From Clostridia bacterium (GTDB taxonomy: Bacteria; Bacillota; Clostridia; RUG12999), in assembly GCA_022801925.1 (NCBI GenBank), contig JAAWTG010000011.1, forward strand, positions 1 to 64,000: a DNA stretch of 64,000 nt, given 5' to 3'. A program made the translations under genes and the position numbers. This document shows positions 1 through 64,000 of the stretch, one piece after another; the first letter of the stretch is position 1, and every line of letters starts with the position of its first letter. The notes under the pieces are model-generated. The model ran no database searches. It was not told the origin of the DNA and saw only the letters and a program-made list of their open reading frames with translations.

Positions 1-25
1 TTCCTTTTATTCCTGACATAACAAA

Positions 26-69
26 ACCTCCTATGGTATTTTTATTCTACCATAGGAGGTGCTTTTTTT
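26..69 (+). terminator. Intrinsic terminator at the window's left edge
   Basis: A perfect 13-bp stem (26-38 with 48-60) with a 9-nt loop is followed by a run of seven T on the + strand. It most likely ends a + strand gene lying left of the window. The opposite strand has a weaker T-rich tail, so it may also stop transcription of the converging comM gene, which ends at 118. Confidence 0.85.
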
Positions 70-117
70 CTATTGTCCGTTTTTACTGGTCTTGTTCACT
101 TTAGGAATGCTTTTTTC

Positions 118-1656
118 TTAATATTTTCGTTTTCTGTCCAAGCTGCGGTATTGAATGGCTTCCGCAATGTGGGAAACATTGATGTTCGGCGCATCTTCCA
201 AATCTGCAATCGTTCGTGCGACTTTAATGATACGTGTATAAGCGCGGGCGGAAAGACCGAGGGTGTTGAATGCCTGTTCTAGCAAAGAAGAGGATTCGCT
301 GTCCAGCGGACAGAAGGTTTTGATTTGCGTGGTGCTCAAATTGGCATTGCATTTCACGCCAATGGACTGATACCGCTGTCGTTGCCTTTCGCGTGCACGG
401 TTGACGCGTGCGCGGATAGCGGCGGAACTTTCCGCTTTGGAATTGTCGGAAAGCTGCGCATATTTCACCGGCATGACGTTAATATGTAAATCCACGCGGT
501 CCATCAGCGGCCCGCTGATTTTTCCCATATACCGCTGAATTTGTGTTTCCGTGCAGGTGCAGTTGTGCGACGGGTCGCCAAAATAGCCGCAATTACAGGG
601 GTTCATGGCGGCGACCAGCATAAAGTCGCAGGGATAGGTCACGGAAGCGGAGACGCGGGAAATGGAAACCTGTCTGTCCTCCAGCGGCTGACGCAAAATT
701 TCCAGCGCGTCTTTGCGGAACTCCGGAAGTTCATCTAAAAACAACACGCCGTTATGCGCAAGACTAACCTCGCCCGGGCGTGGAATGCGCCCACCACCTA
801 CCAAACTGATGGTGGAGACAGTGTGATGGGGAGAGCGGAACGGACGGTTCGTCACAATAGACGTGCCGCCGGGAATCAGACCGGCAATAGAATGGATTTT
901 TGTCACTTCCAGCGCTTCGTCCAGCGTCATGTCGGGTAAAATAGACGGGACACGCGCCGCCAACATGGTTTTACCGCTGCCCGGCGTGCCAATCATAATG
1001 GAATTATGCCCGCCCGCTGCCGCGATTTCCAACGCGCGTTTTACTTCCAACTGTCCTTTGACGTCTGCAAAATCATATTGATATAAGTTGTTTTGCCGGA
1101 ACACTTCTTCCAGATTCAGCGTTTCCGCCTGCATGAGCAGTTGTCCTGCCAAATGGCAAATGACATCGTGCAGCGTCCCTGCGCCGAACACCTCCACGTC
1201 CTGCAAAATGGCGGCTTCTCTGGCATTGGCGCGCGGCAAAATGATTTTACGTTTACCGGCGCGCGCGGCAGACATCACCATGGGAAGAACGCCGCTGATG
1301 GGACGCAGTTCTCCGCCCAGAGATAACTCGCCCAAAAACAGATAGTCCTCCACGTGTTCCGCTTTGAGTTGTTCCGAGGCGACTAATATGGAAACTGCAA
1401 TGGGCAAATCAAAACCGGGCCCCTCTTTTTTGATGTTGCCGGGCGCAAGGTTCATGGTGACGCGGCGCATGGGGAAATCCAGCCCCACGCTTTCAATGGC
1501 GGTGCGCACCCGCTCTTTGGATTCTTTCACCGCAGCGTCCGGCAGTCCGACAATTTCAAACGCGGGCAATCCGTTTGAAACCGTTCCTTCCACTTCAACA
1601 ATATAGCCGTCAATGCCCTGTACGCCGCTGGAATATATGGTAGATAACACGGTCAT
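118..1656 (-). CDS. comM: YifB/ComM-family Mg-chelatase-like AAA+ ATPase
   Basis: This 512-residue protein matches the full length of the YifB/ComM family. In order it has an N-terminal Lon-protease-like fold, a central Mg-chelatase AAA+ domain and a C-terminal Mg-chelatase_C domain. Visible motifs are Walker A GTPGSGKT (about residue 222), Walker B VLFLDELPEF and the cysteine-bearing NPCNCGYFGD. ComM homologues are hexameric helicases that help branch migration during natural transformation; that role here is inferred from the family. The ATG at 1656 is preceded by AAGGAG at suitable distance. The gene is transcribed away from ilvD across a roughly 490-bp divergent region. Confidence 0.95.
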   Translation of the reverse strand: MTVLSTIYSSGVQGIDGYIVEVEGTVSNGLPAFEIVGLPDAAVKESKERVRTAIESVGLDFPMRRVTMNLAPGNIKKEGPGFDLPIAVSILVASEQLKAEHVEDYLFLGELSLGGELRPISGVLPMVMSAARAGKRKIILPRANAREAAILQDVEVFGAGTLHDVICHLAGQLLMQAETLNLEEVFRQNNLYQYDFADVKGQLEVKRALEIAAAGGHNSIMIGTPGSGKTMLAARVPSILPDMTLDEALEVTKIHSIAGLIPGGTSIVTNRPFRSPHHTVSTISLVGGGRIPRPGEVSLAHNGVLFLDELPEFRKDALEILRQPLEDRQVSISRVSASVTYPCDFMLVAAMNPCNCGYFGDPSHNCTCTETQIQRYMGKISGPLMDRVDLHINVMPVKYAQLSDNSKAESSAAIRARVNRARERQRQRYQSIGVKCNANLSTTQIKTFCPLDSESSSLLEQAFNTLGLSARAYTRIIKVARTIADLEDAPNINVSHIAEAIQYRSLDRKRKY

Positions 1657-1787
1657 TCTCCTTCTTTATGCTCATAAGTAACACAGTCAAATGAAACCTA
1701 CTTTGAGTTATTACCACCATTGTATCACAAATGAATGAATTTTGCAAGAAGTTAGTACAAAGAGAAAAATTTTGCGGAAAAAGCGGA

Positions 1788-1816
1788 TTGATTCAGGAAG
1801 TGGATTGTGGTATAAT
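1788..1816 (+). promoter_or_regulatory. Promoter of the ilvD leader
   Basis: TTGATT (1788-1793) and TATAAT (1811-1816) are separated by 17 bp. Transcription would start near 1823, giving a leader of about 330 nt before ilvD that contains the structured repeat at 1850-1936 and a terminator hairpin at 2023-2052. Confidence 0.6.
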
Positions 1817-1849
1817 ATACGCATAGCATATATTATACTGATTTGAAAA

Positions 1850-1936
1850 GTGCCTCCGCCTCGCCGACCATAAGAAGTCGGCAACCGACGGAGATGCACG
1901 AAATTATACCAAAACGCTTCGCGTTTATGGTATAAT
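1850..1936 (+). repeat. Dispersed structured element, copy 1 (short form)
   Basis: This is the short copy of an element also present at 20880-21161 and 53516-53731. It has an outer stem GTGCCTCCG (1850-1858) with CGGAGATGCAC (1889-1899, two bulged bases), an inner stem GCCGAC/GTCGGC (1863-1868/1877-1882) with loop CATAAGAA, and the shared 3' motif GCACGAAAT (1896-1904). A hairpin follows: AAACGC/GCGTTT extended by TTATACCA/TGGTATAA (to 1936). The sequence GGTATAATATACGC occurs on both sides (about 1809 and 1929). This copy lacks the three upstream hairpins of the other copies. The element may be a cis-acting RNA or a miniature mobile repeat. Confidence 0.65.
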
Positions 1937-2022
1937 ATACGCAGAAGTATTAGGGGCAAGAATTGATAAAATCCCCTCCCGCAGGGAAATCCTCCCGCCC
2001 GCAGGCGGGCGTCCCTCGGGGT

Positions 2023-2052
2023 GCGGGGAGAATCGGAACTCCCCGCGTTTTT
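2023..2052 (+). terminator. Terminator-like hairpin in the ilvD leader
   Basis: GCGGGGAG (2023-2030) pairs with CTCCCCGC (2039-2046) across an 8-nt loop and is followed by GTTTTT. Just upstream, GC-rich segments (1968-2022) could form alternative pairings. A terminator between promoter and start codon suggests attenuation. I found no T-box motif (no GGTGGNACCGCG-like sequence). Confidence 0.6.
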
Positions 2053-2150
2053 GGGTAACCTTGCGCCAAAAAGTACATTTATTGTGGTATCATAGTCGCA
2101 AGGCAAAAATGAATAAGAAATAAATTTTATATATGGAAGGATATGAGGTC

Positions 2151-3809
2151 ATGAGAAGTGATATTGTAAAGAAAGGTCTGGACAAGGCGGCGCACCGCGG
2201 TCTGTTCAAAGCAATGGGATATACCGATGAACAAATACGGCGCCCCATTATTGGGATTGCCAATGCGTTTAGCGAAATCATTCCGGGACACATTCATTTG
2301 AATCAGATTGCCTCCGCAGTGAAAGAAGGAATCTTGATGGCGGGCGGCACACCGGCGGAATTCGGTGTGATTGGCGTCTGCGACGGAATTGCAATGGGAC
2401 ATGAAGGCATGAAATATTCTTTGGCGACGCGCGAATTGATTGCAGACAGCGTGGAGAGCATGGCGCGGGCGCACGCGTTTGACGGACTGGTGTTGATACC
2501 AAACTGCGATAAAATTGTGCCGGGTATGTTGATGGCGGCGGCGCGGCTGGATATTCCGGCGATTGTGATTAGCGGCGGCGCAATGATGAGTTTGAACAAA
2601 AACGGAAAAGCATTGGATTTGAACAGCTTGTTTGAAGGCAGCGCGGCAGTGCGCGCGGGAAAAATGGAGGAAGCGGAACTGGCAGATTTGGAAAACAAGG
2701 CTTGCCCGGGCTGCGGTTCCTGCTCCGGTATGTTCACAGCCAATTCCATGAACTGTCTGAGCGAAGTGCTGGGTATGGCGCTGCCCGGAAACGGTACCAT
2801 TCCGGCGGTTTATGCGGAACGTATTCGTCTGGCAAAAGAAGCGGGCATGCGGGTGATGCATCTGGTGGAACAGGACATCAAACCTTCCGACATTTTGAAA
2901 GAAGCAGCTTTTCGCAATGCGCTCACGGTGGATATGGCGCTGGGCTGCTCCACCAACTCGGTGCTGCATTTGCCGGCAATTGCCAAGGAAGCAGGATTTG
3001 AACTGAATCTGGATATGATCAATGAAATCAGCGCGAAAGTGCCTAACCTGTGCCATTTGGCGCCATCGGGACACCACCACATTCAGGATTTGTATCAGGC
3101 AGGCGGCGTGCAGGCGGTGATGCATGAACTGACCAAAAAGAATTTGCTGGAAACAGATTGCATGAGCGTGACAGGGCAGACCATCGGCGAAAACATCAAA
3201 GATGTGGAAATTTTGGATTATGACGTTATTCGTCCGATTGACAATCCCTACAGTCCTGTGGGCGGCATTGCCATTTTGCGCGGAAACATTGCGCCGGACG
3301 GCGCGGTGGTAAAACGGGCGGCAGTGGCGGAAGAAATGCTGGTGCACGAAGGTCCTGCGCGCGTTTATGACAGCGAGGACGCTGCCATTGCAGCAATCCG
3401 CGGCGGAGATATCAAAAAAGGCGACGTTGTTGTTATTCGCTATGAAGGGCCAAAAGGCGGGCCGGGTATGCGTGAAATGTTGTCCCCAACCTCTGCGATT
3501 GCAGGTATGGGACTGGACAAAGATGTGGCGCTGCTGACAGACGGACGGTTCTCCGGCGCAACGCGCGGCGCGGCAATCGGGCATATTTCACCGGAAGCAA
3601 TGGACGGCGGCAATGTTGCATTGATTGAAGAAGGCGACATCATTTCCATTGACATTCCGGCAGGAAAACTGAACGTGAAAGTGGACGACCAAACGCTGGC
3701 AGCGCGGCGCGAAAAATGGGTATGTCCGCCGCCCAAGGTGACAAAAGGATATCTGGGACGCTATGCAAAATTGGTCGGCAGCGCAAACACCGGCGCGTCT
3801 TTTAAATAA
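2151..3809 (+). CDS. ilvD: Dihydroxy-acid dehydratase
   Basis: IlvD makes the 2-keto acids of valine and isoleucine by dehydrating dihydroxy acids, using an Fe-S cluster and Mg2+. The 552-residue protein has the family length. Cluster cysteines sit in the NCDK motif and in the [15 protein letters not shown] motif, and the GCSTN motif follows. I prefer the ATG at 2151 (protein starting MRSDIVKKG, as in relatives) over the ATG at 2133, because GGAAGG at 2135-2140 is correctly spaced only for 2151. No other branched-chain genes are adjacent. The stop overlaps the next start by one base (TAATG), so translation is probably coupled with mnmM. Confidence 0.96.
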
Positions 3810-4384
3810 TGGGAGCAGTACCACGCGGCGCGACCGCGATAACACATGCTTATGTACAGGCGGCGCTGCGCGAGGGAGCAAGAGCGGTGGACGCGACCTG
3901 CGGCAACGGACATGATACGGTATTTTTGGCGCAGTTGGTGGGAGAAACAGGGAAAGTCATAGGCTTTGATATTCAGCAGCAGGCGGTTGACAACACGCAC
4001 AGCCGGCTTGCGGAAGCGGGACTGCTGGGGCGGTGCGAACTGCATTTGTGCAGCCATGCGCGAATGGGAGAAGTGGTGAAAGAGCCGGTGGACGCGGTGA
4101 TGTTCAATCTGGGTTATCTGCCCGGCGGCAATCACGAACTGACGACGCAGTTCGATTCCACGCAGCAGGCGGTGCAGCAGGCAATGGCGTTGCTGCGTCC
4201 CGGCGGTATTATCACCGTTGGCGTCTACTATGGCATGAAAAGCGGATTTGAAGAAAAAGAACAATTCATGGAATATATCAAGACGATTGATAACATGGAA
4301 TATACCGTGCTGGTTCACGACTATGTGAACCAGCCCAACTGTCCGCCCATTGCGGTGGTCATTGAAAAACGGACGGAAAGATGA
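3809..4384 (+). CDS. mnmM: YtqB/MnmM-family SAM-dependent methyltransferase (probable tRNA wobble-uridine methylase)
   Basis: The 191-residue protein is a class I SAM-dependent methyltransferase with the binding motif DATCGNGHDT near residue 30, an acidic second-strand end (GFDIQ) and the family signature NLGYLPGG. This matches the YtqB family. Some members (MnmM) methylate the wobble uridine of tRNA to complete mnm5(s2)U in Gram-positive bacteria that lack MnmC; that substrate is inferred from family membership. Its ATG shares one base with the ilvD stop and lacks a clear ribosome site of its own, so it is probably read by translational coupling. Confidence 0.85.
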   Translation: MGAVPRGATAITHAYVQAALREGARAVDATCGNGHDTVFLAQLVGETGKVIGFDIQQQAVDNTHSRLAEAGLLGRCELHLCSHARMGEVVKEPVDAVMFNLGYLPGGNHELTTQFDSTQQAVQQAMALLRPGGIITVGVYYGMKSGFEEKEQFMEYIKTIDNMEYTVLVHDYVNQPNCPPIAVVIEKRTER

Positions 4385-4397
4385 AGGGCGGATACAA

Positions 4398-5627
4398 ATG
4401 AAAAAAAATTGTGTAATCGGACAATCTGGAGGGCCGACGGCGGTCATTAACGCAAGTCTGGCAGGTGTAGCGGCGGCGGCATTGGCGTCGCCACATATCG
4501 GCAAAGTCTATGGTATGGTGAACGGTGTGCAGGGATTGCTGGAAGAACAGTTTGTGGACATGGGAGAAGTGCTGGCGGGCGAAGAACAGGTGGAATTGCT
4601 GAAACAAACCCCTGCTGCCTATTTGGGTTCTTGTCGGTTCCGGCTGCCGGATATGGAGACGGATACCAAACCGTATGAAGTCATTTTTGCGTTGTTTGAA
4701 AAACACGAAATCGGGTATTTGTTTTATATCGGTGGCAATGATTCCATGGACACGGTACATAAATTGGATGCGTATGCTAAAAAATATGGAAAAGATGTGC
4801 AGATTATCGGCGTTCCCAAAACAATTGATAACGATTTGCCGGAAACAGACCACACGCCGGGCTATGGGTCGGCGGCAAAATATATTGCGGCTTCCGTGCG
4901 CGAGATTGGCATGGACAGCATGGTATACTGTCATCCGTCTGTGACGATTGTGGAAATTATGGGACGCAACGCGGGTTGGCTGACGGCGGCGGCAGCATTG
5001 GCGCGTGGAGAAGGATATCCCGCGCCGCATTTGATTTATCTGCCGGAGGTATTATTTTCGGATAAACAATTTTTAACAGATATTGAGGCGTTGCTGGGAC
5101 AAGGCGTCGTGAATGTGATTGTCGCCGTGAGCGAAGGCGTGCGTTATGAAGATGGTACCTATGTCTGTGAGGGTACGCAGGACTGCGCGACAGATGTATT
5201 CGGACACAAAAATTTAAGCGGCACGGCAAAAATTTTGGAACAAAAAGTGAAAGCGGCGTTTGGCATCAAAGCGCGCGGCGTGGAATTGAATGTTTTGCAG
5301 CGGTGCGGCGGACATTTTGCTTCTTTGACAGATATTGAAGAAGCGTTTCGCGTTGGGAAAGAAAGTGTGCGCGCGGCAGAACAGGGCGAAAGTGGCGTGA
5401 TGATGGTATATGTGCGCGAGAGCGACGCGCCTTACCAAATCAGCTATGCGGCGCGTCATATCGGCGGTATTGCCAATATGGAAAAGGTGGTGCCGCGGCA
5501 TTGGATCAATGCAGCGGGCAACGATGTGACGCCGGAATTGCTGCGTTATATGCAGCCGCTGATTTTGGGAGAACCAGAAGTGCGGATTCAAAACGGATTG
5601 CCGGTCTATTTGTCGCGGCAGGCGTGA
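4398..5627 (+). CDS. pfp: 6-phosphofructokinase, probably pyrophosphate-dependent
   Basis: This is a 409-residue phosphofructokinase of the longer class. The nucleotide-site glycine loop is GQSGGPTAVINAS at the N-terminus. The segment GGNDSMDT has Asp where ATP-dependent enzymes have the second Gly of GGDG, and the catalytic segment reads PKTIDND instead of GTIDND. Both changes are established markers of PPi-dependent enzymes, so I infer PPi as phosphoryl donor. The ATG at 4398 follows GAAGGGCGG; an earlier in-frame ATG at 4350 lies inside mnmM without a ribosome site. It is probably cotranscribed with ilvD-mnmM. Confidence 0.88.
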   Translation: MKKNCVIGQSGGPTAVINASLAGVAAAALASPHIGKVYGMVNGVQGLLEEQFVDMGEVLAGEEQVELLKQTPAAYLGSCRFRLPDMETDTKPYEVIFALFEKHEIGYLFYIGGNDSMDTVHKLDAYAKKYGKDVQIIGVPKTIDNDLPETDHTPGYGSAAKYIAASVREIGMDSMVYCHPSVTIVEIMGRNAGWLTAAAALARGEGYPAPHLIYLPEVLFSDKQFLTDIEALLGQGVVNVIVAVSEGVRYEDGTYVCEGTQDCATDVFGHKNLSGTAKILEQKVKAAFGIKARGVELNVLQRCGGHFASLTDIEEAFRVGKESVRAAEQGESGVMMVYVRESDAPYQISYAARHIGGIANMEKVVPRHWINAAGNDVTPELLRYMQPLILGEPEVRIQNGLPVYLSRQA

Positions 5628-5680
5628 GGATAACAAAAGCGGTATTCCGTTTAGGCATAAGGAAGTCGAATCTCATGCGG

Positions 5681-5853
5681 TCCCTAGGGCAGATTTTCCC
5701 GTATGCTGTGTTAAAAATACCCCCCCCATACGCCAGTATTCCTGCGTATTTTTTCCTTGCCTACAGAAAAATCTGCTCCCAGGGACTTCGCAGAACCGTG
5801 CAGGAGAAAATTTTTTGTAAGGCAAGGAAAAGGTTCCTTTGCATACTGGGCGT
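5681..5853. repeat. Nested inverted repeats between pfp and polC
   Basis: No gene is seen in 5628-5969. The stretch holds three imperfect inverted pairs: CCCTAGGGCAGATTTT (from 5682) with AAAATCTGCTCCCAGGG (5768-5784); TACGCCAGTAT (5729-5739) with ATACTGGGCGTA (5843-5854); and TTTTCCTTGCCT (5751-5762) with AGGCAAGGAAAA (5820-5831). It also has a run of eight C at about 5720-5727. The last two pairs nest and could form a long stem; the first crosses them. It could be a structured polC leader or a degenerate palindromic repeat. Confidence 0.5.
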
Positions 5854-5969
5854 ACGCGTGCCACGGAGTGGTATGAAAAGTGGTTCTTTGACGCAGTATT
5901 TACGAAAAATTTTCCCTGCATGGCGTACGATATTTGACTTTTGTTTGCCTATGAAAGGAGGGGCGAACG

Positions 5970-8900
5970 GTGACTTGTTTGGCAGATATGCTGGAGGGCG
6001 CGTGGGTGCAAGACCCGCTGGGCAATGTGAAGGTGGAACGCGCCAGTTTGACGCTGCGGGAAAAACGACTGGCATGCGACATCATTTCAGATGAAATGTT
6101 AAGTGCTGCGCAGCTGGAAAAAATTAAAAAAGGATTTTGCGAAGAATTGGGCATTCAAAACGTGACGCTGCGGGTGCGTTATACGGATTTGCAGTGGGAC
6201 GGCAAAACATGGGAGTTATATGTTCCGCATTTGGTGCAGCGTCTCACGGAAGAACAAGCGGCAATTGCGGAATGTTTGCTGCGCGACGCGGCATGGGTGG
6301 AAAAGGACGGAATATTGACGGTTCATGTGCGCTATGGCGCGGTGGAGCAGCTATGCCACCGCGGCATTGGATTGGCGCTGGAAGAAATGATTTTGCAGGA
6401 AACCGGCAGACATGTCAAGGTCACAATTTGCGACTCCAAACAGAAAAGTGATTTTGCCAAAGAGGACAGGGAGCGTATGCAAAAGCTGGAGGAAGAAATG
6501 CAAAAAGCGCTGCCCGAAACGCCTGTCGTACCGGTGCAGAATTATGAGGCAAAAAGCCATATTGAACAGGAAGAAATTGAAGTCACCGGTGTACTGAAAG
6601 GTAAACGTATCAATGAAGAAGACGTGACGATGATTGCGCATGTCAGCGGCGATATGAACAATTGCAAGGTGCGCGGCGATATCATTGGCATAGAAACGCG
6701 GGAACTGAAAAGCGGAAAAACGCTGGTGTGTGTGGATATCACGGACTACAGCAGTTCCATTCGCCTGAAACTGTTTGAAGGCGTGAAAACAGAGGAAACG
6801 GACGAGGGCAAACGGGAACGCGCACAGGCAAAAATGGACAAACTGATGGCAGGGTTGAAGGAAGGAAACCGTATCCTTGCGGAAGGAAAAGTGACCTTTG
6901 ATACCTATGAAAAACAGTTGATTATCATGCCGCGCAACATCAGTACACTGCAAAAACAGGAAAAACAGGACAATGCAGAGAAAAAACGTGTGGAACTGCA
7001 TTTGCACACCCAGATGTCCACCATGGACGGTATGGCAAATGTGAAAGATTTGGTGAAACGCGCGATTCAGTGGGGTCATCCGGCAATTGCTATCACAGAC
7101 CACGGTGTGGCACAGGCGTTTCCGGACGCATTTTCTACCGCGCGCGGCAAAGGAATTAAAGTGATTTATGGCGTGGAATGTTATTTGGAGGGCGACCGCC
7201 TGACCATTGTATATAACGACACAGAGCATACGTTGGATGATACATTTGTGGTGTTTGATATTGAGACAACCGGTTTTGGACAGACAACGGAAGCGATGAC
7301 GGAAATCGGCGCGGTGAAAATTCAGGGCGGAAAAATCATCGACCGGTTTTCCACTTTTGTCAATCCTGAGCGGCACATTCCGGAAAACATCACGGAACTC
7401 ACCAGCATCACAGATGAAATGGTGGCGGACGCGCCCAAAATCACGGAGGCGCTGCCGCAGTTCATGGCGTTTTGCGACGGCTGCGTAGTTGCGGCGCACA
7501 ATGCCAATTTTGACGTGGGCTTTATGAAGGTCGCGGCGGCGCGGCAGGGACGAAACTTTGATTATCCTTATATCGATACGCTGGACTTGTGCCGTGCACT
7601 GTTTACCGATATCAAAAAACATTCTCTGGCAAAAATGGTGGACTATTTACATATTGAGTTAAACCATCACCACAGGGCGGTGGACGATGCGGAAGCAACG
7701 GCGGAAATTTTTAAAGTTTGTCTGGAAAAACTGCGGGCAAAAGGCATTGAAAAACTGGAGGATATCAATACCGCGCTGTTAGATGATAACCCCAAAAAAG
7801 CAAGATACTATCACGCCATTTTGTTGGCGAAAAACGAAACCGGACTGCGGAATATGTATCACATCATTTCGCAGTCTCACATGAAATACTACTACCGCCG
7901 CCCAATTGTGCCAAAAAAACTGTTGGCGGAGTATCGGGAGGGACTGCTGACGGGCAGCGCTTGTGAAGCGGGCGAACTGTACCGCGCAATTTTAAACGGA
8001 CGCGGCAAAAAAGAAATTGCACGCATTGTCAGCGAATATGATTATCTAGAAATTCAGCCGCTGGGCAACAACGATTTTCTCCTGCGGGAGGGACGCGTTG
8101 GCAGCGAAGAGGAACTGCGCGACATTAACCGGCGTATTGTAGACCTTGGGAAACGGTATAACAAACCGGTTGTGGCGACATGTGACGTGCATTTTATGGA
8201 TCCGCAGGACGAGGCGTTCCGGCGGATTTTGATGGACGGCAAAGGCTTTAGTGACGCGGATAATCAAGCGCCGCTCTACTTCCGGACAACGGACGAAATG
8301 TTGGAGGAATTTTCCTATTTAGGCGAGGAAACAGCATATCAGGTCGTGGTGGAAAACACCAACAAAATTGCGGATATAATAGATGATATTCAGCTATTGC
8401 CGGATGAATCCCACCCGCCGCACTTGGACGGCGCGGAGGAAGAACTCATTGAAATTTCCAAAAAGAAAGCCTATGAACTCTATGGCGACCCGCTGCCGGA
8501 AATTGTGCAAAAACGTATGGATAAAGAACTGCATTCCATCACAACATACGGTTATTCCGTGCTGTATGTCATTGCGCAGAAATTGGTGTGGAAATCGCTG
8601 GCAGACGGCTATCTGGTAGGGTCGCGTGGGTCGGTTGGTTCCTCGTTTATCGCATTTTTGATGGGGATTACCGAAGTGAATGCATTGCAGCCGCACTATG
8701 TCTGTCCCAAGTGCAAATACAGTGAATTTATCACGGACGGTTCCGTCGGAAGCGGCAGCGACATGGAGGATAAAAATTGTCCGGAATGCGGCGCGCTGAT
8801 GCACCAAGACGGACAGGACATTCCGTTTGAAACGTTTCTGGGCTTCAAAGGGGACAAGGAACCGGATATTGATCTCAACTTTTCCGGCGATTACCAGCCG

Positions 8901-10349
8901 GTTGCGCATAAATATACAGAAGAATTGTTTGGAGAAGGACATGTATTCCGCGCGGGAACCATCGGCACGGTGGCGGAAAAAACAGCGTATGGATACGTGA
9001 AAAAATATTTTGAAAAACGCGGACTGAACCCGCCGGAAATTGAAATCAACCGTCTCACGAAAGGTTGCACCGGCGTGAAACGGACGACAGGACAGCACCC
9101 GGGCGGCGTTATGGTTGTGCCGCGGGAGGAAGATATTCATTGGTATTGTCCCATTCAGCATCCGGCAGACGACGCTTCTTGTGGTATCATTACCACGCAC
9201 TTTGATTACCATTCCATTTCGGGCCGACTTCTGAAATTGGATATTTTGGGACATGATGACCCGACGGTGATTCGTATGTTGGAAGACCTCACAGGGCTTG
9301 ACGCAAAGACCATTCCCATTGGAGAAAAAAAGGTCATGAGCCTGTTCACATCAACGGAGGCGCTGGGCGTGACGCCGGAGGACATCAACAGTCCGGTCGG
9401 TTCCTATGGTATTCCGGAGTTTGGAACGCCGTTTGTGCGGAAAATGCTGGTGGATACCAAACCTACCACATTTGCCGAACTCATGCGCATTTCCGGTCTG
9501 TCCCACGGGACGGACGTTTGGCTGAACAATGCGCAGACATTGGTACAGGAGGGCACAGCAACACTGAAAGAAGTTATCTGTACCCGTGACGATATTATGA
9601 CTTATCTCATCTACGCAGGTCTGCCCAGTAAAGAATCGTTTACGATTATGGAGCAGGTGCGTAAGGGGAAGGGGCTAAAACCGGAAGATGAAGCGCTCAT
9701 GCGGGAGCATGATGTGCCGGAATGGTATATTGATTCATGTAAAAAGATTAAATATATGTTCCCCAAAGCACACGCGGCAGCATATGTTATGATGGCGTTT
9801 CGTATCGCCTATTTTAAAGTGTATCACCCCAAAGCATTTTATTCCACCTATTTTACCATTCGTGGCGATGGATTTGACGCAAACATCATGACGGGACGCG
9901 TTGCTATGAAATATGATAAAGAACAAAAGCTCATGGTGGAAGAGGAATATTTTGATACGGCCGACCCTAAAACGGTGATTCGGCACAACATGCTGGAATA
10001 TTTGAAAATGGAAAAACCGGGTGTGAAAGAAAAAGATATTGCAACAACGCTGGAACTGTGCAATGAAATGTATGCACGCGGTATCACGTTTTTGCCCATT
10101 GATATCTATGAATCAGACGCGGTGCGATTCCTGCCGAAAGAAGAAGGGCTGCTGCCGCCGCTGATGAGTCTGCCTGGTCTGGGCGAAAATGCGGCGAAAA
10201 CCATTGCGGAAGAACGCAGCAAAGGCGAATTTTTCACGATTGAGGAACTTGCAGAACGAACGAAAGTGTCCAAAACGATTGTTGCATTGATGAAAGACTA
10301 CGGTGTGTTGGACGAAATTCCCGAAACACAGCAGGTAACAATGTTTTAA
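5970..10349 (+). CDS. polC: DNA polymerase III alpha subunit, PolC type
   Basis: This is the replicative polymerase of low-GC Gram-positives, 1459 residues, with built-in 3'-5' proofreading. In order: an N-terminal domain and an OB fold (about 190-330), a PHP domain (HLHTQMSTMDG near 343) interrupted by a DEDDh exonuclease (FDIETTGFG near 428), the catalytic palm (EPDIDLNFSGDYQP near 975), a polymerase zinc segment (CPKCKYS...CPEC) and helix-hairpin-helix near the C-terminus. The start is GTG at 5970, 8 bases after AGGAGG at 5956-5961. A strong terminator follows at 10353-10394. Confidence 0.97.
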   Translation: MTCLADMLEGAWVQDPLGNVKVERASLTLREKRLACDIISDEMLSAAQLEKIKKGFCEELGIQNVTLRVRYTDLQWDGKTWELYVPHLVQRLTEEQAAIAECLLRDAAWVEKDGILTVHVRYGAVEQLCHRGIGLALEEMILQETGRHVKVTICDSKQKSDFAKEDRERMQKLEEEMQKALPETPVVPVQNYEAKSHIEQEEIEVTGVLKGKRINEEDVTMIAHVSGDMNNCKVRGDIIGIETRELKSGKTLVCVDITDYSSSIRLKLFEGVKTEETDEGKRERAQAKMDKLMAGLKEGNRILAEGKVTFDTYEKQLIIMPRNISTLQKQEKQDNAEKKRVELHLHTQMSTMDGMANVKDLVKRAIQWGHPAIAITDHGVAQAFPDAFSTARGKGIKVIYGVECYLEGDRLTIVYNDTEHTLDDTFVVFDIETTGFGQTTEAMTEIGAVKIQGGKIIDRFSTFVNPERHIPENITELTSITDEMVADAPKITEALPQFMAFCDGCVVAAHNANFDVGFMKVAAARQGRNFDYPYIDTLDLCRALFTDIKKHSLAKMVDYLHIELNHHHRAVDDAEATAEIFKVCLEKLRAKGIEKLEDINTALLDDNPKKARYYHAILLAKNETGLRNMYHIISQSHMKYYYRRPIVPKKLLAEYREGLLTGSACEAGELYRAILNGRGKKEIARIVSEYDYLEIQPLGNNDFLLREGRVGSEEELRDINRRIVDLGKRYNKPVVATCDVHFMDPQDEAFRRILMDGKGFSDADNQAPLYFRTTDEMLEEFSYLGEETAYQVVVENTNKIADIIDDIQLLPDESHPPHLDGAEEELIEISKKKAYELYGDPLPEIVQKRMDKELHSITTYGYSVLYVIAQKLVWKSLADGYLVGSRGSVGSSFIAFLMGITEVNALQPHYVCPKCKYSEFITDGSVGSGSDMEDKNCPECGALMHQDGQDIPFETFLGFKGDKEPDIDLNFSGDYQPVAHKYTEELFGEGHVFRAGTIGTVAEKTAYGYVKKYFEKRGLNPPEIEINRLTKGCTGVKRTTGQHPGGVMVVPREEDIHWYCPIQHPADDASCGIITTHFDYHSISGRLLKLDILGHDDPTVIRMLEDLTGLDAKTIPIGEKKVMSLFTSTEALGVTPEDINSPVGSYGIPEFGTPFVRKMLVDTKPTTFAELMRISGLSHGTDVWLNNAQTLVQEGTATLKEVICTRDDIMTYLIYAGLPSKESFTIMEQVRKGKGLKPEDEALMREHDVPEWYIDSCKKIKYMFPKAHAAAYVMMAFRIAYFKVYHPKAFYSTYFTIRGDGFDANIMTGRVAMKYDKEQKLMVEEEYFDTADPKTVIRHNMLEYLKMEKPGVKEKDIATTLELCNEMYARGITFLPIDIYESDAVRFLPKEEGLLPPLMSLPGLGENAAKTIAEERSKGEFFTIEELAERTKVSKTIVALMKDYGVLDEIPETQQVTMF

Positions 10350-10352
10350 ATA

Positions 10353-10394
10353 CCAAAAACGCCATTCGCGGGGCCCCACGAATGGCGTTTTTGG
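10353..10394. terminator. Bidirectional terminator after polC
   Basis: A perfect 16-bp stem (10353-10368 with 10379-10394) with loop CGGGGCCCCA carries A-rich and T-rich ends, so it can end both polC (+) and the convergent hydrolase gene (-). The following 180 bases (10395-10573) hold no gene; I see only a small CTTCCAGATGGAAG hairpin there. Confidence 0.9.
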
Positions 10395-10573
10395 TGGTGT
10401 ATATTCAATCAGAAAAAGGAAGCATACGTGGCAACCGTTACCGGCAGCAAACTTCCAGATGGAAGAGAAATTTGCCAGCGGGCGGTCGCCACGGAGACAA
10501 AACCCCCTTCCACTGATGACACCTGTTAGACGAATGAGTTCAAAAAAAGTTCCACTTTTTTCAGAAAAATGTA

Positions 10574-11392
10574 TTATTTAAATGATTTATTCAAAAAATT
10601 CAAAAGTGTTTGATTAAAACTGTCTAATTCATCAACCATAATGCCATGACCGCTATTAGTAAATGGGTATAAAATGGAACCGGAAATCGCATTGTGTGTC
10701 ATTTCTGCTAAAGCAAAAGGAACCACCGTATCTTTTTCACCATGAAAGATACCGGTCGGTACGTGAATTTTGTGGAATGCTGGTAAACAGTTTTCATCAC
10801 GCAGAGCATAGCCGCAGCGGACAGTTGCAATGCCGGAAGCGGAAAGCGCAATGAGCCGGAACCAATCTATCATAGCTTCACTGTGCGGACTATATAACAG
10901 TTCATGACTGAAATTTTCGCAAAGCTGCGGACGGTCTGTTTGGGCAAGGTCAATCAGCGCGTCCGCTTCTTGACGCGTCTTGCCATAGGGAATGCCGGGA
11001 CGCCGGATAAAGCTGGGAACCGCTGCCGCACAAAGACACAGTTTTTTCACGCCATAACCATGATAGCGCTGCATATAACGGGTGGCAATGGCGCCGCCCA
11101 TAGAGAAGCCGAGCAATGTGAAATGGTTCAGCTTCAGTGCGCGCACAACACGATGTACGTCGCTTGCCATCTGGTTATAGGTGTATCCGCCAGCAGGAAC
11201 ATCGGAATTACCAAAACCGCGTAAATCCATTGTGATAACGCGGTATCCCTGACGCACCAGAAATTCTTTTTGATATTCAAACATGGTGGCGGAAAGCGGC
11301 CAGCCATGAATCATGAAAATGACGTTGCGACCGGAAGAGTTCAAATCATAAACAGCCAGTTTCACATTGTCGTCCGCTTTGATATAGTACAA
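10574..11392 (-). CDS. Alpha/beta hydrolase (haloperoxidase/arylesterase-like)
   Basis: The 272-residue protein has the alpha/beta hydrolase features. These are an oxyanion segment HGWPLSA, a nucleophile elbow GFSMGG with catalytic Ser, an acid residue in HGEKDTVVPF and a catalytic His in NSGHGIMVDE. The DLRGFGNSD segment resembles non-haem haloperoxidases and arylesterases. The natural substrate cannot be told. I prefer the TTG at 11392 because AGGAG lies 8 bases upstream; the upstream ATG at 11443 lies before that ribosome site. No partner gene is adjacent. Confidence 0.85.
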   Translation of the reverse strand: MYYIKADDNVKLAVYDLNSSGRNVIFMIHGWPLSATMFEYQKEFLVRQGYRVITMDLRGFGNSDVPAGGYTYNQMASDVHRVVRALKLNHFTLLGFSMGGAIATRYMQRYHGYGVKKLCLCAAAVPSFIRRPGIPYGKTRQEADALIDLAQTDRPQLCENFSHELLYSPHSEAMIDWFRLIALSASGIATVRCGYALRDENCLPAFHKIHVPTGIFHGEKDTVVPFALAEMTHNAISGSILYPFTNSGHGIMVDELDSFNQTLLNFLNKSFK

Positions 11393-11505
11393 ATGAATCA
11401 CTCCTTTGGGGGTTGATAAAACGGTTAGACAAAGGAGAGACAATTCTCCTTTCTTACTACTTTTATCATATGTAGAAAGCAGAAAGAAAGTTCAAGCCGA
11501 AAGGC

Positions 11506-11540
11506 AAAAAAGAATCCTCTCGGAATACGGTTCCGAGGGG
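11506..11540 (-). terminator. Terminator of the XRE regulator gene
   Basis: Read on the minus strand, CCCCTCGGAA (11531-11540) pairs with TTCCGAGAGG (11516-11525, one wobble) and is followed by ATTCTTTTTTG. It lies about 80 bases downstream of the XRE stop at 11620. Confidence 0.7.
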
Positions 11541-11619
11541 AATTTTGCTGTCTGGGAAATTACCAGCTTAGCCGATGATACTAGACTGACCTATCAAACT
11601 ATATTTGAGACAAAATAAT

Positions 11620-11847
11620 TTAATCTCTGATTTCAAATAGTTTTTCCGCTGGAATTTCCAAAATGTCACATATGTCAAAAATAACGTCTAATGAGACGGC
11701 ACAATCCGCTGTTTCAATACGGCTCATATGGGTTCGGCTTATATTGATAAGCTCCGCCAATTTTATTTGTGAGAGCTTTTTTGCCTTTCTGTAATACGAT
11801 ATATTTAATCCGAGATATTTATATTTGTTAAAATGCTTTTGCTGCAT
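11620..11847 (-). CDS. XRE-family helix-turn-helix regulator
   Basis: This 75-residue protein is a single Cro/C1-type helix-turn-helix domain (KKLSQIKLAELINISRTHMSRIE) with no visible effector domain. The ATG at 11847 has GGGAGGT upstream. It is divergent from the lipoprotein gene at 11992. The 144-bp space between holds a strong promoter for that gene and AACATAA...TTATGTT half-sites around it, so it may regulate that promoter. Base use is clearly more AT-rich than flanking housekeeping genes, which suggests recent acquisition. Confidence 0.85.
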   Translation of the reverse strand: MQQKHFNKYKYLGLNISYYRKAKKLSQIKLAELINISRTHMSRIETADCAVSLDVIFDICDILEIPAEKLFEIRD

Positions 11848-11925
11848 AGTGAAAACCTCCCGATTACTATTATTTTATATGCTTTTGATAATTTCTACAA
11901 CAACGTAAAACATAACTTATGCAAC

Positions 11926-11954
11926 TTGACATGTTATATAATTTATGTTAAAAT
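11926..11954 (+). promoter_or_regulatory. Near-consensus promoter of the lipoprotein gene
   Basis: TTGACA (11926-11931) and TAAAAT (11949-11954) are 17 bp apart. Inverted half-sites AACATAA (from about 11908) and TTATGTT (11943-11949) flank the -35 and overlap the -10, a plausible operator for the divergent XRE protein. Confidence 0.7.
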
Positions 11955-11991
11955 AATAAAAAATAACATCGCAGTATGTGGAGGAATTAAC

Positions 11992-13032
11992 ATGAAAAAA
12001 TTATGTTGTGCTGTATTCGTTATCATTTTGTGTTTGGCGATATCCGCTTGCGGCGATATGGATTTTGTCGGAGAGCCGATATGTGAAAAAAGAAGCGTTG
12101 AAAATAGTAAAAATGAAATGAAGCAGGGTAAAACAGGCGGAAAACTTGATGTTTTGAATCATGACAGTTTTGCCAATGCAGAAAATTTATATACAACAGA
12201 TAAGTATATCTGCTATATAGGAAATGGCGTACAGCGGTATGATAAAGTGACAGGGGCGTCAACAAGTATAACAGATGCGCATGCAAAAGCAGTGGGCGTT
12301 ACCAAAGAGGCTGCCTATTATATAGAAACATCTTCACAATATCCTATGCTATACAGAATTTCTGATGCGTTGACAGAAGCAGAATATCTTTATCGACTTT
12401 CGGGCGGCAAAGATTTTTTTATGGAAGGGAAATATATCTATTCTGTAACAGAGAATGGCTCGGTGATACGAAATAGAAATGACGCTAAAAAGTATCAAGA
12501 TTCCAAAAAAGTGATATGCGCTGGAACAAGCGGCGGCGGTTTGCGTGAGATAAAAATATATAGAGGATACATATATTATGCCGCCGCAAATGGGGATTTA
12601 AGCAGAGTGTCCCTGTCGGACGGAAAAACGGAAATCATATGCACCGATTTGTCGGTAAGTGGTGTGTGGAACAGACCGTATTATATTTGTGATGAGAAAA
12701 TAGTCTTGGTGAAAGATGAGGGTTCCGGTCATGATTTTCGTATATTCAGCATCAATCTTGACGGCAGCGGTGAAAAAGAAATTACCTCTGTCCGCGGGAC
12801 ATACTATTATTTTGTCGCAAACAAAGCGCTTTATGCTTTTGTAAAAGGAATTGGGTTCAGTCGCGTGGATTTAGAAACGGAAGAATATACGTTGCTTGGT
12901 TGGAACGACAGCGGCGTATTTCATCATCATTCAAAAGAACTATCGGATATTGGTACCGGAATTGCCTATGGGAATGCAGACAGAGTGATGATTTTTGATT
13001 ACAACGGAAATCAAATGATGACATTGGGATGA
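11992..13032 (+). CDS. Predicted lipoprotein with beta-propeller-like repeats
   Basis: The protein is 346 residues. It starts with a lipoprotein signal peptide: MKK, a hydrophobic stretch, then the lipobox ISAC with the lipidated Cys near residue 19. The rest has repeated segments of the type YICYIGNGVQRYDK and IYYAAANGDLSRVSLSDG, resembling DUF5050-like propellers found in clostridial surface lipoproteins. I cannot assign a function. The ATG at 11992 has GGAGG at 11980-11984. It is paired with a divergent XRE gene, and both are AT-rich. Confidence 0.8.
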   Translation: MKKLCCAVFVIILCLAISACGDMDFVGEPICEKRSVENSKNEMKQGKTGGKLDVLNHDSFANAENLYTTDKYICYIGNGVQRYDKVTGASTSITDAHAKAVGVTKEAAYYIETSSQYPMLYRISDALTEAEYLYRLSGGKDFFMEGKYIYSVTENGSVIRNRNDAKKYQDSKKVICAGTSGGGLREIKIYRGYIYYAAANGDLSRVSLSDGKTEIICTDLSVSGVWNRPYYICDEKIVLVKDEGSGHDFRIFSINLDGSGEKEITSVRGTYYYFVANKALYAFVKGIGFSRVDLETEEYTLLGWNDSGVFHHHSKELSDIGTGIAYGNADRVMIFDYNGNQMMTLG

Positions 13033-13138
13033 TGTTATAGGACAGCGATAACAGAATTGGCTTTTACGCCGTAACAAGTGTATGGATTTTAGGTCAATGA
13101 AAAATATGCCTAAAGAAATTTGATGAAAAAACAATCTT

Positions 13139-13199
13139 AAAAAGCATAGCCTCCACGCAAAAAACGACCAAGCGGCTGCATTTTGTATGGAGGCTATGC
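13139..13199 (-). terminator. Terminator of the EF-G-like gene
   Basis: GCATAGCCTCCA (13144-13155) pairs perfectly with TGGAGGCTATGC (13188-13199). On the minus strand it is followed by a T run (13139-13143), placing it about 50 bases past the stop at 13246. Confidence 0.75.
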
Positions 13200-13245
13200 A
13201 TATGTTGTAAATCTTGATGAAACTATTTCGTTTTAAATGGATTTA

Positions 13246-15288
13246 TTAGCTTTTGCTTTGCTGATAGGCTTCAATGATTTTTTGTGTTACCATGGGCGGC
13301 GCCTGTTCGTAGCGTTCAAAGGTAAAGGTGAAATCGCCGCGCCCCTGCGTGATGGAACGCAAATCAATCGCATATTTTGCCATTTCAGACATCGGTACTT
13401 CCGCCACAATTTTACCGGGCTCCATACCAATCACACGTCCGCGGCGTTTGTTGATATCGCCCATCACATCGCCGGTATATTGGTCGGAAACATTGACCTC
13501 CAAATGACCGATTGGTTCTAACAGAACGGGACCCGCTTTGACCAGTTCTTTGAATGCCAAATGCGCCGCCATCTTAAACGCCATTTCGGAGGAGTCTACA
13601 TCATGATAGGAGCCATCGTAAAGAGTTGCTTTCACGCCCACCACACGGTATCCTGCCTGAATACCGCCGTCCATCATTTCCTGCAAGCCTTTTTCCACTG
13701 CCGGATGATAGTTTTTGGGAACGCTGCCGCCGAAGATTTTTTCTTCAAAGACGAGTTCTTCACTGTCGCATGGTTCAAATTCAATTTTAACATGTCCATA
13801 TTGTCCATGTCCGCCCGATTGTTTTTTATGTTTTCCTTCTGCTTGGATTTTTTTTGTAAATGTTTCGCGATACAGAACTTTCGGTTCTTCCAACCGCACT
13901 TCCGTTCCCATGTCTTTCAAACGCGCCAAAACCACTTCCAAATGCTGGTCGCCCAGACCGGAAACAATGAGTTGGTGCGCCTCCGCATCGTTGCGATATG
14001 CCAGCGTCTGGTCTTCTGCCGTCAGCTTATGCAGACCGGAACTGATTTTTTCTTCATCTCCGCGAGTGAGCGGAATAACAGCCATGGAATAGACCGGCTG
14101 TGGGAACGCAATGGGCGGCAGCAAAAATTGTTTTGCCTGACTGCACAGCGTATCGCCTGTTTTTGTGTTACCCAGTTTTGCAACCGCGCCGATATCGCCT
14201 GCCCCTACGCTGGGTACATCCGATTTTTCCTTGCCCTGCAAAGAAAAGAGCGGTCCGATTTTTTCCGCCGCACCCTGCGTTGCGTTAAAGACAGTGCTGT
14301 TGGCGGCAATTTTTCCGGAGAAAACACGGAACAGGGAAAGCTTTCCGATGAATGGATCTACTATTGTTTTGAACACCTGTGCTGCCAGAGGTACATTGTC
14401 GTCGCATTCCAACGGTACTAATTCATTGTTCAAAGCTGCCTGATGTGGCGCATTTACAGGAGATGGTGCATATTCTATCAAATTGTCCGCAAAGGTATCC
14501 ATGTTCAAATTTGCAGCAGCGCTGCCGCAGAACACAGGGAACAGATTGCGCACGGCAATGGCTTCCTTGATACCGCTGATAAATTCCGCGTCTGTGAAAG
14601 GTTCGTCTGCAAAGAATTTTTCCATGAGTGTTTCGTTCGTTTCCGCAATTACTTCGTTCATGGTTGCTTTAATATCCGCAATCATGGACTGATAGGAGGC
14701 GTCCAGCGGGATTTCTTTTTTGCCTTTTCCGTCGAATTGATAGGCTTTTTCGTGAATCACATCGACATATCCTGTAAAAGCCGTACCGTCTTTGATAGGA
14801 ATTTCAAACGGCAGGACATTTGCGCCGAATGAGGATTGCAATTCCGCCAGAACATCATCAAATTTTGCATTTTCATGATCCATTTTGTTGATAAAGAACA
14901 AAATGGGAAGTTCCTGCGTGACAGCATGTTTAAACGCCAACAGACCGCCGACGCGGGGACCGGATTTGCCACTGATGACTAAAACCGCAGCATCACTTGC
15001 ACTGATACAAGCGTGCATGTCACCGATAAAGTCAAAATAGCCCGGTGTATCTAACAAATTCAATTTGTTGCCATTCCATTCCAAAGCGGCGAGTGATGCA
15101 CGGATGGACAATTCGCGTTTGATTTCCTGACTGTCATAATCACAAACGGTATTACCGTCAGCAGTCTTGCCGATTCTGGAAATTGCGCCGCTGTTAAATA
15201 GCATTGCTTCTGCCATGGATGTTTTGCCTGCTTTACTGTGGGCAATCAGGCATATGTTCCTGATTTTATCTGCTTGAAATGTTTTCAT
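13246..15288 (-). CDS. Elongation factor G-like translational GTPase (EF-G2 type)
   Basis: This 680-residue protein has all five EF-G domains. GTPase motifs visible are G1 AHSKAGKTS (about 16-24), G3 DTPGY and G4 NKMD. G1 differs from the AHIDAGKTT of canonical EF-G and resembles the FusA2/EF-G-like group. In some bacteria that group binds ribosomes poorly or acts under stress; the role here is unknown. The gene stands alone rather than in the usual rpsL-rpsG-fusA-tuf cluster, which supports a paralogue. AAAGGAGGAG precedes the ATG at 15288. Confidence 0.9.
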   Translation of the reverse strand: MKTFQADKIRNICLIAHSKAGKTSMAEAMLFNSGAISRIGKTADGNTVCDYDSQEIKRELSIRASLAALEWNGNKLNLLDTPGYFDFIGDMHACISASDAAVLVISGKSGPRVGGLLAFKHAVTQELPILFFINKMDHENAKFDDVLAELQSSFGANVLPFEIPIKDGTAFTGYVDVIHEKAYQFDGKGKKEIPLDASYQSMIADIKATMNEVIAETNETLMEKFFADEPFTDAEFISGIKEAIAVRNLFPVFCGSAAANLNMDTFADNLIEYAPSPVNAPHQAALNNELVPLECDDNVPLAAQVFKTIVDPFIGKLSLFRVFSGKIAANSTVFNATQGAAEKIGPLFSLQGKEKSDVPSVGAGDIGAVAKLGNTKTGDTLCSQAKQFLLPPIAFPQPVYSMAVIPLTRGDEEKISSGLHKLTAEDQTLAYRNDAEAHQLIVSGLGDQHLEVVLARLKDMGTEVRLEEPKVLYRETFTKKIQAEGKHKKQSGGHGQYGHVKIEFEPCDSEELVFEEKIFGGSVPKNYHPAVEKGLQEMMDGGIQAGYRVVGVKATLYDGSYHDVDSSEMAFKMAAHLAFKELVKAGPVLLEPIGHLEVNVSDQYTGDVMGDINKRRGRVIGMEPGKIVAEVPMSEMAKYAIDLRSITQGRGDFTFTFERYEQAPPMVTQKIIEAYQQSKS

Positions 15289-15521
15289 GTTACCGTACTC
15301 CTCCTTTGGAAGTTAAAATTGTTTGCCTATGGTATCCTATTGGAAAAATCAGCACTTTATACCGAGAATACATGATATAAAAATGGAGACTTATTCTGAT
15401 AAACTCATTATACCACAGAATGCATTATAAATCTTTAATAAATTTTAACAATATTATAGAAGAAATATGGTCAAAAACAACAAAAACAGTTTCAAGCAGA
15501 TAAATCTATAGCGAAAATAAG

Positions 15522-15770
15522 CTATTCATGTCTGCGTAAGAATATCCAGGGGTAACAGCGACGCAGGATATTGAGTTCCTTTGCAGAAAGGCATGGTGCC
15601 TCCAACCAAAGCGGACAAGCGCCGCGGCGCACAGCAAGAGAAATATCCGGCACTGTGGCACCGCCGAGTGAAACGGGAGATGTTTCTGATATACCGCCGC
15701 TGCAGAAAAAAATAATACCGTAGAACAACAATGTTATCAGCAGCAACATCAATAATTGTAGCAACATCAT
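15522..15770 (-). CDS. Possible small membrane protein
   Basis: An 82-residue frame begins with a strongly hydrophobic helix (about residues 1-25) followed by a short arginine- and cysteine-containing tail. GGAGGT lies 10-11 bases before the ATG at 15770. A second frame starting at 15777 shares this ribosome site but lacks an organised hydrophobic segment, so I prefer this one. No homologue is recognised; the call rests on ribosome site and helix only. Confidence 0.4.
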   Translation of the reverse strand: MMLLQLLMLLLITLLFYGIIFFCSGGISETSPVSLGGATVPDISLAVRRGACPLWLEAPCLSAKELNILRRCYPWIFLRRHE

Positions 15771-15932
15771 GATTCATGTCACCTCCGTATGAATGAAAGT
15801 GGTAGTATAGTATATGAAACAGTGAAAAGCGGTGTGCTGCTGCAGGAAAAAAGAAGAATAATTTTTGTTAAAATGTCCCACACTAAAACAGAAACTTGTT
15901 TAGATAATGTAACAAACAAAGAAATTTGTCCA

Positions 15933-15960
15933 TTGAAAAAAAATTCCATTATGGTATAAT
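15933..15960 (+). promoter_or_regulatory. Promoter of the V-type ATPase operon
   Basis: TTGAAA (15933-15938) and TATAAT (15955-15960) are 16 bp apart, about 40 bases before the first gene, ntpF. Confidence 0.75.
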
Positions 15961-16003
15961 ATAACAAAAAAAGAAACATAAACCGTAGGAGAGGGGTGAA
16001 AGC

Positions 16004-16315
16004 ATGGCAAAAGAAACGTTGGAGGAAATCAGCAAAGCGGAGCAGGAGGCAGAAAATTTGGAGCGGGAGGCTGAAGGGCGCGCCGCACAAATTTTAGAAA
16101 CTGCGCAAATGCAGGCGCAGGAGATTTTGCGGCAGGCGGAAACAGCGGCGCGGGAACGCAAACTGGAATTGCAGCGGCAAATGACGCAAAAAGCGGAGGA
16201 GATACGGCAGGAGAGTATGCGTAAAGCGGAAACGGAAAAAGAGTCGCTGCGCCGAATGGTGGCAGAAAAACAACAGCAGGCGGCACGGCTTTTACTGAAG
16301 GAATTCATTTGGTAG
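16004..16315 (+). CDS. ntpF: V-type ATPase peripheral-stalk subunit (NtpF / subunit G-H type)
   Basis: This 103-residue protein is almost entirely heptad-like charged helix rich in Glu, Ala, Gln and Arg. That fits the small coiled-coil subunit which pairs with NtpE in the peripheral stalk of V/A-type ATPases. Sequence alone would not identify it; its place as first gene of an operon in the E. hirae order ntpFIKECGABD does. The ribosome site TAGGAGAGGGG precedes the ATG. Confidence 0.85.
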   Translation: MAKETLEEISKAEQEAENLEREAEGRAAQILETAQMQAQEILRQAETAARERKLELQRQMTQKAEEIRQESMRKAETEKESLRRMVAEKQQQAARLLLKEFIW

Positions 16316-16352
16316 ATATCATATAGAGAAACCATAGAAAGGAGGAGATAAG

Positions 16353-18967
<2,615 letters not shown>

Positions 18968-19000
18968 TCTGCGTTCGCACGGAAAGGAGCGGAGGTACTG

Positions 19001-19582
19001 ATGACAGGATTGGAAACGATTTTATCGCAGATTCATCTGGAAGCGCAGCAAAAGGCGGATAGCATACTGGCGCAGGCGCAAGACGAGGCGGACAAAATAG
19101 TGGAACAAGCAAAGCGGCAGGCGGAGGGAATTGCGGAAAAAGCGCGGCAAAAAGCGGAACTGGAAGCGGCAGAACAGGAAAAAAGAAGCAACAGCGCCGC
19201 GCAGCTTGCCGCCAAACAAAGTATTTTGCAGGAAAAGCAAGCGTTGATAGGAACCGTGCTGGCAGCAGCAAAAGCAGAACTGCTGACATTGCCGGAAGAA
19301 GAATATTTTGGTTTGCTACGGCAAATGGTGCAGCAGTATGCACAGCCGGAAGCCGGCGAACTTATCTTGTCCGCAAAAGACCTTGCGCGTATGCCGAAAA
19401 GTTTTCAAAAGGAAATCAAGAACGTGCAGCCGGATTTAACCATATCGGAACAAACAGCGGATATTAGCGGCGGATTTTTGCTGGTCTATGGCGGCGTTGA
19501 GATAAACTGTGGATTTGACGCATTGTTTGCGGCGGAGGAGGATACGATGCGGGGCAGAGCGCACGAGATTTTGTTTGAGTAG
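19001..19582 (+). CDS. ntpE: V-type ATP synthase subunit E
   Basis: This 193-residue peripheral-stalk subunit has a long N-terminal helix rich in Ala, Gln, Glu and Lys (about 1-95), which would form the coiled coil with NtpF. The C-terminal globular domain ends in GGFLLVYGGVEINCGFDALF, the typical catalytic-head-binding end of the E family. GGAGCGGAGG lies before the ATG at 19001. Confidence 0.93.
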   Translation: MTGLETILSQIHLEAQQKADSILAQAQDEADKIVEQAKRQAEGIAEKARQKAELEAAEQEKRSNSAAQLAAKQSILQEKQALIGTVLAAAKAELLTLPEEEYFGLLRQMVQQYAQPEAGELILSAKDLARMPKSFQKEIKNVQPDLTISEQTADISGGFLLVYGGVEINCGFDALFAAEEDTMRGRAHEILFE

Positions 19583-19593
19583 GAGGCGGGACG

Positions 19594-20562
19594 ATGGCAG
19601 AGCAATATACCTATGCAGTTTCGCGCATCCGCGCCATGGAACCGGAACTGCTGTCCAGACCGGAGCTAGAACAACTGCTCACTGCGCCCGACGCAGTGCA
19701 GGCAATGCAGCAATTGGCGGACAAAGGGTTTGGCGGCGGAGAAGTATTCGCGTCCTTTGATGAACTGCTGGAAGCGGAGCGGGAACGGATGTGGGAGACA
19801 CTATATGAACTGGTGCCGGAGGACAAAATTTTCACGGTATTCCGCTATGAAACGGATTTTCACAATCTAAAAGCAGCGGTGAAAGCGGCAGTAACAGATA
19901 TGGACACGCAAGGACTGTATCGGGACAACGGAACAGTATCGGCAGAGCGAATTGTGCAGGCGGTACGAAAACGGGAATATGACGCGCTGCCGGAGCATTT
20001 GCGGCAAACGGCACAGCAGGCGATGGAGGTGCTTTTGCAAACGCGCAGTGGACAGGAATGCGACATTGTTATTGACCGTGCTGCATTGGAACAGATGAAA
20101 GAGGTAGGTAAAAACAGTGATGTGGAATTGGTGCGGGACTATATGGAATGGTCTGTGGCGCTGGCGGATATCAAAATTGCCGTCCGAGGCTGCCGGACAG
20201 GAAAGCCGGTGGCATTTCTGCGGAGAGCGCTGGTGCCTTGTCAGACGCTGGATACAGTGCAGCTTGCGGCGGCAGCGGCAAAAAATATGGACGCGGTCTA
20301 TGCCTATTTGACCTATACCAAATATGCCGCGGCAGTGGACGCGCTGAAAGAATCCATGAACGCTTTTGAAAAATGGGCGGACAATCAAATCATGGCGCTC
20401 GTCCGCGCACAAAAAACCAATCCATTCACCATTGCGCCGGTGCTGGCGTTTATGCTGGCGAAAGAAAACGAGCGTAAAACGGTGCGTATGATTTTAACAG
20501 GAAAACAGAACGGAATTGCGGCGGACGCGATTCGGGAAAGGCTGCGTGATACTTATGTATAA
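19594..20562 (+). CDS. ntpC: V-type ATP synthase subunit C
   Basis: The 322-residue subunit C (eukaryotic d) is a funnel-shaped all-helical protein that couples the central shaft to the K ring. Family features are the N-terminal YAVSRIRAMEPELL region, repeated helix motifs and the C-terminal KENERKTVRMILTGKQNG segment. It starts at 19594 behind GGAGGCGGG. Its last eight bases overlap the start of ntpG, which indicates translational coupling. Confidence 0.93.
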   Translation: MAEQYTYAVSRIRAMEPELLSRPELEQLLTAPDAVQAMQQLADKGFGGGEVFASFDELLEAERERMWETLYELVPEDKIFTVFRYETDFHNLKAAVKAAVTDMDTQGLYRDNGTVSAERIVQAVRKREYDALPEHLRQTAQQAMEVLLQTRSGQECDIVIDRAALEQMKEVGKNSDVELVRDYMEWSVALADIKIAVRGCRTGKPVAFLRRALVPCQTLDTVQLAAAAAKNMDAVYAYLTYTKYAAAVDALKESMNAFEKWADNQIMALVRAQKTNPFTIAPVLAFMLAKENERKTVRMILTGKQNGIAADAIRERLRDTYV

Positions 20563-20863
20563 TATTGCGGTGCTGGGAGACAGGGACAGCGTTTTGGGAT
20601 TTGCCGCGCTGGGACTGGATATTTTTCCGGTGCAGGACGCGGCACAGGCACAGCAGCAATTCCGGCGGCTTGCCGGCGGCAGCTATGCAGTGATTTATGT
20701 GACGGAAGCGGCGGCAGAGTGGCTGCAGGAGGAGATTGACAAGGTGCGTGTGCAATTGACACCGGCGGTCATTTTAATTCCTGGTACGCAGGGAAACACT
20801 GGTGAAGGAATGCGGAGCGTACACCGCTCTGTGGAGCAGGCAGTCGGATCTGATATTCTATAA
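20555..20863 (+). CDS. ntpG: V-type ATP synthase subunit F (NtpG)
   Basis: The 102-residue central-shaft subunit starts MYNIAVLGDRDSVLGFAALG, the Rossmann-like N-terminus typical of the family, and has the ILIPGTQGNTG segment near the C-terminus. I chose the ATG at 20555, which overlaps the end of ntpC, instead of an upstream in-frame start. The stop codon lies inside a TATAAT sequence at the left edge of the structured repeat that separates it from ntpA. Confidence 0.92.
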   Translation: MYNIAVLGDRDSVLGFAALGLDIFPVQDAAQAQQQFRRLAGGSYAVIYVTEAAAEWLQEEIDKVRVQLTPAVILIPGTQGNTGEGMRSVHRSVEQAVGSDIL

Positions 20864-21197
20864 TAGAGTTTTCTCGAAAGGGGGACTTCTTCCGGCTCGT
20901 TTTACTCGCCGTCATGCCGTCCCCCTTGTCGGAATCCCCTTAAGCAGCGTTCTTCGCTCGCGCATCGTGCCGCATAGCGCGGCACTCCGAACGCTGCAGG
21001 GTATCAAATCTTCGGCGCCTGTCCGAAGATTTGATGATTAAAAAGTTTAGAATTTTCTGCTTTTCGGTACTTTTTTCTTCCGCTTCACTGTGCATAAAAA
21101 CGCGCGGCAGTCGGCGGAGATGCACGAAATAATACCAATTTGCTTCGTAGATTGGTATAATAGAAACGGAGTTTTCTCGAAAGAGGGACTTCTTCCG
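20859..21197 (+). repeat. Dispersed structured element, copy 2 (long form), inside the ntp operon
   Basis: This gene-free stretch of about 340 bases carries four hairpins. H1 is GGGGGAC (20880-20886)/GTCCCCC (20919-20925). H2 is GCAGCGTTC (20944-20952)/GAACGCTGC (20989-20997), with GTGCCGC/GCGGCAC inside. H3 is ATCAAATCTTCGG (21003-21015)/CCGAAGATTTGAT (21023-21035). The core hairpin is CTGTGC/GCGCGG (21088-21093/21102-21107) with loop ATAAAAAC, then GCACGAAAT (21122-21130). A 29-bp direct repeat with one mismatch flanks it (20866-20894 and 21169-21197, period 303), each copy preceded by TATAATAG (20859, 21156). Copy 3 shares the same order of hairpins. Confidence 0.75.
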
Positions 21198-21230
21198 AAA
21201 CGCCGGGAATTTGGTAAAAATGAGGATGTG

Positions 21231-23012
21231 ATGAGGAAAATGATAAGCAAAGGAACGATTCAAAAAGTAGCCGGGCCGCTGGTTATTGCAGAAGGTATGC
21301 GCGATGCCAACATGTTTGATGTGGTGCGTGTCAGCGAACAGCGGTTGATTGGTGAAGTGATTGAAATACATGGCGACCGCGCCTCCATTCAGGTCTATGA
21401 GGAAACCTCCGGACTGGGACCGGGCGCGCCGGTGGAATCCACGGGAGAACCGCTCAGCGTGGAACTGGGACCGGGGCTGATTGGCAGCATTTTTGATGGT
21501 ATCCAGCGTCCGTTGGACGACATCATGAAGGTGGCGGGCAATAATCTGAAACGCGGCGTAGAAGTGGCGGCGCTGAAACGGGACAAAAAATGGGAATTCA
21601 AACCGCTGAAACAAGCGGGCGAAACGGTTTCCGGCGGAGATGTGCTGGGCACGGTACAGGAGACGGAAGTCGTGGTGCAGAAAATTATGGTGCCGCCCAA
21701 AATGAGCGGAACATTAAAAGACATCCAAGCGGGTAGTTTCACTGTGGAGGATGTAGTGGCGGAGATTGAAACGCCACAGGGCGTGCAGGAAATCCGGCTC
21801 ATGCAAAAATGGCCGGTGCGCGTGGCGCGTCCCTATGCACAGAAACTGTCGCCCGACATGCCGCTGATTACAGGACAACGCGTGATTGACACCATGTTTC
21901 CGATTGCCAAAGGCGGCGTGGCGGCAGTACCAGGGCCGTTTGGCAGCGGCAAAACCGTTGTACAGCACCAACTGGCAAAATGGGCAGAAGCGGATATCGT
22001 GGTCTATATCGGCTGCGGCGAGCGCGGCAACGAAATGACGGACGTGCTGAACGAATTTCCGGAGTTGATTGACCCGCAGACAGGGAAATCCCTGATGGAA
22101 CGAACCGTGTTGATTGCCAACACGTCGGATATGCCGGTGGCGGCGCGGGAAGCGTCTATCTATACCGGTATCACCATTGCGGAATATTTCCGCGACATGG
22201 GTTATTCCGTGGCGCTCATGGCGGATTCCACGTCCCGCTGGGCGGAAGCGCTGCGTGAGATGTCGGGACGACTGGAGGAAATGCCCGGTGAGGAAGGCTA
22301 TCCGGCGTATCTCGGCAGCCGCTTGGCGCAGTTCTATGAACGCGCCGGACGTGTGATTGCGGCGGGCAGTGAAGGTCGGGAAGGCGCGCTGTCTGTTATC
22401 GGCGCAGTATCGCCGCCGGGCGGCGACATTTCCGAGCCGGTGTCGCAGGCAACGCTGCGCATTGTGAAAGTGTTCTGGGGACTGGACGCATCGCTGGCAT
22501 ATAAACGTCATTTTCCGGCGATTAACTGGTTGACGAGTTATTCGCTGTATGTGGACAGCATGGCGAGCTGGTTTACGGAGCATGTGCATGAGGACTGGAC
22601 ACGGCTGCGTGCGGAAATTATGCTGCTGCTGCACGAGGAATCGGAACTGGAGGAAATCGTGAAACTGGTCGGTATGGACGCGCTTTCGCCGGGCGACAGG
22701 CTAAAACTGGAAGCGGCGCGTTCCATTCGTGAAGATTTCCTGCATCAAAATGCATTCCATGAGGTGGATACCTACACACCGCTGGAAAAGCAATATTTGA
22801 TGATGAAACTGGTGTTGGAATATTATGAAGCCTGTATGGCGGCACTGGATAAAGGAACGGATGTGGAAGCGTTGGTGCGGCTGGAAGTGCGTGAACGTAT
22901 CGGGCGTTTCAAATATGTTGCGGCGGAACACATGCAGGAGGAATATGAAGCGATAACGCGGGAGTTGAACAATGAAATCAGCGGCAAAGTGCCGAAGGAG
23001 GGGGATTATTGA
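21231..23012 (+). CDS. ntpA: V-type ATP synthase catalytic subunit A
   Basis: The 593-residue catalytic subunit hydrolyses or makes ATP. It has an N-terminal beta barrel ([11 protein letters not shown]), the non-homologous bulge region near residues 120-190, Walker A GPFGSGKT near 240, the catalytic-Glu segment [10 protein letters not shown] and the [16 protein letters not shown] segment. The ATG at 21231 follows GAGG by 5 bases; an ATG at 21240 (MISKGT) is an alternative. About 370 bases containing a repeat separate it from ntpG, and a TATAAT at 21156-21161 might give an internal promoter, though no matching -35 is seen. The stop overlaps the ntpB start (TGATG). Confidence 0.96.
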
Positions 23013-24385
23013 TGCCAAAAGAATATCGGACAATTGAAGAAGTGGCGGGCCCTCTGATGATGGTGCGCGGCGTGGAGGACGTAGACTATAACGACCTTGG
23101 CGAAATTGAACTGGCGGACGGGGAAACGCGTCGCTGTAAAGTGCTGGAAATTGACGGCGGTAACGCTTTGGTGCAGCTGTTTGAAAGCGCAACGGGAATC
23201 AATCTGGCAAGCAGCAAGGTACGTTTTTTGGGACGCAGCATGGAACTGGGCGTGTCGGAGGATATGCTCAGCCGCGTGTTCGACGGACTGGGACGTCCTA
23301 TTGATGGTGGTCCTGCTATCTTGCCGGAAAAACGACTGGATATCAACGGTCTGCCCATGAATCCGGCGGCGCGTAACTACCCGCAGGAGTTTATTCAAAC
23401 GGGTGTGTCCGCCATTGACGGACTAAACACATTGGTGCGCGGACAGAAACTACCCATTTTCTCCGCAAGCGGACTGCCGCATGCACAGCTTGCGGCACAG
23501 ATTGCGCGGCAGGCAAAAGTGCGCGGGACGGACGAACCGTTCGCGGTTGTCTTTGCCGCAATGGGTATCACGTTTGAAGAATCCAACTATTTTATAGAAA
23601 GTTTTAAGGAAACGGGTGCCATTGACCGTACGGTCATGTTTGTGAATCTGGCGAACGACCCGGCGGTGGAACGAATTGCCACGCCGCGTATGGCGTTGAC
23701 TGCCGCAGAATATCTGGCATTTGACAAGGGAATGCATGTGCTGGTTATTTTAACAGATATCACTAACTATGCCGACGCGCTGCGTGAGGTGTCCGCTGCG
23801 CGGAAAGAAGTGCCGGGACGGCGTGGATATCCTGGCTATATGTATACCGACCTTGCAACGCTCTATGAACGCGCGGGACGGCAAAAGGGCAAAGCGGGTA
23901 GTATTACGATGATTCCGATTTTGACGATGCCAGAAGATGACAAAACCCATCCGATTCCGGACTTGACAGGATATATCACAGAGGGGCAGATTATTTTAAG
24001 TCGTGAACTCTACCGCAAGAATGTTGCACCACCCATTGACGTACTGCCCTCCTTGTCGCGATTGAAGGATAAAGGAATTGGAGAAGGTAAAACGCGCGCT
24101 GACCATGCGGATACCATGAACCAGCTTTTTGCGGCATATGCACGCGGAAAAGATGCAAAAGAACTCATGGTAATTTTGGGAGAAGCAGCGTTGACGGATA
24201 TTGACAAACTATATGCGAAATTTGCCGACGCGTTTGAAAAGGAATATGTTTCGCAGGGCTATGAGACGAATCGGGACATTGAAGAGACGCTGGCGCTTGG
24301 CTGGAAGCTGTTGTCTATCCTGCCGAGAAGCGAACTGAAACGAATCAAGGACGCCTATTTAGACGAATATTATGTGGAGAAATAA
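23012..24385 (+). CDS. ntpB: V-type ATP synthase subunit B
   Basis: This 457-residue protein is the non-catalytic partner of subunit A in the hexameric head. It lacks a canonical Walker A and has the B-subunit segments [41 protein letters not shown] and [20 protein letters not shown]. The ATG at 23012 overlaps the ntpA stop by one base and follows GAAGGAGGGGG, supporting coupled translation at near-equal amounts. Confidence 0.96.
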
Positions 24386-24403
24386 ACGGAAGGAGGCGGA
24401 AGC

Positions 24404-25075
24404 ATGGCAACGGTGCAGGTGAACCCGACACGCATGGAACTCACGCGGTTGAAAAAGAAGCTGGTGACAGCGCGCCGCGGGCATAAACTCCTGAAAGATA
24501 AACGCGATGAACTCATGCGTCAGTTTTTGGAATTGGTGCGGGAAAACAGGACGCTGCGCGAAAAGGTGGAACGCGGTATTCGGAAGGCAAACCAAAATTT
24601 TGTGTTGGCAAGCGCTGTCATGGACGATGCTTCGCTGAAAACGGCATTGCTTGCACCCGGACAGTCTGTGTCGCTGGAGATGGAGACGCGAAATGTCATG
24701 AGCGTGGATATCCCTGTTTTTCAGTATAAAACCAGAACGCCGGACGAAAACGATATCTATTCCTATGGGTTTGCGTTCACCTCCGGCGATTTGGACGACG
24801 CAGTGAAATCGCTTTCCGAGGTGCTTCCGGATATGCTGCGGCTGGCGGAGGTGGAAAAAGCCTGCCAGCTGATGGCGGCGGAAATTGAAAAAACGCGCCG
24901 CCGCGTGAATGCGCTGGAACACGTGATGATACCGGATTATTTGGACAAAATTAAATATATCACCATGAAATTGGACGAAAACGAGCGCAGTACGCAAATC
25001 CGTTTGATGAAAGTCAAGGACATGATGCTGAAACAGCAGTATGAAATGAAACATCAAGATGCAGCGGCAGATTAG
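24404..25075 (+). CDS. ntpD: V-type ATP synthase subunit D
   Basis: The 223-residue subunit D is the long coiled coil of the central rotor shaft. The N-terminal VNPTRMELTRLKKKLVTARR segment and the C-terminal RVNALEHVMIPDYLDKIKYI segment are the two family signatures that form antiparallel helices. GGAAGGAGG precedes the ATG. It is the last gene of the operon and is followed by a strong terminator. The H and J genes of the E. hirae operon are absent here. Confidence 0.95.
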   Translation: MATVQVNPTRMELTRLKKKLVTARRGHKLLKDKRDELMRQFLELVRENRTLREKVERGIRKANQNFVLASAVMDDASLKTALLAPGQSVSLEMETRNVMSVDIPVFQYKTRTPDENDIYSYGFAFTSGDLDDAVKSLSEVLPDMLRLAEVEKACQLMAAEIEKTRRRVNALEHVMIPDYLDKIKYITMKLDENERSTQIRLMKVKDMMLKQQYEMKHQDAAAD

Positions 25076-25102
25076 TGTGAATTTACTAGATAATATTTTA
25101 GG

Positions 25103-25133
25103 AAAGAACCGACATTTTTGTCGGTTCTTTTTT
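25103..25133 (+). terminator. Terminator of the ntp operon
   Basis: AAAGAACCGACA (25103-25114) pairs perfectly with TGTCGGTTCTTT (25119-25130) around a TTTT loop, followed by more T. Confidence 0.93.
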
Positions 25134-25287
25134 GTGCGAAAATATTATTTCGTACAGATTTTGTGCCCAATATGGCAAACCATGAAAAATTAAGGAAAAT
25201 TTAATAAAATATTGGCGAAATATTAATGGGAATCAGGTATACTGAAAAACAAAGGACAAGCCAAACGGTTGGCGGGAGGTGTGTGTA

Positions 25288-26019
25288 TTGGAAATGACCT
25301 TAAAGGCGAGAGAAAAAATGAAATTAGATGAAAAACAATACCGGCGGCGGCGAAAAATCATCAGCGGTATTTCTTTTACGCTTCTGTGCGTGCTGTTCGG
25401 CGTGGTATGTTTTTATGCGAAACCGCTAATGGAATTGGTGGCGGAGCCAGAACGGTTTCGTGCATGGATAGAGGGGCAGGGGCTGCTGGGATATGTGACC
25501 TTTGTCGCTATCATGTGTCTGCAAGTCGTGATTGCTGTCATACCGGGCGAGGTGGTGGAAATCGGTGCGGGATATGCCTTTGGAGCGATTTTAGGTATGC
25601 TGCTGTGTTTGGTTGGTGTGGCGATAGGTTCCGCCATTATCTACGGATTCACAAAATTGTTTGGCTATAAAATGGTGGAAGCTTTCATTTCGCGTGAAAA
25701 AATCCAGTCATTAAAATTTATTCAAAGCAGCAAGCGGCTGAACTTGCTGGTGTTTTTGCTGTTTTTGATTCCCGGAACGCCCAAAGACATCATCACCTAT
25801 TTTATCGGACTTACGCCAATGAAACTCCGAACATTTTTGCTGATTTTGGGCGTTGCAAGAATTCCTTCCGTCATTTCCTCTACCATGGGCGGACATGCTT
25901 TGGGACTGCAAAATTATATGGTTGCTGTCATTGTGTTTACCATCACTGCCGCCATGAGCCTTATCGGCATTTTGATTTACCGGCGGATATGCCGCAAAGA
26001 GAATCAAGCCGAAAACTGA
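25288..26019 (+). CDS. VTT/TVP38-TMEM64-family membrane protein
   Basis: This protein of about 243 residues has a short basic N-terminus, a first helix near 20-40 and the VTT core, with the signature segment FLIPGTPKDIITYFIGLTPM and a later arginine motif (GVARIPSVISS). Relatives are DedA-like inner-membrane proteins, some of which move phospholipids; the substrate here is unknown. The start is uncertain: TTG at 25288 is eight bases after GGAGG, while the ATG at 25294 and GTG at 25279 are less well spaced. A terminator follows at 26047. Confidence 0.88.
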   Translation: MEMTLKAREKMKLDEKQYRRRRKIISGISFTLLCVLFGVVCFYAKPLMELVAEPERFRAWIEGQGLLGYVTFVAIMCLQVVIAVIPGEVVEIGAGYAFGAILGMLLCLVGVAIGSAIIYGFTKLFGYKMVEAFISREKIQSLKFIQSSKRLNLLVFLLFLIPGTPKDIITYFIGLTPMKLRTFLLILGVARIPSVISSTMGGHALGLQNYMVAVIVFTITAAMSLIGILIYRRICRKENQAEN

Positions 26020-26046
26020 TGTTTGATAGGTTGCCATATGACACGA

Positions 26047-26076
26047 ACGCGCCTGTATATTATACAGACGCGTTTT
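26047..26076. terminator. Terminator between convergent VTT and MerR genes
   Basis: ACGCGCCTGTAT (26047-26058) pairs with ATACAGACGCGT (26062-26073, one wobble) and is followed by TTTT on the + strand. It lies between the convergent genes ending at 26019 and 26133. Confidence 0.75.
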
Positions 26077-26132
26077 GTACTATAGAATTTTTTATTTTCC
26101 GAAAAGGAACACACACGCAAAGCGGAGATGTT

Positions 26133-26504
26133 TTAGCGTATAGATTTTGCGGCAAGCGCCGTATGGAACCATGTAATTTGTTCATCTACTTGCTGTAAAT
26201 GCTGTTGTAACACCTGTAATTCATTCAAAATCTTTGCGCGGTGTTGTAAAAACAGTTCCAGTTGGTCGGATAACGATTCCTCACCAAGAGAACAGAGGTC
26301 AAAAAAATGCTGGATTTCCCGAATGGTCATACCAGTGTTTTTTAGACAGCGCACCGTTTCAATCCGTGATAGGTCTGCATCCGTGAAATATCGGATTCCC
26401 TTTTCTGTGCGCCCGGGAGAGAGCAGCCCCTCCTTGTCATAATAGCGAAGAGTGAACGCGGTTAAATTGGTTTTTTTTGCGGCTTCAGAAATGGAATAAT
26501 ACAT
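26133..26504 (-). CDS. MerR-family transcriptional regulator, divergent from the MATE gene
   Basis: This 123-residue protein has the MerR winged helix at its N-terminus (YYSISEAAKKTNLTAFTLRYYDKEGLL), a second DNA-binding segment (RYFTDADLSRIETVRCLKNTGM) and a C-terminal dimer helix (about 75-115). It has no metal-binding cysteine cluster, so it probably senses organic compounds. It is divergent from the MATE efflux gene at 26718, whose promoter has a 19-bp spacer carrying a dyad, the hallmark of MerR control. The inferred role is activation of that pump. Confidence 0.9.
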   Translation of the reverse strand: MYYSISEAAKKTNLTAFTLRYYDKEGLLSPGRTEKGIRYFTDADLSRIETVRCLKNTGMTIREIQHFFDLCSLGEESLSDQLELFLQHRAKILNELQVLQQHLQQVDEQITWFHTALAAKSIR

Positions 26505-26642
26505 GGTAGTTCACCCACTTTGCGTTTTTTCTCAGAGTACCACGAAACCACTGTATTGTCAATCAGAAACCGGAAAAAATAATTCACAAATTTTAAGTGA
26601 AATTACTGGTAATTCTGATTGAAATTTTTTTCAGAAACCCCC

Positions 26643-26673
26643 TTGACTTAGAGTGTACTGTAAGGTTTACAAT
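26643..26673 (+). promoter_or_regulatory. MerR-type promoter of the MATE gene
   Basis: TTGACT (26643-26648) and TACAAT (26668-26673) are 19 bp apart, longer than normal. The spacer holds the imperfect dyad CTTAGAGTGTACTGTAAG. Overlong spacers with such dyads are characteristic of promoters that MerR proteins activate by untwisting DNA. Confidence 0.8.
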
Positions 26674-26717
26674 AGGGAAACATCCTAAAAATCAGGGAGA
26701 AAAAGGGGGCGGTTTGA

Positions 26718-28184
26718 ATGGTAAAAGATTTGACAACGGGCAGTCCGGCGAGACGGATTGTACTTTTTACCATTCCGATGATGTTGGGAAATTTGTTTCA
26801 ACAATTATATAACATGGCAGACACATTAATTGTTGGGAGAACCATTGGGGTGCAGGCGCTCGCGGCGGTGGGCTGCACAGGCAGCATTATTTGGCTGATT
26901 ATTGGGTTGGCGCAGACCATTACCTATGGATTTTCCCTTGTCACAGCGCAGCATTTCGGCGCGCATGACGCAGCGCGTGTGCGCAGAAGTTTTGCAACCA
27001 GTCTGGTAATCAGTATGACGCTTGCGATTTTGCTCACGCTTGTCAGCGTACCTATGACAACGACGATTTTAAAGTGGATGCATGTGCCGCCGGAAATTTT
27101 ACAGCAGGCGCATCACTATCTGATCGTGATATTCAGCGGGATTGCCGCGTCAGTGTTGTTCAACCTGTTTTTTAACATGATACGGGCGTTGGGCGACGGC
27201 AAGACCCCGCTGTTATTTTTGGGTATCACTTGTTTGCTGAACATTGCGCTGGATTTTTTATTCATTTTGCGGTTCAACATGGGCGTGGTGGGCGCGGGTC
27301 TGGCAACAGTGGTATCCCAAGCGATTTCCGGCATTTTATGTATTTTTTATATCAGGAAAAAGCTGCCAGGATTGCAGCTGCAAAAGGAAGATTGGAGAAT
27401 CACGCCGCGGGATGTGAAGGTGCACCTAAAAGTAGGACTGCCGGTAGGATTCCAAAATTCCATTATTGCGATAGGTGCTTTGGCACTGCAAATTGCGTTT
27501 AATCAGTTGGGCGCGGGGGCGGTCACAGCGTATACGGTACAAGCAAAAATCGGGAGTTTCGCTACGTTGCCGCTGAATGCATTTGGTACGTCTATGGCGA
27601 CCTACGCGGCGCAAAACTACGGCGCGTGCAATCTGGAGCGAATTCGCCGTGGGGTGCGTCAATGCATGGCAATGACAATTCCGATGGCTGTGTTGCTCAG
27701 TATTACAATTATTTTGGCAGGACGACCGCTCGCATGGATATTTTTAGGCAGCGGTGAGGAAGCAGTTTTTGCGCTGGTGCAAAAATATTTGCGAATGGTC
27801 TGCCCGTTTTATCTTGGTCTGCAGGCATTGTTGGTCTATCGCGGCGTATTGCAGGGACTCGGAAAAGGGTTGGTACCAACCATTGCAGGAGTCATGGAGT
27901 TGGTCGGACGCTTTGTCGGCGCGTTGGTTTTGGTGCGGATATATGGGTTTGCCGGTGCATGTATTGCAGAACCGGCAGCATGGCTTGGCGCCGCGGTTCC
28001 GGTTGTCATTTCCTATTACTATACCATGCGGGAACTGCGTTGGCGTATGCAAGTTGGAAAAAATGCTGTCCTGTTGCTGCCCGGAAATATTGCTGAATGT
28101 GCAGAGGGAACAGTAGCGGCGGGGGGACAGAACAGCGGGGAAAAGGCGATGGATAATGAAGTAATAGAAGATAACGGAATATAG
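26718..28184 (+). CDS. MATE-family multidrug efflux transporter
   Basis: The 488-residue protein has about twelve transmembrane helices in two similar halves. It shows MATE signatures such as PMMLGNLFQQLYNMADTLIVG near the N-terminus and AAQNYGACNLERIRRG in the second half. These pumps export cationic drugs using Na+ or H+. A ribosome site AAGGGGG precedes the ATG at 26718. The last 35 residues are a polar tail. The promoter at 26643-26673 implies induction through the divergent MerR gene. The ligand is unknown. Confidence 0.92.
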   Translation: MVKDLTTGSPARRIVLFTIPMMLGNLFQQLYNMADTLIVGRTIGVQALAAVGCTGSIIWLIIGLAQTITYGFSLVTAQHFGAHDAARVRRSFATSLVISMTLAILLTLVSVPMTTTILKWMHVPPEILQQAHHYLIVIFSGIAASVLFNLFFNMIRALGDGKTPLLFLGITCLLNIALDFLFILRFNMGVVGAGLATVVSQAISGILCIFYIRKKLPGLQLQKEDWRITPRDVKVHLKVGLPVGFQNSIIAIGALALQIAFNQLGAGAVTAYTVQAKIGSFATLPLNAFGTSMATYAAQNYGACNLERIRRGVRQCMAMTIPMAVLLSITIILAGRPLAWIFLGSGEEAVFALVQKYLRMVCPFYLGLQALLVYRGVLQGLGKGLVPTIAGVMELVGRFVGALVLVRIYGFAGACIAEPAAWLGAAVPVVISYYYTMRELRWRMQVGKNAVLLLPGNIAECAEGTVAAGGQNSGEKAMDNEVIEDNGI

Positions 28185-28200
28185 ATAGAATAAAAGTAAA

Positions 28201-28234
28201 ACAGCCGAAGCGGGAATATTCCCGCTCCGGCTGT
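28201..28234. terminator. Bidirectional terminator between convergent genes
   Basis: ACAGCCG-A-AGCGGGAA pairs with TTCCCGCT-C-CGGCTGT (28201-28234). The minus side runs into TTTTACTTTT, so it best serves the gene ending at 28259 and also lies 17 bases past the MATE stop. Confidence 0.8.
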
Positions 28235-28258
28235 GTCTGTTCGTCCGAAAAGAGATGT

Positions 28259-29374
28259 TTAAGCCTCCTCCGGTTGAACCGTCTGCGCCCGTTTTTCCAG
28301 TTCCGCAAGTTTATCCTCCAAAAATTTTATACGGATTTTGAGTTTTTCCAGTTCCAAATTTTCAGGAACAGTCGCTTGTTTGCCGGAAAAACGGCAAATT
28401 TCATCGCTCAAATTGACCGTGGCGTTGCTGCTTGCAGCAGGTGCAGCACAAGCGGCGGACGCTGCTGCCTGTTGCGGCGCGGCGGACGGCTGCTCGGTCT
28501 CTTCATATAAAAAGGTCATTTGGCTGCCTGAAACATCCTGCAATGTGGCAGCGGGACTTTTGAGCCATGCAAGCTGTGTTTGCGGCGGCACCTCCTGTTT
28601 TTGAGAGGAGAGGTTTTGCAGCGTGATATGGAAGATGGTGCTGTCCTGTAAAAAAGAAACCTTTAATCCGTTTTCGTCTTTCCAAAGGACGGGACGCGTT
28701 TGGTTTGTGCAATATTGGTAAATGCAAAACGGTTTTCCTTCCGGCGGACAATAGACAAGGGCGTTGCTGTTTTTGTCCTTTGCAAGATAAGAGATGTGCA
28801 GTCCGTCGTCATAGAGACAACTGGGATATTTGGTGCCGATTGATTTTTGATCCAGCGTCACAGTTTCGCTGAGCGATTTGCTGCTCCAAATCAGCCGGCG
28901 CGTTAAAACATTGCCAAACGGAGAGATATATGTAATTAAAATATCTCGGTTGTCAGGGTCGGTGCAAATGGAAAAGGGCGCGTCCAAATTGCTGCACGCG
29001 TCAATGAAAAAAGGTTTGCCGTCACCGGACAAAAACGAAAGATAGAATAGTGTGCGTGCGTTTTGTGTGACGGTGTAAAACAGAACTGGTATATTCCCAT
29101 GCAGCATTAAATGAAAATTGCGCGCGCCGCAAATGGATTGTAGTGGGACAATATCAAAGGCGTTTTGAAAAAAACGTGCAAGATAGGTAGCAGAGGGGTT
29201 ACAATAAACAATATAAACGGTGTCATTTGCGCTAACCGCCGCGTCAAAAAATGGGTAACAGTCGTGACTCAGTTCCTTTTGGAACTGATTGGTTGTCAAG
29301 GTGAGCGTAGAACCGCGCATTTCGAGATGAATATCGCCGTGGCGGGTGGTGTTCAGAATGATTTTTTGACTCAT
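28259..29374 (-). CDS. Unknown protein with propeller-like repeats and C-terminal coiled coil
   Basis: I do not recognise this 371-residue protein. It has no signal peptide. Residues 1-275 contain recurring short beta segments (DTVYIVYCNPSATY, IPVLFYTVTQN, DILITYISPFGN, GLHISYLAKDKN) that look like blades of a beta-propeller. A low-complexity Ala/Pro/Ser linker follows (about 295-315), then a charged coiled coil (ENLELEKLKIRIKFLEDKLAELEKR) at the end. The ATG at 29374 has GGCAGGGA upstream. It is divergent from the Cys-rich protein gene at 29614. Confidence 0.7.
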   Translation of the reverse strand: MSQKIILNTTRHGDIHLEMRGSTLTLTTNQFQKELSHDCYPFFDAAVSANDTVYIVYCNPSATYLARFFQNAFDIVPLQSICGARNFHLMLHGNIPVLFYTVTQNARTLFYLSFLSGDGKPFFIDACSNLDAPFSICTDPDNRDILITYISPFGNVLTRRLIWSSKSLSETVTLDQKSIGTKYPSCLYDDGLHISYLAKDKNSNALVYCPPEGKPFCIYQYCTNQTRPVLWKDENGLKVSFLQDSTIFHITLQNLSSQKQEVPPQTQLAWLKSPAATLQDVSGSQMTFLYEETEQPSAAPQQAAASAACAAPAASSNATVNLSDEICRFSGKQATVPENLELEKLKIRIKFLEDKLAELEKRAQTVQPEEA

Positions 29375-29613
29375 GGAAATCCCTGCCTTTCACTGATTCC
29401 TTCAATAGTTATCTTATGAAGGGAAAAGAGAGGGTATACCGCAGGGAAATGAAAATTATAGGAACATAAAAAGCTGTGTAACATATTATAGTAGTGAAAC
29501 AGCATAAAATTCTATAGATACCGGGCACGGAAGCTCTGAAAACAGAAAACAGTCCATGTTGCTTGCCAAACTGGGAAACGGTAAGGGTTTCATTAAAAAA
29601 AGGAGGTTAAACA

Positions 29614-30447
29614 ATGGCGGAAACAAAAAATTGCAATAATTTGAATGAAGCTGTGTGTATACAAACAGATAAAATTTATGACTCGTGCAGAGAAAAAGAG
29701 TGTCTCGAAAACTTAAGAGTCTATTTTTCGGAAAGTGCACAGAGTGTGATTGACCGCGCAACGTCTGTCCGGTTTAAAAAAGCAGAAATTATTTGCTGTA
29801 GTTCAGACGTAGAAGAGGTTGGATTCAACCGCGGATTCTTCAGCGTGGATATTAAATTCTATTTCAAAATATTCTTAGAAGCCTGCGGCTGCGGCGGACG
29901 TCCGATTGAAATAGAAGGACTTGCTACATATTATAAAAAAGTGATATTGTTTGGCTCAGAAGGAAGCGCGTTTACGTTTACCTCTGACATGGACACGAAT
30001 TTCTGTGATTGTATGCGGCCGGAGAAAAACAATCTGCCCAAAGCGGTGATTGAAACGGTGAATCCTGTTGCCTTGGGCGCAAAAATCGTAGATGTATGCT
30101 GTGACTGTTACTGCGGAGAAGAATCTGTTAGTGTGGCGAGCTGCGGCTGCTGCGATATCAATGATATCCCGGGCTGCATTTGCAACCTGTTTGACGGACC
30201 GGTTGGCAACTATGACTGCAAAAAACGCATTTATGTAACGCTGGGAATTTTCGTGATTGTTCGTCTGCAAAGAAGCGTGCAACTGCTGATTCCTTGCTAT
30301 GACTTCTGCATTCCGGAAAAAGAATGTATTGAACAGCCGGAGGACGATCCGTGCAAACTGTTTGAAAAAATTAAATTCCCTGTGGACGAATTTTTCCCAC
30401 CCAGCAGCTATATGGCGCAAAACGATTGTGACTGCGGCTGCAAATAA
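29614..30447 (+). CDS. Cysteine-rich protein of unknown function (possible spore-coat-type)
   Basis: This 277-residue protein has about 30 cysteines, many in CxC, CC and CGC arrangements (ACGCGG, VCCDCYCGEE, SCGCCDIND, and a C-terminal DCDCGCK). The N-terminal segment CIQTDKIYDSCREKECLENLRVYF resembles a type of clostridial protein of unknown role that I recall near spore-coat genes; that link is tentative. There is no signal peptide or helix. The AAAGGAGG ribosome site and a perfect terminator at 30460 show it is a real single-gene unit. Confidence 0.75.
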   Translation: MAETKNCNNLNEAVCIQTDKIYDSCREKECLENLRVYFSESAQSVIDRATSVRFKKAEIICCSSDVEEVGFNRGFFSVDIKFYFKIFLEACGCGGRPIEIEGLATYYKKVILFGSEGSAFTFTSDMDTNFCDCMRPEKNNLPKAVIETVNPVALGAKIVDVCCDCYCGEESVSVASCGCCDINDIPGCICNLFDGPVGNYDCKKRIYVTLGIFVIVRLQRSVQLLIPCYDFCIPEKECIEQPEDDPCKLFEKIKFPVDEFFPPSSYMAQNDCDCGCK

Positions 30448-30459
30448 GAATATAACCAT

Positions 30460-30491
30460 AAAAGACCGGAACAATACTGTTCCGGTCTTTT
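30460..30491. terminator. Terminator after the Cys-rich gene
   Basis: AAAAGACCGGAACA (30460-30473) pairs perfectly with TGTTCCGGTCTTTT (30478-30491). It lies between the convergent genes ending at 30447 and 30521 and could serve both. Confidence 0.92.
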
Positions 30492-30520
30492 GAAATTTCA
30501 AAAGATTTTATCCCAAGTCG

Positions 30521-31270
30521 CTATTTCACTGCTCTGGTTGCAATGAAACAGGGAATGTTCATTTGGTGCAAACGCCCGTCGCCGTTGGTATCTTCATATA
30601 AATCTGTTAATCGAAATCCCGCTTCAAGCTGACCGCCTATCTGTTCTTCTAAGGTATGGGAAAACTGCACGCCGTCATTGTCTTGCTCCAATTGTTTCAT
30701 TTGTTCTGCGTTTTTGAGTGGGTTAAACGGCAATGAATTTACCACCTCTGTTTCATCATCACCGGCAAATAAAAAGTTGATTCCGTTGTCCATTCCTGCA
30801 AGAAGTATGCCGGAGTGTTTTAATACACGATAACATTCCTGCCATATCGGCTTTACTTCCTCAACATAGCAATTTGCTACAGGGTGAAAGATAATATCGA
30901 AAGATTCATTCTCAAAAGGCAACTCTTTCGTCATGTCTCCTCTGATAATTTCAATATTGTATTGCTCCCTTTTAGCAACGATTCTTTCACTGTTTATCTG
31001 TTCTTCGGAATAATCAAGTACGGTACATACTGCGCCGAGGGCAGCAAAAATCGGCATTTGCTGTCCGCCACCGCTTGCCAATCCTAATATTTTTTTGCCT
31101 TTTAAGTTGCCAAACCATTCGTGAGGGACATATTTTGTAGGTGTCAATTTTACGTTCCATACGCCGTTTTGTGCAGCTTCATAGGTAGAATGGTCAATTG
31201 GTTTTCCCCATTCCCAGCCATTTTTGACCCAACTGTCAATTGTCTTTGCATTGATATCCTGATATGACAT
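30521..31270 (-). CDS. Class I SAM-dependent methyltransferase
   Basis: This 249-residue methyltransferase of the Methyltransf_11 type has the SAM-binding motif KILGLASGGGQQ near residue 57, an acidic strand-2 end (CTVLDYSEEQ), and motifs GDMTKELPFENESFD and HPVANCYVEEV. The substrate is unknown. I chose the ATG at 31270 because AAGGAGGA stands about seven bases upstream; the frame stays open further upstream but without a ribosome site. Next on the same strand upstream is tRNA-Val. Confidence 0.88.
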   Translation of the reverse strand: MSYQDINAKTIDSWVKNGWEWGKPIDHSTYEAAQNGVWNVKLTPTKYVPHEWFGNLKGKKILGLASGGGQQMPIFAALGAVCTVLDYSEEQINSERIVAKREQYNIEIIRGDMTKELPFENESFDIIFHPVANCYVEEVKPIWQECYRVLKHSGILLAGMDNGINFLFAGDDETEVVNSLPFNPLKNAEQMKQLEQDNDGVQFSHTLEEQIGGQLEAGFRLTDLYEDTNGDGRLHQMNIPCFIATRAVK

Positions 31271-31442
31271 TGTATTCCTCCTTAGGCAAACAAAAATCGA
31301 ATATGCTTGCGCCATGTAGGGAAAATTTTTTGCGGTTAAAATATATTCTATATATTTCCGTGCCGAAGGCGGGTATACCACCAAAAAGCGCTCCGTTTTT
31401 TTATAAAAAGTCGCCGCAAGCGATATAAAACTTGCGGCGACG

Positions 31443-31519
31443 TGGTGGAGACAACTGGAGTCGAACCAGTGACCTCCTGCATGTCAAGCAGACACTCTAA
31501 CCAGCTGAGCTATGCCTCC
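31443..31519 (-). tRNA. tRNA-Val (anticodon GAC)
   Basis: Read on the minus strand, this 77-nt sequence folds as a complete cloverleaf. It has acceptor GGAGGCA/TGTCTCC, D stem GCTC/GAGT, anticodon stem TCTGC/GCAGG with loop TTGACAT, T stem ACTGG/CCAGT with loop TTCGACT, discriminator A and an encoded CCA. The loop gives anticodon GAC, reading GUC and GUU valine codons. Confidence 0.95.
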
Positions 31520-31564
31520 ATAAAGTTTTCACAAACAAGATTATAGCATAGAAAAGGGCAAGTG

Positions 31565-33424
31565 TCAATTGTTTATTATATTTTTTGTTTTGAGCGCGCG
31601 CATAGCGTTTAAAATCGCTATCACAGAGACACCGACATCTGCAAAAACGGCTTCCCACATGTTTGCCATGCCGAGTGCGCCGAGAAGCAAAACCAAAAGT
31701 TTCACGCCTAAGGCAAAGACAATGTTTTGCCGCACAATGCGCAGCGTTTTTTGAGAAATTTTCATGGCAACAGCGATTTTGGAAGGACTGTCGTCCATGA
31801 GCACCACGTCTGCGGCTTCAATGGCGGCGTCGGAGCCAAGCGCGCCCATTGCAATACCGATATCCGCGCGGGACAATACAGGCGCGTCATTGATACCGTC
31901 GCCGACAAATGCCAGTTTGCCGCGCGGCGTTTTTTCATGTAGCAGTTTTTCCACCTGTTCCACTTTATCTGCAGGAAGAAGCTGCGTATAAACAGCGTCC
32001 AGTCCGAGTTGCTGCGCGACCTGTTCGCCGACAGCTTTGGAATCGCCGGTCAGCATAACAGTTTTGCGGATACCCTGTTTTTTGAGCGCGTGCACAGCAT
32101 CTGCGGCATCTGCTTTGATTTCATCGGAAATCACAATATGACCGGCATACCGACTGCCGACAGCCACATGAACAATGGTGCCGGTATGATGGCAGTCATG
32201 CCATGCCGCACCGATTTCTTTCATCAATTTATCGTTGCCGGCATAGACTGTCACGCCGTCCACAGCGGCGCGGACGCCGCGCCCTGCCAGTTCTTCCGAA
32301 TCGGTGACGCGCGCAGCGTCAAGCGGCCGTCCATATGCTGCTTTGAGCGACAGGGAAATGGGATGGTTGCTGTAGTTTTCAGCCAGTGCGGCAAATTCCA
32401 AAAGCTGCGATTCTGAAATATCGTCCGGATGGATTGCAGTCACCTGAAACGTGCCATGCGTCAGCGTTCCGGTTTTGTCAAACACAATCAGTTCCGTTTG
32501 TGCCAATGCTTCCAGATAATTGCTGCCTTTCACTAAAATACCGCATTTGGACGCGCCGCCGATACCGCCGAAAAAGCTGAGCGGCACAGAAATCACGAGC
32601 GCACAGGGGCAGGAAATGACCAAGAAAATGAGCGCGCGCTGCACCCATTCGCCCCATTCGCCGCCGAGAAAGAGAGGCGGCAACAGTGCAAGCAGCGCCG
32701 CGAAAATAACGACCACCGGCGTATAATAACGGGCAAATTTTGTAATAAAATTCTCGCTTTTCGCTTTTTTACTGCTGGAGTTTTCTACCAAATCCAGAAT
32801 TTTAGAGACAGTAGATTCTCCAAATGCACGGTTCACACGAATGTGCAGCAGCCCGCTTTGGTTGATACAACCACTGATAACATTGTCGCCCGGCTGCACA
32901 TCACGCGGCAGGGATTCGCCGGTTAGCGCGGAGGTGTTGAGGGCGGAAACACCGTCCAGCACAACGCCGTCCAGCGGCACTTTTTCGCCGGGCTTGACCA
33001 CAATCGTGTCACCGACAGCAATTTCGTTTGGGTCAACCTGTTTGAGTTCGCCGTCCACTTCTATGTTCGCATAGTCAGGACGAATGTCCATCAACGAGGC
33101 AATCGATTTGCGTGAACGTCCCACGGCATAACTTTGGAACAGTTCGCCGACTTGGTAGAACAACATCACAGCAACACCTTCGGGATATTCGCCCAAGCAA
33201 AACGCGCCAACGGTGGCAAGCGCCATGAGAAAGTTTTCGTCAAAAATTTGTCCGTGCGCTATATTGCGGACAGCACGCCACAAAACGTCCCAGCCGACAA
33301 GCGCGAACGGCGCCAGAAACAACAGCAGCCGCAGGAGTCCCTCCGCCGGAATACACATCGCAGCGACAAACAACGCCGCGGCGGTAACAATGCGCAGCAG
33401 CATCTTTTTTTGTTTTTTACTCAT
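31565..33424 (-). CDS. Heavy-metal P1B-type ATPase (Zn/Cd/Co efflux type)
   Basis: The 619-residue pump has the transmembrane metal motif SCPCALVIS, the phosphorylation site DKTGTLTHG, the actuator segment ALTGESLP and the hinge GDGINDAPVL. CPC with a late GVSVIAILNA-type helix is typical of Zn2+/Cd2+/Pb2+ exporters rather than copper pumps. It lacks an N-terminal metal-binding domain; a separate HMA protein is encoded just upstream at 33454. I chose ATG 33424, behind GAGGTG. It forms an operon with HMA and ArsR genes under the promoter at 34103-34131. Confidence 0.93.
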   Translation of the reverse strand: MSKKQKKMLLRIVTAAALFVAAMCIPAEGLLRLLLFLAPFALVGWDVLWRAVRNIAHGQIFDENFLMALATVGAFCLGEYPEGVAVMLFYQVGELFQSYAVGRSRKSIASLMDIRPDYANIEVDGELKQVDPNEIAVGDTIVVKPGEKVPLDGVVLDGVSALNTSALTGESLPRDVQPGDNVISGCINQSGLLHIRVNRAFGESTVSKILDLVENSSSKKAKSENFITKFARYYTPVVVIFAALLALLPPLFLGGEWGEWVQRALIFLVISCPCALVISVPLSFFGGIGGASKCGILVKGSNYLEALAQTELIVFDKTGTLTHGTFQVTAIHPDDISESQLLEFAALAENYSNHPISLSLKAAYGRPLDAARVTDSEELAGRGVRAAVDGVTVYAGNDKLMKEIGAAWHDCHHTGTIVHVAVGSRYAGHIVISDEIKADAADAVHALKKQGIRKTVMLTGDSKAVGEQVAQQLGLDAVYTQLLPADKVEQVEKLLHEKTPRGKLAFVGDGINDAPVLSRADIGIAMGALGSDAAIEAADVVLMDDSPSKIAVAMKISQKTLRIVRQNIVFALGVKLLVLLLGALGMANMWEAVFADVGVSVIAILNAMRALKTKNIINN

Positions 33425-33453
33425 TGAACACACCTCATTTCTGTAAAAATACA

Positions 33454-33672
33454 TTAGAGAACAATGGTGCAGTCCGGTTCCACTTTGCGGCAAACTTTGA
33501 CGACTTCTTTCATGATTTCGTCAAAACGGTCGTCTACCGCTTCTAGCGTGAGTTTTTGTGAGAAGAAACTCACAGAAGCGTCCTGTACGCCGTCAATTTT
33601 TTTGATTGCCGTTTCCATTTTTGCCGCGCAGTTGGCGCAGTCGAGGTCTATCAGTTTAAATTGTTTTTTCAT
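33454..33672 (-). CDS. Heavy-metal-associated (HMA) domain protein
   Basis: The 72-residue protein is a single ferredoxin-like HMA domain with metal-binding DCANCA near residue 14. In fused pumps this domain forms the N-terminus of the ATPase. Here it is a separate gene directly upstream of an ATPase that lacks it, so it may act as a metallochaperone or detached N-domain. It lies in the same operon as the ArsR gene and the pump. Confidence 0.88.
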   Translation of the reverse strand: MKKQFKLIDLDCANCAAKMETAIKKIDGVQDASVSFFSQKLTLEAVDDRFDEIMKEVVKVCRKVEPDCTIVL

Positions 33673-33700
33673 TAAAAATCATCCTTTCTGTTGAAATACA

Positions 33701-34063
33701 CTATTCAGCCAAATGCTCCATACCTTGATTGATAATGGTATGCACATGGTCGTCCGCCAAAGAATAGAACACGGTTTTTCCCTCGCGGCGATATTTGACG
33801 AGTTTGCTTTGTTTGAGTGCGCGAAGCTGGTGCGAAATGGCGGACTGCGTCATATTCAAAAGCTGGGCAATGTCACAGACACACATTTCGGATTCAAACA
33901 AAACATATAAAATTTTAATACGCGTGGAATCTCCAAAGATTTTAAACAACTCTGCAAGGTCGTATAAAATCTCGTCATCCGGCATGTTTTGGTTCACCTG
34001 CGTGATAATTTCATCATGCGCATGAATATATTCGCAGCGTTCCACATCATTTTGAGCAGACAT
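33701..34063 (-). CDS. ArsR/SmtB-family metal-sensing repressor
   Basis: The 120-residue repressor has the ArsR winged helix (MTQSAISHQLRALKQSKLVKYRREGKTVFYSL). Two metal sites are visible: CVCDIA in the alpha-3 helix, as in CadC/ArsR sensors of soft metals, and the C-terminal DDHVHTIINQGMEH, which keeps Asp and two His of the SmtB/CzrA alpha-5 zinc site with the last His replaced by Glu. The start at 34063 follows AAAGAA; an earlier ATG at 34081 overlaps the operator and lacks a ribosome site. It heads the metal-efflux operon. Confidence 0.9.
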   Translation of the reverse strand: MSAQNDVERCEYIHAHDEIITQVNQNMPDDEILYDLAELFKIFGDSTRIKILYVLFESEMCVCDIAQLLNMTQSAISHQLRALKQSKLVKYRREGKTVFYSLADDHVHTIINQGMEHLAE

Positions 34064-34080
34064 GATATCACATTCTTTCA

Positions 34081-34131
34081 TATGAATTATTGTTCATATA
34101 TTATTATATGCAAAACGAAGAATTTTGTCAA
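34081..34131 (-). promoter_or_regulatory. Consensus promoter with ArsR-type operator for the metal-efflux operon
   Basis: On the minus strand, TTGACA (34126-34131) and TATAAT (34103-34108) are both exact consensus hexamers with 17 bp between. The palindrome TATGAATTATTGTTCATA (34081-34098), of the TGAA-N6-TTCA form bound by SmtB/ArsR repressors, covers the transcription start. This fits metal-relieved repression. Confidence 0.88.
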
Positions 34132-34172
34132 TACTTTTTTAAAGGAATTTTTAAAAAATTTCAAAAAAGGTA

Positions 34173-34203
34173 TTGACTTAAAGTTAACTTTAACTTGTAT
34201 AAT
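34173..34203 (+). promoter_or_regulatory. MerR-type promoter of the aldo/keto reductase gene
   Basis: TTGACT (34173-34178) and TATAAT (34198-34203) are separated by 19 bp. The spacer contains the perfect palindrome TTAAAGTTAACTTTAA. This is the architecture of promoters activated by MerR proteins of the aldehyde/redox-sensing subgroup. No MerR gene is adjacent; the nearest are at 40665-41123 and 26133-26504. Confidence 0.8.
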
Positions 34204-34321
34204 GATGTCAATAAGAGCAAAAACGATATTATAAAATCAGAGCAGCGTAAGGCGCGGCATGTCAATTGGCGGCAAGCTGAATACTCTATATGAGTGAATC
34301 AAGAAGAAAAGGAGGATTGCC

Positions 34322-35473
34322 ATGCAATACAGAAAGCTGGGAAAAACAGGGCTATTGGTCAGTGAAATCGGTCTCGGCGCGGAATGGTTGGAACGGCATA
34401 ATGCGGAGGAATGCAGAGAAATCATTGATATTTGTGCGCAAAAGGGAATCAACATTCTGGATTGCTGGATGTCGGAACCAAAGGTGCGTTCCAACATAGG
34501 TGCCGCCATTCGCGGGCGGCGGGGAAAGTGGTTCATTCAGGGACACATCGGTTCCACTTGGCAGGACGGGCAATATGTACGCAGCAGAGAAGTTTCCAAA
34601 GTGCGGGAGGCGTTTGAAGATTTGCTGACCCGTTTGCAAACCGATTATATTGACCTTGGCATGATTCACTATGTGGATCAGGAATCTGACTGGAATCATA
34701 TTCTTGGGAGCGATTATTTGGAGTATATACAGGAATTGAAAAGCAACGGGAAAATTCGTCACATCGGCATGAGTACGCACAATCCGTCAGTGGCGAAGCT
34801 GGCGGTGGAAAGCGGCATTGTCGAAATGATTATGTTCAGCATTAACCCTGCTTTTGACTTGCTTCCCGCAACGGAGGAAATTGACGACTATTTTGTGGAA
34901 CAATACGACGAGAACTTGAGCGGCATCGCGCCGGAACGCGTGGAACTATACCGGCTTTGCGCGCAAAAAGAGGTTGGTATCACTGTGATGAAGGGATATG
35001 CCGGCGGCAGACTTTTTCAGGCGGAGTCATCGCCGTTTGGTGTGGCGCTTACGCCGGTGCAGTGTCTGCACTATTGCCTGACCCGCCCTGCCGTCGCGTC
35101 CGTTATGGTGGGATTCGATAGTCCGCAGCATGTGGAGGAAGCGGTGGGATATGAAACGGCAAGCGAAACGGAAAAAGATTATGCAACCGTTCTGGCAAAA
35201 GCGCCGCGCCATTCGTTCCATGGACAATGTACCTATTGTGGGCATTGCAAGCCTTGTCCGGTGGAAATTGATATTGCAATGGTGAACAAACTATATGATT
35301 TGGCGGTCATGCAAAAGGAAACACCGTCTTCCGTGAAAGAGCATTATAAGGCGCTGGAGAAAACAGCTGCTGATTGTATCGGCTGCGGCGGCTGCGAAAC
35401 GCGGTGTCCGTTTGGCGTTCCGGTTGTGCAGCGTATGGAAAAAGCAAAAGAATTATTTGATACAATCAAATAA
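34322..35473 (+). CDS. Aldo/keto reductase with C-terminal 4Fe-4S ferredoxin domain
   Basis: The 383-residue protein has an aldo/keto reductase barrel (MQYRKLGKTGLLVSEIGLG, the DYIDLGMIHYVD segment and a HIGMST strand) followed by a ferredoxin-like end with two cysteine clusters, CTYCGHCKPCP and CIGCGGCETRCP. This fusion is common in anaerobic Clostridia and suggests electron transfer to or from ferredoxin; the substrate is unknown. The preceding MerR-type promoter suggests induction by a reactive compound. The ATG at 34322 follows AAAGGAGG. Confidence 0.92.
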   Translation: MQYRKLGKTGLLVSEIGLGAEWLERHNAEECREIIDICAQKGINILDCWMSEPKVRSNIGAAIRGRRGKWFIQGHIGSTWQDGQYVRSREVSKVREAFEDLLTRLQTDYIDLGMIHYVDQESDWNHILGSDYLEYIQELKSNGKIRHIGMSTHNPSVAKLAVESGIVEMIMFSINPAFDLLPATEEIDDYFVEQYDENLSGIAPERVELYRLCAQKEVGITVMKGYAGGRLFQAESSPFGVALTPVQCLHYCLTRPAVASVMVGFDSPQHVEEAVGYETASETEKDYATVLAKAPRHSFHGQCTYCGHCKPCPVEIDIAMVNKLYDLAVMQKETPSSVKEHYKALEKTAADCIGCGGCETRCPFGVPVVQRMEKAKELFDTIK

Positions 35474-35551
35474 TTTTATAATAGAAGTGTTTGGAAGGGA
35501 GGATAGAAAAACATTACGATATTGCAATTGTTTCGGAAAGGAGGAATTGTT

Positions 35552-36982
35552 TTGACGGTAAAATCGAACATCACAAAAATAATGGTATTCGTAGCAGCAT
35601 TGGCGCTGATTTGTGCCGCGTTTATTGCCTTTGCCGCAAATGATAACGGTAGCGCACCTGCAAACGGCGCACCGGCGGCAGCAAGTGGAAGCACGGTAAT
35701 ACTGCAAATTGGCAATCCTATAATGCGCGTCAACGGTGAGGAGATGGAAATTGACCCGGGCAGGGGTACGGTTCCGATGACGGTATCGGACAGGACGCTT
35801 GTTCCGATACGGGCTATCATAGAATCGCTGGGCGGCAATGTTGATTGGAACGAAGAACAGCAGCAGGTGACGCTAACCTATCATGGTGATGTTATCAAAT
35901 TGACCATTGGTTCGCAGACGGCGTATTTAAATGAGGAAGAACATTTATTAGATGTGGCGCCGGCGACAATCAATGACAGAACCATGCTGCCGATACGCTT
36001 CATTGCAGAGGGATTTCAATTTCATGTGGATTGGAAGGAGGAAACACAAACTGTGGAAATTACAACATCTAACACAACACAAACGACAAACTTGGAACAT
36101 CAAACAACGGACGAAACCGCTCCGGTGGTCTATATGACAACGAAAATCACGCCGGAAGCCATGGTGGAAATTTATGAGAAACTGGATAAGAAAGTGGAAG
36201 GCAAGGTAGCTGTGAAACTTTCTACCGGTGAAGCGGGCAATACGCATTACCTAGCCCCGAATCTCATCAAAGATTTAGTGCAGTCGGTAAACGGAACTAT
36301 TGTGGAATGTAACACTGCCTACGGCGGTTCCCGCGCAAGCACGGCAATGCATAAACAAGTTGCCGCCGACCACGGTTTCACCGCGATTGCCGATGTGGAT
36401 ATCATGGACGAAAACGGCGACATTTCCATTCCGGTAACGGGCGGCGACAATCTCAAGGAAAACTTTGTCGGCGCACATCTTGCAAACTATGACAGTATTT
36501 TGTGCTTGTCCCATTTTAAAGGTCATGCAATGGGTGGTTTTGGCGGCGCGATTAAAAACATGTCGATTGGTATTGCGTCAAGCGAAGGGAAAGGCTGGAT
36601 ACACACGGCAGGGAAATCGAAAACGGACATTTGGGGCGGCGTGCAGGACAATTTTCTGGAAGCGATGGCGGAAGCGACCGGCGCGGTGGTGGATTACATG
36701 GACGGAAAAGTTGTCTATATCAACGTGATGAACCACCTGTCCGTGGACTGCGACTGTGACGGCAATCCTGCAAAACCGGAAATGGACGACGTGGGCATTT
36801 TAGCATCGACCGACCCTGTTGCGTTAGACCAGGCGTGCGTGGATATTGTCTATCACACCGACCGCGCACAAAGCGGCGCATTGATTGAGAGAATGGAATC
36901 CAGAAACGGAATGCATACGCTGGAGCAGGCGGTGAAAATGGGACTTGGCAGCAGAAACTACAGACTGGTAGACATAGACTAG
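35552..36982 (+). CDS. Secreted DUF362 protein with copper-amine-oxidase N-like stalk domain
   Basis: The protein of about 476 residues has an N-terminal signal or anchor helix (IMVFVAALALICAAFIAFA), a Cu_amine_oxidN1-type stalk domain (about 45-165, with TLVPIRAIIESLGGNVDWN and TMLPIRFIAEGFQFHVDWK repeats) and a DUF362 domain (about 195-470) containing HFKGHAMGGFGGAIKNMSIG. DUF362 proteins often carry Fe-S clusters; no ferredoxin motif is seen here. I prefer the TTG at 35552, eight bases after AAAGGAGG. The gene follows the Fe-S aldo/keto reductase on the same strand. Confidence 0.85.
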   Translation: MTVKSNITKIMVFVAALALICAAFIAFAANDNGSAPANGAPAAASGSTVILQIGNPIMRVNGEEMEIDPGRGTVPMTVSDRTLVPIRAIIESLGGNVDWNEEQQQVTLTYHGDVIKLTIGSQTAYLNEEEHLLDVAPATINDRTMLPIRFIAEGFQFHVDWKEETQTVEITTSNTTQTTNLEHQTTDETAPVVYMTTKITPEAMVEIYEKLDKKVEGKVAVKLSTGEAGNTHYLAPNLIKDLVQSVNGTIVECNTAYGGSRASTAMHKQVAADHGFTAIADVDIMDENGDISIPVTGGDNLKENFVGAHLANYDSILCLSHFKGHAMGGFGGAIKNMSIGIASSEGKGWIHTAGKSKTDIWGGVQDNFLEAMAEATGAVVDYMDGKVVYINVMNHLSVDCDCDGNPAKPEMDDVGILASTDPVALDQACVDIVYHTDRAQSGALIERMESRNGMHTLEQAVKMGLGSRNYRLVDID

Positions 36983-37018
36983 GCTTTGATACAGGTATTT
37001 ACAAGACACTGAAAAAAT

Positions 37019-37048
37019 TTGACATTGCCATGTTTTTAGAGGTATAAT
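37019..37048 (+). promoter_or_regulatory. Promoter of the 37087-39896 membrane-protein operon
   Basis: TTGACA (37019-37024) and TATAAT (37043-37048) are 18 bp apart and about 40 bases before the start codon at 37087. Confidence 0.8.
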
Positions 37049-37086
37049 AAGGAAGTAATTATTTTAAAACGCAGGAGGAATATACA

Positions 37087-37467
37087 ATGGCATGTTTTGT
37101 AGTACCAACAGCAGAAGCAATCGTCACAACGATTGTTCAGAAAAAAGCTGACAAAAAAGCAAAAAGAGAAAACACGGAAATTAAAAATCCGTTTTTGAAA
37201 AAGATGAATTGGCTCAACACCATGTTGTGGGGCGGCAGCGCGCTGCTGGCGTTTGAACACATGTGGCACGGCGAAGTGACACCATGGTTCCCGTTTTTAA
37301 CCAATGCGGCAAATCCGGCGGACGCAGCGGCAATGCTGTTTGAAATGGCGACCTCCGGCGTGGCAATGGCGGCGCTGGTGACTGCGGTATGGGTAGGGCT
37401 TGTCGCGGTGACAAACGCGCTGGAGAAAAAGCCGTTTGCGGCAAACGCAGGAGGAACAGAATCATGA
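37087..37467 (+). CDS. Small membrane protein of unknown function
   Basis: This 126-residue protein has an N-terminal Ala/Val-rich segment, a lysine-rich linker (about 19-40) and two probable transmembrane segments (about 43-60 and 85-112). Between them is EHMWHGEVTPWFPFL, whose two histidines could bind a metal. I do not recognise the family. GGAGG precedes the ATG, the promoter at 37019 is its own, and its last four bases overlap the next gene (ATGA). Confidence 0.8.
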   Translation: MACFVVPTAEAIVTTIVQKKADKKAKRENTEIKNPFLKKMNWLNTMLWGGSALLAFEHMWHGEVTPWFPFLTNAANPADAAAMLFEMATSGVAMAALVTAVWVGLVAVTNALEKKPFAANAGGTES

Positions 37468-37775
37468 CATTGCTGATAACGGTTTTTGCAGCGGTGACCG
37501 CAACAATCCTTTGGTATCAATACGCAAACAGCAACAAAAAATTGGGAATGCTGGCGTTGATGTATTGGGGCGCGGCGCTGATGTGGTTTGTGGACGCTGT
37601 AGCAGAATACATAGAAGTAGGCGCAGCATATTTCACCCCCGCGCCGGCGGAATTGCTGAGTGATGCATACCTCGGTTTGTCTGTGGCTGTGCTGGGACTT
37701 GTTATTTGGCTCGCCCGGCTGCTGGTAAAAGACCCGGACGGCACCTTGCGCGCGGCGCTGGCAAAAAAGAAATAG
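37464..37775 (+). CDS. Small membrane protein of unknown function
   Basis: The 103-residue protein has three likely transmembrane segments (about 2-18, 27-45 and 66-87) and a lysine-rich C-terminus. Its ATG overlaps the stop of the preceding small membrane protein and has AGGAGGA upstream, so the two are probably made together and may form a complex. No family is recognised. Confidence 0.8.
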   Translation: MTLLITVFAAVTATILWYQYANSNKKLGMLALMYWGAALMWFVDAVAEYIEVGAAYFTPAPAELLSDAYLGLSVAVLGLVIWLARLLVKDPDGTLRAALAKKK

Positions 37776-37835
37776 AACAGCGCGGACGGCTCACAGTACA
37801 TAGGTTGAACAGTTCTTGGTGATGGAGAAACAAAC

Positions 37836-38744
37836 ATGATGATATGGGAAATTTTGCGGCGGGAGTTCATCTATCTCTGGTACTATTTTTCCATACAATT
37901 GTGGCAAATCCTGCCATATTGGGCGCTGGGAATTTGTATTGGTTCCTGCGTATCGGTGTTTGGAAAAGAAAAAATACACCGGTTCATGTCTGCCTTGCAG
38001 GAAAAACACCTTGGCGTGTTCGGTATTATTCCGGCGAGTCTGCTGGGCATCGCATCGCCCCTTTGTATGTATGGCACCATTCCGATTGCGGCTTCTTTTT
38101 CGCAAAAAGGAATGCGGGACGACTATCTGGCAGCATTTATGATGGGTTCTGTGCTGCTGAATCCGCAGCTTCTCATCTATAGCGCGGCGCTGGGCAGTGC
38201 GGCGCTTTGTATCAGGTTCATTGCCTGTTTCCTTTGCGGCGTTGCCGCAGGACTTTTGGTGCGGCTGCTGTATCAGGATAAACAATTTTTTGATTTTGAT
38301 GGATTTGCGCAGCGCGAGAGCCGCGATACCGACCCAAATCTGCTGGTGCGGCTGCTGAAAAACATCGGCAGGAATATCAAAGCAACAGGCATTTGGTTTT
38401 GCGTTGGAATATTGTTGTCAGCGCTGTTTCAGCGCTATGTTCCCGCGAACGCTTTTGCAGACCTGTTTGTAGGCAACCGCGGTTTTGGGCTTTTGATGGC
38501 GGCAACGGTCGGCGTTCCGCTCTATGCATGCGGCGGCGGTACTATACCGCTTTTGCAGCAGTGGCTAGCAAACGGTATGAGTATGGGCTCAGCGACCGCG
38601 TTTATGGTGACAGGTCCCGCAACGAAAATAACGAATCTGGGTGCGCTGAAAATCGTACTCGGACTGAAACATTTTTTGTTTTATCTTGTCTATGTGATGG
38701 CGTTTGCGCTGATTTCAGGCTGGCTTGTGAATCTCGTGATTTAG
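37836..38744 (+). CDS. DUF318/YraQ-type permease
   Basis: This 302-residue membrane protein has about eight transmembrane helices. It contains two related segments typical of DUF318 permeases, GIASPLCMYGTIPIA with a cysteine near residue 74 and VGVPLYACGGGTIPLL with a cysteine in the second half. Members include ArsP-like exporters of organoarsenicals, but most have no known substrate. It follows two small membrane proteins on the same strand. Confidence 0.85.
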   Translation: MMIWEILRREFIYLWYYFSIQLWQILPYWALGICIGSCVSVFGKEKIHRFMSALQEKHLGVFGIIPASLLGIASPLCMYGTIPIAASFSQKGMRDDYLAAFMMGSVLLNPQLLIYSAALGSAALCIRFIACFLCGVAAGLLVRLLYQDKQFFDFDGFAQRESRDTDPNLLVRLLKNIGRNIKATGIWFCVGILLSALFQRYVPANAFADLFVGNRGFGLLMAATVGVPLYACGGGTIPLLQQWLANGMSMGSATAFMVTGPATKITNLGALKIVLGLKHFLFYLVYVMAFALISGWLVNLVI

Positions 38745-38913
38745 AGCGGCGAAGAAATCATCAGTGAACCCCACTTAATCGTGCAACCAATTGGGGGCAG
38801 CATGTGTTGCCGGAATGACACAAATTCACTCCCTAACAGAAACCGATTTCACCTAACATGTTGTTTCGGCGACACGATAGAATTCTATTTTAAACGTAAA
38901 GGAGATTTTTAAA

Positions 38914-39468
38914 ATGACGAATACAAGAACACTCGTAAAACCGCGTCTTTCAGTGAAAGCGCAAATCATAGCGACAATTTCAGCGATTGTGGCGGCAGTT
39001 GCCGTTCCGCAGCTGCTTCATGTCATGGGCGCCGTTTCCGGTTTGGGAACCGCGCTGGGCGAAACATTTTTACCCATGCACCTGCCGATTCTTTTGGTAG
39101 GACTTTTGGCAGGACCTTATGCCGGCGCAATTGCAGGACTACTGGGACCGCTTGCAAGTTTCGGACTTTCCGGTATGCCGGTGGTTACCATGTTGCCGTT
39201 TATGATGATTGAACTGTGTGCATACGGATTATTTGCGGGACTGCTGAGAAACGTCAACATGCCGACCGTGGCGAAAGTGTTGGGCGTGCAGATTGCCGGA
39301 CGGCTGGTTCGGGCGGCAGCGATTTTAGTCTCCATTTATGCATTCGGCAACGCGTCAGTGAACGTGGCGGCTATTTGGGTCAGCAGCGTAACAGGTATTT
39401 TTGGGATTGCACTGCAATTGGTATTGATTCCGCTGATTACTTACCGCGTAGAAAATTTGAAAAAATGA
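38914..39468 (+). CDS. ECF transporter S component (substrate-binding membrane protein)
   Basis: The 184-residue membrane protein has about five hydrophobic segments and the arrangement of an ECF-type S component, with LPMHLPILLVGLLAGPYAGAIAGLLGPLASF typical of the group that includes vitamin S subunits. It probably captures a vitamin or cofactor precursor and works with energy-coupling subunits encoded elsewhere. Substrate unknown. AAAGGAG precedes the ATG. The 170 bases upstream hold a GGCA...TGCC hairpin at about 38795 but no riboswitch class I can name. It overlaps the DUF1893 gene. Confidence 0.85.
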   Translation: MTNTRTLVKPRLSVKAQIIATISAIVAAVAVPQLLHVMGAVSGLGTALGETFLPMHLPILLVGLLAGPYAGAIAGLLGPLASFGLSGMPVVTMLPFMMIELCAYGLFAGLLRNVNMPTVAKVLGVQIAGRLVRAAAILVSIYAFGNASVNVAAIWVSSVTGIFGIALQLVLIPLITYRVENLKK

Positions 39469-39896
39469 AAAACGATTTAGAAAAAGCAAAAGAACTCCTG
39501 ACAAAAGGCGGTTACACCTGCGTTTTGTGCAAAGGTGAAACGGTTTATACCGCCACAGAACGTGGTGTGAAACCGCTGGTTGACTGGATTTTGAAAAATC
39601 AGGAGGTGTCGGGGTTTTCCGCTGCGGATAAAGTGGTGGGAAAAGCAGCGGCGCTGTTATATGTACGCATGGAGGTTGCGGCAGTATATGCAAAAGTGAT
39701 GAGCCGCGCGGCAGCTGAAACATTGCAAAGATATGACATTGCGGCAACCTATGATGTTATGGCGGAAGCAGTGCGAAACCGTGCGGGCACGGGTCTGTGC
39801 CCAATGGAGCAAACCGTGATGAACATTGAGGAGCCAAATGCGGCGCTGGACGCAATCCGCGCGAAAATGAAACAGATGAGTGAACAACTAAAATGA
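39465..39896 (+). CDS. DUF1893-family protein
   Basis: This 143-residue cytosolic protein matches DUF1893. It has an N-terminal GYTCVLCKGETVYTATERGVKPL segment, then helices with AADKVVGKAAALLYV, and a conserved CPMEQTVM near the C-terminus. The function of the family is unknown. The ATG overlaps the stop of the ECF S-component gene (ATGA), so the two are translationally coupled, which suggests a shared pathway. Confidence 0.85.
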   Translation: MKNDLEKAKELLTKGGYTCVLCKGETVYTATERGVKPLVDWILKNQEVSGFSAADKVVGKAAALLYVRMEVAAVYAKVMSRAAAETLQRYDIAATYDVMAEAVRNRAGTGLCPMEQTVMNIEEPNAALDAIRAKMKQMSEQLK

Positions 39897-39979
39897 CCGG
39901 ACATAGAGAGGTTAGGCATATTCGACTTTTGTATGCCTATACAAGGCGGTTTGTGGATAGAAAGGCTGGTGACAGTTTC

Positions 39980-40390
39980 ATGAAAATTATCGAAGAAAGT
40001 ATTTTCCCAATAGGAAAGAAAAATGATGCATTTACGGACTATTTTGTGGGACAGAGTTATCTTGCCATGCTGTCAACAGAACAGGTAGCGATTGGCAATG
40101 TCACGTTTGAACCAAGTTGCCGCAATAATTGGCACATTCATCACGCCACAAGCGGCGGCGGGCAGATTTTGCTGGTGACAGCAGGCAGAGGATATTATCA
40201 GGAATTTGGGAAAAAGCCCATGGAAATCCATGCGGGTGATGTGATTAACATTCCTGCGAATGTGAAGCATTGGCACGGCGCTGCGCCGGATAGCTGGTTT
40301 CAGCATTTGGCGGTGGAGGTGCCGGCAGTGGAAGGACGCACGGAATGGTGCGAACCTGTGAGCGATGAGGAATACCGTGCGCTGAAATGA
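39980..40390 (+). CDS. Cupin-domain protein
   Basis: The 136-residue protein is a single cupin. Metal-ligand histidines are visible in motif 1 (WHIHHATSGGGQILLVTAG) and motif 2 (IHAGDVINIPANVKHWHGAAPDSWF). Close relatives occur with aldo/keto reductases and carboxymuconolactone-type genes in anaerobes, but the substrate is unknown. I chose the ATG at 39980, behind AAAGGCTGGTGA, because the upstream extension is basic and not cupin-like. Confidence 0.88.
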   Translation: MKIIEESIFPIGKKNDAFTDYFVGQSYLAMLSTEQVAIGNVTFEPSCRNNWHIHHATSGGGQILLVTAGRGYYQEFGKKPMEIHAGDVINIPANVKHWHGAAPDSWFQHLAVEVPAVEGRTEWCEPVSDEEYRALK

Positions 40391-40534
40391 GACAGGTAAA
40401 TGTATTCCGAAGTGTGTGTATGCCTGATGAATAAAACCATGTCTGCTTGCAGAACAGGAGAATACGATTTGCTATCAATCAGTGAATTGTTATCTGATAA
40501 TCCAAGTAAGTTCCTCAAACATGATAATAAAAAA

Positions 40535-40582
40535 ATAAAGCCGGTTGGTATCTGTTATGCAACAGACGCCGACCGGCTTTAT
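40535..40582. terminator. Bidirectional terminator between cupin and MerR genes
   Basis: ATAAAGCCGGT (40535-40545) pairs with ACCGGCTTTAT (40572-40582), with TCTGTT/AACAGA stacked inside. The minus side runs into a seven-T stretch, so it mainly serves the MerR gene ending at 40665. The remainder of 40391-40664 holds no convincing gene. Confidence 0.85.
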
Positions 40583-40664
40583 GCCGTTTTATATATTTTG
40601 AGGGATTGACTGTCATACTTTTTTCAGAAGCGGCAGAGAACAACCCTATACGACCTGAAAAATC

Positions 40665-41123
40665 CTATTTTACTACTTCCGCCGGTTTCAGCTTTTTGAA
40701 AACAGAACGCAGATTCTGTGGTAATTCCTGTTCGCCGATATCTTTTAAAACTTCTGTGGTTCCGGCTTTTTTTGCTGTTTCATAATACCAGCATTTATAG
40801 TCTATCACATCAAGCGTGTTTTGCAGTTCGCGCATTTGCGCTTCCACGGCTGCACGCTGTTTTTGAAACAGTGCAAGACGGGCGTCAATGGTGCTGTCGC
40901 CCTGCGCCACCATATCCAAAAACGTTTTGATATCCTTTAGCGGCATACCTGTTTTTTTCAAACATTCAATGATGTTTAAGCATTCAATGTCAACGTCTTT
41001 GAACATGCGCACACCGCCACCGGAGCGTTCCACAAACGGCAATAGCCCTTCTTTGTCATAGTAGCGCAGCGTTGACGGCGCAACGCCTATCAGTTTGGCT
41101 GTTTCTCCGACTGTATAAGTCAT
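40665..41123 (-). CDS. MerR-family transcriptional regulator
   Basis: The 152-residue regulator has the MerR winged helix (VGETAKLIGVAPSTLRYYDKEGLLPF), a second DNA-contact segment and a C-terminal dimer coiled coil. The tail is longer (about 40 residues) and Lys-rich. There is no metal-type cysteine pair near the sensor loop. It could control the 19-bp-spacer promoter at 34173-34203 in front of the aldo/keto reductase. The start is 41123 (or 41129). Its own promoter at 41251-41279 gives a leader of about 120 nt. Confidence 0.9.
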   Translation of the reverse strand: MTYTVGETAKLIGVAPSTLRYYDKEGLLPFVERSGGGVRMFKDVDIECLNIIECLKKTGMPLKDIKTFLDMVAQGDSTIDARLALFQKQRAAVEAQMRELQNTLDVIDYKCWYYETAKKAGTTEVLKDIGEQELPQNLRSVFKKLKPAEVVK

Positions 41124-41250
41124 AATCATACCCCGCTTGATATCAGTAAATTTTCCGAATCGTTTTGTAAACAGTATTTTCCCCAAAAGGCTGCCCGCTT
41201 GCAGCGATTTCCCTTTGGAAACCGTTTTTTTCGATACATTTGATACTTTT

Positions 41251-41279
41251 ATTATAGCGGAAATAGGAGGAAATGTCAA
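41251..41279 (-). promoter_or_regulatory. Consensus promoter upstream of the MerR gene
   Basis: On the minus strand, TTGACA (41274-41279) and TATAAT (41251-41256) are both exact and 17 bp apart. Confidence 0.8.
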
Positions 41280-41447
41280 CGATAGCCGCCTATTCCTTTT
41301 TTGTAGTTTCTATATGGTCTAAGGCATATTTCCCTTGAAGCTGTCCCCCACGACCGCATAAGGAAAAAAGTACCAACGAAAAATGTCCTCCATCGCCTAC
41401 GGCTCCTCCTCTTACTTTTTCTCTGGTATCTTCTTTCCATTTTTGTA

Positions 41448-41780
41448 TTACCGCCCGCGTTCATATTTTTCCAAAATCCTTCCTGCTTCTACGCCCATGA
41501 AATAGCCTTTGATATAGGATTCGCCCTCCGCCCGCATAAATTGAAGACGGTGCGTATCCATAAAACGAATAAACAGTTCTTCATTTTCTTTGTCCAACGA
41601 TTGCTTCAGACGGTATTCTAACTCTTTTAACTGGTCATTGTCTTCATATGCACGTGAATTTTCCACCGCTTCCCCCAGTTCGCGGATATACGCGTCATGG
41701 AAAAATTCCGCCCGGAAATCAACAAGGATTCTATCGTCTATGTCCTCCATATCCAACCATGGTGTTCTTGATTCTTTCAT
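41448..41780 (-). CDS. Hypothetical protein, acidic and helical
   Basis: The 110-residue protein is charged and mostly helical (RIRELGEAVENSRA-like and QLKELEYRLKQSLDKENEELF segments), ending in YIKGYFMGVEAGRILEKYERG. I do not recognise the family with confidence. AAGGA lies about six bases before the ATG at 41780, supporting a real gene. It has no membrane or signal segment. The frame at 41276-41464 downstream looks random and is not called. Confidence 0.6.
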   Translation of the reverse strand: MKESRTPWLDMEDIDDRILVDFRAEFFHDAYIRELGEAVENSRAYEDNDQLKELEYRLKQSLDKENEELFIRFMDTHRLQFMRAEGESYIKGYFMGVEAGRILEKYERGR

Positions 41781-41921
41781 TATCAATCCTTCTCCTTTTA
41801 TTGAAATTTTCTACCTGATACAATTTTATCACATTGCGCAATGGTATTCCGCCCATATATAGACTTTTTTGAAATTTATTTTAAGTAATCGGAAATTAAC
41901 AAGTAATTTTGCGCTTTTCGT

Positions 41922-41964
41922 CAAAAAAAGAGACCCATGTCGGCGAAGAAAACCGGCACGGGTC
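41922..41964 (-). terminator. Orphan minus-strand terminator
   Basis: GACCCATGTCGG (41932-41943) pairs with CCGGCACGGGTC (41953-41964, two mismatches), followed on the minus strand by CTTTTTTTG. No minus-strand gene ends here, so it may block read-through toward 41780 or end a short unannotated transcript. The rest of 41781-42122 holds no gene. Confidence 0.55.
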
Positions 41965-42122
41965 AGACTGATACAATGGCTAGTATACTATAGCGTTTTA
42001 GAAAAGTCAATAGATGTCATAGAATTGTAAAATAAAAGAAAAACAAGTTTCATAGTTCCCTTGGCAGGTGGCATGTTTTTATGAAAAACCGCATGCGTTT
42101 GCGGCGGAGAAAAAAATATCTC

Positions 42123-42150
42123 TTGCACATTTCTAAAAACGTGATACAAT
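42123..42150 (+). promoter_or_regulatory. Promoter of the AraC-family gene
   Basis: TTGCAC (42123-42128) and TACAAT (42145-42150) are 16 bp apart, about 60 bases before the ATG at 42211. Confidence 0.6.
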
Positions 42151-42210
42151 AGATGTAGAGAGTGATAATACAGACAGGGTGCAGCAGCTTCAAAAAAGGG
42201 CGGTGAGCGA

Positions 42211-43107
42211 ATGGAAAAAAAGCAGCTTCAGGATTATATGCGCGGTGAGGAAACCATTTTCATGAACCGTTTTGTGGAGCCGGTTGTTCAGCCGCCGCAT
42301 ACGCATGGGTTTCTGGAACTGGAATATGTGATTTCCGGCGAAGGAATTCATCGGGTGGGCGGCGCGGAAATTCCGGTCAGCAGCGGGTATGCGTTTTTCA
42401 CCAATTTCGGCACGCCGCACTGCTTTTTATCTGCGGACGAAAACAATCCCATCACGCTCTACAATTGCGTGTTCACGCCGGAATCCCTAAAAGGCGCGGG
42501 TCTGGATTTTCGGGAGTTTGCAGCAGTAGCAAATGATATGCTCTATCAAATCATTTTTCCGCAGGAATTTAAAAACACGCCGTTTCTTTCGGTGTTTGAC
42601 AGCGATTTAAAACTCAAACGGCTTTTTGAAACCATGTATCAGGAATATACACAGGCGCAGGGCGGTTATAACAGCGTGCTGCTGGGGTGTTTAATGCAGC
42701 TTTTGGTGTATTTCATGCGCGGGTATGAACGTCAAAACGTTGGGGTGAACCATGCGAAAGCGGCGCAGGCGAAATATATCGCCGGCGTGATGAAATATAT
42801 TGAAAACAACTATGCGGAAAAAATTTCTCTGCAAGAACTGGCGCGGATTGCCCTGCTCAGTCCCAACCATTTATGTAAAGTCTTTAAAGAAGCGGCGGGA
42901 ATCACTGTTTCGGAATATATTCAAAAACTGCGTCTGGATAAAGCGTGCAGACTGCTTTCGGATACCGACATGACGCTGGCGGAAATTGCCGTTGAAGTGG
43001 GGTATCAAGACGTGGGCTATCTGCGGCGAATGTTCAAAAAAGAACTGGGACAAACGCCGTCAAAATACCGCGCGCCAAAAACGGAAAATCAACAGGGCAC
43101 AGCGTAA
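42211..43107 (+). CDS. AraC-family transcriptional regulator
   Basis: The 298-residue regulator has an N-terminal cupin-like sugar-sensing domain (about 20-130, with PPHTHGFLELEYVISGEG) and a C-terminal double helix-turn-helix (about 190-290, YIENNYAEKISLQELARIA and the GYQDVGYLRRMFKKELGQTPSKYR signature). It precedes the transducer-like gene and L-rhamnose isomerase, so it probably responds to rhamnose or a related sugar. A terminator follows at 43096, so those genes need their own promoter. Confidence 0.93.
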   Translation: MEKKQLQDYMRGEETIFMNRFVEPVVQPPHTHGFLELEYVISGEGIHRVGGAEIPVSSGYAFFTNFGTPHCFLSADENNPITLYNCVFTPESLKGAGLDFREFAAVANDMLYQIIFPQEFKNTPFLSVFDSDLKLKRLFETMYQEYTQAQGGYNSVLLGCLMQLLVYFMRGYERQNVGVNHAKAAQAKYIAGVMKYIENNYAEKISLQELARIALLSPNHLCKVFKEAAGITVSEYIQKLRLDKACRLLSDTDMTLAEIAVEVGYQDVGYLRRMFKKELGQTPSKYRAPKTENQQGTA

Positions 43108-43122
43108 GATTGTGCCTTTTTT
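43096..43122 (+). terminator. Terminator of the AraC gene
   Basis: GGCACA (43096-43101) pairs with TGTGCC (43111-43116) and six T follow. The stem overlaps the stop codon region. Confidence 0.8.
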
Positions 43123-43225
43123 CTTTGCCCTGAATTTGTTATAATCTAAGTAGAAAATTCCCGCGGAGCGCCGATGTGAAGGGGAATGCGTATAATGAAT
43201 GGAAAATGCCAAAGGAGACGGGGGT

Positions 43226-43315
43226 ATGCTGCACTGCAAAGAGTTGTGCTGTGAGTATTTGAAACGCCGGACGGGAAACAGACAGAACTTGGTTCGGGTA
43301 CACATCAAATTTTGA
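43226..43315 (+). CDS. Possible 29-codon leader or small protein
   Basis: A 29-residue frame (starting MLHCKELCCEYLK) begins at 43226 with AAAGGAG nine bases upstream, downstream of TATAAT at 43139-43144. It is Cys- and Arg-rich and matches nothing I know. It lies about 30 bases before the transducer-like gene and could be a leader peptide. Confidence 0.3.
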   Translation: MLHCKELCCEYLKRRTGNRQNLVRVHIKF

Positions 43316-43345
43316 TATGATTTTAATGGATAGGAGGAGAAAATC

Positions 43346-43714
43346 ATGCTCGGTAAAACGGAATGGGCAATTGGCGACGGGTTTATGAGCGCGGCTAGCT
43401 GCGGCGGCTATGATAGTCATGAAGCAGTTTGTGTGCTGAACCTTTCGGATAAACCGGCGACTATTGCCATCACAGTCTATTTTGAGGACAGCGAACCGCT
43501 GACCGGATTCACTGCCCACTGCGGCGCGGCGCGGACGAATCATATTCGCTTAGACAAAATCAAAAATGCGGACGGGGTGCAGATTCCCAAAGAAAAACCC
43601 TATGCGCTGCTGGTGCAGAGTGATGTGCCTATCGTGGTGCAGCACAGCAGAATGGACGTGACACAGGCGGAGATGACGCTGATGTCCACCATTGCGTATA
43701 CAACAAACGGATAA
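43346..43714 (+). CDS. Anabaena sensory rhodopsin transducer (ASRT)-like protein
   Basis: The 122-residue protein matches the ASRT family. It has WAIGDGFMSAAS at the N-terminus, SHEAVCVLNLSDKPATIAITVYFEDSEP, ARTNHIRLDKI, and the end segment SDVPIVVQHSRMDVTQAEMTLMSTIAY. ASRT is the soluble tetrameric partner of Anabaena sensory rhodopsin, yet many homologues occur without a rhodopsin beside sugar-metabolism genes. Here it sits directly before rhaA, so a carbohydrate-linked role is more likely. AGGAGGAG precedes the ATG. Confidence 0.88.
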   Translation: MLGKTEWAIGDGFMSAASCGGYDSHEAVCVLNLSDKPATIAITVYFEDSEPLTGFTAHCGAARTNHIRLDKIKNADGVQIPKEKPYALLVQSDVPIVVQHSRMDVTQAEMTLMSTIAYTTNG

Positions 43715-43778
43715 AAAATTTATGCCGCCTTATTTGCCCACGGATAAGGTGATGGAAAATATTGTGGGCAGAAAGGCT

Positions 43779-45032
43779 ATGGTTGAAATGATGCAAAATT
43801 ATGAAGAGGCAAAAAAAGCGTATGCCGCAGTGGGGGTAGATACCGAAGCGGCGATTCAGGCGGTGCTGGATAAACCCATATCCATTCACTGCTGGCAGGG
43901 GGACGACGTCCACGGATTCGAGGGCGCGGGAGAACTGAGCGGCGGTATTGCCACAACGGGCAACTACCCTGGCTGCGCCCGCAATCCACAGGAATTGATG
44001 GCGGATTTTGATGTGGCGCTGTCTTTGATTCCGGGCAAACACCGTATCAATATTCATGCATCCTATGCCATCACGGAGGAAAAAGTTGACCGTGACGCGT
44101 TGAAACCGGAGCATTTTCAGGCATGGATAGACTATGCAAAGCAGCGCGGTCTGGGAATTGACTTTAACCCCACGCTGTTTTCCCACCCCAAAGCGGCGGA
44201 CAGCCTGACGCTATCCCATCCGGACAAAGAAATTCGCGATTTTTGGATTCGCCACGTCAAGGCGTGTCGGGAAATTGCCGCGTATATCGGAAAAGAGCTG
44301 GGAACGCCCTGTCTGAACAATATCTGGATTCCCGACGGATATAAAGAAATTCCGGCGGACAGACTCGGACCGCGTATGCGCCTGAAAGCGGCGTTAGACG
44401 AGATTTTTGCTGTGAAATATGACCCGAACTGCTTGATTGACTGCGTGGAATCAAAAGTGTTTGGTATCGGCGTGGAAGCATATACAGTCGGCTCCAATGA
44501 ATTTTATCTCAGCTATGCGGCAAAAAATGATATCTATTATTTGCTGGACAACGGACATTTTCACCCGACCGAAATGGTTTCGGACAAAATTCCGGCGCTG
44601 CTGACCATGTTTGATAAAGTACCGCTGCACGTGACAAGACCCATGCGCTGGGACAGCGACCATGTGGTTCTTTTGCAAGACGAAGTGCGGGAGATTGCCA
44701 AAGAGATTGTACGCAACGACGCTATGGATAAAGTGTTGATTGGACTTGACTATTTTGACGCAAGCATTAACCGTGTGTCGGCATGGGTGGTCGGCGTGAG
44801 AAACATGCAAAAAGCGTTGCTGGAAGCGCTGCTGCTGCCGGGCGCGAAGTTGAAAAAATTGCAGGATACGGAGCAATTTTCGGAAATGATGATGTTAAGC
44901 GAGGAAATGAAGATGTTCCCTGTTGGCGCTGTTTGGCAGGAACTTTGCCGCCGCGCGGACGCACCGGCAGGTATGGAATGGTTTGATACTGTGAAACAAT
45001 ATGAGAAGGACGTTTTGCTAAGCCGCGGATAA
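43779..45032 (+). CDS. rhaA: L-rhamnose isomerase
   Basis: The enzyme isomerises L-rhamnose to L-rhamnulose, the first step of rhamnose use, in a metal-dependent TIM barrel. Signatures are ISIHCWQGDDVHGFEG near the N-terminus, GLGIDFNPTLFSHPKA, and LDNGHFHPTE and MRWDSDHVV in the second half, which supply metal ligands. The start is uncertain: 43779 gives 417 residues, matching family length, but the frame is open back to an ATG at 43692 inside the preceding gene. No rhamnulokinase or aldolase gene is nearby. A strong terminator follows. Confidence 0.93.
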   Translation: MVEMMQNYEEAKKAYAAVGVDTEAAIQAVLDKPISIHCWQGDDVHGFEGAGELSGGIATTGNYPGCARNPQELMADFDVALSLIPGKHRINIHASYAITEEKVDRDALKPEHFQAWIDYAKQRGLGIDFNPTLFSHPKAADSLTLSHPDKEIRDFWIRHVKACREIAAYIGKELGTPCLNNIWIPDGYKEIPADRLGPRMRLKAALDEIFAVKYDPNCLIDCVESKVFGIGVEAYTVGSNEFYLSYAAKNDIYYLLDNGHFHPTEMVSDKIPALLTMFDKVPLHVTRPMRWDSDHVVLLQDEVREIAKEIVRNDAMDKVLIGLDYFDASINRVSAWVVGVRNMQKALLEALLLPGAKLKKLQDTEQFSEMMMLSEEMKMFPVGAVWQELCRRADAPAGMEWFDTVKQYEKDVLLSRG

Positions 45033-45061
45033 CAGATAAAACGGCAAGACGTGTATGAAAT

Positions 45062-45108
45062 AAAAAAGTAACTGCTGTTTCCGGAGCGAAAACAGCAGTT
45101 ACTTTTTT
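45062..45108. terminator. Terminator after rhaA
   Basis: A perfect 19-bp stem (45062-45080 with 45090-45108) has loop CCGGAGCGA, with A-rich and T-rich ends that work on both strands. It separates the convergent rhaA and DUF262-HNH genes. Confidence 0.93.
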
Positions 45109-45201
45109 TAGCAAAGGAAGTCCGACTCTGTACGCGGAGAGCGGACTTCTTTTGCTGATAAATTGCGCTTGGCGCAGAAAAATTTTTTCAAATCATACAG
45201 G

Positions 45202-46437
45202 CTATAATAGACGACTGTTTTTGCGCTGATGACAAGAGTGATGTAACAATTGGGCGTCTGAAATATCCGTGGAACCATCCAATGAAAAGGGAATGATATG
45301 GTCAATTTCACAGTCCTCATACTGCAAAATTTCATTGCCGCAATAGCTGCATAAATAGCCCGAATGGAATAGTTGCTGTTTCATATTGTTTTCAAAAATA
45401 CGATTTTCAGGATTCATGCCATTCTTGCCGGTGATATGAATCAACAAATCCCATATTTTGCCGATTCTGGCAAAGACTTTGGGGCGCGCATTGGTACCTG
45501 CATATACATTTTCCTGATATTCTTTATCTGTCATTTTAATGTTCACTATTTTAGTTCGAATGATATCTGCTTTTGCAATCAATTCAGCTTTTTCATAGAA
45601 GGAAAATGGTATCATAATAGAATCATAAACAGCGCCATTAAATTTTTTTCTCTTTTTAGAGCCACAGGAAAAGAATGCATCTTCTCCCAATATTTGTTTC
45701 ACAATATCAATTGTCCCATTAAATAATATCTTTGCTTTATGGATATCCGTGTCACTGTCGTTTTGGTGAGTTTCCATATATTGATTCATGGCGTTGACAT
45801 AAGTGGTGTTTAAAATCATAGAATCTCTGAGTACAAAAAAACGCAGAATTCTTTCTTCGTGAGAACTCCTTGTGTTTTGGTCGTGGAACAAGAGTGGCAG
45901 TAACTTATTGTTTTGAGCGATATCTTTTAACATAGTATTAAAGCTACCGCGATATATGCAATTGCGCAGTTCTTGGGGACGCAGAGATATGGAACCCTGA
46001 TTGAGGCGGGAAAAAATTTCATATTTCAGTTCTTGTGAATCTTTATCAAGACAGATGGCTTTTAAAGAGCTAAAATTTAGTTTTCGCTGGACGTCTTTTT
46101 CCAAATCCTTGAAATATTTACCGTTTAATTGACTGAGCTCAGTTAAACCTGTTAGGCGATATTCATTTTTTAAATAATTGACAAATGATGTGATACGCTG
46201 CTGTCCGTCAATGACAGAATAGGTACCGTTTTCTTCTTCGGATAAATAAACAACAGGGATAGGGATTCCCAATAAAATAGACTCGATTAAGCTAGAAGCA
46301 CGCTTTGCATTATAAATATAATTACGCTGATAGTCAGGATTTGTTATGATATCATTTGCATCACACATGTCTTTTAATTGGGATAAAGGCAGGTCTTTTG
46401 TCACTGTATGTACTTTTACGCCGGTATAGCCATCCAT
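45202..46437 (-). CDS. DUF262 (GmrSD-like) and HNH endonuclease protein, candidate phage defence
   Basis: The 411-residue protein has a DUF262 domain with the nucleotide-binding motif IDGQQR near residue 78 and the paired RNYIYN segment, then a helical middle, then an HNH nuclease domain with zinc-knuckle CSYCGN, catalytic CEIDHIIPFSLDG and a closing HHSCHQRKN. DUF262 combined with a nuclease is the plan of GmrSD-type restriction and SspE-like antiphage proteins. The gene stands alone, is AT-rich compared with its neighbours, and AAGGAGG lies 12 bases before its ATG. Antiviral function is an inference. Confidence 0.85.
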   Translation of the reverse strand: MDGYTGVKVHTVTKDLPLSQLKDMCDANDIITNPDYQRNYIYNAKRASSLIESILLGIPIPVVYLSEEENGTYSVIDGQQRITSFVNYLKNEYRLTGLTELSQLNGKYFKDLEKDVQRKLNFSSLKAICLDKDSQELKYEIFSRLNQGSISLRPQELRNCIYRGSFNTMLKDIAQNNKLLPLLFHDQNTRSSHEERILRFFVLRDSMILNTTYVNAMNQYMETHQNDSDTDIHKAKILFNGTIDIVKQILGEDAFFSCGSKKRKKFNGAVYDSIMIPFSFYEKAELIAKADIIRTKIVNIKMTDKEYQENVYAGTNARPKVFARIGKIWDLLIHITGKNGMNPENRIFENNMKQQLFHSGYLCSYCGNEILQYEDCEIDHIIPFSLDGSTDISDAQLLHHSCHQRKNSRLL

Positions 46438-46705
46438 ATTCCATACACGCCTCCTTGGATTTTTGTATTATTATATCATAAAATATATAAAAATGCAAAT
46501 ATTTATCGGATTTTTGATATTAAATATATAAAATATTCAAATTTATGGAGAGATAATAAAAGAAAAATGGAATATAAGTTAAAGGGGATTGAACTAATAA
46601 AATTCGTTGCAACATAAGAGGATTCAAAATATTTTAGTGACAAGAATAATGTGCAACAAAAATGGTAAAACTAGGAACAAATGCAAATAGATTGGAGCGG
46701 AGGCT

Positions 46706-48409
46706 ATGAATGTCACATTGCAGCAGGTGCAGGACGATGTATATGATCTTGTGCTGCGTTTTGATAAATTTGATACAGAGTTTGCGCGGGAGTTTCTGGC
46801 AGGGCGTAAAAAATATCCTGATATCGTCCGCATTCGGATGGTGAAATTTGTGGTGGCGGGCGCTCTGGCGCTCACCATTCCTTTTTCGCAGATTACGGCA
46901 AAAGGGCCGCGTTATGCCATGAGTTATCTCTATTTTGGGTCGCTTGCCGACCAGATTGAATATATTTCACTGTCGCAGGACACCTTGGCAGTGGTGTCGC
47001 CCAGTTATTTTGATATTACACAAACCGGCGCGCTTCAAATCAACACGATTCATGCGGCGTTTGTGCAAACTATGCACCAAAAAGGAATCAAGGTTGTGCC
47101 GTTTCTCAGCAACCACTGGGACAGGCAAGCGGGGGTGGCGGCGCTGAACCGCGCGGAACAATTGGCACAGCAGATTGCAGAAGCGGTGGAAACCTATGAT
47201 TTGGACGGCGTGAATGTAGATATTGAAAATGTCACGCAGGAACAGCGCGCGCAGTACACCCGATTGGTGCAGTTGCTGCGGGAGAAAATTCCGGCAAATA
47301 AAGAAGTGTCTGTTGCGGTAGCGGCGAATCCCAACGGCTGGCAAACAGGCTGGCATGGTTCCTATGACTATCGGGCGCTGGGCGAGGCGGCAGACCATCT
47401 GTTTATCATGAGTTATGATGAGCATTATCAGGGCGGACCCAGCGGACCTGTTGCCAGTCTGGATTTTGTGGAACAGTCCATTCAATATGCTTTAAAATAT
47501 GTGCCGGCGGATAAAATTGTGCTGGGGATTCCGTTTTTTGGCAGAATCTGGGCAGAAAACGGAAGCGTGACAGGGTATGGTGTATCCAATAACCGCGTAG
47601 AGGCGTGGATGAATCAATATGTCCATACCAAAACCTATGACCGTAAGGCACACAGTCCCAAGCTGGAACTGACGATACGTCCGCAGGACAAAAAGCCGGT
47701 GGTGGGCGGAAAAGAGCTGGCGGCAGGAAACTATACTATTTGGTATGAGGACAGTGATTCCATCAAAGAAAAATTAGCATTGGTGGACAAATATCAACTT
47801 AAAGGTGCAGGAAACTGGAGTGCAGGACAGGAGACGCGGGACGTTTGGGAATATTATGATCTGTGGCTGAACGGAAAATATTTTTCGGATATTTACCGGC
47901 ATTTTGCCAAAGATGATATCGTATATTCCGCCAAGATGGGAATTATGAAAGGCGTTAGCAATACGCTGTTTGAACCGGAGGGAACGCTTACGCGCGCGCA
48001 GGCGGCGGCAGTGGCAGTGCGTATGCTGCCGCAGCTCAGCACACGTGCGGTGCGCACGTTTTCTGATATTGACGGACACTGGGCGCAGGCAGAAATTGAG
48101 CAGGCGGTAGGTGCAGGGATTTTGCAGGGATATCCGGACGGGACTTTCCGCCCTGAGGAGCATATGAGTCGGGAAGAAATGGCAGTTTTGCTGGCACGCA
48201 TGATTCAGATAGACGCGGGCGGCAGTCAAAAACCGGTGTTTTCAGACGTAGCGGAAGACCGCTGGTCATATGCAGAAATCACGGCGCTTGCCGGCGCAGG
48301 AATTTTGCAGGGATATGAAGGTAGCTTCCGACCGGAGCAAGGGCTCACGCGCGGCGAAATGGCGGCGTTGGTGCGGCGGACATTGAAGCAGCAAACAGAG
48401 TGGGAATAA
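46706..48409 (+). CDS. Glycoside hydrolase family 18 enzyme with C-terminal SLH domains
   Basis: The 567-residue protein has a GH18 domain (about 65-385) with the catalytic DxxDxDxE motif in LDGVNVDIENV. Related spore-cortex enzymes (SleL/YaaH type) act as N-acetylglucosaminidases on peptidoglycan. Three SLH domains follow (about 400-560), which anchor proteins to secondary wall polymer. The N-terminus is odd: about 44 charged residues precede the hydrophobic segment VKFVVAGALALTIPF, so the start codon may lie further in or the region may be cytosolic. GGAGCGGAGG precedes the ATG at 46706. Confidence 0.9.
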   Translation: MNVTLQQVQDDVYDLVLRFDKFDTEFAREFLAGRKKYPDIVRIRMVKFVVAGALALTIPFSQITAKGPRYAMSYLYFGSLADQIEYISLSQDTLAVVSPSYFDITQTGALQINTIHAAFVQTMHQKGIKVVPFLSNHWDRQAGVAALNRAEQLAQQIAEAVETYDLDGVNVDIENVTQEQRAQYTRLVQLLREKIPANKEVSVAVAANPNGWQTGWHGSYDYRALGEAADHLFIMSYDEHYQGGPSGPVASLDFVEQSIQYALKYVPADKIVLGIPFFGRIWAENGSVTGYGVSNNRVEAWMNQYVHTKTYDRKAHSPKLELTIRPQDKKPVVGGKELAAGNYTIWYEDSDSIKEKLALVDKYQLKGAGNWSAGQETRDVWEYYDLWLNGKYFSDIYRHFAKDDIVYSAKMGIMKGVSNTLFEPEGTLTRAQAAAVAVRMLPQLSTRAVRTFSDIDGHWAQAEIEQAVGAGILQGYPDGTFRPEEHMSREEMAVLLARMIQIDAGGSQKPVFSDVAEDRWSYAEITALAGAGILQGYEGSFRPEQGLTRGEMAALVRRTLKQQTEWE

Positions 48410-48416
48410 CCATAAA

Positions 48417-48463
48417 GAACCTCAGAAATGCCGTAATTGCGTGGTTTTCTGAGGTTCATTTTT
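48417..48463 (+). terminator. Terminator after the GH18-SLH gene
   Basis: GAACCTCAGAAA (48417-48428) pairs perfectly with TTTCTGAGGTTC (48446-48457), followed by ATTTTT. Confidence 0.9.
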
Positions 48464-48503
48464 GCTTGTGGCTCTATTTTGGCTCTAAAGTACAAAATGT
48501 TTT

Positions 48504-48795
48504 TTACTTCCCGAATAAATCAGAATGAGAGCCGGTTCTTACGAGAGATAAAACAAGGATGTCTTTTTTTATCATATAAATCAGTAGCCAATCAGGTTCA
48601 ACATGACATTCTCTATGTCCTTTCTATTGTCCTGTAAGCGCATGGTCACAATACTTATCATCAAGTTTTTCACCATTGGCTATTTGTTTTATAACCTGTT
48701 GAAGCGATTTCATATTCAAATTGCGTTTTATTGCTGCTTTATAATCTTTTTTTGAATTGTGATGTGGGTTTTACTGTGTATTTTGATTTTTTCAT
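48504..48795 (-). pseudogene. Decayed YafQ-type toxin gene
   Basis: On the minus strand the sequence encodes recognisable pieces of a YafQ/RelE-type ribosome-dependent mRNA interferase: MKKSKYTVKPTSQFKK, then KDYKAAIKRNLNMKSLQQVI, DHALTG, KGHRECHVEPDWLLIYMI and LVRTGSHSDLFGK. An extra A in a run of seven (near codon 16) shifts the frame, and a TAG stop replaces the Tyr codon expected after LTG. The intact C-terminal motifs with two disabling lesions show recent decay. Its ATG overlaps the antitoxin stop (ATGA), the usual operon layout. Confidence 0.8.
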
Positions 48796-49018
48796 TTTGC
48801 AAGGTCTGCAAACATTACGTCTAAATCGGTATACCCTTTTACAGACGAGTCTGTTGCTATCCTTTCCGCTTCAAGCATAGCTGTAATTGTTTCGTTGTTA
48901 GGCTGATTCAATGAAATGTCAAAAGGTATTCTTCCTTCACGAAGTGCTTGGCGAACAAAAATGTTAAACGCAGTCGATATATTCATCCCAAGTTCGCTGA
49001 ACAAAGCGTCCGCTTTTA
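48792..49018 (-). pseudogene. 5'-truncated RelB/DinJ-type antitoxin gene
   Basis: The frame encodes KADALFSELGMNISTAFNIFVRQALREGRIPFDISLNQ and the C-terminal AMLEAERIA...GYTDLDVMFADL of DinJ-type antitoxins. The usual first 15 or so residues with the beta-strand DNA-binding part are missing: a stop codon lies just upstream of KADAL. An internal ATG at 49004 could still allow a 70-residue toxin-binding fragment. Partnered with the broken toxin, this is a dying toxin-antitoxin locus. Confidence 0.75.
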
Positions 49019-49149
49019 TTTATCAAATAATTCCAGATTGCACTTTTGTTCTATAATACATATAAAAGCCCATTACAATAAAAATAGCACATACCATGGT
49101 GCAATTTTGTGGTTATATGCCTTAAAATATATACAAGGAGGTAATAACC

Positions 49150-49377
49150 ATGAAAAAGAAAGATTTTGCATTACAGCTTGCTGCCATGCGCACGAAAAAG
49201 AATGTATCATCTCATAAAATGAGTTTAGCAATGAGGCAGAATCAACGATACATAACTCATATAGAAGCGAGAAAGTGTAGCCTGTTATTAACTCAAATTG
49301 TAACAGATTATTTTAACATAATCAAGTGTTATATACTTACATTTCGTATTTTAGACTATATATTTTTACGTATATAA
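49150..49377 (+). CDS. Degenerate XRE-type helix-turn-helix protein
   Basis: A 75-residue frame starts behind CAAGGAGGTAATAACC. Residues 1-42 (MKKKDFALQLAAMRTKKNVS..MSLAMRQNQRYITHIEAR) look like the first half of a Cro/C1 domain. The second half does not follow the family and is Ile/Leu-rich, which suggests a frame-shifted or decayed remnant. It lies between the dead toxin-antitoxin pair and an intact XRE gene, in an AT-rich patch. Confidence 0.45.
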   Translation: MKKKDFALQLAAMRTKKNVSSHKMSLAMRQNQRYITHIEARKCSLLLTQIVTDYFNIIKCYILTFRILDYIFLRI

Positions 49378-49423
49378 GGCTTATACTAATTATATAATAC
49401 TAAAATGGAATGGGAATGATACA

Positions 49424-49765
49424 ATGAAAATAAATGAGTATGATTACGAACCTATCGGCAAGAGAATAAAACAAGCTCGTTTAACAAAGAAATATACGCA
49501 AGAAATTCTAGCTGACAAAATTGGGGTGGGTACGCAACATATTTCTGATATTGAAAGAGGATTAGCCGGAATGTCTGTTGCAAGCCTTCTTGATGTTTTA
49601 ACGGTATTAGAATATGATGCTGACTATATTTTGCTTGGGAAATCAAAAACTGGTCCCAATAATCCAATTAATAAAATTATCTCGAATATGCACCAAGAAC
49701 AAAGAATGTATGCAGAAGAACTTTTAAGAGTATATGCTAAATCCTGCGGAATAGTTTTAGAGTAA
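49424..49765 (+). CDS. XRE-family transcriptional regulator
   Basis: The 113-residue protein has a complete Cro/C1 helix-turn-helix (GKRIKQARLTKKYTQEILADKIGVGTQHISDIERG, about 12-46) and a C-terminal helical extension (about 80-110), typical of clostridial mobile-element regulators. It is followed 17 bases later by an unknown gene on the same strand, with which it is probably cotranscribed. The composition is AT-rich. Confidence 0.85.
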   Translation: MKINEYDYEPIGKRIKQARLTKKYTQEILADKIGVGTQHISDIERGLAGMSVASLLDVLTVLEYDADYILLGKSKTGPNNPINKIISNMHQEQRMYAEELLRVYAKSCGIVLE

Positions 49766-49782
49766 ATAAGTGGTATGAGGGA

Positions 49783-50469
49783 ATGGGAGTATCCGTGCCT
49801 GAAGAAGTAATAGCCGCATATTCTAACACTTGTGAGATTATTGCGCAGCTTACGAACAATAAAATGGACAATTCACAAATAATATGTGCAATTTCCTATT
49901 TGGGTAAAATAATCCGCGGAGAACTACCGGAACTTGTTTCCTATATACCTCCGGAAGATATCATTCGGGTGCAAACGAAACTGATGGACAAATTGTCCCA
50001 AAATTTTATGCATTTAACATCACTCAGAAAATTAAACGATGAAGAGAAAATCTTGCTTGCGTTTTGCGTTTATCTTAAAGAATGTGAAGGTATTAAATCA
50101 CTCACGTCAGTAAATGCGGTCATGCAAAAATATGAACGCACGAAGTCAATAAAACCGGAGCTCTTTGATAACAGGGATACCATAAACGACGAAAATGCGG
50201 AAGATTATGGATATAGTCCGGACAACCCCATTAAAGCAATCACCATTGGAGACGGATATGACTTTTTAGACAGACTCACCGTAAAAGGCGCAACGGTCAC
50301 GTATAGCAGAATTGGCAGCGTTGCAGGCGAACAGCACATAGTAGACGAATACAGTGTCACTGTAAAAAGCGGAACGAACAAACCTATGTCCTATACATTG
50401 ACCCGTATTCAAATACAAATTCTACAAAGGCGCCGAAACCTTTTCTTTTGCGTTAAGTGGAAAATATAG
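49783..50469 (+). CDS. Hypothetical protein downstream of the XRE gene
   Basis: I do not recognise this 228-residue protein. Residues 1-125 are helical (EVIAAYSNTCEIIAQLTNN, QTKLMDKLSQNF, MQKYERTKS). Residues 135-205 form an acidic beta-type region with GDGYDFLDRLTVKGATVTYSRIG. The last 20 residues are basic and unlike the rest; the codons there suggest a small frameshift near 50400. It shares AT-rich composition and strand with the XRE gene. Confidence 0.55.
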   Translation: MGVSVPEEVIAAYSNTCEIIAQLTNNKMDNSQIICAISYLGKIIRGELPELVSYIPPEDIIRVQTKLMDKLSQNFMHLTSLRKLNDEEKILLAFCVYLKECEGIKSLTSVNAVMQKYERTKSIKPELFDNRDTINDENAEDYGYSPDNPIKAITIGDGYDFLDRLTVKGATVTYSRIGSVAGEQHIVDEYSVTVKSGTNKPMSYTLTRIQIQILQRRRNLFFCVKWKI

Positions 50470-50543
50470 TATTAGGCAAAGGAATCTTTTTCCTGCGTCG
50501 CACAAAATTTGAAGCAGAGATATAAAATCATTCAAGAAAAAAA

Positions 50544-50582
50544 GAGCTACAGACCTTTTTTGGTCTGTAGCTCCTGTGTTTT
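50544..50582 (-). terminator. Terminator of rny
   Basis: GAGCTACAGACC (50544-50555) pairs perfectly with GGTCTGTAGCTC (50562-50573). On the minus strand a run of seven T follows the stem, about 85 bases past the rny stop. On the + strand it is followed by CTGTGTTTTTT, so it can also end the gene at 50469. Confidence 0.9.
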
Positions 50583-50657
50583 TTACATATTGTTTGCCGA
50601 TAAACAGCTTATCGTTTACTGAAATGCAAAAGGCTGTTTATCCGTTTTGGATAAAAT

Positions 50658-52211
50658 TTATTTTGCATATTCAATCGCACGTACTTCGCGAATTACATGC
50701 ACTTTAATTTGACCCGGATATTCCATTTCCTGCTCAATTTTCTTCACAATGTCTTTTGCCAGCAGAATGATGGTTTCATCATTCACATCATCAGGTTTCA
50801 CCATAATACGCACTTCGCGTCCCGCCTGAATCGCAAACGATTTTTCAACGCCGTCAAAACTGGTCGCAATTTCTTCCAATTTTTGCAGACGTTTGATATA
50901 GGTTTCCAGATTTTCGCGTCTGGCGCCCGGACGCGCTGCGGATATAGCGTCCGCTGTCTGCACAATGCAAGCAATCAGCGTTGTCGGTTCAACATCGCCG
51001 TGGTGCGCCATGATAGCATGAATCACGTCGTTACCTTCACGGTATTTACGCGCAATGTTCGCACCGATATCAACATGGGAACCTTCCTGTTCGTGGTCTA
51101 CGGCTTTACCGATATCATGCAGCAGACCGGCGCGTTTCGCCATGGCAATATCCACGCCAAGTTCTCCTGCCATCACGCCGGAAAGCTGTGCCACTTCAAT
51201 GCTGTGCATAAGCACATTTTGTCCATAACTTGTCCGGTATTTGAGTTTCCCAAGCAGTTTAATAATTTCAGGATGCAGCCCATGAACGCCTGTTTCAAAG
51301 GAAGCGCGTTCACCCTCTTGCTTAATGGTGTTTTCCACTTCGCGGCGGGCTTTTTCCACGGTTTCTTCAATTCTGGCAGGATGGATACGTCCGTCCTGAA
51401 TCAGTTTTTCCAGTGCAATTCTGGCAATTTCGCGGCGAATCGGGTCAAAACCGGACAGCACCACAGCTTCCGGTGTATCATCAATAATGAGGTCAATACC
51501 CGTCAGCGTTTCCAGCGTACGGATGTTACGACCTTCACGACCGATAATACGACCTTTCATTTCATCGCTTGGCAGCGATACTACCGATACCGTTGTTTCT
51601 GCAACATGGTCGGCGGCACATTTTTGAATCGCCATACCAATAATCATGCGGGCGCGTTTTTCCGCTTCGTCTTTGGCTTCCGTTTCAATCGCTTTCACCA
51701 ATTTTGCAGCGTCATAGCGCGCTTCTGTTTCAATGTTGCGAATGAGATAGTCTTTTGCTTCTTCCACACTGAGTCCGGAAATTTTCTCTAATTGTTCCAG
51801 CTGGCGTTTTTGAATTTGCGCCACATCTTCCTGCATTTGTTCCAGTTCTTTGTTTTTCTTTGTCAACACTTCGTCCTTTTTTTCAAGGGCGTCCATTTTT
51901 TTGTCCAGGCTTTCTTCTTTTTGCTGAAGGCGCCTTTCCTGTCTGGTCATTTCATTACGCCGGTCACGGATTTCCCGTTCCATTTCATGGCGGTTTTTCT
52001 GAATTTCTTCTTTCGCCTCAACCAATGCCACTTTTTTAGAAGAGGCTGCTTCTTTTTTTGCGTCATCTATAATTTTAGTAGCTTGTACTTCGGCGGAACC
52101 TGTGATTTTTTCCGAAATATTTTTCCGATAGGCAATTCCCAGAAAAAATGTCGCGGCTCCGACGCCAACTACTGCAATAACAGCAACGATAATAATAGGC
52201 AAAAAATCCAT
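50658..52211 (-). CDS. rny: Ribonuclease Y
   Basis: RNase Y is the membrane-anchored endonuclease that starts mRNA decay in many Gram-positives. The 517-residue protein has an N-terminal transmembrane helix (about 4-27), a long charged coiled coil (about 40-195), a KH domain with the [15 protein letters not shown] motif and an HD domain with [12 protein letters not shown] that carries the metal-binding His-Asp. I chose the ATG at 52211, after GGGAGG, which places the membrane helix at the N-terminus; an upstream in-frame start would add an unrelated basic tail. Its promoter is at 52472-52500. Confidence 0.96.
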
Positions 52212-52471
52212 TCTTGACCAACACCTCCCTTTCCTATTCATTCTGCGCAAAAGCGCAGTCATCCCAAAATAAAAATATTCTTGTGCGCTGTGCCCGCCGC
52301 CCGCCTTGCCAAACCATGCAGGATAGGGCTGTGCGTCCGAAATTTGTTTCGGAAACAGGCGCAGCAGTATATAGGGTTTCAGCGAATTTCATAGATGATT
52401 GAAAATCCAACAAAACGTAATAATTTCCAGAGATTTCCAATGTTTTGAAAACGCAACTTATACACTATTTT

Positions 52472-52500
52472 ATTTTATACGAAAGGGAGGTTGATGTCAA
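52472..52500 (-). promoter_or_regulatory. Promoter of rny with a long leader
   Basis: On the minus strand TTGACA (52495-52500) and TAAAAT (52472-52477) are 17 bp apart. The leader to the start codon is about 255 nt and has no gene; it contains a TGCGC-AAAA-GCGCA hairpin at 52247. The part from 52501 to 52636 shows no feature I can name. Confidence 0.7.
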
Positions 52501-52636
52501 GAGAATTACATAAAAAAATATGATTTTCGCGCAGTAAAAAGCTGGTTAAATTTTAGACGAACGAAAGGCGTACTGCTGTGCGCCCTGTGATTCCCCGCGT
52601 TCCGGTCTTCAGCAGCGCTGTTTTGCAGGGGGGCGT

Positions 52637-53440
52637 CTAGTCAAGCGGCAGCGCGCTTAAAATACTGTCTTTTATCTCTTCCACCTTGCCAAAATCCATA
52701 TGCGGCACATAACAAGTTTCCAGTAAATCGTGTGTCGCCTTTGCTTTACGGATGGTTTGGACGCTGGTATCCAGAAGCTGCCGGAGCAACGCGTTATTTT
52801 GTGTGACTGTCGCCGCGATATCCTCCGGCAGAGAGAGTTCCATCGGGAGAGAAACTGCGCCCTGCGGCAGTGGAAATTGGTTTACCGTGTCATGTGTGGC
52901 GAACAGCAAAGACAGCGCCGGAATATACAGATGGTCAATTTGCGTGTCGGGATTCAGCGGACTGTAAAACGCTTCCACATCATATCCTTTGGCGAGATAT
53001 TCCTTGCACAGCGTTTGCAGAATTTCAGCGGTAACGAAGCCGTCCCCTTCCAGAACACAGGTTGTTGCGCCTGCAAACGAGGGAACATGACATAGAATAC
53101 CGGCCGGTGTGATGGCAGTTAAAAACAGTTTGCGCAGGAATCCCTCACTGCGTCCGGTCGGCGCTAATGGTTTGATATAGGTTTCCACAAGTTGATGCAG
53201 CGTTTTTTGTGCTACCGGTTTGGCGTAAGGGGCGCTGCATACGGCAGTGTCCAGATATATCTGTGCCGCCGCCGCTAAATAACGGTAAGCGGAGGCAAAA
53301 TAGCCGCCGATTTGGCGGTTGTAGTGAATAATATCATGTTTGTGCGGCACAATATCCTCTTTCCGCCAACAATCGCCCAGATGGATAATGGTATCCACTG
53401 CGCCCGGTGTTTGGGGGTCAACTACATGGGGAAAGGTACC
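52637..53440 (-). pseudogene. C-terminal part of an interrupted P-loop ATPase gene
   Basis: This is the 3' portion (266 codons from the core, including the stop) of a PRK06851-like ATPase gene whose 5' portion is at 56841-57104. It begins mid-domain at FPHVVDPQTPGAVDTIIHLGDCW and contains a second nucleotide-binding-like region ending SILSALPLD. There is no start codon or ribosome site of its own: the reading frame upstream comes from inside the inserted element and looks random. Joining at the GTACC core gives ...VDGT-FPHVVDP..., in frame and as expected for this family. Confidence 0.85.
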
Positions 53441-53460
53441 CCTCCACAAACAGGAGGAGT
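53415..53460. other. Left recombination junction (att site) of the 3.4-kb element
   Basis: The core GTACC (53436-53440) marks where ATPase-coding sequence (left) meets element sequence (right). The element-side arm, read on the minus strand, is CCTGTTTGTGGAGGGGTAC. It mirrors the arm at the right junction (CCAGCCTGTGGTGACGTAC). Both have CC, four bases, then TGTGG, at equal distance from the central TA, as expected for the two halves of a serine-recombinase attP site. Confidence 0.75.
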
Positions 53461-53515
53461 AAACTACAAAAAAAGATTGATTCCCGCAATGCCTTGTGAT
53501 ATAATTATAACACGA

Positions 53516-53731
53516 GGGGGACTTATTCCGGCTCATTTTATTCGCCGTCATACCGTCCCCCTCGTGGACACCCCCGTGCAGCCGCGTTCGCTCATGCCAC
53601 GTTCCTACCGAAACGCTCGCGGCTGTAAGGTATGAAATCTTCGGCACGTGTCCGAAGATTTCATGAAACTGAAAGTGCCTACGCCTCGCCGCGCATAAAA
53701 CACGCGGGTCGATGGAGAAGCACGAAATGAC
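53516..53731 (+). repeat. Dispersed structured element, copy 3 (long form), upstream of trpB
   Basis: This copy has the same hairpin order as that at 20880-21161. H1 is GGGGGAC (53516-53522)/GTCCCCC (53555-53561), with the same 32-nt loop length. H2 is CAGCCGCG/CGCGGCTG (53579-53586/53618-53625). H3 is ATGAAATCTTCGG (53632-53644)/CCGAAGATTTCAT (53652-53664). The core stem GTGC (53675-53678)/GCAC (53720-53723) encloses CCGCG/CGCGG (53689-53693/53703-53707) with loop CATAAAACA, then GCACGAAAT. It ends about 60 bases before the trpB start. Paired bases differ from copy 2 but remain paired. Confidence 0.75.
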
Positions 53732-53793
53732 ATCAATTGAGAACAATGAATATAACCCGCCGGAAGCGGTGGGAAACATAGGAGGAATTCCAA

Positions 53794-55011
53794 ATGGATT
53801 TTAGAAATTATACCAAAGAATATCCGTCGGAGGACGGGCGCTTCGGCGCGTATGGCGGCTGCTACTTGCCGGAGGAATTGGTGCCGGCATTTGAAGAAAT
53901 TAACGAAGCCTATCAGACCATTTGCCGTTCTGCACAGTTCATCAATGAGCTGCGTCGTATCCGCAGAGAGTTTCAGGGACGACCCACGCCGGTATATCAC
54001 TGTGAACGGTTGAGCCGTAAACTGGGAACCTGTCAGATTTATTTGAAACGGGAGGATTTGAACCACACCGGAGCGCATAAATTGAATCACTGCATGGGAG
54101 AAGGGCTGTTGGCGAAATTTATGGGCAAAAAACGCTTGATTGCGGAAACGGGCGCAGGGCAGCACGGTGTTGCGCTGGCAACAGCAGCGGCGTTTTTTGG
54201 TTTGGAATGTGAGATTCATATGGGTGAAGTGGATATTGCCAAACAAGCGCCCAATGTGACGCGCATGAAAATATTGGGCGCAAAAGTTGTGCCTGTGACG
54301 CATGGACTGAAAACATTGAAAGAGGCGGTGGATTCAGCGTTTGAATCCTATGCGCGTAATTATAAAGATTCCATTTACTGTATTGGTTCCGCATTGGGAC
54401 CGCATCCGTTTCCGCTGATGGTGCGTGATTTCCAAATGGTGATTGGAGAGGAAGCACGCGAGCAGTTTTTGAACATGACAGGAATTTTGCCGGATGTCGT
54501 TTGTGCATGTGTAGGTGGCGGAAGTAATTCCATTGGGATGTTCCTGCCATTTTTAAACGACCCTGTGAAAATTGTCGGCGTGGAACCGCTGGGGCGCGGC
54601 GCCAAAGACGGCGACCACGCGGCGAGTATGTCCTATGGAAAACGCGGTATCATGCACGGATTTGAAAGTTATATGTTGCAAGACAAAGAAGGGCAGCCCC
54701 TACCGGTCTATTCCATTGCCAGTGGTCTGGACTATCCGTCGGTGGGACCGGAACATGCATTTTTGCATGATGCAGGACGTGTAGAATATGAATCTGTGAC
54801 GGATGAAGAAGCGGTTGACGCATTCTTTAAATTATCACGTTATGAAGGTATTATTCCGGCACTCGAAAGTTCTCATGCCATTGCCTATGCCATTAAAATG
54901 GCGAAGCAAAGCAACGCAAAATCCATTTTGGTCAACTGTAGCGGTCGTGGCGACAAAGATGTGGACTATGTGGTTGAAAAATATGGATACGGCGAGGAAT
55001 ATCAGTTCTAA
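53794..55011 (+). CDS. trpB: Tryptophan synthase beta chain, stand-alone copy in the mobile element
   Basis: TrpB joins indole and L-serine to tryptophan using pyridoxal phosphate. The 405-residue protein has family length. The PLP lysine is in HTGAHKLNH, the catalytic Glu in [11 protein letters not shown], the phosphate loop is [10 protein letters not shown], and the [13 protein letters not shown] and NCSGRGDKD segments are present. Residue pattern and length fit TrpB1. No trpA or other tryptophan genes are near, so it would depend on free indole or on a TrpA encoded elsewhere. AGGAGG precedes the ATG. It has its own terminator and a structured leader. Confidence 0.95.
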
Positions 55012-55109
55012 ATATAAGGAAATGAATACTTTGGGAATCTGTCTATCGTATATCTAGATGGGTTCTTCAAACTGGAGTCCAGAGGGGGGGAACACCTTCC
55101 ATAAAATAT

Positions 55110-55160
55110 GCGAAAAGTCAGGACATACCCTCTGGGGCACGCGTGTGCCTGACTTTTTGC
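55110..55160 (+). terminator. Terminator after trpB
   Basis: GCGAAAAGTCAGG (55110-55122) pairs with CCTGACTTTTTGC (55148-55160), with one mismatch. The T run lies within the right arm. It follows the trpB stop by about 100 bases. Confidence 0.7.
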
Positions 55161-55166
55161 ACCTTG

Positions 55167-55336
55167 CGGGACGCGCCTCCCGCAGGAGGTGGTTCGGAGC
55201 AGTATCCCTGCGACGAACTTCCAACGCATGAAATGAGGGTTTTATGCTTTCCTTACGTCCCGTTCTAGGGGAGCCCATCGTGTGCCCGGAGGGTGCGAGG
55301 GGGACATGAGACTGCTTTACAGGCTCTGAAGTCCCC
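55167..55336 (+). ncRNA. Candidate structured RNA between trpB and the recombinase
   Basis: A closing stem CGGGACG (55167-55173)/CGTCCCG (55256-55262) encloses three hairpins. These are CCTCC/GGAGG (55176-55180/55185-55189), GTTCG/CGAAC (55192-55196/55214-55218) with GCAG/CTGC inside, and GCAT.AAA/TTTATGC (55226-55247). The result is a four-way junction of 96 nt. A separate hairpin GGGGGAC (55299-55305)/GTCCCC (55331-55336) follows. There is no open frame. It does not match tmRNA, SRP RNA, RNase P or group II intron domain V that I can recognise. It may be a leader of the recombinase gene or an independent RNA. Confidence 0.5.
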
Positions 55337-55405
55337 TTCGTGATAGCTTGGTGTCATATCCCTTTCTCGTTGCCGCATAAAATGGTACAAAGGGGGGCGG
55401 CAAAG

Positions 55406-55555
55406 ATGAAACGGGAATTTGTGGTGCATGAAATTTATATCAATCAACAAGCGGACAGAAAAAAGGCGGCGTTAGAACTTTGGCGCAGAGCAAATGCGGC
55501 TGTGCAGCGCGGGGAGGGAAGCGTACCATGCGATGTGCCATTTATTGCAGACTGA
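55406..55555 (+). CDS. Small protein overlapping the recombinase gene
   Basis: A 49-residue charged protein (starting MKREFVVHEIYINQQADRKK) starts at 55406 with AAGGGGGGCGG upstream, a good ribosome site. Its last 28 bases overlap the recombinase gene in another frame, so the two are translationally linked. Small basic proteins coded next to large serine recombinases can act as directionality factors that switch the enzyme to excision; that role is only a suggestion here. Confidence 0.6.
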   Translation: MKREFVVHEIYINQQADRKKAALELWRRANAAVQRGEGSVPCDVPFIAD

Positions 55556-56697
55556 GCAAGGAGGACGAGGAAAAACAACTGGAAAGCGAAAGCATTCAAA
55601 ATCAAAAAGCCTTGCTGCTGCGTTATGCGGCGCAGCAAAATTGGGACGTTGCAGCAATTTATATTGACAGCGATTATAGCGGTACGGACAGAGACCGTCC
55701 GGCATTTTGCACCATGCTGCGGGAGGCGCGGGCGCACAGTTTTGATATCGTGCTATGCAAAACACAGTCCCGTTTTACGCGAGACATGGAATTGGTGGAA
55801 AAATATATCCACTATTTGTTTCCGCTGTGGGGGATTCGGTTTGTGACAGCAGTAGACCATGTGGATACGGCGCTGCGGGGCAATAAAAAAGCGCGGCAAA
55901 TCAATGGGCTTATCAATGAATGGTATCTGGAAGATTTGTCGGAAAATATCCGCGCGGTGTTTGGGCACAAACGGCGTACAGGACAATATATCGGGGCGCT
56001 GGCGGCGTATGGCTACCGGAAAGACGCATCAGACCACCACCGGCTTTGTGTGGATCCGCCAGCTGCGGCAGTTGTGCAGGATATTTACCGTTGGTATCTG
56101 GAAGGCATGGGAAAACAAAAAATTGCCGACAAACTGAACCGGCATAAGATACCAAGTCCGGCGGCATATCGGGAAGGAACAAAGAAAAGCGCTTGGACGA
56201 AAACGGCAGTGGGAAGAATTTTAAAAAATGAGATATATACCGGCGTGATGGTGCAGGGAAAGCGACGGAAGGTGAGTTATAAATCCAAACAGATGCGGCA
56301 AGTGCCACCCGAAGAATGGGTGCGGGTAGAAGGGACGCATGAAGCAATTGTATCGCAGCAGGAGTTCCGGCGCGTACAGGCACTGCTACGCTGTAAAACA
56401 GACGCACAGCAGCCGGCGCAGCGGATTTTATTAGAAGGGAAACTGTTTTGCGGCGTTTGTGGGGAAACGCTAAATCAAGTGCGGGCGAAATCGGGAACCT
56501 ATCTGCGCTGTAAAAATTGTAAAGGCGTATCCATCACATGGGAGCGTTTACGGAAATTGCTTTTGGAAAAAATGCAGCCTTGGCTGCCGTCGGAAGCAAA
56601 CGAAAAGTGGCTGCCGGTTTTAATAGGAAAAATAGAATTGGAGCCAATAGACAGGAAAACAAAACAACAAGAAATGACAATTTATTGGAAGATATGA
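55528..56697 (+). CDS. Large serine recombinase (site-specific integrase/excisionase)
   Basis: The 389-residue protein has a resolvase catalytic domain (about 1-145) with nucleophile Ser10 in YCRLSKEDEE and the arginine region QSRFTRDMELVEKYI. A Recombinase domain (about 160-270, AYGYRKDASD and NEIYTGVMVQGKRRKVSYKS) and a zinc ribbon (CGVC...CKNC, about 310-335) follow. The C-terminal coiled-coil region is short compared with typical 450-550-residue integrases. I chose the ATG at 55528, nine bases after GGGAGG. Its position beside the right junction makes it the obvious enzyme for this element. Confidence 0.93.
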   Translation: MRCAIYCRLSKEDEEKQLESESIQNQKALLLRYAAQQNWDVAAIYIDSDYSGTDRDRPAFCTMLREARAHSFDIVLCKTQSRFTRDMELVEKYIHYLFPLWGIRFVTAVDHVDTALRGNKKARQINGLINEWYLEDLSENIRAVFGHKRRTGQYIGALAAYGYRKDASDHHRLCVDPPAAAVVQDIYRWYLEGMGKQKIADKLNRHKIPSPAAYREGTKKSAWTKTAVGRILKNEIYTGVMVQGKRRKVSYKSKQMRQVPPEEWVRVEGTHEAIVSQQEFRRVQALLRCKTDAQQPAQRILLEGKLFCGVCGETLNQVRAKSGTYLRCKNCKGVSITWERLRKLLLEKMQPWLPSEANEKWLPVLIGKIELEPIDRKTKQQEMTIYWKI

Positions 56698-56707
56698 AGA
56701 TATAATG

Positions 56708-56753
56708 AAGACGTCTTTTGCCAAACGGAGTGGTAAAGAGACGTCTTTTTTTG
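56708..56753. terminator. Terminator after the recombinase gene
   Basis: AAGACGTCTTTTGCCA (56708-56723) pairs imperfectly with TGGTAAAGAGACGTCTT (56731-56747), followed by TTTTT. The stem is nearly palindromic, so it may also stop minus-strand transcription of the truncated ATPase. Confidence 0.8.
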
Positions 56754-56819
56754 TACACGGAGTAAAAGACTTCACCCTCTCCTAGACCGAATGAAAAATT
56801 GCGAAAAAAAGAAAAGGGG

Positions 56820-56862
56820 TACGCCAGCCTGTGGTGACGTACCATCTACAAAAGCAGTTTTG
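56820..56862. other. Right recombination junction (att site) of the 3.4-kb element
   Basis: The core GTACC (56839-56843) lies between element arm CGCCAGCCTGTGGTGA (56822-56837, + strand) and ATPase-coding sequence to its right. Together with the left junction it defines the element ends; see the left junction for the arm symmetry. Confidence 0.75.
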
Positions 56863-57104
56863 AGTTTGGGGATAATTAGTCCGTCCAAAGAATCAGGGTC
56901 GGAAGAACAATGAATAAGGTCGGTATCCAGTCCCCTTTTTTGCGCTTCTGCGGCAATGGATTTCATCAACGAAGATTTTCCGGTGCCGGGACCTCCTTTG
57001 ATACAGTAAATAGTCGCGGCGTCCTCTTGACGTATGAGATAGTCATAATAGGAAAAAAATCCTTTCGCGGTGTTGCCGCCTAAAAAATATTCCCGTTGTT
57101 GCAT
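56841..57104 (-). pseudogene. N-terminal part of an interrupted P-loop ATPase gene
   Basis: The 5' portion encodes residues 1-89 of a PRK06851-like ATPase. It starts with YFLGGNTAKGFFSYYDYL, then Walker A GGPGTGKSS near residue 38, and IIPKLKTAFVDGT at the break. The ATG at 57104 follows GGAAGG. Beyond the core the frame continues into the element for 22 codons and stops at 56772, so the present product would be a 111-residue fragment without the rest of the ATPase. The family has no function I can state. Rejoined with 52637-53440 it would be about 354 residues, close to family length. Confidence 0.85.
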
Positions 57105-57298
57105 AAATAACCTTCCTTTCCATGTTACAATTTTGAAAAAAGAATGTGCCAAGAACAGTAGAATATATGCAGGAAAGAAACGGAATATGCACCAGCGGGC
57201 GGATGGACAATTTCGGTAGCGATTTCCACAAAATAAGCGCATTGGAAGAGCATTCCTGCAATATAAGAATTTGCATAGAAAAAGTGAGAAAGTGCACA

Positions 57299-57327
57299 TT
57301 GCAATCAAAAAATGCCTCTGATATAAT
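57299..57327 (+). promoter_or_regulatory. Promoter of the SLH protein gene
   Basis: TTGCAA (57299-57304) and TATAAT (57322-57327) are 17 bp apart, about 40 bases before the ATG at 57370. No other gene is seen in 57105-57369. Confidence 0.75.
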
Positions 57328-57369
57328 AGAATCATAGAACGATTATTTTGTATTTGGAGGTAGTTGACT

Positions 57370-60033
57370 ATGGTGAAAACAGCAAGGAGAGGAATTCTGT
57401 GTTTACTTGTACTTTGCATGTTGCTCGGAACGATTCCGAGTTTTGCGGCGGGTATGGAAAAGGAGCTGTTTGATTTAACATCACTTGGCATTATGCAGGG
57501 AGACGAAAACGGTGACATGCATTTGGAGGGCGAAGTAACGCGTGCGGAGTTTGCGGCAATGATACTGCGCCTGACAAAAATGGAAGATTTAGCGGAACTT
57601 TATAAAAATGATATGGTGTTTTCTGATGTACCGGCGGGAGAATGGTATACCGGTTACATCAATGGTACGGTAAATGCCGGATATATGAATGGATATTCCG
57701 AAGGAACGTTTGGTCCGAATGACCCGGTGCTGTTTGAACAGGCTGCGAAGGTGCTGATCACCATTTTGGGATATGAACCGGTTGCGCAGCAAAATGGCGG
57801 ATACCCAAACGGATATACCATGACGGCAACCACAACAGGGCTGACGAAAGGTGCGGCAATTGCAGAGCCGTTCACGCGCGGTATGCTTGCCAAAATGTTG
57901 TATAATGCGCTGGACATTGACAAAATGGGCATGACGACCACTGCCGGCGGAACGCTGGGCTATGAAGTCGTCAAAGGCGATACGCTGCGGGATAAACATG
58001 AAAATGATAACGTGAACGGCAACGTATATAAAGAAAGAGGTATCGTGACAGCAAACAGTACCATTTGGCTGGACAGTCCTGTTGCGGGTATGCGGGACGA
58101 TGAGGTGCAAATTGCAGGCACTATCTATAAAGTGGGGGATTCCGGTGCGGCGGATTACATAGGGCAGGAAGTTGATTTTTATGCGGAACTGGACAGTGCA
58201 GACCGACTGGTGCTTCGGGCAGTAAAAGCGTCTAAAAACACAAATGTGCAGACCTTTGACGCGGGAGATATTGAACTGTTTGACGCAGACCGCCTGCAAT
58301 ATTATGATAACGAGACAAACAAGAGCAACAGTTATATCAAGCTGGGCGGCGCGCAGGCAACGTTTGTCTATAACAGCAGCCGTATGCTGGAATCAGACGC
58401 ATCCATTTTTGACATTCAAAACGGAACGGTGACGGCAATCGACAATACGGGCGATGAAATATATGATGTGATTTTGATTGAAGAATTTGAATCCGCACGG
58501 GTTGACCATGTCAATGAAGGCGGGCTGACGCTGGTCAAAGGCGAAACCATTTTTGGCGATAATAAGATTGTCTATGACGCAGACAACCGCGATAAATCCT
58601 ATGATATCCGCAATGCCAAGGGAGAAAAAATGGCATTTGGCGATATCAAAGAGGACAACATTGTTTCCGCCAGCATCAGCGGCGACAAAAATACGCTGCG
58701 GCTGCGGGTATCGGACGCACGCGCGGAAGGTGATGTGCAGGAGTTGCTGGAGGACAGCATGGTCATTGACGGAACAGAATATGACATAGAAGACGGAAAA
58801 ACCTTTGACGTGCAGCCGGGCGACAGCGTTATCGCGTTTTTGAACTATCAGGGCAAGATTTCCGACATCAAAAAAGGCGATACCAAAGCGGAATATGGAT
58901 ATGTGGTGGAAGTCGGTAACGCAGGCGGCATGGGCAATATGCAAATGAAAATTTGTCTGGGCGGGCCGATTCGCGAAGATGTTGAAGTGGACGATTCCAA
59001 TGAGGACAATGTCACTTCAAAACCAATTTTGAAGGTGCAGAATAAAGAGGTTGTTGTACTAAACGCCGCTGCCGGAATGACGGTAAACGGAAGCAAAAAA
59101 TCGCAGGAAGAACTGCGGGAATATTTTTCTTTGGATGTGAACAGACTGATTCGCTATATGACCAATGCAAACGGTGAAGTCAGCCGGATTGAATCACCGC
59201 AGCGCGACGGTATCGGCGAATATGTCTACTATAATGCCTATGAGAAAGTGTTCGGCGGACTCAATAACCGTGTGTTTGCAGTAGATGATACAACGAAAGT
59301 TATTTGCGTTTCGGCAAACGGCGCGCCGGTGGAAAAGGATTTGGACTATTTATCCACCATGGAACTGAACAACGGACAGCGGTATTCCGCATTGGCATAT
59401 GACGTGGATGAAAAAACAAAAGTGGCGGGCGCAATTGTGGTTGCCATTGCCATGGACTACTACGCGCCGGGCGTGATTAACACGCTGAGCAAAGTGGCGG
59501 TTGCGTCTAAAATCACTTCTGTTACAAACGAAGATTTTACGCAGATGAAAAAAATCACCTTCTACAGCGAAGGCAAGGAAATGACATATAACACAGCGGA
59601 AATGTTTGCGAGCGATGAACGCCGCCGTAATGTGGACAATTTGCAGGTCGGCGATGTATTTTTCTATTCGCTCAATCAGTTAGACCAGATTGACAATGTA
59701 CAGGTGCTGAAAAATGTGAAAAACAATCCGGTTTATGGCAAAGAAGAAGGCGAAGGCAAACAGATTTACGGAAAAATTACCGACATTGAATATAACGAAC
59801 TGAATATGCAGAACTACCGCAGGGTACACCGCGTGACCATTCAGACCAACCAGAGCGGCAGCCAGACGGAAGTGGTGGATATCAACGCGAGAAATACGCC
59901 GCATATCTATTTGTATGATACCATGGAGAAAAAAGTCAGCGTGATTAGCATTTATGATATCACAGCGGGACTGGACGAAGAAATGTTTATCTATGACAAT
60001 GGCGGAATCAAAGCGGTTGTTGTTGTGAAATAG
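57370..60033 (+). CDS. S-layer-homology surface protein
   Basis: The 887-residue protein has a signal peptide (MVKTARRGILCLLVLCMLLGTIP...FAA) and SLH repeats at about 30-185 (TRAEFAAMILRLTKME, VFSDVPAGEWYTGYINGTVNAGYMNGYSEGTFGPNDP). These repeats bind secondary cell-wall polymer. The rest (about 190-887) is a long beta-rich acidic region without a recognised domain, as in structural S-layer or surface proteins. The ATG at 57370 is nine bases after GGAGG; a TTG at 57364 is too close. It is followed 29 bases later by another secreted protein gene, probably in the same transcript. Confidence 0.9.
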   Translation: MVKTARRGILCLLVLCMLLGTIPSFAAGMEKELFDLTSLGIMQGDENGDMHLEGEVTRAEFAAMILRLTKMEDLAELYKNDMVFSDVPAGEWYTGYINGTVNAGYMNGYSEGTFGPNDPVLFEQAAKVLITILGYEPVAQQNGGYPNGYTMTATTTGLTKGAAIAEPFTRGMLAKMLYNALDIDKMGMTTTAGGTLGYEVVKGDTLRDKHENDNVNGNVYKERGIVTANSTIWLDSPVAGMRDDEVQIAGTIYKVGDSGAADYIGQEVDFYAELDSADRLVLRAVKASKNTNVQTFDAGDIELFDADRLQYYDNETNKSNSYIKLGGAQATFVYNSSRMLESDASIFDIQNGTVTAIDNTGDEIYDVILIEEFESARVDHVNEGGLTLVKGETIFGDNKIVYDADNRDKSYDIRNAKGEKMAFGDIKEDNIVSASISGDKNTLRLRVSDARAEGDVQELLEDSMVIDGTEYDIEDGKTFDVQPGDSVIAFLNYQGKISDIKKGDTKAEYGYVVEVGNAGGMGNMQMKICLGGPIREDVEVDDSNEDNVTSKPILKVQNKEVVVLNAAAGMTVNGSKKSQEELREYFSLDVNRLIRYMTNANGEVSRIESPQRDGIGEYVYYNAYEKVFGGLNNRVFAVDDTTKVICVSANGAPVEKDLDYLSTMELNNGQRYSALAYDVDEKTKVAGAIVVAIAMDYYAPGVINTLSKVAVASKITSVTNEDFTQMKKITFYSEGKEMTYNTAEMFASDERRRNVDNLQVGDVFFYSLNQLDQIDNVQVLKNVKNNPVYGKEEGEGKQIYGKITDIEYNELNMQNYRRVHRVTIQTNQSGSQTEVVDINARNTPHIYLYDTMEKKVSVISIYDITAGLDEEMFIYDNGGIKAVVVVK

Positions 60034-60062
60034 GCGAATGATTGAAAAAGAAGGTGAAAACA

Positions 60063-63000
60063 ATGAAACAGAAACGCCTACTATGTCTGCTTTTGGCAGC
60101 GCTGATGATATTGGCGGGCACGGCTGTTCCGGCGAGCGCGGCAGCCGGCTGGGTTACTGTAGCAGACCAAAATTCCTTTGACTCTTTGGCAAAAGTGAAG
60201 GAAGTATATACAGCAGAAGGAGAAGCGGCAGATACAGGAGAATTATTATTGCAGGACGGCAAACCGAGCCTGAAACGGCTGGGGACAATGAGTGCAGGAA
60301 ACCCTGTGAATGCAGTGCAGGAAATCGGGCCGCTGGAAAACGGAAAATATACCATTTATCTTGATACCAAACAGGCGTATCAAGGCGCATATAAAATCTA
60401 TCTGCGAAGCGCAGACGGAAAAGACAGAGTGCGCATCACCCGTTCGTATTGGGGAGATATTCAGATATTAAAAGACGGTTCAACTATAAATTGGGGACCG
60501 GAGTTCCGCAACGCCGGTGCGCTGACAGAAGCAAAAGCGCTGCTTAGCATGAAACTGGTGATAGACGCGGATGCAAATAAAGTGAGTATCTACGGAAAAG
60601 GAACGCCGTCCAATGCGACGAAAAATCCGTCAGGCTGTTTGTTAGCGGACTATAATGCAGGAACAAAAGACAGTGAAGGTTATGTTGTTGTGGCGGAAGA
60701 TATCGCTATGGCGAACAGCGGCGCAATCTCTAAACTGGTGTTCAGTTTGGAAAAATCTAACAAAGAAACGCCGGCAGGCGCACAAATGACAGTGGAATCC
60801 GTGCGAATCAAACAGGAAGTGGAAGATACGTTTCTGTTTGATAAAGACTATTTAACAGAAGAAGTTGTGCTAAGCGGACAGAATGGGGAAGCGGTGACGG
60901 GCGCATTAAATCTGCCCAAAACATTGCCGGGCGGCACGACGGTAACATGGGAAGCAAGTCCTGCCGGAACGGTTGACACCGATACAGGAGAAGTGACGCC
61001 GCCGGAAAAAGGCAGTGTGGACGTGGCACTGACAGCGCATTTGACGGAAAATGTGCAGGAATCTCCGCGGACGGAAACAAAAACATTTCAGATAACCGCG
61101 GTTGCCACAAAAGAAAGTTTGCTGAAACAGACGACCTATGGCAGCGAAGCGGACTTTTTAAACGACTACACGGTGACAGGTTCCGACACGGACGCGGCGG
61201 TAAGTCTGATAGATGGGAAACCAACCGTGACCCGTGTTGCTGCAAACAGTGGAGGCGCTGTGGAGATCACAAGAAATCTACCGGAAATGACAGACGGTGT
61301 GTTTGCTATTTATGCAGATGTTCGTCAGGCATATCGCAGTGTACATACTGTTGGAATGTTGCAGGATGGGCAATCACTTTTGGCAATCACTCGTAATCAT
61401 TTCGGGAATATGCAGTCGGCGCAATATTCCGGTGTGACATATCCTTGTCAATTCCGTGGGGCAGCGGGATTTGACGATGCTAATGCACTGTTGCAATACA
61501 AATTTATTTATGCGGCAAACACAGGGCGGCTACAAATTTATTTGAAGGGGACGCCAACCAGCAATCCGGACAAATATAATGCAGTGGAAAAAGACGAAGA
61601 GGGCTATGTCTTGTTCCACGAGAATACCGTGAACCTTGGTGCGGGAAATACCATCAATCAAATCATGTTCCAAAGTACAAAAGGTGCGAACGATACAGCG
61701 GGACAGTCGGGACTTCAGGTGGAACGCGTGCAGGTGGACAAAATCGATTTTGATATTTTTGCAAAAGATGTGGCTTCTTTAACGGAAAGCATGATATTGA
61801 ACGACCAGCCCAAAGAGGAAGTACGCACAGCACTGCATCTGCCGCAGACATTGGGATTCGGCACGCCGGTGACATGGAGCGCACAGCCGGAGGGTATCAT
61901 TGACACTGCGACAGGAGAAGTGACGCGTCCGCAGAGTGTGGACACGTCAGTGAAACTGACGGCGCAACTGGACGAAGTGGGCGGCGAAGCGCGGCAGGAA
62001 ACAAAAGAGTTTACAGTGAAAGTCATTTCAGAGGAAACGGACAATCCCAAACCTGATTATGGCTGGGGAATATTGCTGGAACAGCCTGCTTATGCAGATG
62101 AAGCGGCATTAAAAGAGGAGTATAACATGCCGGGCGGCAGCGATATCACGAGCGGTTTATTTAACGGTGCGCCCTATATCATTCGCAATAAGGCGAATGA
62201 TGGCGCAAATGCCTCAATGACGCGTGCGTTGCCGGAGGTGAAAAAAGGGAAATATATCGTTTATGTTGATACGCTGCAGGCATACCGCGGTTCGTTTAAC
62301 CTATATTTAAAAAGCGGTAATACCACAAGAATACAAATCGGCAGAAACCATTTTGGAAATATACAGTCCAGCATACAATCCGGTTATACATATGGTTGTC
62401 AGTTTCGTGGGACGGCAGGATTTGACGCGGCGGCAGCGCTGCTGCGTTATAAGTTTGTCATCAACGTAGACGCAAATACCGTAAGCATCTATTTGAAGGG
62501 AACGCCAACGAGCAATGCGGCAGCGTATAATGCGGCGGAAAAAGATGAAGAAGGTTATGTACTGTTTGGAAACGCAGATTTAACAATGTCGGGCAGCGGC
62601 GGTATAGATAGTTTAGAGATAACGTCCGTCAAAGGGGCTAGTTCAGACACAGCGGGAAAATCCGGTGTGGCAATACGTGGCGTGACTGTGAAAACAAAGC
62701 TGAACAGTCCGTTTGACGCAGATGTTTATTCGTTGCAGGAATCTGTAGTGCTAAGCGGTCAGAATGCACAGGAAGTGCGCAGTGCACTGAGTTTGCCGAC
62801 AGAATTGCACTATGGTACAAAGGTGCAGTGGAGCGCAAGTCCGGCGGGTGTTGTTGATATCGCTACCGGCGCGGTGACGCGGGCGGAAAACGTGAATACG
62901 CCGGTGACTTTGACGGCAACTTTGACAGAGCAAGACGTGGAACAGCCGAGAACAGAAACAAAAACATTTCAGGTAACCGTGCTGAACCAGAGAGGCGACC

Positions 63001-64000
63001 GCGAAGCGGCGGCAGCGGTGGCGTTTGACAAAAAGGTGCTGGAAACGGGCGAAGTGTTGTCCTCTGCAAAGACTGTAACATTGCCGCTCTATGGCGCAAA
63101 AGGCAGCGTTATTTCATGGGCAAGCAACAGCAATTTGGTGAAAATTGCGGCGAATGGCACGGCGACTGTCACCGCGCCGGAAGCGGACGCCGAAGTGACT
63201 TTAACGGCAACGCTGAAAAAGGGCGTGGCACAGGACACAAAAGCGTTCACGTTTACGTTGAAAGCGGCGGGAACCGCAGCGGCGTGGGATACCACCAAAG
63301 CGGCAGATAATATCACGGCGGCAACCATCAGTGATGACGACCTGATGGCGATGACAACGCTGAAAACACTGCCGCAGACAGATGCACAAACAGGTGCACA
63401 GATTGAATGGGTATCCGGCAACACAGATGTGCTGAATCCGCAGACAGGGACGCTGACCCGTCCGACCGGCGCAGACGAATTGGTGCAGCTTTATGCCGTT
63501 GTTACCAAGTCCGGCGAGTGTCTCCGTTCCAAAGGGTTTGTGATAAACGTACAGGCGCAAAGACAAGGACTGCACTATTTTATAGAGGAGACATTTGAAA
63601 ACGATAGCTATGCGCAAAACGGCAACTGGACATTCGACGGCGTAGCGCAGCGAGAAAACGGAAAATTATCTGTATCCGGCGGTAAAGCCGATATTGTGTT
63701 AATCGCGCCGGCATTCTACCATAGCCGTTATGCAGCGGTTGAAATGGAATTTACACCGACAAGCGATGGCGAAATACGGTTCCTGAATGAAAATGGCGAA
63801 ACAGTATTTGCGGCAAATGTTGCGGCGGTAAACGGCGGCTGGGCGCTGGAATATGACGGCTTTACCACCTATTCCATTGCAAACGGCGGCGCACAGCGGT
63901 TTTTCCTGCGGTTTGAAGCAGACCTAAAAAGCCGGACGCTGCAAATCAGCGTGAATGGAACCGTTTTGGCAACGGGACAGCCGCTGCCGGAAGGGAGTAA
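60063..64000 (+). CDS. Giant secreted protein with repeated bacterial Ig-like (aBig) modules, partial
   Basis: The frame is open from ATG 60063 to the window end (1312 codons) and continues beyond. It starts with a signal peptide (MKQKRLLCLLLAALMILAGTAVPASA). Then three copies of a roughly 200-residue module alternate with atrophied bacterial Ig domains. The repeated modules share YLKGTPTSN and DEEGYVLF segments, and the Ig units share ALxLPxTLxxGTxVTWxAxPxG and DTxTGEVTxP patterns (from about residues 257, 559 and 882). A further Ig-like unit and a LamG-like end (about 1175 on) follow. No catalytic domain is visible so far. AGAAGGTG precedes the ATG. Confidence 0.88.
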   Translation, partial: MKQKRLLCLLLAALMILAGTAVPASAAAGWVTVADQNSFDSLAKVKEVYTAEGEAADTGELLLQDGKPSLKRLGTMSAGNPVNAVQEIGPLENGKYTIYLDTKQAYQGAYKIYLRSADGKDRVRITRSYWGDIQILKDGSTINWGPEFRNAGALTEAKALLSMKLVIDADANKVSIYGKGTPSNATKNPSGCLLADYNAGTKDSEGYVVVAEDIAMANSGAISKLVFSLEKSNKETPAGAQMTVESVRIKQEVEDTFLFDKDYLTEEVVLSGQNGEAVTGALNLPKTLPGGTTVTWEASPAGTVDTDTGEVTPPEKGSVDVALTAHLTENVQESPRTETKTFQITAVATKESLLKQTTYGSEADFLNDYTVTGSDTDAAVSLIDGKPTVTRVAANSGGAVEITRNLPEMTDGVFAIYADVRQAYRSVHTVGMLQDGQSLLAITRNHFGNMQSAQYSGVTYPCQFRGAAGFDDANALLQYKFIYAANTGRLQIYLKGTPTSNPDKYNAVEKDEEGYVLFHENTVNLGAGNTINQIMFQSTKGANDTAGQSGLQVERVQVDKIDFDIFAKDVASLTESMILNDQPKEEVRTALHLPQTLGFGTPVTWSAQPEGIIDTATGEVTRPQSVDTSVKLTAQLDEVGGEARQETKEFTVKVISEETDNPKPDYGWGILLEQPAYADEAALKEEYNMPGGSDITSGLFNGAPYIIRNKANDGANASMTRALPEVKKGKYIVYVDTLQAYRGSFNLYLKSGNTTRIQIGRNHFGNIQSSIQSGYTYGCQFRGTAGFDAAAALLRYKFVINVDANTVSIYLKGTPTSNAAAYNAAEKDEEGYVLFGNADLTMSGSGGIDSLEITSVKGASSDTAGKSGVAIRGVTVKTKLNSPFDADVYSLQESVVLSGQNAQEVRSALSLPTELHYGTKVQWSASPAGVVDIATGAVTRAENVNTPVTLTATLTEQDVEQPRTETKTFQVTVLNQRGDREAAAAVAFDKKVLETGEVLSSAKTVTLPLYGAKGSVISWASNSNLVKIAANGTATVTAPEADAEVTLTATLKKGVAQDTKAFTFTLKAAGTAAAWDTTKAADNITAATISDDDLMAMTTLKTLPQTDAQTGAQIEWVSGNTDVLNPQTGTLTRPTGADELVQLYAVVTKSGECLRSKGFVINVQAQRQGLHYFIEETFENDSYAQNGNWTFDGVAQRENGKLSVSGGKADIVLIAPAFYHSRYAAVEMEFTPTSDGEIRFLNENGETVFAANVAAVNGGWALEYDGFTTYSIANGGAQRFFLRFEADLKSRTLQISVNGTVLATGQPLPEGS

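What the first reader, a model, noticed from the sequence alone, without database searches (positions are those of the whole stretch)
55167..55336. Compact four-way-junction RNA candidate upstream of the recombinase
Seven-pair closing stem, three internal hairpins and a separate GGGGGAC/GTCCCC hairpin fill the gene-free space before the small ORF and recombinase. It could gate recombinase expression in response to a ligand or act as a separate RNA. It does not match structures I know.
Basis: inference. Interest (0 to 1): 0.58.

Follow-up and report, generated by a model that had tools for sequence, protein, structure and literature searches.

The report
Nested mobile hairpin repeat, not riboswitch
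The folded RNA seen here is one copy of a repeated, jumping set of hairpins in an uncultured gut bacterium; its four-armed shape arose because a smaller hairpin repeat landed inside a larger one, and the larger repeat belongs to an undescribed family found in several groups of Clostridia.

Summary
The fold is real, but it is part of a roughly 310-nt insertion (55036-55347) that is absent from the orthologous trpB-recombinase locus of both sister genomes, which carry a terminator-like hairpin there. The insertion is one copy of an interspersed repeat (leader, H1, A, B, C hairpins). The four-way junction is unique to this copy: 12 of 13 copies have one arm inside the closing stem, this one has three, because a 51-nt double-hairpin repeat replaced 7 nt. 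18-nt micro-hairpin repeats sit in the loop of A and, inverted, before C.

The A-B core is a strongly covarying structure shared by Clostridia of several families (24 of 28 pairs with double changes). It matches no Rfam family, is mostly multi-copy, and inserts at terminator-type hairpins, with 11-31-nt duplications at 5 of 10 loci. No Y1/RAYT transposase was found in the three richest genomes. Ligand gating of the recombinase is not supported. Best reading: a new family of modular, non-autonomous hairpin elements, akin to BOX/RUP/SPRITE, moved by an unknown enzyme.

The parts
55036..55347 (+). whole inserted element; the orthologous locus in G001 and G002 has 30-odd nt (a terminator-like hairpin) here instead
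55073..55100 (+). H1 hairpin (CTGGGGTT..GGAAGGGG..CCCCTTCC in other copies; degenerate in this copy)
55109..55161 (+). hairpin A (H2): stem 55109-55122/55148-55161 around conserved GGACA..YGTGCC loop; its 3' arm resembles an intrinsic terminator
55126..55143 (+). 18-nt micro-hairpin repeat TACCCTCTGGGGCACGCG inserted in the loop of hairpin A
55167..55262 (+). hairpin B (H3), the four-way junction of the finding; one-armed in the 12 other copies tested
55174..55224 (+). nested 51-nt double-hairpin repeat that adds two of the three arms; stands where other copies have GAAAACC; 98% identical stretch at G000:C69
55277..55295 (-). second micro-hairpin, inverted, before hairpin C
53510..53675 (-). 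related A-B-C element upstream of trpB, no micro-hairpin
   Evidence: 157.2 bits
20874..21046 (-). related A-B-C element between two ORFs of an operon (V-type ATPase genes by recall)
   Evidence: (175.7 bits)

Best explanation
The region is one copy of a non-autonomous, interspersed hairpin element of Clostridia (5' leader, H1, A, B, C, often a last hairpin H5) that inserted into the hairpin of the trpB terminator in this lineage only. Two kinds of smaller hairpin repeat then landed inside it: an 18-nt micro-hairpin (two copies, opposite orientation) and a 51-nt double hairpin, the latter turning one-armed hairpin B into a four-way junction. Shown: repeat nature, empty sites, nesting, covariation, terminator-type sites, long direct repeats at half of the loci. 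Inferred: the moving form is recognised as a single strand (RNA or ssDNA) by its loops (GGACAUGUGCC or GGGCGUGUACC in A, GCGA in B). An enzyme acting in trans cuts host hairpins with a variable stagger, so part or all of the hairpin is duplicated. At this locus the element, whose A hairpin resembles a terminator, now stands in for the lost trpB terminator. It is not a specific regulator of the recombinase.
For: Own-genome DNA search: 48 matches to the region in one genome at E<=10, many from sub-modules. Of 60 relatives, only the 3 genomes of the genus gave matches below 1e-3. Window copy absent in G001 and G002. Flanks of 8 further loci were searched: 5 of 8 gave an empty orthologous site (C31, C92, C48, G001 C114, and the double hairpin of C69). 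Nesting: 12 of 13 copies have a one-armed B, the window copy three arms; 36 A-type hairpins were found in the fetched loci, with and without the micro-hairpin; the orthologous element C87/G001:C11 has two micro-hairpins in G000 and none in G001. Covariation: A1 24 of 41 pairs, A2 10 of 63, A3 24 of 28 with changes on both sides. Direct repeats of 11 nt or more at 5 of 10 independent loci against 1 of 90 mismatched flank pairs, permutation p 1e-4; a perfect 29-nt one in G041. G.U outnumbers A.C mismatches on the element strand, 29:8 and 18:8.
Against: No mobility enzyme was identified. Half of the loci, the window's included, have no direct repeat, and at the window's own site about 30 nt were lost. 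None of 16 A-B-C-type copies has a flanking repeat above 10 nt. All key genomes are drafts. Presence or absence is polarised by two sister genomes only, so secondary loss in both is possible for the window copy, though less economical. Transcription was not measured.
Confidence: 0.85

Rival explanations
1. A cis-regulatory RNA (riboswitch or attenuator) controlling the small ORF and recombinase, as first proposed.
For: Stable fold, position upstream of the recombinase, terminator-like hairpin inside.
Against: Absent from both orthologous loci, recombinase kept; copies elsewhere sit by unrelated genes; the junction is unique to one of 13 copies; no Rfam match.
Confidence: 0.03
2. REPIN-like or IS200/IS605-derived MITEs moved by a Y1 (RAYT) transposase as single-stranded DNA.
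For: Hairpin-rich, intergenic, strand-asymmetric pairs; Y1 genes exist in G026, G041 and G017, which also carry the element.
Against: 0 Y1_Tnp matches in G000, G001, G002, the genomes with most copies; direct repeats of variable length are not expected of IS200/IS605-type insertion (recalled).
Confidence: 0.12
3. RNA-mediated (target-primed, SINE-like) insertion using a reverse transcriptase in trans.
For: Compensatory evolution and G.U bias of one strand; variable-length direct repeats; terminator preference recalls group IIC introns (recalled).
Against: The only reverse transcriptase found in G000 is retron-like, beside a ThiF gene; G041 and G017 have none at E<=1e-5; no group II intron RNA found by Rfam in the loci scanned.
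Confidence: 0.2
4. Host-beneficial terminator or mRNA-stabilising RNA modules spread by recombination rather than by transposition.
For: Sites at terminators, terminator-like hairpin A, very low rate of broken pairs.
Against: Copies at unrelated sites with direct repeats and empty sister sites look like insertions; nested copies in loops.
Confidence: 0.15

Closest known systems
BOX / RUP / SPRITE repeats of Streptococcus pneumoniae (PMC3049150, passages and section 5 read; PMC10969869, passages read)
   Same: small modular interspersed repeats with stem-loop structure if transcribed; a review says these elements insert into one another; SPRITE resembles a Rho-independent terminator
   Different: A-B core with cross-family covariation, host terminator hairpins as sites, variable 11-31-nt repeats, 18-nt micro-hairpin layer; different host class; no sequence match tested against them
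REP / REPIN with RAYT (PMC3116915, passages read)
   Same: short palindromic extragenic non-autonomous elements
   Different: no Y1 transposase in the three element-rich genomes; multi-hairpin, 200-nt architecture
Small dispersed repeats of Nostoc (Elhai 2008; cited in papers seen, the paper itself not held; content recalled)
   Same: very small mobile hairpin repeats nested in other repeats
   Different: different hosts and sequences; comparison rests on recall
Repetitive or double hairpin elements of mitochondria (PMC2800124, abstract read)
   Same: hairpin repeats invading intergenic regions
   Different: mitochondrial; described there as structurally and compositionally divergent
Group IIC introns
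   Same: insertion at intrinsic terminators (recalled)
   Different: no intron RNA match; the family's loci give no group II hit in Rfam

Membership tests
Riboswitch or other known Rfam class | match to a covariance model | tested here: not met
   window at gathering score: only a tRNA; 44 source scans over searches gave no supported match over the elements (T-box and glycine riboswitch hits lie elsewhere)
Riboswitch | conserved upstream of the same gene | tested here: not met
   absent in 2 of 2 orthologous loci
REPIN/RAYT | Y1 transposase in the genome | tested here: not met
   0 in G000, G001, G002; present in G026, G041, G017; genomes are drafts
Small interspersed repeat of BOX/RUP/SPRITE kind | multi-copy, mainly extragenic, modular, structured | tested here: met
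   extragenic position inspected for the window copies and several loci, not counted for all
Small interspersed repeat of BOX/RUP/SPRITE kind | sequence homology to BOX, RUP or SPRITE | not tested
   no such sequences were compared
MITE of a DD(E/D) insertion sequence | terminal inverted repeats | not tested
   none seen by eye at the ends; no formal test
MITE of a DD(E/D) insertion sequence | target duplication of fixed length | tested here: not met
   lengths 11, 13, 17-21, 20, 29, 31, or none
Group II intron derivative | domain V or intron RNA match | tested here: not met
   no Rfam match

The most novel reading that the evidence does not exclude
A previously undescribed family of mobile structured-RNA elements is scattered through Clostridia of several families. 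It is held together by selection on its single-stranded fold, not its sequence; it finds host terminator hairpins by structure, copies itself in and duplicates the hairpin, using an enzyme unlike Y1 transposases; and it serves as a landing site for still smaller hairpin replicators of 18 and about 50 nt, giving a nested community of RNA-shaped parasites.
Probability: 0.3. Interest if true: 0.85.

Novelty: new variant of a known kind. Interest (0 to 1): 0.6.

Why it matters
It turns an apparent one-off RNA into a natural experiment: a structured element with empty sister sites, known targets and nested younger insertions. Because the A-B core is conserved by compensatory changes across families, the recognising factor probably reads a folded single strand, which makes the question of how hairpin repeats without their own enzyme move directly testable. 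It also warns that a striking multi-branched fold in intergenic DNA can be made by repeat nesting.

Tried and rejected
Rejected: recombinase-linked riboswitch (empty sister loci); known Rfam class; phage or plasmid element (0 phage matches; the 10 listed of 53 plasmid matches lie over trpB only; 0 viral contigs for an exact 21-mer); Y1/RAYT mobilisation as first choice; retron-like reverse transcriptase as the mover. A long-range pairing of the A-loop insert with the stretch before C was considered; both stretches are copies of the micro-hairpin in opposite orientation, present together in 3 of 12 A2 copies, the right one alone in 1, neither in 8, so pairing is possible but not needed. Co-direction of elements with upstream genes was looked at and left out as ambiguous. 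The class-wide search with R1 scored only 6 candidates per genome and missed genomes found, so its 5 of 391 is a lower bound. One search cut some hairpins wrongly by a loose pattern; one search replaces it. Literature searches for a prior description found none, within an open-licence library only. Fetched but not analysed: L114, L115, L116, L117, L118 and most of L126-L138.

Full report
What was claimed and what is there. It lies between a trpB-like gene (PALP domain) and a small ORF plus a serine recombinase (Resolvase, Recombinase domains). Rfam at gathering scores finds only a tRNA in the whole window.

It is a repeat. A DNA search of the window's own genome with 55013-55420 gave 48 matches at E<=10; the best run over most of the region at 73-86% identity, and many cover single modules. 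Among 60 relatives, only the own genome and its two genus mates gave matches below 1e-3 (45 of 60 had some match at E<=1, outside the genus only tiny ones). An exact 21-mer of one module was found in 10 stretches of a bacterial genome collection, all in two uncultured Clostridia MAGs, one of them labelled iMGMC (a mouse-gut catalogue, by recall), and in no viral contig; contig numbers and lengths indicate that these MAGs are G001 and G002. With up to 3 mismatches it occurs 16, 24 and 8 times in G000, G001 and G002, with 0 for the reversed control.

It was inserted here. G001 and G002 have the same trpB, small ORF and recombinase (trpB side 96% and 90% identical), but in place of 55036-55347 they have about 30 nt, GGGGCTTTCTACAAAAGGAAAGTCCC followed by a T-rich run in G001, a terminator-like hairpin. 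Flanks of 8 other loci, joined without the element, were searched in the three genomes (flanks of 14 had been printed). Five of the 8 gave an empty orthologous site: C31, C92, C48, G001 C114, and the double-hairpin repeat at C69; two (C87, C42) are filled in G001, one (C5) gave one flank only. The four empty H-type sites and the window's site all hold a terminator-type hairpin (5 of 5, by inspection). Of the 10 independent H-type loci, C73 and G001 C26a showed no such hairpin beside the element.

Anatomy of the element. Aligned copies share a leader, H1 (CTGGGGTT..GGAAGGGG..CCCCTTCC), A (long stem around GGACA..YGTGCC), B (closing stem CGGGACG/CGTCCCG), C (GAGGGGGAC..GTCCCC), and in some copies a final hairpin H5. 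In 13 copies I folded hairpin B alone: 12 have one arm inside the closing stem, only the window copy has three. The extra arms come from 51 nt, 55174-55224, standing where other copies have GAAAACC. The same double hairpin is present at C69 (98%) and, with changed stems but the same GA/GA and TATCC positions, elsewhere: 6 matches in all, 2 in each of the three genomes, 0 in the other 57 of 60. So the four-way junction is a nested repeat.

A second nested layer. The loop of hairpin A holds an 18-nt micro-hairpin, TACCCTCTGGGGCACGCG. The fetched loci contain 36 A-type hairpins with or without it, and 52 micro-hairpins in 14 variants. Some lie outside A loops, in tandem or in other modules. The clearest case is orthologous: the element at G000:C87 has one micro-hairpin in the A loop and another, with a different stem, in hairpin C, while its ortholog at G001:C11 reads straight through both points. 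The window copy has two, in opposite orientation.

It evolves as a folded strand. For 15 A-B-C elements RNAalifold gave 41 pairs, 24 with at least one compensatory double change; for the 12 copies of the window's own subfamily 63 pairs, 10 such. Counting pairs found independently on both strands, G.U outnumbers A.C 29:8 and 18:8 on the element strand. This favours selection on that strand as single-stranded nucleic acid, with the caution that copies share ancestry.

It is wider than the genus. A covariance model of the A-B-C form (R1) found 42, 41 and 23 places in G000, G001 and G002 (only 43 candidates were scored per genome, so the first two at least are lower bounds), and weaker ones in G026, G041 and G017, which belong to other families; 54 of 60 genomes had none. 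A scan of 391 class genomes with 6 candidates each gave 5 genomes, adding G304. An alignment of 13 elements from six genomes supports a common A-B core: 28 pairs, 24 with changes on both sides, 95.9% of cells paired against 69.1% shuffled and 31-42% when slid (the structure was drawn by me on this alignment, which favours it, but hardly to this extent). A is a 13-bp hairpin with loop GGACAUGUGCC or GGGCGUGUACC: where the first loop base is A the last is G (7 rows) and where it is G the last is A (6 rows), 13 of 13 (read). B is a three-way junction whose small hairpin has loop GCGA in 12 of 13 (read). A core model (R3) found 7 of 128 class genomes, in 6 genera, five of the 7 multi-copy; G042 (7 places) and G081 (1) were not in the model and show the same A loops. 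No Rfam family matched these elements; nearby T-box and glycine riboswitch hits are separate.

How it moves. At 10 independent loci of the window's subfamily, 5 have direct repeats scoring 11 or more next to the ends (13, 20, 17, 11, 31), pieces of, or whole, host hairpins; only 1 of 90 mismatched left-right flank pairs does, permutation p 1e-4. At the C47 locus the G002 copy has a 29-nt repeat instead of 20. In G041 a copy is flanked by a perfect 29-nt repeat of a complete hairpin, and in G026 by a 25-nt one with 3 mismatches; the other 7 of 9 distant copies show none above the control's maximum of 11. The other five loci of the window's subfamily, the window's among them, have none, and none of 16 A-B-C-type copies does. 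Repeats of changing length do not fit a transposase with a fixed stagger. The three genus genomes lack any Y1 transposase match. Their reverse transcriptases are few: in G000 a single retron-like one beside a ThiF gene. G041 and G017 carry the element with no reverse transcriptase at E<=1e-5. The enzyme is therefore unknown.

What it probably does here. The insertion removed the hairpin that follows trpB in the sister genomes. Hairpin A reads as a terminator-like site on the + strand, 55135-55150 and its T-run, so the element may serve as the new terminator (inference). Nothing links it to the recombinase beyond position.

Comparison. In what it works like, BOX/RUP/SPRITE of pneumococcus are nearest: modular, structured, inserted into one another (PMC3049150, passages and section 5; PMC10969869, passages). 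Membership in those named families was not tested by sequence. Membership in REPIN/RAYT fails on the transposase in these genomes. No earlier description was found by ten text searches, which cover an open-licence library only.

Verdict. Observation confirmed; ligand-gated recombinase RNA not supported; the true feature is a nested, mobile hairpin repeat whose core is an undescribed, covarying structure spread through Clostridia.

Noticed in passing
window 20861-21215: Another A-B-C element, antisense, sits inside what looks like a V-type ATPase operon (gene names recalled), with a second partial hairpin C-like end about 300 nt away.
   Followed up: partly
window 53510-53675 and L048/L068: Upstream of trpB both G000 and G001 carry an A-B-C element at nearly the same place but with quite different stem sequences, while G002 has a different hairpin: either two insertions at one site or stem replacement.
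   Followed up: partly
A3 alignment, loop of hairpin A: First and last loop bases swap together, A/G in 7 rows and G/A in 6 of 13, suggesting a non-canonical A.G pair under selection.
   Followed up: no
window 55126-55143 and 55277-55295: The two micro-hairpins occur together in 3 of 12 copies, the right one alone in 1, neither in 8, and could pair with each other; linked gain or a structural role is unexplained.
   Followed up: partly
L164 (G000:C8), 273-2382: Retron-like reverse transcriptase about 290 nt downstream of a ThiF/E1-like gene, a possible defence pair; G001 has a reverse transcriptase of the same open-frame length and near-equal score.
   Followed up: partly
L031 (G000:C69) and L083 (G001:C19): Very small hydrophobic ORFs with a nearby terminator-like inverted repeat, resembling type I toxin-antitoxin loci; hairpin repeats lie at their ends.
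   Followed up: no
G000 contigs C77, C89, C95, C96: Several repeat copies lie within about 300 nt of contig ends, so these repeats may break short-read assemblies.
   Followed up: no
L044, L084, L086, L095: A further repeat module (AAGAAAAGTAAGAGGAGGA .. GGAGGACATTTTC around a variable hairpin) recurs next to micro-hairpins, sometimes in tandem.
   Followed up: no
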